Positions 1 to 42,840 of a stretch of DNA of 42,840 bases are shown one piece after another (the first letter of the stretch is position 1; each line of letters begins with the position of its first letter). This DNA is from Polyangia bacterium. GTDB taxonomy: Bacteria > Myxococcota_A > Polyangia > Polyangiales > Sandaracinaceae. The position numbers and the translations under genes are program-made. The notes below the pieces were generated by a model, which made no database searches, was not told the origin of the DNA, and saw only the letters and a program-made list of their open reading frames with translations. The stretch lies in the NCBI GenBank assembly GCA_030426845.1, contig JAUHXR010000037.1, positions 1 through 42,840 of the forward strand, read 5' to 3'.

Positions 1-1378
1 CGAGGTCGCCGTAGTAGCCCTCCCCCGCGATGAACACGAGGCGCACGTCGCGCGCGTCGCTGTCGAGCACCGCCTCGTAGGGGTCGAGGCCGCGCCGGCC
101 GAAGACCGTCACGTCGGCCGCGAGCCCAACCTCGAGCCGACCGATCCGCCCCTCGAGCCCCACCGCCTCCGCGCCGCCCTCGGTCGCCATCTGCACGATG
201 CGCTCGGGCGTGAGCGCCGCGATGCCCTCGGCCGCGCCGAAGTCCCGCGCGAAGCGCATCTCCCCGAGCATGTGGTCCTCGCCCGACACGGTCCAGTCCG
301 GGCCGAGGCCGACGCTGAGCCCGCGCGCGAGGATCTGCGCGATGGGCGCCGTCTCGCCGTACAGGATCAGGTTGCTCGAGGGCGACCACACGACGTGCGC
401 GTCCGTCATCCACGCCTCGTCGATCTGCGCTTCGGTGAGCCCCATCGAGTGGATGAGCATCCCGACCCCCGACCAGGTGCCGTCGCTCGCCGCGAGGAGG
501 CTCTGGCCCATGTGCCGGTTGGTGCGCGAGTCGCGGCCCGCGAAGGAGTCGAACTCGAGCTCGACGTTGTTGCCCATCACGCCCTCTTGCATGTGGACCG
601 CGTAGCGCGTGACCGGCGTGGTCGGATCGCTGAACGCCGCGACCAGCCCGGCCGCGTCCGCGTCCGTGAGATCGCGCGGCGAGCCGATCGTCGTGCGCAT
701 GTGGTCGTAGCCGAGGTGGTGGTGGTGGTCCGCGTTGCGCGCGAGCCGGTCGAGGCACGCGCGGTTCGCGCACTGGCCCATCACCGTCGTCGTCCCGTGC
801 ACGATCGAGCGGAGCTCGCCCCACTTCGCGCCCGGGCAGATGCGGGCGTTCTCGTTGCGGCCGTCGGTGAACGGGAGGATGTGGTCCTCGTAGGCCGCGA
901 CGTCCGACCACACGTAGCGGTTGTCGTAGGTCTCCCCCGCGACCCACTCCGGGAGGAAGTCGTAGGTGAGGTGGTTGTGCGCGTCGATGAGGCCCGCGCT
1001 GATCACCCCCATCGTCTCGATGACGGTGACCGTGCTCGCCTCCGGCTCGCCGCTGCAGTCCGCGGCCACGCAACGGATCGTGTCGCCCACGATCAGGACC
1101 TCGCCGTCCGGGATCGGCCCGGCCGGCGCGAGGACGGTGCCGCGCAGGAGGAAGCCGCCCGTTCCGTCGCGGGAGACGACCGCCGGGGGGCTCGGCTCCG
1201 ACGGCCCCGGGAGCGGCCCGGCGTCAGGTCCGGCGTCCGGCGTCAGGCCCCCGTCGTCCGGCGCGACCGCGCCGTCGGTCCGCGGACCCGCGTCGAAGGG
1301 ACCCGCGTCGGGGCCCGAGGGCCCGGGGCAGCCGGCGGCGATCAACGCCAGCCCGGCGATCGCGAGGCGCGAGGTCAT
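1..1378 (-). CDS. Amidohydrolase-family lipoprotein (3' end beyond window)
   Basis: The minus-strand frame stays open from an ATG at 1378 to the left edge, giving 459 residues with no stop. Residues 1-17 form a signal peptide ending in the lipobox AAGC, followed by a DAG-rich linker. The core is a metal-dependent amidohydrolase of the cytosine-deaminase/atrazine-chlorohydrolase type. It shows the metal-binding HxH (H134, H136, in DAHNH), a later LIHSMGL histidine, a SPSSNLIL segment, and a GLGPDWTVSGEDHM segment carrying the expected late aspartate. The last visible residues (VFIAGEGYY) resemble the C-terminal strand of the family, so little is probably missing. An in-frame ATG at 1387 is an alternative start. 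The lipobox places the enzyme in the cell envelope, which is unusual for this mostly cytosolic family. The substrate cannot be told. Confidence 0.85.
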   Translation of the reverse strand, partial: MTSRLAIAGLALIAAGCPGPSGPDAGPFDAGPRTDGAVAPDDGGLTPDAGPDAGPLPGPSEPSPPAVVSRDGTGGFLLRGTVLAPAGPIPDGEVLIVGDTIRCVAADCSGEPEASTVTVIETMGVISAGLIDAHNHLTYDFLPEWVAGETYDNRYVWSDVAAYEDHILPFTDGRNENARICPGAKWGELRSIVHGTTTVMGQCANRACLDRLARNADHHHHLGYDHMRTTIGSPRDLTDADAAGLVAAFSDPTTPVTRYAVHMQEGVMGNNVELEFDSFAGRDSRTNRHMGQSLLAASDGTWSGVGMLIHSMGLTEAQIDEAWMTDAHVVWSPSSNLILYGETAPIAQILARGLSVGLGPDWTVSGEDHMLGEMRFARDFGAAEGIAALTPERIVQMATEGGAEAVGLEGRIGRLEVGLAADVTVFGRRGLDPYEAVLDSDARDVRLVFIAGEGYYGDL

Positions 1379-1449
1379 CGTCCCCATGGTACGGCCAGGG
1401 GCACGCGACGGTCGACGACATCTCGCGCGGGGCTGGTATCCTCGCCGCC

Positions 1450-1902
1450 ATGAGCACCCGCCTGTCCCTGATCCTCCCCTGCGCGCTCGTCCTCCTCGCG
1501 GCCTGCGGCTCCAGCGAGGCGCCGCCTCCGCAGACCCCGCCGCCGGCGCCGGTCGCCGTCGACCACTACTCCGGCGCGTGGCGCGGCGTCGCCAACATCA
1601 CCACCGATCTGCCCGACGGCCCTCCGACGATGGACATCAACACGACCATCACCTCGGACGGCGGCATCTGCGGCAGCATCGAGTACGGCGCGATCGGCTG
1701 CTCGGGCGTCTGGCGCTGCACGAGCTCCTACGATTCGAACGTGATGATCATCGAGGAGGAGATCCGCTACGGCCAGGAGCGCTGCCCCTCGGCCGCTCGC
1801 ATCGAGCTGCGCACGACCAACGATCCGGACGTCCTCGAGTTCCACTACTCGAGCCCGCGCATTCAGGGCACCGCGACCCTGCAGCGCGTCCCGCGCCTGT
1901 AG
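1450..1902 (+). CDS. Small lipoprotein of unknown function
   Basis: A 150-residue protein with a signal peptide and a clear lipobox (LAAC, Cys19), then a Pro-rich linker (about residues 24-38). The mature domain of about 110 residues looks beta-rich and contains four more cysteines (CGS, GCSG, RCTS, ERCP) that could form two disulfides outside the cytoplasm. I recognise no family. The short fold with a GxWRG start and a terminal GTATLQRV strand is lipocalin-like in rhythm only, which is speculation. It is transcribed divergently from the amidohydrolase with about 70 bases between the starts. It ends 14 bases from the stop of the converging hydrolase gene. Confidence 0.75.
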   Translation: MSTRLSLILPCALVLLAACGSSEAPPPQTPPPAPVAVDHYSGAWRGVANITTDLPDGPPTMDINTTITSDGGICGSIEYGAIGCSGVWRCTSSYDSNVMIIEEEIRYGQERCPSAARIELRTTNDPDVLEFHYSSPRIQGTATLQRVPRL

Positions 1903-1916
1903 CGCCGACGCCAGGT

Positions 1917-2942
1917 TCACAGCGGCGCGCTGAGGCCCAGGGGCCGCGGCCCGCTCCGCGCCCCCGGGGTGGGCCCGAGCGAGATCCCGTAGCAGCCGGG
2001 GTGGACGCTCATCGCGGCGAAGTTCTGCTCGTAGCAGCCGGCGGCCGGGGGCGCCGTCTGGCCGACGAACCGCGACCAGCCGAGGCCCACTGCCGTCCCG
2101 GCGCTCTGCGCGTAGAACGCCATCGGGTAGTTGTGGCGGCGCCGGTACTCGCCCGAGCCGAACGGCGGGCGCAGGTAGACGTCCACCACGCCCTCGAGCC
2201 CGGCCCAGGTGTGGAGGTGCTGGCCCATCATCGAGATGTAGTTCTCGACGAAGACCTGGCCCTCGCCCCGCCCGATCGGCAGGTCGCGCAGCATCTGGTG
2301 GATGCCAGCCTGCGAGCCGGTCATGTACGTGATGAGGTTCTCGGGCGCGTCGAACATGGTGAGCTGCGCGGGGGCGCGGTCCAGCTCGCGCGCGGCCATC
2401 GCGGCGACGCGCGCGCCGTAGCTGTGGCCGATGAGGTGGACGCGCCCGTGGTCCTCGGCGAAGCCCGGCGCCTCCACCCCCTCGATCGCCTCCGCGAGCC
2501 AGCGGCCGTGCAGATCGGTGTGGGCCATCACGCGACGGCCAGCGAAGAAGAACGGGATCGAGGCCGCGTCGTCCAGCCAGCTGTAGGCGATCACCACCGC
2601 GTAGGGATCCGCCTCCGTGATGGCGACCGCGAGCTCCTCGAACCAGGGCTGGAACGCGCGGCCTTGGTCGTCCTCGGCCACCCACGCGCGCAGCGTCGGC
2701 TCGTCGGCCACCGCCTCGCTCCAGCCGGGAGCCCAGCCGTGGACGAGCACGTAGAGGTGGCTCGCGGGGACGCTGCCGGGCGTGACCGCGCGGAAGCCCT
2801 CGCCGTCCCAGCGGCCGATGCGCTCGACGGGGCTGAGCTCCGACGGCGCCTGCGCGGCCGAGTACGCGCGGGGCTGCGGGATGCACCCGCTCGCCGCGAG
2901 CAGGAGCGCTGCGAGCAGAAGCGGCGAGAGGCGGGCGTGCAT
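1917..2942 (-). CDS. Alpha/beta-hydrolase (lipase-like) lipoprotein
   Basis: A 341-residue envelope-anchored serine hydrolase. I chose the ATG at 2942 because it starts directly with the signal peptide and ends in the lipobox ASGC (Cys20). In-frame ATGs at 2960 and 2978 would add a polar stretch before the hydrophobic core. The nucleophile elbow is GHSYG (Ser174), preceded by the strand RVHLI. LYVLVHGW (about 63-70) supplies the HG oxyanion motif. This pattern fits lipases and esterases that act on hydrophobic esters, but the substrate is unknown. It lies 55 bases downstream of the glycosyltransferase gene on the same strand and could be co-transcribed with it. Confidence 0.8.
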   Translation of the reverse strand: MHARLSPLLLAALLLAASGCIPQPRAYSAAQAPSELSPVERIGRWDGEGFRAVTPGSVPASHLYVLVHGWAPGWSEAVADEPTLRAWVAEDDQGRAFQPWFEELAVAITEADPYAVVIAYSWLDDAASIPFFFAGRRVMAHTDLHGRWLAEAIEGVEAPGFAEDHGRVHLIGHSYGARVAAMAARELDRAPAQLTMFDAPENLITYMTGSQAGIHQMLRDLPIGRGEGQVFVENYISMMGQHLHTWAGLEGVVDVYLRPPFGSGEYRRRHNYPMAFYAQSAGTAVGLGWSRFVGQTAPPAAGCYEQNFAAMSVHPGCYGISLGPTPGARSGPRPLGLSAPL

Positions 2943-2997
2943 GCGGGGGCTCTCGTCCATGGTGCCACTACGACTCATCGGGCGCCGCGGCTCGATG

Positions 2998-4902
2998 TCA
3001 ATTCGCGCGGCGGGGGCAGCGCTCGGCGGCCGCGCCGGCCCGCTCGAAGACGATCCGGCATTCGGGCGGCGACGGACACCCCGGGCGCCGCAACAGCTGC
3101 GCGTCGTGATCCGGCGGCGGGAGCCCGCACTCCTCGAGCGCGCCGAGCGCGGTCCCCGCGCGGACGCCCGGGTCCTCGGGCGGGACGAGCCGCGGCTCGC
3201 AGCGATCGTCGAACAGCAGCCGCGGGAGCACCGCCACGTCGTGCTCCACCTGCACGTAGCGGGGCGCGCCGCCCGCCGTGAGGTGGGCCCCGGCCGCCGC
3301 GAGGGCGCGGTGGAGGACCGCCTCGGATGCCCAGATCGGCGGGTTCTCCTCGGTGAACGCGAGGCGGGCCGCCTGCTCGACGCGCGCGGGGATCAGCAGC
3401 GCCAGGACGAGCCAGCCGAGCCTCGGTCGCCGCGCGGCCAGGCCGAGCGCCGCGGCCGAGGCGACGAGCGCGATCGGATACACCAAGAACGCGACGTTGC
3501 GGGGTCGCAGGTAGGCTTGCTGAGCCACGACGGTCAGCGCGACCACCGACAGCAGCGCGACGCCGGTCGCGACACGGAGGCGCGGCCTCGTCAGCCCGTA
3601 CCCGAGGAGCCCCAGGACGAGCACGACGCTGAGCTCCCCGCCCGTCAGATCGGACGCGAGCGCCCAGAGCGCCCGCGCGGGGCCGACGGCGTAGGGCGCG
3701 AGGGAGTCGGCGTGGCGACCGAGGTGGTGGCCGACCCCGGCGGTCGCGAAGCCGAGCCAGGGCGCGCACGCGACCGCCGCGCTCACCCCGAGACAGGCGG
3801 CCGGAGCGCGGACCGAGGCCCCCGCGCGCGCCCGCCAGGCGAGGAGCCCCGCGGCCGCGATCAGCGCCGCGCCGAACGCGGGGTAGTCGAGCCACGCGAG
3901 GAGCCCGAGCGAGGCCGCGGCCCCCACCCAGTGCCGCCGCTCGGCCCGGCCGGCGAACGCAGCCTCCGCGGCCCAGACGCCGAGGCCGCCGGCCGCGCCC
4001 ACCATCGCGTAGGGCCGCGCGAGGGCGTCGACGAACACGACCAGCGGGGTGAGGGCCACGAGCGCGAGCGGCAGGAGCGCCCGCCGCGGGCCCAGGCGCC
4101 GGCGCGCCGCGGCGTTCACGAGCCCGAGGCCGAGGCCGCCCGCGATCACCGAGGGGACGCGCGCGAGCCAGCGCGGTGGGCACGCCTCGATCCCGGGGAT
4201 CACGGCCAGCACGAGCCGGTGGAGCGGCGGGTGGAGGAGCAGGTCGAGGTCGACGGTCATCACCTCGCGCCAGCCCCCCGCAGGCAGAGAGCTGGGCTCG
4301 TCCCGATCCCACGGGAGGAGCCACGCCGCGACCACGCGCGCGGCGAGCCCGACCGTGATGACGGCGACGGCCGCGGCGATCGCGCGGCGATCCGGCGGCG
4401 CAGGGGGAGCCGGCCGCGTCGGGTCCGAGGGCCCGCGCCAGGCGAGGAGCGCGAGGAGGACGACGAACGCGGCCGCGCTCACGAGCGGCGCCGCCAGCGC
4501 TCCGTCGACCCGCGGCCGGCCACCCGATCGCGCCCCCGGCGGCGCGCGCGGGGCGTCGTCCCACACGAAGTCAGCCTCACTCGCCCGGAGCCGCGCGGCG
4601 ACCGCCTCGGTCACCGGGCCCGGCACCTCGCCGCCGAGGCGGAACCGTCGCGTCCGCGTCGCGCCGCCGGCCGGGTCGTCCACGTGCCGCAGCTCGAGCG
4701 TGCGGAGGTCATCGCCGCAGCGGTAGCGCGCGAGGACCCGCCGCGGCTCGATCGACGCCCCCTCGAACGCGCACCCCTGCGCATCGACGCCCAGGGCCGC
4801 GGCGAAGAAGCCCTCGTGACCGGACCCGAGGACCGGCTGGGCGACGGCCTGGCCGGCCCACAGAAGGACGGCAAGCCCGGCGACGAGCGCGCGCGCGGCC
4901 AT
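2998..4902 (-). CDS. GT39-like membrane glycosyltransferase with periplasmic head domain
   Basis: A 634-residue polytopic membrane protein. The start at 4902 (MAARALVAG) gives a cleavable-type signal peptide ending AVAQ. About 110 residues follow that look periplasmic, with two cysteines (CAF and YRCG). The first membrane span is near residue 140, and about ten more alternate with short loops. The first large loop has the acidic DRDEP motif and, further on, HPPLHRL, both typical of GT-C transferases of the PMT/ArnT (family 39) type, which use polyprenyl-phosphate sugars as donors. The Cys-rich C-terminal tail is periplasmic or cytoplasmic depending on the number of spans. The signal-peptide-plus-head arrangement in front of a GT-C core is unusual. 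Acceptor and sugar are unknown. Confidence 0.8.
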   Translation of the reverse strand: MAARALVAGLAVLLWAGQAVAQPVLGSGHEGFFAAALGVDAQGCAFEGASIEPRRVLARYRCGDDLRTLELRHVDDPAGGATRTRRFRLGGEVPGPVTEAVAARLRASEADFVWDDAPRAPPGARSGGRPRVDGALAAPLVSAAAFVVLLALLAWRGPSDPTRPAPPAPPDRRAIAAAVAVITVGLAARVVAAWLLPWDRDEPSSLPAGGWREVMTVDLDLLLHPPLHRLVLAVIPGIEACPPRWLARVPSVIAGGLGLGLVNAAARRRLGPRRALLPLALVALTPLVVFVDALARPYAMVGAAGGLGVWAAEAAFAGRAERRHWVGAAASLGLLAWLDYPAFGAALIAAAGLLAWRARAGASVRAPAACLGVSAAVACAPWLGFATAGVGHHLGRHADSLAPYAVGPARALWALASDLTGGELSVVLVLGLLGYGLTRPRLRVATGVALLSVVALTVVAQQAYLRPRNVAFLVYPIALVASAAALGLAARRPRLGWLVLALLIPARVEQAARLAFTEENPPIWASEAVLHRALAAAGAHLTAGGAPRYVQVEHDVAVLPRLLFDDRCEPRLVPPEDPGVRAGTALGALEECGLPPPDHDAQLLRRPGCPSPPECRIVFERAGAAAERCPRRAN

Positions 4903-5040
4903 GACCGCGAGGATACGGCATCCCGCCGCCGCCTCGCCCGACCCGCGATCCTGTGCCATCACGGCCGCTTGGCCCGGCGCGCCCCTCGCGCCGCGCCTCG
5001 CGGCGCTCCGCCGCTGCTCACCCGCTCTCTCGAGGTCTCC

Positions 5041-6729
5041 ATGCGCCCGCTCTGCCCTTCGCTCGCTCTGATCCTCTGTCTCACGCTGGGCTCTCTCGGG
5101 CTGGGCGCCGGCTGCACGGTCGGTCGCGACGAGCCCGAGCCGGGCGCGTGCACCGACGTCGACCAGGACTGGATCTGCGACGAGCTGGAGGGCCTCGACG
5201 ACCTCGACGGCGACGGCATCCCGAACGCGGGGGATCGCGACGCCGACGGCGACGGGGTGCCCGACGCGATGGAGGCGGGCGACGCCGACCTCGACACCCC
5301 TCCGCGCGACAGCGACATGGACGGCGTGCCGGACTACCTCGACCCGGCCTGGCCGATGGCGCGCACCGACGCGGGCCCCTTCGACGCCGGCGCGCCGCCC
5401 GCCGTCCCCGACGCGGGCCTCCCCGACTCCGGGATCGACGGCGGGCGCATCGTGATGAGCGTCTGCCCGCCGTCCGCGATCGTCCCCGAGGGCTGCATGC
5501 CCGCGATGGACGAGGGCGCCGCGTCCCTGTGCCAGGGCTCGGACGACGACTGCGACGGAATGGTCGACGAGGGCTGCCCGTGCGAGGTCGGCCAGGTGCA
5601 GCGCTGCTTCGGCGGCCCGCCGGGCCGGCGCGACGTGGGCGCGTGCACCGACGGGATGCAGGTCTGCGGCGAGTTCGGCTGGGGCCCCTGCGGTGGCGGC
5701 ATCGCGCCGGGGCCCGAGGCGTGCGACGACCTCGACAACAACTGCAACGGCTGCACCGACGAGGTCGAAGGCTGCGTCCCGGTCGGCTCGTGCCCCGGGC
5801 CCGGCGACCCGCGCGTCCCGCCGGCCACCCCGTTCAGCACCTACACCCTCGACGGCTCGCTCTTCTACAGCGGCGCGGACGCGATCGGCTGGCAGTGGGA
5901 GGTCGAGGGCACGCCCTGCGACACCATGTTCCAGGCGATCCCCGGCTCGACCGCGACGAGCCAGAACGGCCAGCTCAGCTACACGCTGCGCAACGCTAGC
6001 TCGCAGGTCGCGACCCTCGACACCTCGCTGAGCGGCGACTACACGGTGACGATGCGCGTCCGCCGCTCCGGCGGGCTCGAGGACTTCGTCTGCACCTGGG
6101 TCGTCCACGTGGGCGGCCCCGGCGTGCGCGTCGAGCTCTGCTGGGACCAGACGGGCCCGACCGCGGGCTTCCTCAACAGCGTCGACCTCGACCTGCACCT
6201 CGGCAAGCAGGGCACCACGAGCGCCTGGTTCACCGACGACGACTGCTACTACGCGAACTGCGATGACTTCTCCTTCGGCGCTCGCCCGAGCTGGGGCTAC
6301 CCGGTGACGCCGCCCGCGATGTGCGTCCTGCCGCCGACCTCGTTCGGACAGTGCGACAACCCTCGGCTCGACATCGACAACGTCTCCGAGTTCACGTCCT
6401 ACGTCCCCGAGAACATCAACGTCGACAACCCGACGGACGGCGACACGTTCCGCGTGCTCGTCAACTACTTTAGCGGCTCGACGGCAACCCAACCTCTCGT
6501 AAACATCTACTGCGGTGGCCAGCTCACCGCGACCTACGGCGCGGCCCCGAACACCGTCCCCGGGTTCAGCAGCAGCGCCACCGGATCCAGCGGGCTGATG
6601 TGGCGGGTCGCCGATATCCAGGCGATGGTCAACGCGATGGGCGAGACCACCGGCTGCGCGGTCACCGGGCTCCACCCGCCGATGATGTCCACCGGCTTCT
6701 GGCTGACTACCGGCGACACGACGTATTGA
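5041..6729 (+). CDS. Lipoprotein with thrombospondin type 3-like and MopE-like motifs
   Basis: A 562-residue surface lipoprotein. The start is the ATG at 5041, with GAGG about 5 bases upstream and a signal peptide ending in GAGC. Residues about 40-110 are Asp-rich calcium-binding-type repeats (DLDGDGIPN, DADGDGVPD, DSDMDGVPD), as in thrombospondin type 3 or OmpA-linked repeats. A DAG linker follows. Two Cys-flanked acidic motifs (DDDCDGMVDEGC and DLDNNCNGCTDE) match the putative metal-binding motif of MopE-like proteins. The last 280 residues contain a predicted beta-rich region rich in aromatic residues and Asp/Asn (VDLDLHLGK). This region is common in myxobacterial surface proteins, but its function is unknown. 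It diverges from the glycosyltransferase gene across about 140 bases in which I see no clear promoter. Confidence 0.8.
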   Translation: MRPLCPSLALILCLTLGSLGLGAGCTVGRDEPEPGACTDVDQDWICDELEGLDDLDGDGIPNAGDRDADGDGVPDAMEAGDADLDTPPRDSDMDGVPDYLDPAWPMARTDAGPFDAGAPPAVPDAGLPDSGIDGGRIVMSVCPPSAIVPEGCMPAMDEGAASLCQGSDDDCDGMVDEGCPCEVGQVQRCFGGPPGRRDVGACTDGMQVCGEFGWGPCGGGIAPGPEACDDLDNNCNGCTDEVEGCVPVGSCPGPGDPRVPPATPFSTYTLDGSLFYSGADAIGWQWEVEGTPCDTMFQAIPGSTATSQNGQLSYTLRNASSQVATLDTSLSGDYTVTMRVRRSGGLEDFVCTWVVHVGGPGVRVELCWDQTGPTAGFLNSVDLDLHLGKQGTTSAWFTDDDCYYANCDDFSFGARPSWGYPVTPPAMCVLPPTSFGQCDNPRLDIDNVSEFTSYVPENINVDNPTDGDTFRVLVNYFSGSTATQPLVNIYCGGQLTATYGAAPNTVPGFSSSATGSSGLMWRVADIQAMVNAMGETTGCAVTGLHPPMMSTGFWLTTGDTTY

Positions 6730-6780
6730 TCAGCGTACCGCGTCGGCGCTGGCTCCGTCGTTTCGGGTCCGCTTCGTGCT

Positions 6781-6808
6781 TTGACATGTGGCTTTGATCC
6801 ACTATCGT
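6781..6808 (+). promoter_or_regulatory. Sigma70-like promoter
   Basis: TTGACA at 6781-6786 is a perfect -35 box. After a 16-base spacer comes TATCGT at 6803-6808, which keeps four of six positions of TATAAT, including the first two and the last. The segment is visibly less GC-rich than its surroundings and lies about 30 bases before the start of the Lys-rich protein gene, giving a short leader with a GGAGG ribosome site. The call rests on sequence match and position only. Confidence 0.6.
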
Positions 6809-6837
6809 CGCGGCGTCTTTCTCCTGGAGGAACCAGA

Positions 6838-7326
6838 ATGGCGCGAGCGAAGAAGTCGTCCGACAAGACCCGTAGAGGCAGCCCCGAGGCGATCGCCAAG
6901 CGTCGGGTCGCCCGCGCGCTGAACCGCCTCTTCGAGGAGGGCGGGACGACCACCGCGCTCGATGGCCGCACCCTCAAGCGCAAGAAGCGCCTCATGAAGG
7001 AGCTGAAGGACGGCAAGGCGGGCAAGCCGCTCAAGGCCCTCGAGGTGCTCGGCCACGTCACCGAGCTGCTCCAGCTCGGCGAGACGCTGACCACGCTGCG
7101 CAAGCTCAAGCCGAAGCTCCCGCCGGCCCCGCCGGTCACCGAGGAGTCGCTGGCGATCTACCGCGAGACGCAGAGCCAGTACGGCTTCGACCCCAAGGCG
7201 TGGAAGCTCCTCGGCGTCGATCTCGCGAAGGACGACGGCCCCGCGAAGCCGGCCGCGAAGGCCCCTCGGAAGAAGGCGGCGAAGAAGGCCGCCAAGAAGA
7301 AGAAGACGTCGCGCAAGAAGGCCTGA
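6838..7326 (+). CDS. Lys-rich protein with histone H1-like tail
   Basis: A 162-residue, strongly basic protein with no signal peptide. The ATG at 6838 follows GGAGG at 6826-6830. Residues 1-120 are predicted helical with many Lys/Arg, and contain a central LKRKKRLMKELKDGK patch and a hydrophobic stretch (EVLGHVTELLQLGETL). The last 30 residues are a low-complexity Ala-Lys tail (AAKKAAKKKKTSRKKA), like the C-terminal domain of histone H1 and bacterial H1-like proteins. This suggests binding to DNA or RNA, but no defined family is recognised. It is the first gene of a probable pair, since the next start lies 5 bases after its stop. A strong promoter match suggests high expression. Confidence 0.8.
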   Translation: MARAKKSSDKTRRGSPEAIAKRRVARALNRLFEEGGTTTALDGRTLKRKKRLMKELKDGKAGKPLKALEVLGHVTELLQLGETLTTLRKLKPKLPPAPPVTEESLAIYRETQSQYGFDPKAWKLLGVDLAKDDGPAKPAAKAPRKKAAKKAAKKKKTSRKKA

Positions 7327-7331
7327 GCCGG

Positions 7332-8186
7332 GTGGCCGCGCGCCACGGCTCGATCCGACCCGCGCTCCTCGCGGGTCGGTGGTACCCGGCCGAGCCGGAC
7401 GCGTGTCGGCTCGCGATCGACGAGGCCGCGCAGGGAGCCGACCCCGGCGGCGTCGGCCTGATCGGGCCGCACGCCGGGTGGTCCTACTCGGGCGCCTGCG
7501 CGGGCCTGGGCTATGCCGGGCTCGCGCGATCGCGCGCCGGCGCCGATCTGGTCGTCGTCTTCGGCTCGCACCGCGGCCCCGCGGGCCCCGACACGCTCTT
7601 CGGGGGCGAGGCCTGGGACACCCCGCTCGGCCCGCTCGAGACCGATCGCGAGCTCGCGCGCGAGATCGCCGAGGCCCTGCCGCTCGAGCCGGAGCCGGTG
7701 CGCCCCGCGCAGGCGGACAACGCGGTCGAGCTGCACCTGCCGTTCGTCCGCCGCCTTTTTCCCGACGCCCGCCTCTTGATGCTCGGGGTCGCGGCCGCGC
7801 CGGGCGCGCTCGCGATCGGCCGCTGGGTAGGCGAGCGCGTCCGCGCGCGGGGCCGGCGCGCCGCCTTCGTGGGCTCGACCGACCTGACCCACTACGGCCC
7901 GAGCTACGGCTGGGCGCCGCGGGGCACGTCGGACGAGGCGGTGCGCTGGGTTCGCGAGGTCAACGACGCGGGCTTCCTCGACGCGGTGCTCGCCGATCGG
8001 CCCGAGGCCGCGCTCGCGCACGCGCTCGAGGAGCGGAGCGCGTGCTGCCCCGGCGCGGTGGCGGCCACGATGGAGGCGGTCCGCGCCTACGCGGGCGAGG
8101 TCACGCCGCGCCTCGTGGACCACCGGCTGAGCTACGACGTCCGCCCGGCCGAGAGCTTCGTCGGCTACGCGTCCGTCGCGCTCTGA
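7332..8186 (+). CDS. MEMO-family / AmmeMemoRadiSam system protein B homologue
   Basis: A 284-residue cytoplasmic protein of the MEMO1 family, related in fold to class III extradiol dioxygenases. The hallmarks are the start RPALLAGRWYPAEP, the metal-site histidine motif IGPHAGWSYSG, the STDLTHYG segment and the late Cys motif SACCPG. In many prokaryotes the gene sits with AMMECR1 and a radical SAM enzyme (the AmmeMemoRadiSam system). Neither partner is within this window, so this copy stands alone here. The GTG start at 7332 lies 5 bases after the stop of the Lys-rich protein gene, suggesting coupled translation. The biochemical role of bacterial MEMO proteins is not settled. Copper or iron binding is known for human MEMO1. 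Confidence 0.88.
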   Translation: MAARHGSIRPALLAGRWYPAEPDACRLAIDEAAQGADPGGVGLIGPHAGWSYSGACAGLGYAGLARSRAGADLVVVFGSHRGPAGPDTLFGGEAWDTPLGPLETDRELAREIAEALPLEPEPVRPAQADNAVELHLPFVRRLFPDARLLMLGVAAAPGALAIGRWVGERVRARGRRAAFVGSTDLTHYGPSYGWAPRGTSDEAVRWVREVNDAGFLDAVLADRPEAALAHALEERSACCPGAVAATMEAVRAYAGEVTPRLVDHRLSYDVRPAESFVGYASVAL

Positions 8187-8192
8187 CGCGTC

Positions 8193-9944
8193 TCAGATCG
8201 AGATGCTGCCCTTGCGGAAGTCGCTCTTGGCGAGGTGCACGTTGATGCACACCGCCTTGCCGGCGCGGCTCAGCGCCTTGGCCTCGTCGAGCGTCTCGTC
8301 GATCCTCGCCGGGTCGGTCAGCAGGAGACCCTTGCCTCCGTAGGCCTCGGCCACGTCGTGGTAGGGCGTCCGCACCAGGCACGTCCCGACGTCGTCACCC
8401 AGGAGGTCGACCTGGTCGCGCGCGATCTGCGCCCACGAGGCGTCCGTCCCGATGACCGCGATGGGCGCGAGCCCGTGGCGCGCGCAGGTGTCGAACTCGG
8501 CGAGGCTGTAGGCGGACGAGCCGTCGCCCCACACGAGCCAGACCTCGGCGTCGGGGCGCACGCAGGCCGCGCCCACCGCGAAGCCGCCGCCGACCCCGAG
8601 GGTCCCGTAGACGCCCGGGTCGAGCCAGGAGAGCGGCCGCCGCGGCTTGAGGATGTAGGCCCCGGTCGCGACGAAGTCGCCGCCGTCGGCCACGATCACC
8701 GAGTCGTCGGCCATCTTCTCCTCCATGCGCTGGAAGAAGTAGACCGGGTCGACCAGCTCGCCGTCCGACACCGCGGAGGCCGCGATCTCCTGATCGCGCG
8801 CGACCTCGCGCGCCCGCACCGCGTCGAACCAGCCCTCCCAGCGGCCGTCGTTCGAGCCCGTCATCTCGGCGAGCGCACGCAGGAACTCGGCCGGGTGCAT
8901 CTGCACCGCGATCTCGGGCCGGCGGTTCTTGCGGAGCTCCTCCGCGCTGAGGTTGGCGGAGACGACCGCGGTCTTGGAGCCGAACCCGCGTCCGTACTTC
9001 ATCCGGAAGTCGAACGGGAAGCCGCAGACGATCACCAGGTCGGCCTCCTTGAGCGCGCGGCCCCGCTTGTGCCTGAACTGGAGGGCGCTGTCGCGCCCCA
9101 GCAGCCCGCGCGCCGCGCCGCCGAGCCAGGTCGGCATGCCGAGCTTCTCCACCGCGGCCGCGAGGGACGGCGCGTCGTGGCAGCTCACCATGGTCTGGTT
9201 GCCGATCACCAGCGCCGGCCGCTCCGCGCGCCGCACGCGCTCGGCGACCTTCTCGAGCTTGGCGTCGATCTCGCGCGAGCTCGGGCCGGACGCGCGCCGT
9301 GTGGGTACCGGGAGCTCGATATGGGGCAGGTGGAATTGCTTGTAGAGGTGGCCCTTGAGGTAGAGGCCGAGCGCCTTGGCGGGGAGCCCCTCGGCGTTCT
9401 CGATGCCGCTCTCCGCGAAGTACCAGCCCTTCACGACCGACTCCGGGTAGAGCAGGTCCACCGGGACCTCGACGAAGACCGGCCCCGGCACGCCCTCCTG
9501 CGCGATCTCGAGGGCGCGGTGCACCGTCGGCCCGAGCGCGGGCACGGTGCTCACCGCGGTGGCCCACTTCACGGCCGACTTCATCAGCGCGATCTGGTCG
9601 ATGTCCTGCAGCGCGCCGCGCCCCTTGAGCATCGTGGCGGTCGCGCCGCCGAAGATGAGGAGCGGGGTCTGGGCGAGCTGCGCGTTCTTCACCGCGGTCA
9701 AGGTGTTGGTGACCCCGGGCCCGGCGGTGACGGCCGCGACGCCCGGCACCCCGGTCATCCGGGCGACCGCGTCGGCGGCGAAGACCGCGCTCGCCTCGTC
9801 CCGGACGTCCACCACGCGGATCCCGCGCCGCTTGGCCCCTACGAGGATAGGTGAGATGTGCCCGCCGCAGAGGGTGAACACGTGATCGATCCCGTGGCGG
9901 GAGAGCACCTCGCCGACGATGTCTCCGCCATGCTGTTCGGTCAT
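8193..9944 (-). CDS. Thiamine-diphosphate enzyme, HACL2/ILVBL-like (acetolactate-synthase family)
   Basis: A 583-residue enzyme with the three domains of the acetolactate-synthase/2-hydroxyacyl-CoA lyase family. The catalytic glutamate (E50, in VRDEAS) activates the cofactor. The metal/diphosphate site starts at GDGS (473-476). The usual second Asn of the GDG-NN motif is Asp501 (in GTDASW), as in human ILVBL/HACL2, where a GND segment occupies this place. Other shared features are the LALYLKG-like linker and the long [10 protein letters not shown] helix. HACL2 cleaves 2-hydroxyacyl-CoA in fatty-acid alpha-oxidation, so a similar carbon-carbon lyase is likely, although acetolactate synthesis is not excluded. 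It is last of four minus-strand genes, with 44 bases to the cyclase gene. The start at 9944 is chosen over one 36 bases upstream because it directly precedes the first conserved helix. Confidence 0.85.
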
Positions 9945-9988
9945 GGCTCGCCATTCTGCCCGGACGCCTCGCGAGAGCAAGCGGCGAC

Positions 9989-11101
9989 TCAGGCGGGGCC
10001 GTCGACCGGCCCCGCGGGCGGCTCCCCCACCAGCCGGTCGCCGCCAGCCTCCTTGGCGCGGTACGCCAGCGCGTCGGCGCGCTGGATGAGCGGCCGCGCG
10101 AGATCGTCCTCACGCGCGAACGAGAGCCCCACCGACGCGGTGACCGGCAGGGCCTCGTCGTAGCGCTCGCCGACCGCCCGCACCGCCGCGACCACGCGCT
10201 CCGCCACCCGCCGAGCCTCCTCGGCCCGGGTGTCCGGCAAGAGGATCACGAACTCGTCGCCCCCGTAGCGGCCCGGCACGTCGACCTCGCGCGTGTGCCC
10301 GCCGAGCGCCTCGGCGATCGCGGTGAGGACCTCGTCGCCGCGGTGATGGCCGTGCTGGTCGTTGACCCGCTTGAAGCGGTCGAGGTCCACCATCAGGACC
10401 GCGAGCGGGCTGCCACGGCGCACGCGCGCGAGCTCCTCCTCGAGGCGCGCCATCAGGTGCCGCCGGTTGTAGAGCTGGGTGAGCGGGTCGCGCAGGCTCA
10501 GCTCCTCGAGCTTGCGGTTGAGCGCGCGCAGCTCCTCCTCGCGGCGGCGCGTCCGCGTGACGAGCACCCCGACGATCAGGGCCGAGGCGACGAGCAGGAT
10601 CGAGAAGAGCGTCACCGAGACGAGCGCGTCGATCAGCGGCGGCGTCCCCCCGGACCACGCGGGCGCGTCCGCGCCGTAGGGGACCAGCTCGAGCAGCTCG
10701 GCGAGCACGGTGCCGCCGTAAGCCAGCGCGGCGAGGACCGCGAGCCCGACGCCGACCTTCCGGCCGACGACCAGGATGTTCACGATCACCACGAAGAAGT
10801 AGATCGAGAGCAGCATCGTGGAGACCGACCCGAGGCGGTGGACCAGGAAGGTGATCGCCGCCACGTCGAGCACGCCGCCGAGGTAGGAGCGGAGCTGCCC
10901 GCCCGTCCAGCCTCGCCAGATCATGAGCTGGCCGACGAGCGCGGCGCCGAGGTAGAGCGCGAGCAGCCAGCGGTGGGCGGCGAAGCGCGGGTACGCGATG
11001 GGCATGAGCACCAGGACGGCGAGCCCGAGCGCCACTCGGCTCCACCCGGCGACGAGCTGCATGCGGTCCCGCTCGCGCGCGGAGCTCGGTCCTTCGCTCA
11101 T
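9989..11101 (-). CDS. Membrane-bound diguanylate cyclase (GGDEF)
   Basis: A 370-residue protein with about six transmembrane helices in residues 17-182, a short coiled-coil linker (185-203), and a complete GGDEF domain (204-360). DPLTQLYNRR opens the domain, and the GGDEF active site is at 280-284 within RYGGDEF. The product-inhibition I-site RxxD is at 271-274, five residues before the active site, as in PleD. The enzyme should therefore make cyclic di-GMP from GTP and be feedback-inhibited. The membrane part resembles MASE-type sensor regions but I cannot name it, so its signal is unknown. It lies between the ligase and HACL2-like genes on the same strand, which may be accidental. Confidence 0.92.
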   Translation of the reverse strand: MSEGPSSARERDRMQLVAGWSRVALGLAVLVLMPIAYPRFAAHRWLLALYLGAALVGQLMIWRGWTGGQLRSYLGGVLDVAAITFLVHRLGSVSTMLLSIYFFVVIVNILVVGRKVGVGLAVLAALAYGGTVLAELLELVPYGADAPAWSGGTPPLIDALVSVTLFSILLVASALIVGVLVTRTRRREEELRALNRKLEELSLRDPLTQLYNRRHLMARLEEELARVRRGSPLAVLMVDLDRFKRVNDQHGHHRGDEVLTAIAEALGGHTREVDVPGRYGGDEFVILLPDTRAEEARRVAERVVAAVRAVGERYDEALPVTASVGLSFAREDDLARPLIQRADALAYRAKEAGGDRLVGEPPAGPVDGPA

Positions 11102-11149
11102 CCCCTCGATCCCGACCTGTGAGGGTACCAGGCCGCGACGCGGTCGTGA

Positions 11150-12229
11150 TCAGGCGCCGAAGATCTGCGAGAGGTCGAACGGCGGCGTCACGTCGAGCTG
11201 ATCGAAGCCGCAGTCCGCGGGCCGCTTGTCGGGCCGCCACCTCAGGAAGGTCGCGGTGTGCCGGAAGCGGCCGTGCTGGACGTGATCGTACTTCACCTCC
11301 GCCACCCGCTCGACCCGCAGCGGCACCCAGGAGAGGTCCTTGCCTGCGCTCCAGCGACTCGTCATCCCCGGCCGGCGCTCGTCGGTGACCTCCTCCTCCG
11401 CCCAGCTCGCCCAGGGGTGCCCCTCGAGCGCGCCCTCGCGGAGCGGCGCGAGCTCCTCCACCAACCTCGCGCGCTCCTCCATCTTGAACGAGCTGGTGAC
11501 CCCCAGGTGCTGGAGCCGCCCGTCGGCGTCGTAGAGACCGAGCAGGAGCGAGCCGACCAGCGTGCCCGGCCCCTTCTTGTGCCACCGGAAGCCGCCCACC
11601 GCGACGTCGGCCGTGCGGGCGTGCTTCACCTTGCGCATCGCGCGCTTCTTGGGCTGGTAGGTCAGCGCGATCGGCTTGGCCATCACCCCGTCGAGGCCGG
11701 CCCCCTCGAACCGCGTGAACCACTCGCGCGCCACCGCCAGGTCGCGCGTCATCGGCGTCACGAAGAGCGGCGAGGACGCGTCCGCGAGCGCGTCCTCGAG
11801 GCACCGCCGGCGCTCGAGCTGCGGCCGCTCGCGCAGGTCCTCGCCCCCGAGCGCAAGCAGGTCGAAGGCCACGAACCCGGCCGGTGTCTCCTCCGCGAGC
11901 CGCGCGACCCGCGACCGCGCGGGGTGGATCCGCTGCTGCAGCGCGGAGAAGTCGAGCGCCCCGTCGCGCGCGATCACCAGCTCACCGTCGAGCACGCAGC
12001 GCGCGGGGAGCATCGCGAGGAGCGGCGCCTCGAGCTCGGGGAAGTAGCGGAGCATCGGCTTCTTGTCGCGGCTCTGGAGGTAGAGCTCGCCGCCCTCGCG
12101 GAACACGAGCGTGCGGAAGCCGTCCCACTTGGGCTCGAACAGCCAGCCCTCGGCGTCGGCGGGCAGCTCGCCGGCCTTGGCCAGCATCGGCTCGAGCGGG
12201 GGACCGAAGGGCAGCTCGGAGATGGGCAT
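11150..12229 (-). CDS. ligC: ATP-dependent DNA ligase, LigC type
   Basis: A 359-residue ligase. Its length and layout match mycobacterial LigC: a nucleotidyltransferase domain followed by an OB fold, with no polymerase or nuclease domain. The adenylated lysine is K34 in EPKWDGFR. Later motifs include VLDGELV, FVAFDLLAL, DGVMAK and MRKVKHARTADV. It seals nicks in repair (non-homologous end joining back-up or base excision repair in relatives). No Ku or LigD-polymerase gene is visible nearby. GAGGAG lies 4 bases upstream of the ATG at 12229, and the stop of the ABC ATPase gene is 20 bases upstream. The two are therefore probably co-transcribed. Confidence 0.9.
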   Translation of the reverse strand: MPISELPFGPPLEPMLAKAGELPADAEGWLFEPKWDGFRTLVFREGGELYLQSRDKKPMLRYFPELEAPLLAMLPARCVLDGELVIARDGALDFSALQQRIHPARSRVARLAEETPAGFVAFDLLALGGEDLRERPQLERRRCLEDALADASSPLFVTPMTRDLAVAREWFTRFEGAGLDGVMAKPIALTYQPKKRAMRKVKHARTADVAVGGFRWHKKGPGTLVGSLLLGLYDADGRLQHLGVTSSFKMEERARLVEELAPLREGALEGHPWASWAEEEVTDERRPGMTSRWSAGKDLSWVPLRVERVAEVKYDHVQHGRFRHTATFLRWRPDKRPADCGFDQLDVTPPFDLSQIFGA

Positions 12230-12249
12230 CGCGCTCCTCGTCGAACGGA

Positions 12250-13032
12250 TCAGGTGGCAGGGGGGAGCCCGCTCGGGCGGCTCGGGCGGGTCTTGGCGGT
12301 GAGCTCGGACGCGCGCCGGAACGGCGCCACCCGCGGGTCGTCCCACGCGCGGAGCACCTCGGGCGGGCCGACCTTGACCACCTTGCCACCGTGGATGAGC
12401 GCGAGGCGCTCGCTCTTCTCGAACGCGCTCTGCATGTGGTGGGTCACCACCACGGTGGTGATGCCGAGGTTCTTGCGGAGCGAGCCGAGCAGCCGGTAGA
12501 CGCGCGTCACGTTGATCGGGTCGAGGCCCTCGGTCGGCTCGTCGTAGAGCACGACCTCCGGGTGCATCGCGACCGCGCGCGCGAGCGCGACCCGCTTGCG
12601 CATCCCGCCCGACAGATCGGCGGGCCACATGTGCTCGATGCCCGGCAGGTCGACGGCCGCGAGGGACTCCGCAACCCGCTCGCGGATCTGCGCCTCGCTC
12701 ATGACCCGTTGTTCGCGGAGCGCGTACGCGACGTTGTCGAGCACGGAGGCCGAGTCGAAGAGCGCCCCCTCCTGGAAGAGCATGCCCACGCGCCGCCGTA
12801 CGTCCATCCACTGACGCTCGGTGAACCGCGTCACGTCCTGCCCGTCGAAGGCGATCGTGCCTGCGTCGGCGCGCATGAGGCCGATGAGGTGCTTGAGGAG
12901 CACGCTCTTGCCGCAGCCCGACTCGCCGATGATCGTCAGGTGCTCGCCGGCGTGGATGTCGAGGTCGAGCCCGTCGAGGACGAGCTGTCCGTCGAGGCGC
13001 TTGGTGAGCCCGCGGATCTCGAAGAGCGGCAC
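12250..13032 (-). CDS. mlaF: ABC transporter ATPase, MlaF/Mkl type
   Basis: A 260-residue cytoplasmic ATPase with Walker A GESGCGKS (36-43), Q-loop Gln87, signature LSGGM (140-144), Walker B ending in DEP and switch His198. The segment LFQEGALFDSASVLDNV is characteristic of the MlaF/Ttg2A/Mkl group, which drives phospholipid or sterol transport with a permease (MlaE) and an MCE protein (MlaD). Neither partner is within this window, so they are presumably elsewhere. The GTG at 13032 is chosen as start because it directly begins the conserved FEIRGL strand. The ATG at 13182 would run into the divergent acetyltransferase gene. It is first of the four-gene minus-strand run. Confidence 0.9.
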   Translation of the reverse strand: MPLFEIRGLTKRLDGQLVLDGLDLDIHAGEHLTIIGESGCGKSVLLKHLIGLMRADAGTIAFDGQDVTRFTERQWMDVRRRVGMLFQEGALFDSASVLDNVAYALREQRVMSEAQIRERVAESLAAVDLPGIEHMWPADLSGGMRKRVALARAVAMHPEVVLYDEPTEGLDPINVTRVYRLLGSLRKNLGITTVVVTHHMQSAFEKSERLALIHGGKVVKVGPPEVLRAWDDPRVAPFRRASELTAKTRPSRPSGLPPAT

Positions 13033-13060
13033 ACGACTAGGTAGCACGGGGCGGCCCGGT

Positions 13061-13108
13061 CGGGTCGACCGCGGACGGGGTTGACCGAGGGCGGGGTTGA
13101 CCGAGGGC
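13061..13108. repeat. 16-bp tandem repeat in divergent intergenic region
   Basis: Two perfect 16-base copies (13077-13092 and 13093-13108, unit starting GGGGTTGACCG) are preceded by a diverged copy at 13061-13076 that keeps about 12 positions. The array fills half of the 100-base gap between the starts of the divergent ABC ATPase and acetyltransferase genes. It could be an operator carrying spaced TTGACC half-sites, or simple slippage. Confidence 0.7.
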
Positions 13109-13132
13109 GGGGGGCCCACCGAAGCTGAAGTC

Positions 13133-13561
13133 ATGAGCCTGTCGTGGATCGCGGAGTCGAACCCGGAGTGGGACGAGGACAAGGCGCGGGTCGTCGCGGG
13201 TGCGCCCGACGGCGTGTTCGACAGCCGGTATCGAGACCTGCCCCGCGGCTCGCTCGCGCCGGGCGAGTGGTGGCGCGTGGAGCAGGACGGCCGGACCGTC
13301 GGCTACGGCTGGCTCGACGTGAACTGGGGTGACGCGGAGATCCTGCTCGCCACCGACCCCGGGCACCGCCGCCAGGGGGTCGGGAGCTTCGCCCTCACCC
13401 ACCTCGAGCAAGAGGCCGCGGCGCGCGGGCTGCGCTACCTCACCAACGTCGTGCGCCCCACCCACCCCGAGGCGGACGTGGTGCGCGCCTGGCTGGTGAA
13501 GCGCGGGTTCGAGCCGTCCCCCGATGGCCGCCTCCTCCGCGCGGTCGTCCCGCGGCCCTGA
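13133..13561 (+). CDS. GNAT-family N-acetyltransferase
   Basis: A 142-residue cytoplasmic protein with the GNAT core. A strand GYGWLDVNW precedes the acetyl-CoA binding loop RRQGVGS (79-85), followed by the ALTHLEQEA helix and a terminal [10 protein letters not shown] strand typical of the fold. It should transfer an acetyl group from acetyl-CoA to an amine on a protein or small molecule. The substrate cannot be inferred. The ATG at 13133 has only a weak ribosome site. An upstream in-frame start at 13097 would add a disordered Gly-rich stretch encoded partly by the tandem repeat, so I rejected it. Confidence 0.85.
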
Positions 13562-13573
13562 CACCCGACGCGC

Positions 13574-13620
13574 CCCAGCGGACGCGCTGCCCCTGATGCG
13601 CTGCCCGCCGAAGCGCTGGG
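13574..13620 (+). terminator. Possible hairpin terminator after acetyltransferase gene
   Basis: CCCAGCG (13574-13580) and CGCTGGG (13614-13620) are exact inverted copies. The loop between them carries two repeated GCGCTGC segments that could form alternative pairs. The site lies 12 bases after the stop of the acetyltransferase gene and before the next start. There is no T run, so intrinsic termination would be weak. Confidence 0.35.
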
Positions 13621-13657
13621 CCTGACGCGGCCGGCCGGCTCGCGTAGGATCGCCCCG

Positions 13658-14548
13658 ATGTGGTCTCCCTTCGTTTGGCGCTCGGCGACGTGCGCCGGGG
13701 TCCTGGTCGCCGCCGCGCTGACGGCGAGCCCCACGCAGGCGCAAGGAGACCCGACGCCGACCCCCGATGTCCCGATGCAGCAGGGGGCGAGCGCCGAAGC
13801 CCGCGCGAGCTTCGACGACGCCACCCAGGCGTTCGAGGTCGGCGACTACGCGCGCGCCGCGGCCGGGTTCCGCCGGGCCTACGAGCTCACCACTCACCCC
13901 GACCTCCTCTACAACGTCTACACCTCGCTCGAGCGGCTCAGCGGGCGCGAGGAGGAGGCGGCCGAGGCGCTGTCGCAGTACCTCGATCGAGGTGAGGTCC
14001 CGGCCGAGCGCCGGCCCGCGCTCGAGGCCCGGCTGGCCCGGCTCCAGGCGAGAGCGGCCGAGGCGCGCGCGGCCGAGGCGGAGCGAGCCCGGGCGGAGGC
14101 GGAGCGAGAGCGCCAGGCCGCCGAGCGGGCCGCGGCCGAGCGGGCCGCCGCGGAGCAGGCCGCCGCCGAGCGGGCGCGTCGAGCGCAGCAGGCGGAGTCG
14201 AGCGGCGGGGTCCACCCGGCGTCGATCGGCGTGCTCGTCGGCGCGGGCGTGCTCCTCGCCAACTTCGGCGTGTTCGCGGCCCTGAGCGAGGTCGAGGACG
14301 ACCGGCTCGCGAGCGAGTGTGGCGTCGATCGCCCGGACCGCGCGTGCACGCGCGACGAGGTCGCGACGCTCGAGGCCTACAACCTCGTGGCCGACGTGAG
14401 CTGGATCGCCGGTGCGGCCGCCGGTGTGGCCGGGCTGATCCTCCTGCTCGCGCTGCCCGCAGAGACGGACGGCGACAGCGACGAGGTCACCCTCCTCCCC
14501 TGGGCCACGCCCCAGGCAGCGGGGGTCAGCCTCGGGGGGCGGCTGTGA
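13658..14548 (+). CDS. TPR envelope protein with Ala/Glu/Arg coiled coil
   Basis: A 296-residue exported protein. The signal peptide ends near TQAQ (residue 30). Residues about 45-105 form tetratricopeptide-like helices (FEVGDYARAAAGFRRAYEL and a partner helix) that usually bind proteins. Residues about 120-185 are an Ala/Glu/Arg repeat (ERARAEAER, ERAAAERAAAEQ) that should form a long coiled coil. The C-terminal part contains two hydrophobic segments (about 188-208 and 250-270) flanking a Cys-containing loop. The family is common in myxobacteria but has no assigned role. Its stop overlaps the start of the next lipoprotein gene by 4 bases (GTGA), so the two are translationally coupled. A related protein lies at 37444-38259. 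Confidence 0.8.
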   Translation: MWSPFVWRSATCAGVLVAAALTASPTQAQGDPTPTPDVPMQQGASAEARASFDDATQAFEVGDYARAAAGFRRAYELTTHPDLLYNVYTSLERLSGREEEAAEALSQYLDRGEVPAERRPALEARLARLQARAAEARAAEAERARAEAERERQAAERAAAERAAAEQAAAERARRAQQAESSGGVHPASIGVLVGAGVLLANFGVFAALSEVEDDRLASECGVDRPDRACTRDEVATLEAYNLVADVSWIAGAAAGVAGLILLLALPAETDGDSDEVTLLPWATPQAAGVSLGGRL

Positions 14549-15411
14549 GGCGGCTCGCCTGCGTCACGGCGGCGCTCTGCGTCGCCGGCTGCTCGATCGT
14601 GAACGACCCCGCGCGCCACCGGGTGGGACCGGACGGCGCGCTCCCCGACGCGGGCACGGAGGCCGGAACCGACGCGGGCACGGAAGCCGGAACCGACGCT
14701 GGCCCGGGCGCCGACGCCGGGCCACCCGACGGTGGGCCGCCCACGGTCTCGCTCGCGGAGATCTGCGTGACGCTGGCGCAGCGCTTCTGCGCGGGCGCGC
14801 CGAGCTGCTGCACCGACGGCGCGGCCGACTTCAGCGACTGCAACCGCCAGATGCTCGACGCCTGCCAGCTCGTCTACAACGCCGCGGACTTCCCCGACGT
14901 CGTCACCTACGACCCGGTCGCGGGCGCGGCGCTCCTCGCCGAGGGGGAGCGCTACCTCATGGCATGCGACCCGGACGGCCTCGCGAGCTGGCTCAACCGG
15001 CGCGACGGCTTCTTCGACGCGGTCCGCGGCACCATCGCAGGAGGCGAAACGTGCACGCCGGCGAGCATGGACGAGGAGGACTACATCTACGCCGTCTTGA
15101 GCTGCGCGCAGCCCGGGCAGGTCTGCCGACCGAACGGCGGGACGGGCACCTGGAGCTGCCGCAGCCAGGGCGCGGCGGGCGACATCTGCTACTTCGGGTT
15201 CGAGTGCACCGACGGGCGGTGCGAGCGCCCGGGCGTGGTGTCGGCCGAGGGCACCTGCGGCGCCGGCGAGGCGAACGGAGAGCGCTGCCGGGGGAGCGAC
15301 GAGTGCGCGTCCTACGCCTGCGTGGGCAACAACCTCCTCGGTCCGGTGCTCAGCCGCCACGAGTGCACGGCGCTGGACGCGAACGCCGCGTTCTGCCGCT
15401 ACGCGATGTGA
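14545..15411 (+). CDS. Cys-rich lipoprotein with DAG linker
   Basis: A 288-residue lipoprotein starting with GTG at 14545. The signal peptide ends in the lipobox VAGC (Cys16). A linker of repeated DAGTEAGT units (about 35-60) follows, then a Cys-rich domain of about 220 residues. It includes CAGAPSCC, CRPNGGTG, GFECTDGRCE and SDECASYAC, spaced like short disulfide-rich modules. It is likely displayed outside the cell or in the periplasm as a partner of the overlapping TPR protein. The first half (ICVTLAQRFCAGAPSCC) resembles a recurrent N-terminal segment of myxobacterial lipoproteins. No function is known. Confidence 0.8.
   Translation: MRRLACVTAALCVAGCSIVNDPARHRVGPDGALPDAGTEAGTDAGTEAGTDAGPGADAGPPDGGPPTVSLAEICVTLAQRFCAGAPSCCTDGAADFSDCNRQMLDACQLVYNAADFPDVVTYDPVAGAALLAEGERYLMACDPDGLASWLNRRDGFFDAVRGTIAGGETCTPASMDEEDYIYAVLSCAQPGQVCRPNGGTGTWSCRSQGAAGDICYFGFECTDGRCERPGVVSAEGTCGAGEANGERCRGSDECASYACVGNNLLGPVLSRHECTALDANAAFCRYAM
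14647..14694 (+). repeat. 24-bp in-frame tandem repeat (DAGTEAGT)
   Basis: Two copies of a 24-base unit (14647-14670 and 14671-14694) differ at one base, and a partial third copy starts at 14695. They encode the Asp-Ala-Gly-Thr-Glu-Ala-Gly-Thr spacer of the lipoprotein. The high identity suggests recent slippage that lengthens the linker between lipid anchor and folded domain. Confidence 0.85.
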
Positions 15412-15435
15412 CGCGGCGGCCAGAGCCCCGGCGCC

Positions 15436-16083
15436 TCAGAAGGCGTCGGGGACGAGGGTGATCGGGGCCGGTCCGTCGAGCGCCACCGGCCGCAGCAGCC
15501 GGGCGCGCAGCTCGTCGGCCCGCGGCAGGTCCCGGCTACGGAGCGCCTCGAAGAGGGCCTCCGCGTACCGCGCCGCGAGCGCGCAGTCGAACCGGCACGG
15601 GTCGAAGGGCACGAGCGCCTCACGCCGCGGCAGCAGCACGTTGAGGCGACCGAGCGTCCGCGCCGAGCGACCGAGCGCGTCCTCGACCATGACGTAGCGC
15701 TCCGACGCCTCGCCGCCGCCCGCGCGGGTCGTCACGCCGCGCGCCACCCGCGCGAGGAACGCGTCGACGCAGCAGGCCGGGTACCCGAGCCGACGGCCGA
15801 GCTCGCGGTGAGCCGCGAGCGCCTCCGCGTCCGGCGCCCGCCGGGCCGCGCCGGGGCGCACCGGCTCCTCCACCTCGGCGAGCGCGCGCGCGTCCTCGGC
15901 GCGGCGCGCCACGTAGATCAGCCCGCCCACCACCTCGACGGCCAGGCCCCTGGCGCGCCAGCGACGGGCCGCCGCCTCCGCCTGGGTCGCGGGCACCTGG
16001 ATCCGCAGCGCTGGCTTGATGCCCGCCGAGAGCGCCAGCCGCTCGAGCGCCGGTCCGTCGCCGCGATAGGAAGGCCCCGCCAC
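15436..16083 (-). CDS. DUF483-like protein
   Basis: A 215-residue protein if the GTG at 16083 is the start; GTG at 16152 would add 23 polar residues. The diagnostic segment is ELGRRLGYPACCVDAFL, with a GYPxCC pair of cysteines as in DUF483 proteins. A later FDPCRFDC segment adds two more cysteines, so the four may bind a metal or iron-sulfur cluster (inference). The N-terminal half has an alpha/beta rhythm, with a helix-rich C-terminus ending LVPDAF. No signal peptide is seen. It diverges from glnS over about 110 bases. The function is unknown. Confidence 0.7.
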   Translation of the reverse strand: MAGPSYRGDGPALERLALSAGIKPALRIQVPATQAEAAARRWRARGLAVEVVGGLIYVARRAEDARALAEVEEPVRPGAARRAPDAEALAAHRELGRRLGYPACCVDAFLARVARGVTTRAGGGEASERYVMVEDALGRSARTLGRLNVLLPRREALVPFDPCRFDCALAARYAEALFEALRSRDLPRADELRARLLRPVALDGPAPITLVPDAF

Positions 16084-16196
16084 CCCAGAGGTATCTCGCG
16101 CCGGCGAGCGCCCGTCGAGGGGCCGTCGGGCCCGGCCGTCCGCGCCGGCCACGCGGCGGGATGACGGAGGGAGGCGCGTGAGCTATCCGCTCCCGG

Positions 16197-17894
16197 GTGA
16201 GCAACCACGAGTCGACCGACGAGGCGCCGAGCAACTTCGTGCGCGACATCATGGAGGCGGATCGCGAGAGCGGTCGGGTCTCCCAGATCGTCACGCGCTT
16301 CCCGCCGGAGCCCAACGGCTACCTCCACATCGGCCACGCGTTCGCGGTCAACGTCAACTTCAGCCTCGCGGCGGAGATGGGCGGCCGGACGAACCTGCGC
16401 TTCGACGACACCAACCCCGTCGCGGAGGACACCGAGTACGTCGAGGCCATCGAGCGCGACATCGCCTGGCTCGGCTTCGACTGGGGCGGCGAGGCGCTCT
16501 ACGCGTCCGACTACTTCGGTCAGCTCTACGACTGGGCCGAGCAGCTGATCCGCGACGGCAAGGCCTACGTCGACAGCCAGTCCATCGACGAGATCCGCGC
16601 CGGGCGCGGCTCCTTCCACGAGCCGGGCGTCGACAGCCCGCACCGCGACCGCAGCGTCGAGGAGAACCTCGCGCTCTTCCGCAAGATGCGCGCGGGCGAG
16701 CTCGAGGAGGGCGAGGCGGTCCTGCGCGCCAAGATCGACATGCGGAGCCCCGACCTCAAGCTCCGTGACCCGCTGATGTACCGGATCCGCAAGGCGCCGC
16801 ACCACCGCACCGGGACCGAGTGGCCGATCTACCCGATGTACGACTGGGCTCACGGCCAGAGCGACGCGATCGAGGGCATCACCCACTCGCTCTGCAGCCT
16901 CGAGTTCGTCAACCACCGACCGCTCTACGACTGGTTCCTGTCGGCGCTCGGCGTCGAGAGCCCGCCGCGGCAGTACGAGTTCGGGCGCCTCAACCTCGCC
17001 TACACCGTCACGAGCAAGCGCCGCCTCCTCCAGCTCGTCGAGGAAGGCCACGTGGACGGCTGGGACGACCCCCGGATGCCCACCGTCTCGGGGATGCGCC
17101 GCCGCGGCTTCACGCCCGAGGCGATCCGCGCGTTCTGCGATCGGCTCGGCGTCAGCAAGCGTGACGGCGTGGTCGACTTCGGCATGCTCGAGTACGAGAT
17201 CCGACGCGACCTCAACGAGCGCACCCCGCGCGCGATGGGCGTGATCGAGCCGCTCAAGGTCGTGATCGAGAACTACCCCGAGGGCGAGGTCGACTGGCTC
17301 GAGTGCCGCCTCCACCCGGAGGACGACCGCCACGGGACGCGCAAGGTGCCTTTCTCACGCGAGATCTGGGTCGAGCGCTCCGACTTCATGGAGGAGCCCT
17401 TCAAGAAGTGGTTCCGCCTCGCGCCGGGCCGCGAGGTGCGCCTGCGCTACGCCGCGCTGATCACCTGCACCGACGTCATCAAGGACGACGCCGGCGAGGT
17501 GGTCGAGCTCCGCTGCACCTGGGACCCGGACTCCCGCGGCGGCGCCCCCAAGGACGGCCGCAAGGTCCGCGGGACCATCCACTGGGTGAGCGCGTCCCAC
17601 GCGGTCGACGCGGAGGTCCGCCTCTACGACCGGCTCTTCACCGACCCGAACCCCGGCGGCCACGAGGACAAGAGCTTCCTCGAGTTCCTCAACCCGGAGT
17701 CCAAGCAGCTCCGCCCCGGCGCCAAGCTCGAGCCGTGGCTCGGCACCCTCGAGCCGGGGACCCGCGTCCAGCTCGAGCGCCAGGGCTACTTCGTGGCCGA
17801 CGAGATCGACCACCGCGAAGGCGCGCCGGTGCTCAACCGGACGATCACGCTCAAGGACACCTGGGCGAAGCTGGTCGCGCGCGGCCAGGGCTGA
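16197..17894 (+). CDS. glnS: Glutaminyl-tRNA synthetase
   Basis: A 565-residue class I aminoacyl-tRNA synthetase that charges tRNA-Gln with glutamine. The GTG at 16197 is chosen because the N-terminus (SNFVRDIMEAD) aligns with that of the Escherichia coli enzyme. The HIGH motif is at 44-47 (NGYLHIGHA), and RFDDTNP follows at the expected distance. The KMSKS loop is VTSKRR (271-276). The C-terminal half shows the two beta-barrel anticodon-binding domains (VERSDFMEEP, KVRGTIHWVSA, NRTITLKDTW). Having GlnRS means that this organism can charge Gln directly, although a GatCAB route may coexist. The length is normal for the family. Confidence 0.97.
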   Translation: MSNHESTDEAPSNFVRDIMEADRESGRVSQIVTRFPPEPNGYLHIGHAFAVNVNFSLAAEMGGRTNLRFDDTNPVAEDTEYVEAIERDIAWLGFDWGGEALYASDYFGQLYDWAEQLIRDGKAYVDSQSIDEIRAGRGSFHEPGVDSPHRDRSVEENLALFRKMRAGELEEGEAVLRAKIDMRSPDLKLRDPLMYRIRKAPHHRTGTEWPIYPMYDWAHGQSDAIEGITHSLCSLEFVNHRPLYDWFLSALGVESPPRQYEFGRLNLAYTVTSKRRLLQLVEEGHVDGWDDPRMPTVSGMRRRGFTPEAIRAFCDRLGVSKRDGVVDFGMLEYEIRRDLNERTPRAMGVIEPLKVVIENYPEGEVDWLECRLHPEDDRHGTRKVPFSREIWVERSDFMEEPFKKWFRLAPGREVRLRYAALITCTDVIKDDAGEVVELRCTWDPDSRGGAPKDGRKVRGTIHWVSASHAVDAEVRLYDRLFTDPNPGGHEDKSFLEFLNPESKQLRPGAKLEPWLGTLEPGTRVQLERQGYFVADEIDHREGAPVLNRTITLKDTWAKLVARGQG

Positions 17895-17945
17895 GCGTTG
17901 GACTGAGCGCTGGACGACCACGCTCGTAGCGGCAACCCTCACGGG

Positions 17946-19046
17946 GTGCGGAGCCTCCTGTTCGCATCTCTGCTGCTCGTCGGCTGCGGCGCCAAGACCG
18001 GACTCCTCGTCCCGGACAGCGGGCCTGACGGCGGGATGGACGCTGGCGTCAACGACGCGGGGATGTGCATGGACCAGCCGGTCGCGCTCACCCGGCGCGG
18101 CGCGCAGATCATGTTCGTCGTCGATCGCTCCAACTCGATGGACGACACGATCGACGGGCGCGACGCGGAGATGGTCGGCGAGCCCTCGCGCTGGCAGGAG
18201 CTCGCGGCGGCGCTCGCCCTCGCCTTCGCGGGCGCCGATCCGCTGCTCGAGGTCGGGGCCAAGTTCTACCCCAACGCGGACGAGACCATGATGGGGCCGG
18301 AGGCCGCCTGCATGGTCGACGAGGGGATCGACCTCGAGCCGGCCCGGGACAACGTGATGCGGCTGCTCGCGTTCTTCGCCAGCACCGACCCGCTGGGGGG
18401 GACGCCCACCGCCGAGGCGATCCGCGAAGTGCGCGACTTCTTCGCCCGCCGGCCCGCCCCGGGCGTGCCGCGCTTCGTCGTCCTCGCGACCGACGGCGGC
18501 CCCAACTGCAACCCCGACACCGGCGTGCCGCCCGATCGCTGCGTGTGCACCGGCGGCCCGAACGACTGCGCGTCGTCGCCCGAGTTCGGCCCCTACAACT
18601 GCCTCGACGATCTGCGCACGGTGCAGGTCGTCGAGGAGATGGCCGCGCTCGGCGTCCCCGTCTACGTCATCGGCATCGACGACCCGACGCGGCCCGATCT
18701 GGGCGACGTCCTCGACCGCATGGCCGTCGCGGGCGGCCGGCCGCGGATGGCCCCGGGGGAGCGGCAGTTCTACAGCGTGCGCGAGCGTGACGACCTGCGC
18801 TCCGCGCTCGACACCATCACGGGCTCCATCGCGCAATGCGTGTTCACCGTCGAGCCGGCGGTGGCCGGGGGCGTAACGCTCGAGGTCCGGGTCGACGATC
18901 GGCTGATCCCGCGGGACGGCTCCCGGCTCGAGGGCTGGGACTTCACCACCGCGGATCGCTCCGAGATCACGCTCTTCGGCGGCGCGTGCCGGCGCGTGAC
19001 CGAGGCCGGGGGCGAGGTCACGGCCACGATCGACTGCGAGCGGTAG
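17946..19046 (+). CDS. VWA-domain lipoprotein
   Basis: A 366-residue lipoprotein starting with GTG at 17946. Its signal peptide ends in the lipobox LVGC, followed by a short DAG linker. A von Willebrand factor A domain follows, with the metal-ion-dependent adhesion motif DxSxS (D60, in DRSNSM) and a conserved LATDGGPNC strand near the second metal loop. A Cys-rich insertion (CNPDTGVPPDRCVC, NDCASS) sits after this strand. The C-terminal 90 residues form a separate beta-rich domain (VTLEVRVDD) with cysteines. VWA domains bind protein ligands through a metal ion, so an extracellular adhesion or assembly role is likely. A second VWA protein lies at the right edge of the window. Confidence 0.85.
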   Translation: MRSLLFASLLLVGCGAKTGLLVPDSGPDGGMDAGVNDAGMCMDQPVALTRRGAQIMFVVDRSNSMDDTIDGRDAEMVGEPSRWQELAAALALAFAGADPLLEVGAKFYPNADETMMGPEAACMVDEGIDLEPARDNVMRLLAFFASTDPLGGTPTAEAIREVRDFFARRPAPGVPRFVVLATDGGPNCNPDTGVPPDRCVCTGGPNDCASSPEFGPYNCLDDLRTVQVVEEMAALGVPVYVIGIDDPTRPDLGDVLDRMAVAGGRPRMAPGERQFYSVRERDDLRSALDTITGSIAQCVFTVEPAVAGGVTLEVRVDDRLIPRDGSRLEGWDFTTADRSEITLFGGACRRVTEAGGEVTATIDCER

Positions 19047-19218
19047 TCGGCCGCGTCCGCGCATGCGCTCGTGGCCGCCAGCGAGCGTTTTCTCACAGAT
19101 CTCCTCGATGGCGGTACAGCCCACGCCTAGAAAGGGCCCGGTGTGGGGAGCGGGCCGCGTGCGCGGACTCGCCTGGGTTCCGTCGCGTGCGACGGACGGC
19201 TTGAGGAGATTGTCTCGA

Positions 19219-21048
19219 ATGAACACGCAGAGAACGCTCATCGCCTTGCTGTGCGCCGCGGCCGTCGTCGGCTGTGACGACGGCTCGGGCAGCGACGCGG
19301 GCACGGACGCCGGTGTGGTGATCCTCCAGGACAGCGGCCCCGACTTCGACGCGGGCCCCGTCATTGGCACCGACTCCGGGCCGGGCACCGACTCCGGGCC
19401 GGGCACCGACTCCGGCCCCGGCACCGACTCCGGGCCGCTCCCGGACGGCGCGATCCCCGACGCGGGCAACACCGACGGCGGCACGATGACCGACGCGGGC
19501 TGCACGCCCATGGTCTGCGGCGCGACCGACTGCGGGATGCTCGACGACGGCTGCGGCGGGACGATCGACTGCGGCGTCTGCGCGATCGGCCAGGCCTGCG
19601 GGGCCGACGCCGACTGCGCGTCGATGGAGTGCCTGACGGAGACCGACACCGCGTGGCCGGGCGGCTACTGCACGGCGCAGTGCCGCTACAACACGGACTG
19701 CGCGGCCGGCACGCACTGCGGCTACCGCAACGACATCACGCTGCTCGGCGTGTGCGTCGCGGACTGCACCAGCGACGCGGACTGCCGCTCCGACTACACC
19801 TGCCACGACGCGGACGAGGCGGGCACGAACGAGTGCGCGCCGAGCGCCACCGGCACCGGCACCGTGGGCACCGCCTGCGCGTCGTACGCGGACTGCGCCG
19901 GCGGCAACGACGGCGTCTGCGTGCCGCAGGGCGTCGCCTTCTTCGGCGGGCTGTGCACGCGCAGCTGCATGATCGACTCGGACTGCGGCGCCGGGAACCA
20001 CTGCGGCTTCATCCCGGCCGGCGGCGGCGAGGGCACCTGCGTGCCGAACTGCACGATGGACTCGGACTGCCGCGGCGGGACGATGGGCTACGTCTGCCAG
20101 AACGCGGACGAGGACGCCGGCGGGGTCAACGAGTGCTGGGTTGGCGGCACCGGCGCGGGCGCGCCGGGGGATCCGTGCACCGGCGTCTGGGACTGCGCGG
20201 GCGGCGAGAACGCGGCCTGCCAGACCGAGGCGGGCGGCGCGCTCGGCGGCTACTGCCTCCTGCTCGACTGCACCATCGGCGGGACCGACTGCCCGACCGG
20301 CAGCCACTGCACCGCGTTCAACGGGGTCAACGCCTGCACCGACGACTGCGCCACGGTCGCCGACTGCCGCGCGCCCGGCTACGCGTGCTTCGACGTCGAC
20401 GACGACGCGACGACCGAGTGCTGGCAGGCCGGCACGGGGACGGGCGCGGTGGGCGACCCCTGCGACGGCGTCTACGACTGCGCGGGCGGCGACCGCGCGT
20501 TCTGCGTGCAGCGCCCGGCGAACGACTTCAAGGACGGGATGTGCCTCCTCACGGGGTGCACCAACCCGAGCATGGCCGGCTCGGACTGCCCGACGGGCAG
20601 CCACTGCAGCATCACCGTCGACCCGATGACCATGCTGCCGAACCCGACCGGGCTCTGCGTCGACGACTGCGCGGTGGACGCGGACTGCCGCGGCGCCGGC
20701 TACGGCTGCTTCGACCGGGGTGACATCGACACCGCGGCCGAGTGCTGGCCCGCCGGCACCGGCACCGGCGTCACGGGCGACGCGTGCCGCTGGGTCGAGG
20801 ACTGCGCAGGCGGCCCCACCGCGGTCTGCCTCATCGACCAGATCGCCGGCGTGCCGCCCTTCCGCGGCGGCTACTGCTCGGGGACGTGCACGACCTCGGC
20901 CGACTGCGCCGGCGCCGGCGCGTCGTGTCAGCTCAACATCTGCTGGGACAGCTGCCTCGCGCCGCTCGACTGCCGGATGAGCGACACCTACTCGTGCGAG
21001 ATCCCGCCCTTCACGGGCTTCACCTCCTCGGTGTGCTTCCCCCAGTGA
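19219..21048 (+). CDS. Cys-rich repeat lipoprotein
   Basis: A 609-residue lipoprotein. The ATG at 19219 follows GAGGAG at 19203-19208, and the signal peptide ends VVGC. A linker with four GTDSGP units (about 50-73) leads into a Cys-rich region covering the rest of the protein. Two module types alternate: one like DCxxGxHCGxxxxxxGxCVxDC, the other like DCRxxxYxCxDxDxxxxxECWxAGTGTG, followed by a DPCxxxxDCAGG start. About five rounds are visible, each with paired Asp-Cys (DADC, DSDC). The spacing suggests small disulfide-bonded, possibly calcium-binding modules, related to EGF-like or dickkopf-like repeats of myxobacterial surface proteins. The function is unknown, with adhesion or binding likely. 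Confidence 0.8.
   Translation: MNTQRTLIALLCAAAVVGCDDGSGSDAGTDAGVVILQDSGPDFDAGPVIGTDSGPGTDSGPGTDSGPGTDSGPLPDGAIPDAGNTDGGTMTDAGCTPMVCGATDCGMLDDGCGGTIDCGVCAIGQACGADADCASMECLTETDTAWPGGYCTAQCRYNTDCAAGTHCGYRNDITLLGVCVADCTSDADCRSDYTCHDADEAGTNECAPSATGTGTVGTACASYADCAGGNDGVCVPQGVAFFGGLCTRSCMIDSDCGAGNHCGFIPAGGGEGTCVPNCTMDSDCRGGTMGYVCQNADEDAGGVNECWVGGTGAGAPGDPCTGVWDCAGGENAACQTEAGGALGGYCLLLDCTIGGTDCPTGSHCTAFNGVNACTDDCATVADCRAPGYACFDVDDDATTECWQAGTGTGAVGDPCDGVYDCAGGDRAFCVQRPANDFKDGMCLLTGCTNPSMAGSDCPTGSHCSITVDPMTMLPNPTGLCVDDCAVDADCRGAGYGCFDRGDIDTAAECWPAGTGTGVTGDACRWVEDCAGGPTAVCLIDQIAGVPPFRGGYCSGTCTTSADCAGAGASCQLNICWDSCLAPLDCRMSDTYSCEIPPFTGFTSSVCFPQ
19366..19437 (+). repeat. 18-bp in-frame tandem repeat (GTDSGP x4)
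   Basis: Four consecutive 18-base units (unit starting GGCACCGACTCCGG) are nearly identical; the third differs at two bases. They encode Gly-Thr-Asp-Ser-Gly-Pro repeats between lipid anchor and Cys-rich domain. Such arrays change copy number easily. Confidence 0.9.
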
Positions 21049-21080
21049 CGCTTCGCTGAGGCCGGCTCACGCCGGCCCGA

Positions 21081-21132
21081 GCCACGAACGAGCCCGCTCC
21101 TCGACCGAGGGGCGGGCTCGCGCGTTCGTGGC
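21081..21132 (+). terminator. Strong nested hairpin, candidate terminator
   Basis: GCCACGAACG (21081-21090) pairs perfectly with CGTTCGTGGC (21123-21132). Inside it, AGCCCGC (21091-21097) pairs with GCGGGCT (21112-21118), leaving CGCG as a one-sided bulge. CCTC/GAGG can close the tip. It sits 33 bases after the stop of the Cys-rich lipoprotein gene and ends 11 bases before the next ATG. It may therefore end one transcript and also shape the leader of the carboxypeptidase mRNA. No T run follows. Confidence 0.6.
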
Positions 21133-21143
21133 ATGCTCGCGCG

Positions 21144-22268
21144 ATGAGCGTCCGCGTGAGCCAAGCGTTCGACGGCGGGAACGCGGAGGTCCTCGAGGCC
21201 TCGGCGCCCGACGCGATCCGCCTCTCGATCCGCCCCGACGCCGGCGGTGAGTTCCTCCAGTGGTTCTACTTCCGGGTGAGCGGCGCCGGCGGCCAGGACC
21301 TCGTGATCCGCCTCGAGAACGCAGGCAAGGCCACCTACCCGCGCGGCTTCGCGGACTACCGCGCCGTGGCCTCGGTCGACCGCGTCGCCTGGCGGCGGAT
21401 CGACACCGACCTCGACGGCGGCGTGCTCACCCTGCGCTACCCGAGCGCGCCGGACAGCGTCTACTTCGCGTACTTCGCGCCCTACTCCATGGAGCGGCAC
21501 CACGACCTCGTGGCGCGGTGCGCGAGCGACCCGCGCGTGTCGCTGGAGGTCCTCGGCGCGACCCTCGACGGCCAGGATCTCGACCTGCTTCGCCTCGGCG
21601 ACGGGCCGCTCCAGATCTGGGCCATCGCGCGCCAGCACCCCGGCGAGACGATGGCCGAGCACTGGATGGAGGGCTTCCTCGCGCGGCTCCTCGACGCCGA
21701 CGATCCGCTCGCACGCCAGCTCCTCGCGGCCGCGACCTTCCACGTCGTCCCGAACATGAACCCGGACGGCAGCCGGCGCGGCCACCTGCGCACCAACGCG
21801 GCGGGCGCCAACCTCAACCGCGAGTGGCTCGAGCCGTCGATGGAGCGCTCGCCGGAGGTGTTCCTGGTGCGCGAGCGCATGCGCGCCACCGGGGTCGATC
21901 TGTGCCTCGACGTCCACGGCGACGAGGGCCTGCCCTACAACTTCATCGCGGGCTCGGACGGCATCCCCTCGTGGACCGCGCGGCAGGGCGAGCTGCTCGA
22001 GCGCTACAAGGCGGCGCTGGCCCGCGCGTGCCCGGACTTCCAGACGGCCCACGGCTACCCGCGCGCGGCCGCGGGCGAGGCGAACCTGCGGATGTGCACG
22101 AACTGGGTCGCGGAGACCTTCGGGTGCCTGGCGATGACCCTCGAGCAGCCGTTCAAGGACGCGGCGAACCACCCGATGCCGGAGACCGGCTGGTCACCCG
22201 CGCGCTGCGCGCACCTCGCCCGCGGCTGCGTCGACGCCCTCGCCGACGTGCTCGCGGACCTGCGCTGA
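21144..22268 (+). CDS. M14 metallocarboxypeptidase, cytosolic-carboxypeptidase (CCP) type
   Basis: A 374-residue cytoplasmic enzyme with no signal peptide. Residues about 1-135 match the beta-sandwich N-domain of the CCP/AGTPBP1 group (FLQWFYFRVSG, a central W, and YFAYFAPYS). The M14 zinc site is HPGE (H165, E168) plus H258 in DVHGDE, and the catalytic glutamate is E334 in MTLEQPF. PNMNPDGSRRG and ANLNREW carry the substrate-binding Asn-Arg features of this subfamily. Eukaryotic relatives remove glutamates from tubulin tails. Bacterial ones are presumed to trim acidic C-termini of unknown proteins. It is transcribed alone behind the hairpin at 21081-21132. Confidence 0.9.
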   Translation: MSVRVSQAFDGGNAEVLEASAPDAIRLSIRPDAGGEFLQWFYFRVSGAGGQDLVIRLENAGKATYPRGFADYRAVASVDRVAWRRIDTDLDGGVLTLRYPSAPDSVYFAYFAPYSMERHHDLVARCASDPRVSLEVLGATLDGQDLDLLRLGDGPLQIWAIARQHPGETMAEHWMEGFLARLLDADDPLARQLLAAATFHVVPNMNPDGSRRGHLRTNAAGANLNREWLEPSMERSPEVFLVRERMRATGVDLCLDVHGDEGLPYNFIAGSDGIPSWTARQGELLERYKAALARACPDFQTAHGYPRAAAGEANLRMCTNWVAETFGCLAMTLEQPFKDAANHPMPETGWSPARCAHLARGCVDALADVLADLR

Positions 22269-22350
22269 GCCGGCCCTTCGCTGAGACGCCCCGCGGAGAC
22301 GCATCTCGCTCGCGCCGGCGCGGCCCTCGATGGTGTAGCCTGAGCAACCG

Positions 22351-23673
22351 ATGGGGGAGGTCATCGAGCTGACCACTTCGCACCACGCGGTCGCCGACGT
22401 GGTCGGCCTCCTCGCGCCGAGCGTCGACGAGACGTCGATCGAGCTCACGGCGGATCATCCGGTGCCCGACGGCGAGTGGGTGCGCTTCGACGTGCGGCTG
22501 GCGGATGGATCATCGGTGCTCGAGGGGGTCGGCCGCGCGGCCGGCTCGACCCTCCTCGGCGCGGGCGAGCACCGCGTCCGCCTGACGCTGCTGCAGTTCG
22601 ACGTCCGCAACGAGATCATGTTCGAGCGGATCGTGCTCGCCCGCGACGCGATCGACGGCGGCCCGACCACGGGCAAGCTCCCCCTGCCGGAGCTGGCAGC
22701 GGACCTCGCCGCGCGCGCGGCGCCGACCCCTCCGCCCCCCGCGCCTCCGCGGGGGCGCCCCCCCGTGATGCCGTCCCGGCCGCCCGCCGGCTCACGCCCC
22801 CCGCCCGCACGCCGGGCCCCATCCCCGGCCGCGCCGGCGCGCCCCCTGCCGCCCCGCCCTCCGTCCGCGGCGCCGGGCCCGGGTCTACGTAGCGCGCCGC
22901 CGCCCCCGCCCGGGCGACCGCTCGGCCAGGCTCTCAAGCCTCCCCCGCTGCCGCGCACCGGCACCCTCGCCGCGCCGGAGCCCGCGCCGCGAGTCGCGGT
23001 CCCGTCCCCGCGCTCCGTGTCCCAGCTCCCGCCGCGCCCCGTGCCCTCCCGGGCCTCGACGCTGCCCGGATCCGCCGCGGCCCCGACCGAGGAGACCGCC
23101 CCGAGCGAGACGAAGCCCCCCGCCGCGAAGCCGGCGATCCCGGAGGCCAAGCCGGCCCCCCGGATCCCGGAGGCGAAGCCGGCCACCGCCAAGCCGTCTC
23201 AGGCCGAGCCCGCCGGCGCCAAGCCGGCCACCGAGCCCCCCGCGGCTGGCGAGCCGACGCGGACCCCCGCCCCCGCCAGCGCGCTCACGTCTCTGGGGAC
23301 GCGGCTGCCCGACGCGGCCGAGTCCTCCTCTGGGGCGCCCTCCCCCTCCGAGCCGCCACCGTCCGAGCCGCGACCGTCCGAGCCCGCGCCATCCGAGCCC
23401 GCGCCGCCCGTCGAGGCGACCGCGCCGCAGGAGATCGCCACCCTCGACACCGTCGTGAGCCGCGTCCCGCCCTCGCGCCCCGCGTCCGCCAGCGGCCTCG
23501 CCCTCGACGTCCCGGCGCGCCTCGTGGCGCGGGCCCGCGCGCTCGCGCCGACCTTGCCCGACGGGGTCCTCGAGCCCGACGGGCGCGCCCTCCCCGAGGA
23601 GGCGGTGCTGCGCGCGGCGCTCCGCCTCGGCCTCGCCTCCCTCGCCGCTCTGGCCGACCTCGATGACGAGTGA
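22351..23673 (+). CDS. PilZ-like domain protein with long proline-rich tail
   Basis: A 440-residue protein without signal peptide. Residues about 5-105 have the beta-barrel rhythm of PilZ-like domains of the type repeated in myxobacteria (WVRFDVRLADG, GVGRAAG, HRVRLTLLQFD). I do not see the Arg-rich cyclic-di-GMP motif (RxxxR), so nucleotide binding is doubtful. About residues 130-370 are low-complexity Pro/Ala/Ser/Glu, first PPPPAPP-type and then acidic SEPxPSEP repeats, probably disordered. A small helical C-terminal domain (about 385-440, LALDVPARLVARARAL) closes the protein. The layout suggests a scaffold that connects two partners. The molecular role is unknown. Confidence 0.7.
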   Translation: MGEVIELTTSHHAVADVVGLLAPSVDETSIELTADHPVPDGEWVRFDVRLADGSSVLEGVGRAAGSTLLGAGEHRVRLTLLQFDVRNEIMFERIVLARDAIDGGPTTGKLPLPELAADLAARAAPTPPPPAPPRGRPPVMPSRPPAGSRPPPARRAPSPAAPARPLPPRPPSAAPGPGLRSAPPPPPGRPLGQALKPPPLPRTGTLAAPEPAPRVAVPSPRSVSQLPPRPVPSRASTLPGSAAAPTEETAPSETKPPAAKPAIPEAKPAPRIPEAKPATAKPSQAEPAGAKPATEPPAAGEPTRTPAPASALTSLGTRLPDAAESSSGAPSPSEPPPSEPRPSEPAPSEPAPPVEATAPQEIATLDTVVSRVPPSRPASASGLALDVPARLVARARALAPTLPDGVLEPDGRALPEEAVLRAALRLGLASLAALADLDDE

Positions 23674-23741
23674 AGTTTGCGTCTCGTGGACCCACGCGGT
23701 AGGACCCCATCCCCCGACGGGGACGAAGGGAGACTCCGAGG

Positions 23742-24029
23742 TTGTCCGTCACCACGATCGACACGACGCTGCCCGCGAACCTGTTCGCCGGCGTGGACCA
23801 GGCCGGGATCGACATGGAGGACTGCGCGCGCAGCTTCCAGATCGAGCTGCGCAAGCGGCTCAAGGCCGAGTTCCCCAAGGCCAGCGTGTTCCTCCGCTGG
23901 AACCCGAACCGCGGCCAGGACATGGACGTGTTGACGCTCCCGCCTGGCGAGGATCAGCCGGGGGAGCGAGTGAAGGAGATCATCGACGGTCTCCTCGCCG
24001 AGCCGACCGCCTGGGTGGTCCGCGGTTGA
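23742..24029 (+). CDS. Small conserved-looking protein of unknown function
   Basis: A 95-residue cytoplasmic protein. I place the start at TTG 23742 because GGGAG lies about 9 bases upstream and no ATG or GTG is suitably placed. It has mixed alpha/beta character: a helix with FQIELRKRLKAEF, a strand ASVFLRWNP, and a final helix RVKEIIDGLL ending with WVVRG. Its codon use matches the surrounding genes, supporting that it is real. Its stop overlaps the start of the next gene (TTGA). No family is recognised. Confidence 0.65.
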   Translation: MSVTTIDTTLPANLFAGVDQAGIDMEDCARSFQIELRKRLKAEFPKASVFLRWNPNRGQDMDVLTLPPGEDQPGERVKEIIDGLLAEPTAWVVRG

Positions 24030-24598
24030 GGCGCCTCGCCTGCGCGATCGCGCTCGTGGCCACCGCGTGTGGCGCGAGCGAGGAGCGCGGCGACCCCGGC
24101 CCCGCGGCGACCGAAGAGCCCCCCGCGGCCACCGCGGAGGCGACGCCGGAGCCGGAGAACGACGAGGCGCCGGCCCCCGAGCCGGAGCCGCCCGCCGAGC
24201 CCCCACCCCCGCCTGCGCCCCCGCCGATCGAGGTGGAGGCGGGCGTACGCATGGGCCCGATCCGCATCGGCATGACCGCCGACGAGCTCGCCGCGCTCGG
24301 CCTCGAGACGACCGAGGTGGACCCGCGCAGCCAGCGCTACGGGCCCTACCGCGTGTGGGTCGAGCGCGGGGCGGTGACGCGGGTCGAGGCGACGATGGGC
24401 GACCTCGGGCGGATCCGCTTCGGGGACCGGGAGTTCGAGGCGGGGGTCGACATCTACGCCCTGCGCGACGCGTTCCCGGGGTGCGTGTGGGAAGAGGGCG
24501 GCGGCGAGCGCTACCGGTGCGCGGATGGGCGGCTGACGGTCGTCACGACCCACACCATGAACCCGCTGCGCTACACCCTCGGCGTCCGCTCTCGCTGA
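24026..24598 (+). CDS. Small lipoprotein with BamE-like GMT motif
   Basis: A 190-residue lipoprotein starting with TTG at 24026, overlapping the previous stop. The signal peptide ends in ATAC (Cys15). A Glu/Pro/Ala-rich linker follows (about 20-70). The folded part begins GPIRIGMTADELAALGL, a pattern shared with BamE/OmlA-like small periplasmic domains (GMT followed by a helix). It ends with a Cys pair (PGCVW, YRCADG) that may be disulfide-bonded. BamE-like kinship is only suggested by this motif. It is the last gene before the sigma-factor leader. Confidence 0.65.
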   Translation: MRRLACAIALVATACGASEERGDPGPAATEEPPAATAEATPEPENDEAPAPEPEPPAEPPPPPAPPPIEVEAGVRMGPIRIGMTADELAALGLETTEVDPRSQRYGPYRVWVERGAVTRVEATMGDLGRIRFGDREFEAGVDIYALRDAFPGCVWEEGGGERYRCADGRLTVVTTHTMNPLRYTLGVRSR

Positions 24599-24983
24599 AA
24601 TCTCGGTCCGGCTGAAACGCCCGGGAACAGGCCCCCCACTCGTTGGGTTGTGCCTTCGTGGATCTGAGCGTGGATCTGAGCGTGGACCCGCGAGCCGATC
24701 GAGGCTCCTCGCGCATCATTGAAGAGAGCGGGCCCTCGGCGCATCCAACGTCTCGAGAGCCCACGATCGAACCACTTGCTTACCACCCGCGAAACTCTCT
24801 CGACCTGGGGGTTCCGCTCGACGCGAGCGGGCTCCAGACCTCGAAAGAGTCGGCGACGCGTCTCTCGAGCGCGACGGACCCAAGGATCCCACCTTGCCCG
24901 CGAGTCTCAGGGAGCGTGAAACCGAATCGCCCCGTCGTTCGTTGGATCGTTCGATCCGCGTCCGATGAGGAAGGAAGGACCCG
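24599..24983 (+). other. 385-base non-coding leader upstream of the sigma-factor gene
   Basis: This is the only stretch over 300 bases without a convincing gene, and it is visibly less GC-rich than its flanks. It holds a perfect tandem duplication of 12 bases (24658-24669 and 24670-24681, GTGGATCTGAGC). A small hairpin, GGATC/GATCC with a 4-base loop, lies at 24944-24957, ending 15 bases before the ribosome site GGAAGGA (24972-24978) of the sigma gene. Open frames inside it lack the codon bias of real genes. It may hold promoters and a long regulated 5' untranslated region. I see no clear -10/-35 pair. Confidence 0.6.
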
Positions 24984-26522
24984 TTGACGAACCCCGCCGA
25001 CAACCCGCCCGTCGATGTCATCGACGCCGCTTTGCTTGAGCTCGGCCGCGAGCGAGGCTTCCTCAGCTACGACGAGGTCTGCGATCGGCTGGCCGCCGAC
25101 GGCGTGGACCTCGCGCGCGAGGTCCCCCGCGTGATGCGCGCGCTCGAGGCCGAGGGCATCGCCCTCGCCGACGGCGCGAGCCGCGGACGCGCTCCATCCC
25201 GGCCCCGCTCTCGCGCGCGCGGCCCCCAGCTCGACAGCGTCGAGCGCTACCTCGGTCGGCTCGGCGACGTGGCCCTGCTGACGCGCGACGGTGAGATCGA
25301 GCTCGCCCGTCAGATCGAGCGCGGTCGCGAGCGTGTGCTCGACGTCCTCTGGAACACGCCGGTGACCTTGCCGATCCTCGGCGAGACCCTGGCCGCCCTC
25401 GAGGCCGAGCGCGTCAGCGTGCGCGAGGTCGTCTCGGCCTCGCTGCGCAAGGGCACCGAGGAGGAGGCCGCCGCTCTCGCGGACACCCTCGAGAAGCTCC
25501 GCGCCGTCGCGCGGCTCGAGGCCGCGATCGCGTCTACGAAGAGCGCGGCGCGCGCCACCAAGCTGCGCGCGGAGCGGGCCGAAGCGCTCGGTCAGCTCAG
25601 CTTCCACGAGAAGATCCTCGAGCGCATCTACACCCGCTTCGACGGGCTCCGTGCGCGCCTCCGTCGCGCCGAGCGCCTCCAGGGCGTCGACCCGGCGGAG
25701 GCCAAGCGCCTGCGTCGCGCGGTCGAGCAGGAGGCGGGCACGAGCGCCGCGGTCGTCCGGGAGAGCGCTGAGGCGCTCCGGGAGGGCCTGGCCGCGGTCG
25801 ACGAGGCCAAGGCCGAGATGGTGGAAGCCAACCTGCGCCTCGTGGTCTCGATCGCCAAGCAGTACCGGGGCCGCGGGCTCCCGTTCCTCGACCTGATCCA
25901 GGAGGGGAACATGGGCCTCATGCGCGCGGTCGAGAAGTACGACTACCACAAGGGCTTCCGCCTCTCGACCTACGCCGGCTGGTGGATCCGCCAGTCGATG
26001 AACCGCGCGACGCAGGAGCAGGGCCGCACGATCCGCGTCCCGGTGAACGCGCTCGAGCGCTTCCACCGCGTGATGCGGCTGATGAACGAGCTCACCCCCA
26101 AGCTCGGCCGGGCGCCGACCCCGCGTGAGATCGGCCGCCGCCTGGACATGCCCGAGGCGCGCGTGCGCGAGCTGCTTCAGGCGATGCGCGACACGGTGAG
26201 CCTCGACGTCCCGGTGGGCGAGGATGGCAGCTCGACCCTCTGCGACCTCGTGGTCGACCCGGAGCAGTCCACCCCGATGCAGCCCCTGGTGGACGTGAGC
26301 CTCGAGTCCGCGCTCCAGGACGCCCTCTCGACCTTGTCGCCGCGCGAGCGCGAGATCCTCGAGATGCGCTTCGGGATGGGCGGCGAGGAGGAGCACACCC
26401 TCACGGACGTCGGCGACAAGTTCGGCCTCAGCCGCGAGCGCATCCGCCAGCTCCAGGTCCAGGCGCTCAAGAAGCTGCGCGAGGCGAGCGGTGCGGCCCT
26501 GGCCGACTTCGCCGAGGCCTGA
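24984..26522 (+). CDS. RpoD-like sigma-70 factor
   Basis: A 512-residue RNA polymerase sigma factor. The TTG start at 24984 is supported by GGAAGGA 5 bases upstream. An N-terminal winged-helix-like region (1-60, [11 protein letters not shown]) resembles sigma region 1.1. Region 1.2 is near 83-110, and a long helical non-conserved region spans about 120-270. Region 2 (about 275-350) contains [20 protein letters not shown] and [12 protein letters not shown]. Region 3 spans about 365-420, and region 4 ends with the helix-turn-helix [19 protein letters not shown]. Region 2.4 ([14 protein letters not shown]) departs from the usual primary sigma (ARTIRIPVHMIE), so it may be a group 2 or a second RpoD-like factor. 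A 75-base gap separates it from the transporter gene. Confidence 0.9.
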
Positions 26523-26597
26523 GCCGCCGGTCGCCGTGCCTCGCGCGAATCCGTGATCCGCTGACCCGGGGCGAGCGGGTATGCTCGCTCCCCCGGG

Positions 26598-29500
26598 GTG
26601 GCGAGCAAATCCGACAGCAAGTTCGGCACGTTCGGCGGCGTCTTCACGCCGTCGATCCTGACGATCCTCGGCGTCATCATGTACCTGCGCCTGCCCTGGA
26701 TCGTGGGGCACGCGGATCTCACGATGGCGCTCGGCATCGTGCTCGCCGCGCACGTGGTCAGCGTCTGCACGGGCCTGAGCATCTCGTCGATCGCGACCGA
26801 CAAGAGCGTCGGCGCCGGCGGCCCCTACTACATCATCTCGCGGAGCCTCGGCCTGCCGATCGGCGGCACGCTCGGCGTCCCGCTGTTCCTCGGGCTGAGC
26901 TTCTCGATCAGCCTCTACGTGATCGGTTTCTCCGAGAGCTTCCTCGCGGTCCTCGACGTCCCGATCACCCCCAACGCGCTCCGCGTCTGCGGGACGATCA
27001 CGATCGTGCTGCTGACGATCATCACGTTCGTCAGCACGTCCCTCGCGATCAAGACGCAGTACCTCATCCTGCTGCTGATCGGCGTCTCGCTCCTCGCCGT
27101 CTTCACCGGCGATCCCGACCGGCTGCAGCCCGAGGCGCTCGTCAACGAGCCGGGCGACGGTGACCTGAAGACCCTCTTCGGCATCTTCTTCCCCGCGGTC
27201 ACCGGGTTCACCGCGGGCGTCAACATGTCGGGCGACCTGCGCGACCCGAAGCGCGCGATCCCCGCCGGCACGATGGCCGCGATCGTGGCCGGGCTGGGCG
27301 TCTACCTGGCGCTCGCGATCTTCCTCTCGCTCCGGGTCCCCACCGAGCACCTGCTCCGGAACCCGCGCGTGCTCGAGCAGATGGCCCTCTTTGGCCCCGC
27401 CGTCACCGCCGGCATCTGGGGCGCGACGCTCTCGAGCGCGCTCGGGAGCATCCTCGGCGCGCCGCGGATCCTCCAGACGATCAGCGCGGACGGGATCACC
27501 CCGCGCTGGTTCGCCAAGGGCTACGGGAAGACCAACGAGCCGCGCAACGCGCTCCTCCTCGCGTTCGTGATCGGCGAGCTGGGCATCCTGATGGCCGAGC
27601 TCGACGCGATCGCGCGCATCGTCTCGATCGTCTTCATGACCCTCTACGGCTTCCTCAACGTGGCGGCCGCGATCGAGGGCTGGGTGAGCCCGGACTTCCG
27701 CCCGGACTTCCGGATCCCGAAGACCGTCAGCGTCGTGGGCGCCGTCACCACGCTGCTCTTGATGATCAACATGGACCTCGCCGCGATGGCGGGCGCCACC
27801 GTCCTGATGGCGGTCCTCTACGTCTGGCTCCAGCGGCGCCAGCTCGCGCTCGAGTCGGGGGACGCGTGGGAGGGCATCTGGTCGTCGCTCGTCCGCGCCG
27901 GGCTCCACCGCCTCTCCACCGCCACGCGCCAGACCCGCAACTGGCGACCCAACATCCTCATGTTCCGGCCGGACGACGGCGCGCCCCGCGAGGCGCTCCG
28001 CCGGACCGCGGGGTCGCTCATCACGGGCAACGGGATGCTCACCGATCTGCGGCTGCGAGCCCCCGGCGAGCGCTCGACCGCGATCGACGACCTCGACGAG
28101 GGCCCGGTCGTCGGCGTGTTCGGTCGCTCGGTCGAGACGGCGGACCCCTTCGCGACGATGGACGCGCTGGCGCAGTTCCATGGCTTCGCGGGGATCGAGC
28201 CGAACACCGCGCTCATCGACTGGGACGCCTACGCGGCGGACGGCGAGCGCTTCGGGGGACTGATCGATCGCCTCCGCGAGCGCGACCTCAACGTGCTCCT
28301 CTTCAGCGACGCGACCCACGAGCCGCCCCCCGGCTCGGACCCGCGGGTCGACGTCTGGTGGCGGCCCGACAGCTCGCCGGCCCTCGGCATCTCGCTCGCC
28401 CGCTTCCTCACGGGGAGCGCGGCCTACCGCGGCGCGAAGGTCCGCTTCCTCACCGTCGCCCCCCGGAGCGCGATGGGCGACGGCCTGAGGAACGCGGCGC
28501 GGCGCATGCTCGAGGAGGCGCGGCTGAGCGCAGAGGTCGAGGTGATCCTCGACAGCGTCGATCCCCGGCCGCTCGCCGAGCACGTCGCCGATCGGTCCCG
28601 GGACGCGAAGCTCGCGATCGTCGAGCTGCCCGCACCGCCGCTCGCGCCGGTCTTCGACGAGCTCGCGGCGGTGACGAAGGCGGTCCCGAGCGTGCTCTTC
28701 ACCGCGCCGAGCTCCGTGTTCCGGAGCGTCGGCCGCGTCGTACGCGAGGTCGAGCCGGACCGAGACCCGGTCGAGCCCGCGCCCCTGACCCTCGAGCCGC
28801 TCTCGCTCCCGGGCACCGAGGCGCTCGCGCGGCGCGCCGAGTCGTTCGCGGCGCGCCTCGAGGCGGCGGCCCTCGCGCTCCATGACGACGCCCTCGCGCG
28901 GATCGCGCGCCGCGACGCCAAGCTCCTCGAGCGGGTGACCGACACGGTGGAGCGACACTTCTCCCAGCTCGCGGCCGGCCTCGACACCCCGAACCCGACC
29001 AAGCGCCGCCGCCTCGTCAACCGGATCCAGTCGTCGCTCCTGCTCGACTACCAGAAGGTCATCGACGAGTTCGTGCAGCAGGATCTCGTCGACCAGCGCG
29101 ACATCCTCGAGGGGCGCCTCCTCGCGCTCACGAGCGACGCGACCCTCGTCGAGGCGGACGGCGCGACCGAGGTGACCCGGCCGGCCGCGGACTTCGCGGC
29201 GCAGCCCGACGACTCGCGCGAGCTGACGCGGCTCAAGGCCGCGCGCTTCAAGGAGGCGAGCGGTGACACGGTCACCTACACCATCGACGTCGAGCCGCTG
29301 CAGCGCTTCTACGTGGACAAGGAGCTCCTCGCGCTGGCCGAGGAGACGGTCCACGAGCACGTGACCGAGAGCTGGAAGCTCACCATCCAGCTCATGCGGC
29401 TGCTTAACGCCTCGCGCACCTCCATGACGCTCATCCACGGCGGCCCGCAGACCGACGGCGAGGCCCTCGGCGCGTTCGTCGAGTCGGAGCGGGACGCGGC

Positions 29501-31688
29501 GACCGGGCGGCTCGCCGACCTCTGGGAGACCCACCTCGCGCGCTGCGACGCGCGACGCGGCGAGCTCGCGGCCCACGCGCGAGAGCTCGCCCAGGACTAC
29601 GCAGACGACCTCGACCGCGTGGACTACCCGCTCTTCGTCGCGGCGCGCCGCCGGCCCGTGAGGGACGCGGACGCGGCCCGCGCAGAGCTCGTCCAGGCGG
29701 CTACGGTGTTCTTCGACAACCAGCGCGCGCTGTTCGAGCGGGCGCGCGCCGGCCTGCGCGTCTCCGCGTTCCAGCACCGGCTCGCGACGATCGTCGAGCG
29801 CACGCGCGAGGCGATCACGATCGAGGTGAGGAACGGGGTCCTGAGCGGTTGCCGCGAGGTGGAGCGCGAGCTCGCGCGGTTCCTCGACGACGAGTCGCTC
29901 GACAAGCTGCGGGTCAGCGCCGACCTGTCGCACCGCTTCGATCCGCAGCAGGTGATCGATCAGCTCGCGCGGGACGGCCAGCGCTCGGCGGAGGAGCTGC
30001 CCGAGTCGGTGCCCACCCTGAGCGACGAGTCGATCCAGCGGCTCGCCGAGGGCGACGCGGACGAGGTCGAGGTCGTCGACCTGCCGCTCAAGCGCCTAGC
30101 CCAGTTCCTGGTCGACGCGGAGCTGGTGGGCCCCCTGACCGAGCTGCTGGCCACCGTGCCTGCGCTCGAGGAGCGCGCGCTCGGGGTGGCGGAGGACGTC
30201 ATCCGGCTGCTCGCGTTCCACCAGCAGGAGCTCGAGGCGGGCCGCGCCGAGGCGAGCTTCCACGCGCACATGCGCCCGGTGGTCGAGAGCGGGATCGAGC
30301 GCGTGCGCGCCGAGAAGGCGCCGCTCGAGGCGATCATCCCGGAGGTCGAGGCCGCGCTCGACCGGCGGCTCGAGGCGGTGCTCCGCGGGACCGACGTCTA
30401 CGAGCTCACCGGCTCGGCCCAGGCGCTCGGCCAGCACATCCGCCGTCACCAGGGTCAGCGCGCGGTGTCGGGCGCGCAGTCGCTCGCGCTTCGAGGCGTG
30501 GCGCGGATCCGGCGCACGCTGGTCGGCGCGATCTACGGGCGAAGCGCGGGCGTGATCATGGCCCAGCGCCTGCGCGACCAGGGCGAGGCCGCGGGCGCGC
30601 TCGTCGACCTGGTGTCGCGCTTCGTCGAGGGGATGAGCCCCTCCGCCTCGGTGCTCGAGGACCTGCCGTTCTACTACCGGCAGCTCTTCTTCGGGAAGAC
30701 GACCCTCAACGAGACCTTCTGGGTCGAGCGCGAGGTCGAGCTCGCGAGCGCGCGACGCGGCATCTCGCAGCACGAGCGGGGCGCGCGCGGCGTGCTCGTG
30801 GTCACGGGCGAGCGGGACAGCGGCAAGACCGCGCTCTGCCGCCGCCTCGCCGGCCGCGCGCTCTCGGGCCGCGAGGTGTTCTGGGTCACCCCGCCCGAGA
30901 CGTCGACCCCGCGCGTCGACGCGTTCCGGCAGGCGCTCACCGACGCGACTGGCCACGGCGGGCGGCCGACGAACATCATCGCCGCGGTGCCGGACCGCGC
31001 GGTGGTGGTGATCGAGGACCTCGAGCTGTGGTGGGAGCGGAGCCCCGGCGGCCTCGCGGTCGTCGACGAGCTGCTCTCGCTGATCGAGACCCACGCCGGG
31101 CGGGTGCTCTTCGTGGTGGAGATCGGCGTGCACGCGCTCGAGCTGCTGGGTCGCTTCCGACCGCTGCTTGACCACGCGCTCAGCGTGGTCGAGTGCGGGC
31201 CGGTCGACGCCGAGGCGATCAAGGAGATCGTGACGCTCCGCCACGCCTCGACGGGGATGCGCTTCACCCTCGAGGGCGTGCACCAGGACGAGCTGTCGGA
31301 CTGGCGCGAGGCCCGCCTCTTCAACGGGCACTTCAGCGCGAGCCGGGGCCTCGTCGGGGCGGCGCTCACGTCGTGGATCACCCACATCGAGGGGGCCGAC
31401 GGGCGCTCGATCGCGATCGCGCCGGCCGCGCGCGACGACTGGGAGCTGCTCGACCGCCTGCGGCCCGAGTGGGTCGCGCTGCTGGTGCAGCTCCTCTTGC
31501 ACAAGCGCGTCACGACGGCCGGCCTCGCCCGGGTGAGCGGCCTCGAGCGCCGGGCGCTCGATCACAAGCTCGACGTCCTGACCCGGATGGGGCTCGTCCA
31601 CCGCTCGCAGAGCGGCACGCTGCGCCTCAACCGCTTCGTCGCCCACGCCCTGGTGGAGCGGCTCCGCGCGCGGAGGGCCATCTCGTGA
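26598..31688 (+). CDS. SLC12-type cotransporter fused to P-loop ATPase and winged-helix domain
   Basis: A single 1696-codon frame starting with GTG at 26598. Residues about 10-430 are an APC-superfamily permease of the SLC12 cation-chloride cotransporter type (FGTFGGVFTPSILTILG, then IMYLRLPWIVG; about twelve spans). Residues about 447-700 match the SLC12 cytoplasmic domain: RNWRPNILMF at 447-456, VDVWWRPD around 585, and a UspA-like end. About 715-1395 is a long helical region with no recognised family. Walker A is GERDSGKT (1404-1411) and Walker B is VVVIED (about 1469-1474), so residues about 1395-1620 are an AAA+/STAND-like NTPase. The last 72 residues (from 1625) look like a winged helix (TTAGLARVSGLERRAL and a turn to LDVLTRMGLV). 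Its stop overlaps the MscS-like gene start. The transported ions and the role of the ATPase are unknown; NTP-gated or osmotic control of ion flux is inferred. Confidence 0.85.
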   Translation: MASKSDSKFGTFGGVFTPSILTILGVIMYLRLPWIVGHADLTMALGIVLAAHVVSVCTGLSISSIATDKSVGAGGPYYIISRSLGLPIGGTLGVPLFLGLSFSISLYVIGFSESFLAVLDVPITPNALRVCGTITIVLLTIITFVSTSLAIKTQYLILLLIGVSLLAVFTGDPDRLQPEALVNEPGDGDLKTLFGIFFPAVTGFTAGVNMSGDLRDPKRAIPAGTMAAIVAGLGVYLALAIFLSLRVPTEHLLRNPRVLEQMALFGPAVTAGIWGATLSSALGSILGAPRILQTISADGITPRWFAKGYGKTNEPRNALLLAFVIGELGILMAELDAIARIVSIVFMTLYGFLNVAAAIEGWVSPDFRPDFRIPKTVSVVGAVTTLLLMINMDLAAMAGATVLMAVLYVWLQRRQLALESGDAWEGIWSSLVRAGLHRLSTATRQTRNWRPNILMFRPDDGAPREALRRTAGSLITGNGMLTDLRLRAPGERSTAIDDLDEGPVVGVFGRSVETADPFATMDALAQFHGFAGIEPNTALIDWDAYAADGERFGGLIDRLRERDLNVLLFSDATHEPPPGSDPRVDVWWRPDSSPALGISLARFLTGSAAYRGAKVRFLTVAPRSAMGDGLRNAARRMLEEARLSAEVEVILDSVDPRPLAEHVADRSRDAKLAIVELPAPPLAPVFDELAAVTKAVPSVLFTAPSSVFRSVGRVVREVEPDRDPVEPAPLTLEPLSLPGTEALARRAESFAARLEAAALALHDDALARIARRDAKLLERVTDTVERHFSQLAAGLDTPNPTKRRRLVNRIQSSLLLDYQKVIDEFVQQDLVDQRDILEGRLLALTSDATLVEADGATEVTRPAADFAAQPDDSRELTRLKAARFKEASGDTVTYTIDVEPLQRFYVDKELLALAEETVHEHVTESWKLTIQLMRLLNASRTSMTLIHGGPQTDGEALGAFVESERDAATGRLADLWETHLARCDARRGELAAHARELAQDYADDLDRVDYPLFVAARRRPVRDADAARAELVQAATVFFDNQRALFERARAGLRVSAFQHRLATIVERTREAITIEVRNGVLSGCREVERELARFLDDESLDKLRVSADLSHRFDPQQVIDQLARDGQRSAEELPESVPTLSDESIQRLAEGDADEVEVVDLPLKRLAQFLVDAELVGPLTELLATVPALEERALGVAEDVIRLLAFHQQELEAGRAEASFHAHMRPVVESGIERVRAEKAPLEAIIPEVEAALDRRLEAVLRGTDVYELTGSAQALGQHIRRHQGQRAVSGAQSLALRGVARIRRTLVGAIYGRSAGVIMAQRLRDQGEAAGALVDLVSRFVEGMSPSASVLEDLPFYYRQLFFGKTTLNETFWVEREVELASARRGISQHERGARGVLVVTGERDSGKTALCRRLAGRALSGREVFWVTPPETSTPRVDAFRQALTDATGHGGRPTNIIAAVPDRAVVVIEDLELWWERSPGGLAVVDELLSLIETHAGRVLFVVEIGVHALELLGRFRPLLDHALSVVECGPVDAEAIKEIVTLRHASTGMRFTLEGVHQDELSDWREARLFNGHFSASRGLVGAALTSWITHIEGADGRSIAIAPAARDDWELLDRLRPEWVALLVQLLLHKRVTTAGLARVSGLERRALDHKLDVLTRMGLVHRSQSGTLRLNRFVAHALVERLRARRAIS

Positions 31689-32401
31689 GCGCGCCGTCGA
31701 CCTGGGAGGTCCTGCGGGTGCTCGTCTACGGCGGGCTCCTCTACGCGGCCCTGCGCGGCGCGCGCTTCGGGATCGACGTAGCCCCCCTCTCGGCCCTGCG
31801 CCGCGAGGCGCTCCGGCGCGCGTTCCCGGCGTTCGCGGGGCTCTGCGCGGTCGGCTACCTCCTCTACGTCTGCGGCGCGCTGACCGAGCCCGGGACGCCG
31901 GCGTTCTGGATCGCGATCGCGATCGTCCTCCTGGGCAGCCTCGGCGCCTCGTGGTTCGCGCTCTACGACATGGTGAGCGGCGTCTTCCTCAAGCTCGGTC
32001 GCGTCTGCCAGGTGGGCGACTACGTGCGGGTCGGCGACGTGCAGGGTCGGGTCGAGCGGATGGGCGCGCGCGTCCTCGTGGTGGAGACCGCACGGGGCGA
32101 GGAGGCGATCATCCCGTACAGCCGCGTGGTGCGCGACTCGGTGCTGCGCACGCCGGTGTCCGAGCGCGGCACGCTCCACGTGTTCGAGCTGCACCTGCCC
32201 GGGCGGCCCGCGGTGGCCGAGACCAAGCGCCGCATCCGCGAGAGCGCGCTGCTCTGTCACTGGGCCGCGGTCGCGCGCGACCCGGAGATCGCGGTCCTCG
32301 ACGCCGACCGCTACGAGGTGACGGTGTTCGCGCTCGACGCCGACCGCGTGCGCGAGGTCGAGGAGGCCGTCCGCGCGGGGGTCGACGCCTCGGCCCCGTG
32401 A
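31685..32401 (+). CDS. MscS-like small mechanosensitive channel
   Basis: A 238-residue membrane protein starting with GTG that overlaps the preceding stop (GTGA), so it is translated with the fusion protein. Three hydrophobic segments (about 8-28, 50-68 and 73-100) end with the pore-type helix SLGASWFALYDMVSGVFLKLG. The MscS beta domain follows (QVGDYVRVGDVQGRVERMGAR, IIPYSRVVRD). The alpha/beta vestibule segment is short. Such channels release solutes when membrane tension rises on hypo-osmotic shock. Together with a cation-chloride cotransporter homologue, this suggests a two-way system for cell volume or ion balance. The pairing is certain in sequence, the joint function inferred. Confidence 0.85.
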   Translation: MSAPSTWEVLRVLVYGGLLYAALRGARFGIDVAPLSALRREALRRAFPAFAGLCAVGYLLYVCGALTEPGTPAFWIAIAIVLLGSLGASWFALYDMVSGVFLKLGRVCQVGDYVRVGDVQGRVERMGARVLVVETARGEEAIIPYSRVVRDSVLRTPVSERGTLHVFELHLPGRPAVAETKRRIRESALLCHWAAVARDPEIAVLDADRYEVTVFALDADRVREVEEAVRAGVDASAP

Positions 32402-32419
32402 GCGAACCGTTGGGCGCCC

Positions 32420-33658
32420 TCAGCCGAGCAGGCGTGCGTAGACGAGCCAGGCGGCCCCGAGCGCGAGGACACCGCCGACCAGGATCCCCACGAGCGCCGC
32501 GACGATCACCACCACGCGCGTCGAGCTCGAGCGCGGCGGCTCGGTCATCAGCGCGGGCGGGATCTCGCTCCGGATCGTCTGACCGCCCGCGCCGTCGAAG
32601 CCGTCATCGACCGCGGGGAAGTCCGCCGAGCGGAAGGCGTTCGCCTCCTCCTCGAGGGACACGTCGATCTCGATGTTGGGCTCCGGCCCCGTCAGGAGCT
32701 GGAGGGTGGCCGGCCGGTCCTCCGCCTCGCCGAACACGGACTCGGTGCGCACGGTCGCGTCCTCGTGCACCTCCCAGTCGAGATCGATCGGCGCCTCCCC
32801 ACGGAGCCGGAGCGTCTCGGCCATCGTGCGCGCCGACTGCCACCGGTCCGGCAGGGCGCGCACGAGCGCTCCATCGACCGCGGTGGCGAGCCACTCGGGC
32901 AGATCCGGGCGCACGTCCCGGAGGCGCGGCGGATCGCTGTTCATCAGCCGCGCGATGAGGCGGTTGTAGGAGTCCTCGTCGTACGGCGGGCGCCCGGTGA
33001 GCGCGTGGAAGAGGACCGCGCCGACCGACCAGAGATCGGCGCGCGAGTCGACCGGGTCCCCCGCCGCCTGCTCGGGCGCCATGTACCAGGGCGTGCCAAG
33101 CACGGCGCCCTGCTGGGTAGAGTAGACCTCGGGCCCGCTCTTGCTGTGCTTGGCCACGCCGAAGTCGATGATCTTCACGCGCAGGGCGCCGCGATCGTCG
33201 CGGGTCAGGAAGAGGTTCTCGGGCTTGATGTCGCGGTGGACGATGCCCCGATCGTGGGCCGCGGCCATCCCCTCGAGCACCTGGACCCCGCACTCGATGA
33301 TCTCGTCGAGGCGCAGGTCGTTCGACTCGATCGCGTCGTCGAGGGTGCGGCCCTCGAGCCGCTCGAGCGCGATGTAGAGGGAGCCGTCGGGCTCCGCGCC
33401 CGCGTCGTAGACGTCGCAGATCACCGGGTGGTCGATCTCCGCCGCGGCCCGGGCCTCGCGCAGGAACCGGACCCCGTAGCCCTCGTGCTCGGCGATCGCG
33501 GGGTCGATCACCTTGAGGGCGACGTGCTTACGGGTGAACTGGTGCACCGCCGCGTAGACCGCCCCGATCGCGCCGCGACCGATCAGCCGCTCGAGGCGAT
33601 ACTTGCCCGCGATCAGGCTCCCCACCCGGGCGTCCGCCGCTGCCGTTGACCCGTTCAC
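32420..33658 (-). CDS. Tail-anchored Ser/Thr protein kinase
   Basis: A 412-residue Hanks-type kinase. The glycine loop is IGRGAIGAVYA (26-36), the ATP-binding lysine K49 is in HVALKV, the catalytic loop is HRDIKPEN (141-148), DFG is at 165-167 and APE at 194-196. All residues needed for activity are present. After the kinase domain (about 20-290) comes a disordered acidic linker of about 90 residues, then one transmembrane helix (about 381-408) only 4 residues from the end. The kinase therefore faces the cytoplasm and has no extracellular sensor domain, unlike PknB. It converges with the MscS-like gene with 18 bases between stops. Whether it regulates that module is unknown. Confidence 0.95.
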   Translation of the reverse strand: MNGSTAAADARVGSLIAGKYRLERLIGRGAIGAVYAAVHQFTRKHVALKVIDPAIAEHEGYGVRFLREARAAAEIDHPVICDVYDAGAEPDGSLYIALERLEGRTLDDAIESNDLRLDEIIECGVQVLEGMAAAHDRGIVHRDIKPENLFLTRDDRGALRVKIIDFGVAKHSKSGPEVYSTQQGAVLGTPWYMAPEQAAGDPVDSRADLWSVGAVLFHALTGRPPYDEDSYNRLIARLMNSDPPRLRDVRPDLPEWLATAVDGALVRALPDRWQSARTMAETLRLRGEAPIDLDWEVHEDATVRTESVFGEAEDRPATLQLLTGPEPNIEIDVSLEEEANAFRSADFPAVDDGFDGAGGQTIRSEIPPALMTEPPRSSSTRVVVIVAALVGILVGGVLALGAAWLVYARLLG

Positions 33659-33769
33659 TGCTCGCCCCTCGACCTCCGCAGGGATACCCCGCGCGCCCCG
33701 CGCCGCACAACCGGCCCGGCTGACGGTTCCTGGACGGGGACGCCCGATCCCCTACCCTGACCGCGCACC

Positions 33770-34843
33770 GTGGACCGCGACTCGCGCTCGCTCGCTCGGC
33801 CGGGGCCCCGGACCGGCTACCATGCCCCGATTCGGGCGCTCGCGCTCGGCCTCACCCTGCTCGGGGCGTGCGAGACCGCACCGCGCGCGCCGGTGGAGCC
33901 GAGCCCGCCGGCGCCCCCGACGGCCCCCGTGCCGCCCGCTCCCCCGGCGGCCGCTCCCGCCTCGGCTCCGCCCCGCGCGGTGGTGGCGCCCTCTATCCGC
34001 GCGACCTGCGCGCCGTCGCGGTCGCTGCCCCTGGACCTGCACACGCGCGCCTACTCGACGGCCGGCGGCGCCCCGCTCCACCTCGACGTGGCCGCGCCGG
34101 CCCGGCCCGGGCCGCACCCCTGGGTGGCGGTGTTCCACGGCGGGGGGTGGAGCGCGGGGGCGCGCGGGCACGTCTACGAGGAGCTGCGGCACCTGACCTC
34201 GCTCGGCTACGCGGGGGTCGCGGTCGACTACCGGCTCGTCGCGGCCCGGGGCCAGAACCGGCACCCGACTCAGGTCGCGGACGCGCGCTGCGCCGTCCGC
34301 TACCTGCGCCGTCACGCGGACGCGCTCGGGCTCGACCCCGACCGCGGCGCGGCCCTCGGCTACTCCGCGGGCGGCCACCTCGCGCTCATGCTCGCCCTCG
34401 CGCCGGAGGCGGAGGGCCTCGACGACTGCGAGGACCTCACGACCTCGCCCGCGGTGCAGCTCGCGATCAGCTTCTATGGGCCGACCGATCTGCGGCCGGA
34501 GGCGCCGCTCGAGCCGGCCGCCGTCCGGATCGTGAACCGCTTCCTCGGCGCCGATCGCGACCAGGCTCCCGCGCGCGCCGCCGCCGCCTCGCCCATCACC
34601 TACGTGGGCGCGGTGGACGCGCCGGTGATGCTCGCCCACGGCGGGCTCGACGGGGTCGTCCCGCTCGAGCAGTCGCGCGCGCTCCGCGCCGCGCTCGCGC
34701 GCGGCGGCGTCCCGGTCCAGCTCGTCGAGGTGCCGCGATCCGGGCACGGCTTCCGCCTGTTCGGGCGTCAGTCGCCCGAGGCTACGTGCACGACCCTTGC
34801 ATTTCTCGAGGCCGCGCTGGGCGACACGACCGACGACCGGTGA
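33770..34843 (+). CDS. Esterase/lipase lipoprotein (alpha/beta hydrolase)
   Basis: A 357-residue lipoprotein. The GTG at 33770 gives a 34-residue signal region with arginines before the hydrophobic core and lipobox LGAC (Cys34). A Pro/Ala-rich linker (about 40-72) follows. The hydrolase domain belongs to the hormone-sensitive-lipase/carbohydrate-esterase type: oxyanion motif HGGG (123-126), nucleophile elbow GYSAGG (Ser199), a GGLDGVVP aspartate loop and a final SGHGF histidine. It likely cleaves short acyl esters at the cell envelope. Its stop is 6 bases from the stop of the convergent reductase gene. The start is uncertain, as no good ribosome site is visible. Confidence 0.85.
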   Translation: MDRDSRSLARPGPRTGYHAPIRALALGLTLLGACETAPRAPVEPSPPAPPTAPVPPAPPAAAPASAPPRAVVAPSIRATCAPSRSLPLDLHTRAYSTAGGAPLHLDVAAPARPGPHPWVAVFHGGGWSAGARGHVYEELRHLTSLGYAGVAVDYRLVAARGQNRHPTQVADARCAVRYLRRHADALGLDPDRGAALGYSAGGHLALMLALAPEAEGLDDCEDLTTSPAVQLAISFYGPTDLRPEAPLEPAAVRIVNRFLGADRDQAPARAAAASPITYVGAVDAPVMLAHGGLDGVVPLEQSRALRAALARGGVPVQLVEVPRSGHGFRLFGRQSPEATCTTLAFLEAALGDTTDDR

Positions 34844-34849
34844 CGCAGC

Positions 34850-35590
34850 TCAGAAGCCGACGCGGCGCATCACGAAGCGCGGGAGACCACGGATGACGGC
34901 CATGATCGGGGCCCAGGCGACCGGCGCGTAGACGACCGGGCGCCCGGCGTCGATCGCGGCGAGGACGCGCTCCGCGACATCCGTCGGCTCGCCGGCGAAG
35001 GGCGGCGGGTCGAGGTGGGCGGTCATGCCCGTCTTGACGAAGCCCGGCTTGACCGTGATGACCTCGAGGCCCTGGGCGCGGAAGCGGTGATCGAGGCCCT
35101 CGAGGTAGCGGCTGAGGCCCGCCTTGGTCGCGCCGTAGATCACGACCGGCTTGCGGCCGCGCTCGCCGGCCACGCTGCTGAACACGCAGAGCGTGCCCCC
35201 GCCCCGCGCGAGCAGCCGCTTGCGCGCCGCCTCGCAGAACAAGATGGTGTTCGTAAAGTTGACGTTCAGGAGCCGGCGCGCGAACGCCGGGTCGGCCTCG
35301 AGCTCCTCCTGAGACGCGAAGACCGCGGCCGTCACCACCACCGCGACGCGGCCCTCGGGCGCGCAGGCCGCGAACGCCGCGTCGAGCGCCGTCTCGAAGC
35401 CCTCCGGCTCGGCGAGGTCGCAGGCCGCGGAGCCCCGCGGGGCCGCGCCGCGGACCGCGAGATCCTGGCCGACCGCCTCGAGCTCGTCGGCGCGACGACC
35501 GAGGAGGAAGAGTCGATCGCCGCGCTCGGCCATCCGCCGCGCGAGCGCGCGCCCCATGCCCTTGGTGGCCCCGAGGAAGATCACGTCCAT
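34850..35590 (-). CDS. Short-chain dehydrogenase/reductase, DprE2-like
   Basis: A 246-residue NAD(P)-dependent reductase of the classical SDR type. The nucleotide-binding loop is GATKGMG (7-13), the active-site serine is in FSSVAGE (about 138-139), and YGATK gives Tyr152 and Lys156. The SSVAGERxR ... VIYGATKAGL pattern and the TVKPGFVKTGMTAHL segment resemble DprE2, which reduces a keto intermediate in decaprenylphosphoryl-arabinose synthesis in mycobacteria. The DprE1 oxidase is not seen here. A related polyprenyl-linked or lipid substrate is possible, but many SDRs share these features. It diverges from the malic-enzyme gene with about 70 bases between starts. Confidence 0.8.
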   Translation of the reverse strand: MDVIFLGATKGMGRALARRMAERGDRLFLLGRRADELEAVGQDLAVRGAAPRGSAACDLAEPEGFETALDAAFAACAPEGRVAVVVTAAVFASQEELEADPAFARRLLNVNFTNTILFCEAARKRLLARGGGTLCVFSSVAGERGRKPVVIYGATKAGLSRYLEGLDHRFRAQGLEVITVKPGFVKTGMTAHLDPPPFAGEPTDVAERVLAAIDAGRPVVYAPVAWAPIMAVIRGLPRFVMRRVGF

Positions 35591-35660
35591 CGCGGTCGTC
35601 TACACCATCCGAGCGCGGGCGACGAGCCAGGCTGGTAGGATCGGTCGAGGGAGGCGCCGC

Positions 35661-37370
35661 GTGGAGAGATACGAGCTCGGGCGAGACGAGGACGGCAACG
35701 ACACCGTCGTCGTGCCCTACCGGGGCAGGACGCTGCTCGCGCACAACATGTACTACCAGGGCACCGGCTTCACCTACGAGGAGCGGTCCGCGCTGCAGAT
35801 CATGGGCCTGTTGCCGATCCGCGCTCGCACGATGGAGGAGCAGGCGGAGCAGGCCTACGCCCACGTGATGACCGGCCACACGCCGCTCGAGCGCTACGTG
35901 AACCTCGTGGCGCTCGAGTCGCGCAACGCGCACCTCTACTACCGGGTCCTCGTCGACCACCTCGAGGAGATGCTGCCGATCGTCTACACGCCGACGGTGG
36001 GCGAGGCCTGTCAACATTACTCGCGACTGTTTCGCAAGGGGCGCGGGCTGTGGATCACCCCCGACCACCGCGACCGCATCGCGGACGTGCTGCGCTGCGC
36101 GCCCTACGAGGACATCCGCCTGATCGTCGTGACCGACAACGAGCGCATCCTCGGCCTCGGCGATCAGGGCGCCGGAGGGATGGGCATCCCCGTGGGCAAG
36201 CTCGACCTCTACGTCGTCGGCGCGGGCATCCACCCGACCAAGACGCTCCCGATCAGCCTCGACGTCGGCACGGACAACCAGGAGCTGCTCGAGGACCCGG
36301 CCTACCTCGGGTACAAGGGCGAGCGCCTGCGCGGCGCGGCCTACGACGCGCTGGTCGAGGAGTTCGTGGTCGCCGTCCGCGAGGTCTTCCCGCAGGCCCT
36401 CCTGCAGTGGGAGGACTTCAAGAAGGCCAACGCCTTCCGCCTCCTCGACCGCTACCAGGATCGGATCCTCAGCTTCAACGACGACATCCAGGGGACGGCC
36501 GGCGTCGCCCTCGCGGGGGTCGTCTCGGCGGGGCGGATCAGCGGCACGCCGATGGAGCAGCAACGCGTGGTCCTGCTCGGGGCCGGGGCCGCGGGGATCG
36601 GCATCGCGCGGCTGCTCCGCGCCGAGCTGAGCCGCCTCGGGGTGAGCGGCGAGGAGCTCACCTCGCGCATCGCGCTGATCGACAGCCGCGGGCTCCTCAC
36701 CGACGCGCGCGAGCACAGCGAGCAACACAAGCGCGACTTCGCCTGGCCCAGGGAGCTCGCGGCCAAGCACGGGCTAGACGCCGACGGAGACAACGACCTG
36801 CTCGAGACGGTGAAGGCCCTGAAGCCGACGGTGCTGATCGGCACGTCGGGTCAGCCGGGGACCTTCACCGAGCCGGTGGTGACGGCGATGGCCAAGGCCG
36901 TGGAGCGGCCGGCGATCTTCCCCTTCTCGAACCCGAACTCGAAGGCCGAGGCCCACCCGCGCGACCTCGTCTCGTGGACCGACGGCAAGGTGATCATCGC
37001 GGCGGGCAGCCCGTTCCACGCCGTCGAGCACGGCACCAGCTCGATCCCCGTGTCCCAGGGCAACAACGTGTATGTGTTCCCGGGCGTCGGGCTCGGGTGC
37101 CTGGCGGTCGGCGCGACCAAGGTGACCGAGTCGTTCTTCGCCGAGGCCGCTCACGCGATCGGTCGCTGCGTGACCGACGCCCGCATCCACGCGGGCGAGC
37201 TCTACCCGCCGCTCTCCGAGCTGCGGCGCGTCAGCCGGGAGGTCGCGGTCGCGGTCGGCAAGCACGCGGTCGAGCTCGGCCTCGCGCCGGAGGCGACCGA
37301 GAAGGAGGTCGAGCGCAACGTGGACGCGATGATGTGGTTCCCGCGCTACCCGCGGATCCTCGTCGAGTAG
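35661..37370 (+). CDS. NAD-dependent malic enzyme (decarboxylating)
   Basis: A 569-residue enzyme converting malate to pyruvate and CO2 with reduction of NAD(P). The GTG at 35661 lies 6 bases after GAGGGAGG. The catalytic tyrosine is Y109 in VYTPTVGEACQ, the catalytic lysine is K180 in GIPVGKLDLY, and metal ligands occur in QWEDF (E251, D252) and FNDDIQGTA (D274 or D275). The dinucleotide-binding glycines are in GAGAAGIGIA. The length and motifs match the large (about 560 residue) malic enzymes of the MaeA/eukaryotic type rather than the short bacterial or MaeB forms. Which cofactor it prefers cannot be decided from the motifs I checked. It is transcribed alone. Confidence 0.95.
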   Translation: MERYELGRDEDGNDTVVVPYRGRTLLAHNMYYQGTGFTYEERSALQIMGLLPIRARTMEEQAEQAYAHVMTGHTPLERYVNLVALESRNAHLYYRVLVDHLEEMLPIVYTPTVGEACQHYSRLFRKGRGLWITPDHRDRIADVLRCAPYEDIRLIVVTDNERILGLGDQGAGGMGIPVGKLDLYVVGAGIHPTKTLPISLDVGTDNQELLEDPAYLGYKGERLRGAAYDALVEEFVVAVREVFPQALLQWEDFKKANAFRLLDRYQDRILSFNDDIQGTAGVALAGVVSAGRISGTPMEQQRVVLLGAGAAGIGIARLLRAELSRLGVSGEELTSRIALIDSRGLLTDAREHSEQHKRDFAWPRELAAKHGLDADGDNDLLETVKALKPTVLIGTSGQPGTFTEPVVTAMAKAVERPAIFPFSNPNSKAEAHPRDLVSWTDGKVIIAAGSPFHAVEHGTSSIPVSQGNNVYVFPGVGLGCLAVGATKVTESFFAEAAHAIGRCVTDARIHAGELYPPLSELRRVSREVAVAVGKHAVELGLAPEATEKEVERNVDAMMWFPRYPRILVE

Positions 37371-37443
37371 GCGCGCTGTCCCTCTGCGTCGCGGCGCCCC
37401 GGCGCGCGACCCGAGGACGCCCGCGCTGTGGCATGATGGAGCC

Positions 37444-38259
37444 GTGCCGCGCGTCGCAGTCTGGAGGGTCATCGGGATCGGAGCCCTCCTGATCACCGCC
37501 CTCGGGCTCGCCGCCCCGCCGGCCGCGGAGGCCCAGTCACGCGGGCAGCTCCGGCAGGCGCGCGAGCTGTTCATGCAGGGGGTGGCGGCCGCGCGCGACG
37601 GGCGCTGGGCGGCGGCCCGGACCGCCTTCGAGCGCTCGCTGGACATCACCGAGCGGCCGAGCACGGTGGTGAACCTCGCGGCCGCGCTCGCCCAGACCGG
37701 CCAGCTCCTCGAGGCGGTCGAGCGCTACGAGCGCTTCCTCGCCATCGCGACTGGGCGCGACGCGCGGCTGCGCCCCGACGCGGAGGAGGCCCTCGCCCGG
37801 GTCCGCGAGCGCATCCCCCGGCTGCGCCTCCAGGCGGGAGAGCTCGGCTACGACGACGTCATCGAGATCGACGGCGAGGCGGTCGACCGGGCGCGCGCGG
37901 AGCAGGGAGTCGAGCTCGATCCGGGCGCGCATCACGTCGCGGTGCGGCGCGGTGACGAGGTCGTGTTCGAGGAGCACCTGAACCTCGCCGAGGCGACCGT
38001 GGAGGTCTGCGCGCTGACGCCGCGAGCGGTCGACGGCCCGGACGACGAGCGCGCGGCGGCCGAGGAGCGGGTCGAGTCCGCGCTCGAGGCGAGCACGTCG
38101 GAGACGGGCGGAGACGACGGCGTCGCGATCGGCGTCGGCGTCGGGATCGGCGCGGCGGTCGCCATCGCGGCCGCGATCGTGATCGTGGTCGTCGTGACGA
38201 GCGAGGAGACCGAGCTGCCCTACCAGGGCAACCTCGGCGGCGGCGTCATCCGCTTCTGA
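37444..38259 (+). CDS. TPR envelope protein with C-terminal membrane segment
   Basis: A 271-residue exported protein beginning with GTG at 37444. The signal peptide ends near AEAQ (about residue 30). Two or more TPR-like helix pairs lie in about 32-115 (ELFMQGVAAARDGRWAAARTAFERSL, given here as a span, and NLAAALAQTGQLLEAVERYERF). A small beta domain follows (about 125-185; EIDGEAVDRA, GAHHVAVRRGDEVVFEEHL), like PEGA-type domains. One long hydrophobic segment (about 220-250) with Gly and Val precedes a short C-terminus. The plan parallels that of the protein at 13658-14548. The role is likely protein binding in the envelope; the partner is unknown. Confidence 0.78.
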   Translation: MPRVAVWRVIGIGALLITALGLAAPPAAEAQSRGQLRQARELFMQGVAAARDGRWAAARTAFERSLDITERPSTVVNLAAALAQTGQLLEAVERYERFLAIATGRDARLRPDAEEALARVRERIPRLRLQAGELGYDDVIEIDGEAVDRARAEQGVELDPGAHHVAVRRGDEVVFEEHLNLAEATVEVCALTPRAVDGPDDERAAAEERVESALEASTSETGGDDGVAIGVGVGIGAAVAIAAAIVIVVVVTSEETELPYQGNLGGGVIRF

Positions 38260-38291
38260 TCCTCCTGCCGGTCGCACGTCCCGAGGGGCGC

Positions 38292-39617
38292 TCAGGGCGC
38301 CAGCGCGAGGGGCAGCGGGGCGAGGCTCCAGGTGATCTCGCTCCGGGGCGGCGCGCGCCGGATGACCTCGCGGCGCAGCCCGGACGCGCCGAGCGTGTAG
38401 CGCCGGAGCTCCCCGCTCGGGTCGTCGGCCACGTAGAGCTCGTCCGCCCCGTCGGCGTCGAGATCCGCACACATCGTGGCGTGCTCGAAGCCGCGGCTGT
38501 CGGCGTCGAACAGGCCCACCGACCAGGCCTCGCCCGCGCGCCGCGGCGGGTCGAGGCGGAACAGGCCCGCCGAGAAGGTCGCCGCGATGAGGGCGCGCCG
38601 ACCGTCGCCCTCGAGGTCGCAGGCGACGAGGAAGCGCGTCATCCGGTCGTCGAGGGTCGCGATCCGCTCGCCGCCCGGAGGGCCGTCGTGGATGATCCGG
38701 CGCACCTCCACCGGCTCGACGATCCGGAGCGCGCGGCTCGTGCCCTCGGTGCGCGCCTCCACCGCGACGTAGAGCTCGTCGCGCCCGTCCGCGTCGAGGT
38801 CGACCACGAGCAGCTCCTTGGCGTGACGCCGGCCGAGGTCGAGGACGACCTCGGGGCCGCGCGCCTCGGCGGGGACGTAGCGCACGACCTCGCCCGGCTG
38901 GTCGGCGCCCGGCACGACCGCGTTGGGCACCGAGCGGGCAGCGTAGACCTCGAGGACGCCGTCGCCGTCGAGGTCGCCCGCCTCCACCTCGTGCACGATG
39001 GTGTTCGGCCGCCGATCGAGCTCGGTCACCTCGAAGCCGCCGTCCGGCCGCGGCGAGAGCACCGCGACCTCTCCCTGGTCATGCAGGCCCACCACCAGCA
39101 CGTCGCCCGACAGGCCACCGGGCGCCGGCCGGTCGCCGTAGAGCCGCGCGATCGTCAGGTCGCGGACTCGCCCGCGCTCGAGGGAGACGTCGGGCCGCCA
39201 GAGCTCGGTCGCCACGAGGCGCTCGCCCTCGGAGCGCCAGAGCTTCACCGACGCGGCGCCCCCCGCGAGGGTCACGATCGACAGCGGCTGCGGGCCCGGC
39301 GGATCGAAGGCACGCGCGTGATGGAACACGTTGGCCGTCGGGTCCTCGAGCACGTCGCTCACCCACGATCCGTCGACGAGGCGCAGGCGGGTGAGACGCG
39401 CGCCGAGCGGTCGCTCGTCGTCGGCTCCGGTGGCCGACGCCGCCACCAGCAGGCCGGTCTCCAGGGTGTCCCCTCGAGGCTGCGGCGCGCTCGACGCGGG
39501 CTCGCTCGACGCGGGCTCGCTCGGCGCGGGCTCGCTCGACGCGGGCTCGCTCGACGACCGCTGGCACCCCACCAGCGCAAGCGCGGCGGCGAGCGCGGTC
39601 CAGGCCGCGCGGCTCAC
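38292..39617 (-). CDS. FG-GAP/VCBS-repeat lipoprotein
   Basis: A 441-residue lipoprotein starting with GTG at 39617, overlapping the upstream stop by 4 bases. The signal peptide ends in the lipobox LVGC. The SSEPA linker (about 20-45) is encoded by a 15-bp repeat. The rest consists of beta-propeller-like repeats with calcium-type loops: DLDGDGVLEVY, DLDADGRDELYV, DLEGDGRRALI and DLDADGADELYV. These are FG-GAP/VCBS repeats, found in integrin-like propellers and adhesins. The protein is third and last in a minus-strand run after the VWA and TSP1-like genes. It probably binds calcium and another surface component. Confidence 0.85.
   Translation of the reverse strand: MSRAAWTALAAALALVGCQRSSSEPASSEPAPSEPASSEPASSAPQPRGDTLETGLLVAASATGADDERPLGARLTRLRLVDGSWVSDVLEDPTANVFHHARAFDPPGPQPLSIVTLAGGAASVKLWRSEGERLVATELWRPDVSLERGRVRDLTIARLYGDRPAPGGLSGDVLVVGLHDQGEVAVLSPRPDGGFEVTELDRRPNTIVHEVEAGDLDGDGVLEVYAARSVPNAVVPGADQPGEVVRYVPAEARGPEVVLDLGRRHAKELLVVDLDADGRDELYVAVEARTEGTSRALRIVEPVEVRRIIHDGPPGGERIATLDDRMTRFLVACDLEGDGRRALIAATFSAGLFRLDPPRRAGEAWSVGLFDADSRGFEHATMCADLDADGADELYVADDPSGELRRYTLGASGLRREVIRRAPPRSEITWSLAPLPLALAP
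39490..39549 (-). repeat. 15-bp in-frame tandem repeat (SEPAS x4)
   Basis: Four contiguous 15-base units lie at 39490-39504, 39505-39519, 39520-39534 and 39535-39549. The third differs at one base. They code for the Ser-Glu-Pro-Ala-Ser spacer directly after the lipobox of the FG-GAP lipoprotein. Confidence 0.9.
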
Positions 39618-41602
39618 GGGCAGCCGAAGTTGATCGTGGCCGTCGCGCCGTTGGAGTACGTGAGGTTCAGCCCGCCTGCGGTGCCGACGACCTGCGCGAG
39701 GCATGGCGGGAAGCAGCCGTAGGGCGACGGCGAGCAGGGTGGGTTGGCCGTCCCCGAGAGCGTCGCCCCCGTGACGTTGATCGTCCCCACGGTGGCCCCG
39801 CTGAAGTCGGTGAAGCGCATCGCGCTCGAGGAGGTCGTGACCTGCCACAGACACGACGCGGTGGTCGCGGTGCCCGAGAAGGTCACGCCTGCGCTGGCCG
39901 AGATGGTGCCGCTGCCCATCGAGCCGGTGAAGTTGAGGCTGCCCCCGCCCCCGGACACGTCGGTGACGATCCCCGTGGAGGGCCCCGAGTTGCCGCTCAG
40001 CGTGGGGACGCAGGAGACGCAGCTCCCGGCGGTGCAGATCTGCGAGCTCCCGCAGCTCGTCCCGTCGGTGTCGCGGGTGCAAGGGTCGGTGTCGGTGCGC
40101 ATCGAGGAGCCCGAGCAGCTCCCACCAGAGCAGGTCGGCGTGGTGCAGGTGCGGCTCCGCTGCGCCGACTCGTCGCAGGTGCTGGAGTAGTTGCACGAGC
40201 CGAAGCCGCCGCAGGTCTCGCTCCCGCAGGTGATGCCGGTCGTCGTCCGCGTGCAGCTGGACGACTCCATGCGCGGGCTGCCCATGCAGGTGCCGCTCGC
40301 GCAGGCGAAGTCGGTGCACGTCCGCGTGCGCGTGGCCGTCTCGTCACAGGAGTCGGTGTAGTCGCAGGTGCCGTAGGCGCCGCAGGTGGTCATGCCGCAG
40401 GAGTCGCCGGTCGTGCTCCGCGAGCACGGCATCGACTCCATGCGCGGCGTGGCCGAGCAGACGCCGCCGCTGCAGGTCAGGTCGGTGCAGGTCCGCGTGC
40501 GCGTCGCGCTCTGATCGCAGGAGTCGGCGTAGTCGCAGGCGCCGTAGCTGCCGCACGACCCGACGCCGCAGCTCATCCCGGTCGTAGTGCGCGCGCAGGC
40601 GTCGCTCTCGGTGGTGTCGGTCGGCACGCACGAGCCGGCCTCGCAGGCGTAGGTGCGGTTCGTCCGCGTCCGGGTGCCCGACTCGTCGCAGCCGTCGTCG
40701 TAGGCGCACGCGCTCCAGGCCCCCGTCGAGGCGGGCGGGCAGTCGGCCGGCGTCGCGCAGCCCGTGCAGCGGCTCCCCGCCTCATCGCAGACCGTCGGCG
40801 ACGCGCAGGGATCGCCATCGTGCATCGAGCAAGTCCCGTCGACGCACCGGTCGAAGCCGTTACAGAAGACGCCGTCGTCGCACGGGAGCGTGTTGGGCTC
40901 GGTCACGCAGCCGGTCGCCGTGCATCGGTCGTTGGTGCACGGCTCGCCGTCGTCGCAGGCCGAGTCGTCGAGCTCGAAGAGGCAGACGCCGTCCTGGCAG
41001 CGCGCGGCCGTGCAGGGCACGCCGTCGTCGCAGTCGGCGTCGTTGTCGCACGCGATGGGCGGGCCGCCGTCGGCGTCCCCCGCGTCCCCCGCGTCGACCC
41101 GGGGCGGGGGCCCGGCGTCGCCCAGGCGGGGCGGCGTCCCCGTCCACTCGGGGAGCTCGCCCACGTCCACCGTCGCGCAGCCGGAGGGCCCGCAGCTCTC
41201 GTCGGTGTCGCACTGGACGCCGACGCAGTCGGCGACGAGATCGAGGCGCAGGAGCCGGCTCTCCCCCCGCACGAGGGTGACGCGGGCGCGCCGCCGGACC
41301 ACCTCGGAGCCGCCGCGCGTCCCCACCGCGATGACGTCGATGGGTCCGAGGAAATCCCCGTCCGGGACGACCGACACCGTCAGGGGCAGCGCGCTCGCGG
41401 AGCGGAGCGACTGCTCCTCTGAGGCCATCCGCGTGTCGCCGTCGCTGACCGTCACCCGCACCTGGTCGAGCGCGCTCGGGATCGCCAGATCGGTGTCGAC
41501 CACCACCACGAGCTGGGTGGTCGCGCCCCTGCAGCCCGCGAGAACGCACCCCGCGAGAACGCACCCCGCGAGCACAGCCAGCACGATGCTCCAACGCCTC
41601 AT
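39614..41602 (-). CDS. Lipoprotein with four TSP1-like repeats
   Basis: A 662-residue secreted protein. The ATG at 41602 (MRRWSIVL) starts a signal peptide with three successive LAGC lipoboxes. Residues about 25-110 form a beta domain (QLVVVVDTDLAIP) of a kind common in myxobacterial lipoproteins. Next come a DAG linker and EGF-like Cys-rich segments (CDNDADCDDGVPC, CDDGEPCTND). Four repeats of about 48 residues then carry the pattern WSxC or YGxC ... CDESGTRTRT ... CxxGxC ... C-R-TTG, like thrombospondin type 1 domains. The C-terminal 130 residues form a Gly/Ser/Thr-rich beta domain with a Cys-rich loop (CSPSPYGCFPPC). Its start is 46 bases after the VWA gene, and its stop overlaps the FG-GAP gene. 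Confidence 0.82.
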   Translation of the reverse strand: MRRWSIVLAVLAGCVLAGCVLAGCRGATTQLVVVVDTDLAIPSALDQVRVTVSDGDTRMASEEQSLRSASALPLTVSVVPDGDFLGPIDVIAVGTRGGSEVVRRRARVTLVRGESRLLRLDLVADCVGVQCDTDESCGPSGCATVDVGELPEWTGTPPRLGDAGPPPRVDAGDAGDADGGPPIACDNDADCDDGVPCTAARCQDGVCLFELDDSACDDGEPCTNDRCTATGCVTEPNTLPCDDGVFCNGFDRCVDGTCSMHDGDPCASPTVCDEAGSRCTGCATPADCPPASTGAWSACAYDDGCDESGTRTRTNRTYACEAGSCVPTDTTESDACARTTTGMSCGVGSCGSYGACDYADSCDQSATRTRTCTDLTCSGGVCSATPRMESMPCSRSTTGDSCGMTTCGAYGTCDYTDSCDETATRTRTCTDFACASGTCMGSPRMESSSCTRTTTGITCGSETCGGFGSCNYSSTCDESAQRSRTCTTPTCSGGSCSGSSMRTDTDPCTRDTDGTSCGSSQICTAGSCVSCVPTLSGNSGPSTGIVTDVSGGGGSLNFTGSMGSGTISASAGVTFSGTATTASCLWQVTTSSSAMRFTDFSGATVGTINVTGATLSGTANPPCSPSPYGCFPPCLAQVVGTAGGLNLTYSNGATATINFGCP
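41531..41575 (-). repeat. 15-bp tandem repeat triplicating the lipobox
   Basis: Three 15-base units (41531-41545, 41546-41560, 41561-41575) differ by only one or two bases. In frame they encode Val-Leu-Ala-Gly-Cys three times, so the signal peptide contains three consecutive lipidation motifs. This looks like slippage inside a signal sequence. Confidence 0.92.
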
Positions 41603-41648
41603 CCCGCCCCCATGGTCGCCCGGCTGTCGAGCCGGAACAAGGGCAGGG

Positions 41649-42840
41649 TCAGGGAGCCGCGGGGACGATGAAGGAGATCGTCCGGCGCTGGATGACCGCG
41701 CCGTTGCCAAGGACCACCGCGGTGAGGGGGAAGACCTGGGGCTCGGACGCCTCCATCACGCTGGTGTTCGAGCGCGCGACGACGTCGAAGCAGATGCGGG
41801 TGCCCGCGGGGGCCATGGTGAAGGTGTCGGGGAAGCCGTCGGCGTTCGTGTCGACCGCGGGCTCGGCCGCGCAGCCGGGGGCGGAGGTGTTTACCTCGAC
41901 GTGATCGACGAAGGCGCGGGCGTCCACCGCGTCGGTCGGGTCGTCGAGCAGGGTGACCGAGGCCCGCACAGGGATCCCGTTGAGCACGGTGTTGAGCGCG
42001 GTCTGGACCGGCGCCACCACCGCCGCGTCGCGGCCCTCGTAGATGAGCGGGGCGCCGCCCGCGCTCGACACGACGGCGTCCAGCTCGGCGCGAGCCGCGC
42101 TGCCCGGCACCCCCGACCAGACGCCGATGAGGGTGATCCCGGCCGCGCTCAGCGCCGACCGCACCTGGGGGGCGGTCGTCGGGCCGTCGCTGTCTTCGTC
42201 GGTGAACGCGATGACGATGCGCTGGGTCGCCGGGCGGAACGCGGGGCAGCCCACCGTGCCGCCCCCGCTCGTGCAGCCCATCGGGGTCGGCGTCACCAAC
42301 GACGGGTCGCTCACCCCGACCAGCGCCTCGTAGAGCTCCTCGATGCCGCCGAAGGTGCTCAGCATCAGGGCGCTCGAGGTCACGGCCGCGCTCGCCTGCA
42401 GGGACTGCACGTTGACGTAGTCCGCCTCGTAGTAGCCGGCGCCCGTCCAGAGGCTCGCCACGCACCGGCTGATCGCCGGGTCCTCGATGCAGGTCCCCGT
42501 GATGCCGCTGCACACCTCGGTGGCCGCGCACTCGGCGTCCTCGGTGCACGGCGTGCCCGAATTGGCGCACTGGAGGTCGTCTACGAGGGTGGACATCGCC
42601 CCGCGGAGCGCGGCGATCTCGCCGCTCATCGAGCCGGTGATGTCGACGAGGAAGTAGACGTCCGCGAAGGCGACCGCCGCCACCGCGCGCACCGTGACGC
42701 GGTCGGGCGTGGGCGGCCCGCCGAACGGCACGACCACGAAGGGGGCCGGCGCGGCGGGCGCGCAGGTGCCGCCGGCCCCCAGCGCGCAGGTCGCGTCGCA
42801 GGGCGCCATCCGCGTCTCGAACGGCAGGCACCCCACGCTG
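41649..42840 (-). CDS. VWA-domain secreted protein (5' end beyond window)
   Basis: The frame is open to the right edge, giving about 397 residues, so the true start is outside the window. The visible part begins with a Cys-rich segment (CDATCALGAGGTC). A VWA domain follows, with the metal-site motif DxTxS in LVDITGSMSGEI and a FTDEDSDGP loop, and carries a Cys-rich insertion (CANSGTPCTEDAEC, EVCSG). After the VWA domain comes a beta-rich domain (ASVTLLDDPTD, TICFDVVARS) ending IVPAAP. The family is frequent in Sandaracinus-like genomes and probably mediates binding outside the cell. It heads the run with the TSP1-like and FG-GAP genes. Confidence 0.82.
   Translation of the reverse strand, partial: SVGCLPFETRMAPCDATCALGAGGTCAPAAPAPFVVVPFGGPPTPDRVTVRAVAAVAFADVYFLVDITGSMSGEIAALRGAMSTLVDDLQCANSGTPCTEDAECAATEVCSGITGTCIEDPAISRCVASLWTGAGYYEADYVNVQSLQASAAVTSSALMLSTFGGIEELYEALVGVSDPSLVTPTPMGCTSGGGTVGCPAFRPATQRIVIAFTDEDSDGPTTAPQVRSALSAAGITLIGVWSGVPGSAARAELDAVVSSAGGAPLIYEGRDAAVVAPVQTALNTVLNGIPVRASVTLLDDPTDAVDARAFVDHVEVNTSAPGCAAEPAVDTNADGFPDTFTMAPAGTRICFDVVARSNTSVMEASEPQVFPLTAVVLGNGAVIQRRTISFIVPAAP

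Follow-up and report, generated by a model that had tools for sequence, protein, structure and literature searches.

To our knowledge, the cation-chloride cotransporters known so far end after the SLC12 domain. In Kef systems, a CPA2 antiporter with an RCK domain works together with an ancillary protein and is controlled by its cytoplasmic nucleotide-binding part. Animal cells manage their volume with cotransporters that load ions, channels that release them and kinases that tie both together. The locus analyzed here, located in a window of 42,840 nucleotides (the whole stretch of DNA under study; contig C44, in a draft genome that measures 9.4 Mb), can be compared with each of these. Its first gene shares with SLC12 (TC 2.A.30; NKCC1/KCC, archaeal MaCCC) a whole transmembrane (TM) domain, a cytoplasmic domain and the ion-site residues typical of Na+-dependent members, but it adds about 1000 residues with an ATPase and is linked to a channel gene. 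It shares with Kef an ion transporter with a cytoplasmic nucleotide-binding part, and a sister class found here is itself CPA2-based; however, an AAA+/winged-helix module replaces RCK, and a dedicated MscS-like channel gene is present. This channel has the 3-TM fold of MscS and MscK, unlike which it forms its own clade and adjoins the gene of an ATPase-bearing membrane protein; after the beta-domain it reads PYS where E. coli MscS has PN. Our preferred reading, to which we give a probability of about 0.58, is that both genes form a cassette for ion and turgor homeostasis, where transport is coupled to a dedicated vent by an AAA+ switch tethered to the membrane. Feature coordinates are collected in the table.

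Table. Features of the fusion gene and the channel gene; residues are numbered along the fusion protein
Feature	Position in window	Strand	Basis
Fusion gene (CCC, helical region, AAA+ ATPase, winged helix)	26598..31688	+	1696 aa, single open frame
CCC (SLC12) transmembrane domain, residues 5-415	26610..27842	+	TIGR00930, AA_permease, NKCC1 alignment
Residues L21, G25, V26, P199, G203, A276			Equivalent to NKCC1 L297, G301, V302, P496, G500, A610
Residues Y107, T202, S279, S280, Y350			Equivalent to NKCC1 Y383, T499, S613, S614, Y686
SLC12 cytoplasmic C-terminal domain, residues 416-700	27843..28697	+	phmmer match to KCC2 up to 650
Long-helix region, residues 701-1345	28698..30632	+	AF2 model
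AAA+ ATPase domain (LPFYYRQLF ... LELWWERS), about residues 1357-1605	30666..31412	+	AAA_22, Foldseek
Walker A GERDSGKT, residues 1404-1411	30807..30830	+	GK[ST] in 61/61 aligned fusions
Walker B VVVIED, residues 1469-1474	31002..31019	+	Acidic residue kept in most fusions
Winged-helix domain, about residues 1615-1696	31440..31685	+	AF2 model, HTH_metalloreg
GGAGGG, likely ribosome-binding site of channel gene	31672..31677	+	Read from sequence
Dedicated MscS-type channel gene, 238 aa, three TM helices	31685..32401	+	MS_channel_2nd, AF2

The fusion reads from a GTG start through 1696 codons, without internal stop, to TGA at 31686-31688. The first-pass annotation had proposed such an uninterrupted frame, and full-length, stop-free homologues in other genomes bear it out. 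A search of 97 related genomes returned them in several families, at 39-65% identity, and the closest relatives among named records are Sandaracinaceae (Myxococcota). A frameshift or assembly error joining two genes between codons 700 and 1395, which the annotation had named as a possible refutation, was rejected: the domain order is kept in homologues from other assemblies and is shared by 61 full-length proteins. Its other possible refutation, an ATPase encoded as a separate, unlinked gene beside an unrelated neighbour, fails in general as well, the fusion and its channel link being widely conserved. At two loci (L069:691-5901 and L083:3-4680) the transporter TM part is a separate open reading frame just upstream of the one carrying the SLC12 domain and the ATPase; this two-gene arrangement may be a real split or an assembly frameshift.

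Scanning the ATPase part over one genome per species gave 77 loci, and 61 full-length fusions in the same domain order, from at least eight phyla, made up the alignment set. The titles or lineages of the locus records name Myxococcota, Thermodesulfobacteriota, Bacteroidota, Chlorobiota, Calditrichota, Gemmatimonadota, Fidelibacterota, Cloacimonadota, Delongbacteria and Rhodothermota. In nearly all complete loci, a single frame of 1600-1800 aa encodes the transporter, then the SLC12 domain, the helical region, the ATPase and finally the winged helix, and the two-gene set of fusion plus MscS-like channel is present in at least eight bacterial phyla. Paraliomyxa miuraensis and Desulfoluna limicola are carriers available in culture. 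In a quick-method tree that included 20 unfused cotransporters, the fused ones group on a single branch (support 99), so these sequences are most simply explained by one origin of the fusion. The cassettes of L047, titled Calditrichaceae, and L049, titled Deltaproteobacteria, are nearly identical, the likely causes being a mislabelled bin, a mixed one or a recent transfer.

That the protein begins as a cotransporter with its own SLC12 cytoplasmic domain, as had been claimed, was confirmed by a TIGR00930 (K-Cl cotransporter) match at residues 4-542 (E 2.6e-103, below the model's curated cut-off) and by solved KCC/NKCC structures. These align with residues 3-650 (E about 1e-68), and a weak third phmmer match places the C-terminal end of KCC2 at residues 659-682; the whole cytoplasmic domain therefore appears to be present. 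The equivalents of NKCC1 L297, G301, V302, P496, G500 and A610 are kept in 61/61 fusions, and those of Y383, T499, S613, S614 and Y686 in 60/61. The numbering in our alignment agrees with that of the structural paper, in which Y383 coordinates K+, A610, S613 and S614 belong to the Na+ site and Y686 to the Cl- site (PMC7889885). A YY pair at residues 77-78 was considered as the K+ tyrosine and rejected, given that the NKCC1 numbering points to Y107. NKCC1 N298 and W300, which act there by backbone carbonyls, correspond to Thr and Leu in the window. KCC2 has no serine pair at the Na+-site position in the alignment. Because each of the equivalents listed above is retained in at least 60 of the 61 fusions and the serine pair is absent from KCC2, we predict that the window's transporter is an NKCC-like Na+-dependent symporter. 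The ATLSS signature seen here is the same as that reported for bacterial CCCs in 2024 (PMC11641049).

One member of the window's own family (L032:6098-11065, the same locus as L020) has lost the Tyr, the Thr, both Ser and the second Tyr together. The K+, Na+ and Cl- site residues are thus gone, yet Walker A and the channel gene are kept, so transport seems dispensable there, a point against the cassette, and the cotransporter is possibly a pseudo-transporter serving as an anchor or a sensor.

The stretch that follows, described as 680 unassigned residues by the annotation, comes down to about 640 (residues 701-1345). No family match and no sequence match to solved structures was found for it. 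It is made up of two repeats, one at about residues 741-1005 and the other at about 1024-1287, which hhalign relates to each other with probability 94 (E 1e-7). Each has a beta pair, and the helices of the region are up to 74 residues long in the AF2 model of residues 701-1696 (59 sequences, mean pLDDT 86.8).

Both nucleotide-binding motifs were located where the first-pass annotation had them, within an AAA_22 match at residues 1396-1492 (E 2e-6, over the cut-off); LELWW follows Walker B in the fusion alignment. The P-loop domain most resembles AAA+ proteins of the ORC/Cdc6 type. ATPase and winged helix together match A. pernix ORC2 (Foldseek E 1.6e-7; VIA Z 15.6, rmsd 5.3, 317 aligned), and in the Foldseek order archaeal ORC2 comes first, then other ORC/Cdc6 and AAA+ proteins, with Apaf-1, a STAND protein, lower. 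The nSTAND_NTPase5 profile reaches 21.3 bits against a cut-off of 34. Walker A, Walker B and a C-terminal winged helix, three of the marks of ORC/Cdc6-like AAA+ proteins, are all present. As in ORC/Cdc6 and STAND proteins (Apaf-1, P. abyssi PABY2304), P-loop, helical domain and winged helix follow in order; unlike in either, they are fused to a membrane transporter via a duplicated helical arm and the recognition helix is not basic on average.

The winged-helix-like end that had been noticed at first corresponds to a weak HTH_metalloreg match (residues 1629-1683, E 0.007), and it is backed by the AF2 model and by MarR_2 matches in the winged helix of two relatives. An ORC/Cdc6-type ATPase with a winged helix, MarR-like in relatives, would also suit a membrane-tethered regulator in the style of MalT- or CadC-like proteins, in which the transporter would be a sensor (transceptor) and the ATPase-winged-helix part would bind DNA and control the channel gene and others. 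The ortholog without ion sites that keeps the remainder of the protein fits such a regulator, as do stand-alone ATPase versions in Flavobacteriales. However, the recognition helix is about neutral (mean net charge about 0, with only 12/59 reaching +2), its surface positions are variable among the aligned fusions, and the constant neighbour is the channel gene, a constancy not required of a mere target gene. We consider this regulator unlikely.

The stand-alone proteins, of about 1120 aa and present in at least three Flavobacteriales, consist of helical region, ATPase and winged helix (L063:7820-11191, L107:2446-5814 and L054:6579-9941). These three have an intact Walker A, GEQN[AS]GKT, and no transporter part, and they count against a universal nucleotide switch. 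No channel gene was seen near those of L063 and L107, the latter sitting behind a miaA-like gene, and the L054 stretch ends too soon to show one.

The channel gene starts with GTG at 31685, so that it overlaps the TGA of the fusion as first described; the mechanical open reading frame at 31193-32401 is an over-extension. The protein matches MS_channel_2nd, the MscS beta-domain (E 2.3e-11), and its AF2 model (pLDDT 94.1) shows three TM helices, a beta-domain and an alpha/beta domain, with MscK and MscS as its best solved-structure matches (Foldseek E ~2e-12). All 61 channel partners (61/61) fall into one clade (support 100/99), separate from the 10 other MscS paralogues that come from the window's genome. 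The window's genome has 13 MscS domains, of which the MscS proteins of L161 and L169 group with sister-class partners.

How often the MscS-like gene follows the fusion had been proposed as a check, and it does so in 58 of the 71 loci with room for it: among all 77, the homologue is directly downstream in 58, six stretches end too early and 13 are without it there. In one of these 13 (L086), a channel homologue lies upstream instead. Ten fused loci, L086 included, are without the downstream gene, and we count them against the cassette. Five Chlorobiota/Bacteroidales fusions of this kind (L072, L073, L089, L090 and L093) have a gene of 233-239 aa directly upstream. Its interpretation as a displaced MscS was rejected, since the product is an outer-membrane beta-barrel in the three tested (L072, L090 and L093).

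Unfused cotransporters of relatives have no such ATPase module, and a channel gene of this kind was found in 0/20 of their loci, that of the window's genome included, some of the stretches being short. Because sister classes have the channel while these unfused cotransporters do not, the channel travels with the ATPase module and not with the transporter. Weak support for a coupling of the two comes from the evolutionary distances of ATPase and channel, which are correlated, with a partial r of 0.62 after removing the transporter's contribution vs. 0.33 for the SLC12 domain, although this could reflect similar evolutionary rates.

The sister classes carry the same ATPase/winged-helix module on other membrane proteins. 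It ends CPA2 (Na_H_Exchanger) fusions of about 1500 aa (hhalign E 1e-38; Pfam) and a third class composed of a signal peptide, a periplasmic part and 4-6 TM segments, a topology read from hydropathy (hhalign E 5.5e-27). In loci picked by their ATPase and not by the channel, an MscS-like gene directly adjoins 18/20 of the CPA2 class, the exceptions being L139, where it is 2 kb away, and L148, where none was seen; it directly adjoins 9/9 of the 4-6 TM class. The window's genome has one set per class, on C44, C405 (L170) and C273 (L161). L170:2184-9499 (G000:C405) holds a CPA2-ATPase cassette and then its MscS-like gene; at L161:2-2010 (G000:C273), at least the ATPase end of a protein of the 4-6 TM class is present, and its MscS-like gene comes next. 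Our computations thus establish domain order, ion-site and Walker residues, adjacency, co-inheritance, channel clade and module reuse.

In the CPA2-class sequences seen, Walker A reads GKR or GKA, the Ser/Thr being replaced by Arg or Ala. This bears on another explanation, namely that the ATPase is an assembly or remodelling factor for the channel or the transporter and not a physiological switch. An AAA+ fold with a long helical arm and the adjacency with overlapping frames would suit such a factor; the altered Walker A would not, nor would a transporter fused in cis, given that unfused relatives exist without any such module. We regard it as quite unlikely.

The first-pass annotation offered a membrane-acting immune module as an alternative. 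In an anti-phage version of it, the ATPase would detect infection and the MscS-like channel would make the membrane permeable. STAND-like P-loop matches, a channel that could be an effector and a patchy distribution speak for it. However, the window's neighbours are housekeeping genes (sigma factor, malic enzyme, glutamyl/glutaminyl-tRNA synthetase), as are those at other loci (chorismate synthase, NADH dehydrogenase), and the locus is syntenic in the relatives G005 and G003. PADLOC matches in the fusion are weak and partial (Csa3, E 8e-4; CARF, 0.0075; mad8, 0.008); neither the channel nor the neighbours tested, among them eight at three other loci, gave any. Searches of plasmid and phage collections were negative. 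Retention of the ion-site residues in 60/61 fusions is a further argument against defence, which we find unsupported and very unlikely. Elsewhere in the window, positions 21144-22268 encode a cytosolic-type (CCP-like) M14 carboxypeptidase; its synteny, together with that of the sigma-70 gene (24984-26522), extends to relatives.

The homeostasis interpretation of the annotation fits best, in view of the ion sites (60/61), the dedicated channel and the recurrence of the module on a CPA2 antiporter; its idea that NTP state gates transport is a conjecture, and general nucleotide switching is doubtful, because Walker A is GKR/GKA in the CPA2 class. Control of ion loading and release is the most likely role, since the ATPase module and the channel are constant while the membrane part varies among ion transporters. 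The homeostasis cassette could work as follows. The first protein would be an NKCC-like Na+/K+/Cl- symporter whose cytoplasmic end bears the long helical arm and the ORC/Cdc6-type AAA+/winged helix, and the second a dedicated MscS-type channel able to release ions. Upon osmotic upshift, the transporter would load K+ and Cl- together with Na+. The AAA+/winged-helix module, tethered to the membrane by the transporter, would react to ions, crowding or energy state by switching between nucleotide states and, via the arm or the winged helix, set the opening of the neighbouring channel, so that ion loading and venting are kept from running together. We infer transport activity, nucleotide switching, channel contact and the direction of control, as well as the step from ATPase-channel linkage to gating. 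The symmetries of a CCC dimer, an MscS heptamer and an AAA+ ring do not obviously match, which counts against the cassette.

We also put forward, tentatively and with more doubt than belief, a general device: one AAA+/winged-helix switch on exchangeable membrane parts (an NKCC-like symporter, a CPA2 antiporter or a periplasmic 4-6 TM sensor) that directly opens or closes a dedicated MscS-type channel. If true, membrane tension would not be all that gates an MscS-type channel, as a protein machine would do so too.

All parts of the system come from known families. The literature searched (open-licence papers) gave no description of the fusion or the cassette, and none of this combination of parts, of a module shared by three platforms or of the dedicated channel clade; an earlier mention elsewhere is possible. 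Taken together, the fusion and channel set suggests that bacteria couple the uptake of ions to their release in a manner not described before. If the homeostasis cassette is real, bacteria of at least eight phyla would encode loading, a nucleotide-dependent switch and a release channel together, in a unit re-used on unrelated transporters. It raises the question of whether an MscS channel can be gated by an AAA+ module. MscS-type channels would gain a candidate protein partner, and bacterial NKCC-like transporters a testable physiological setting.
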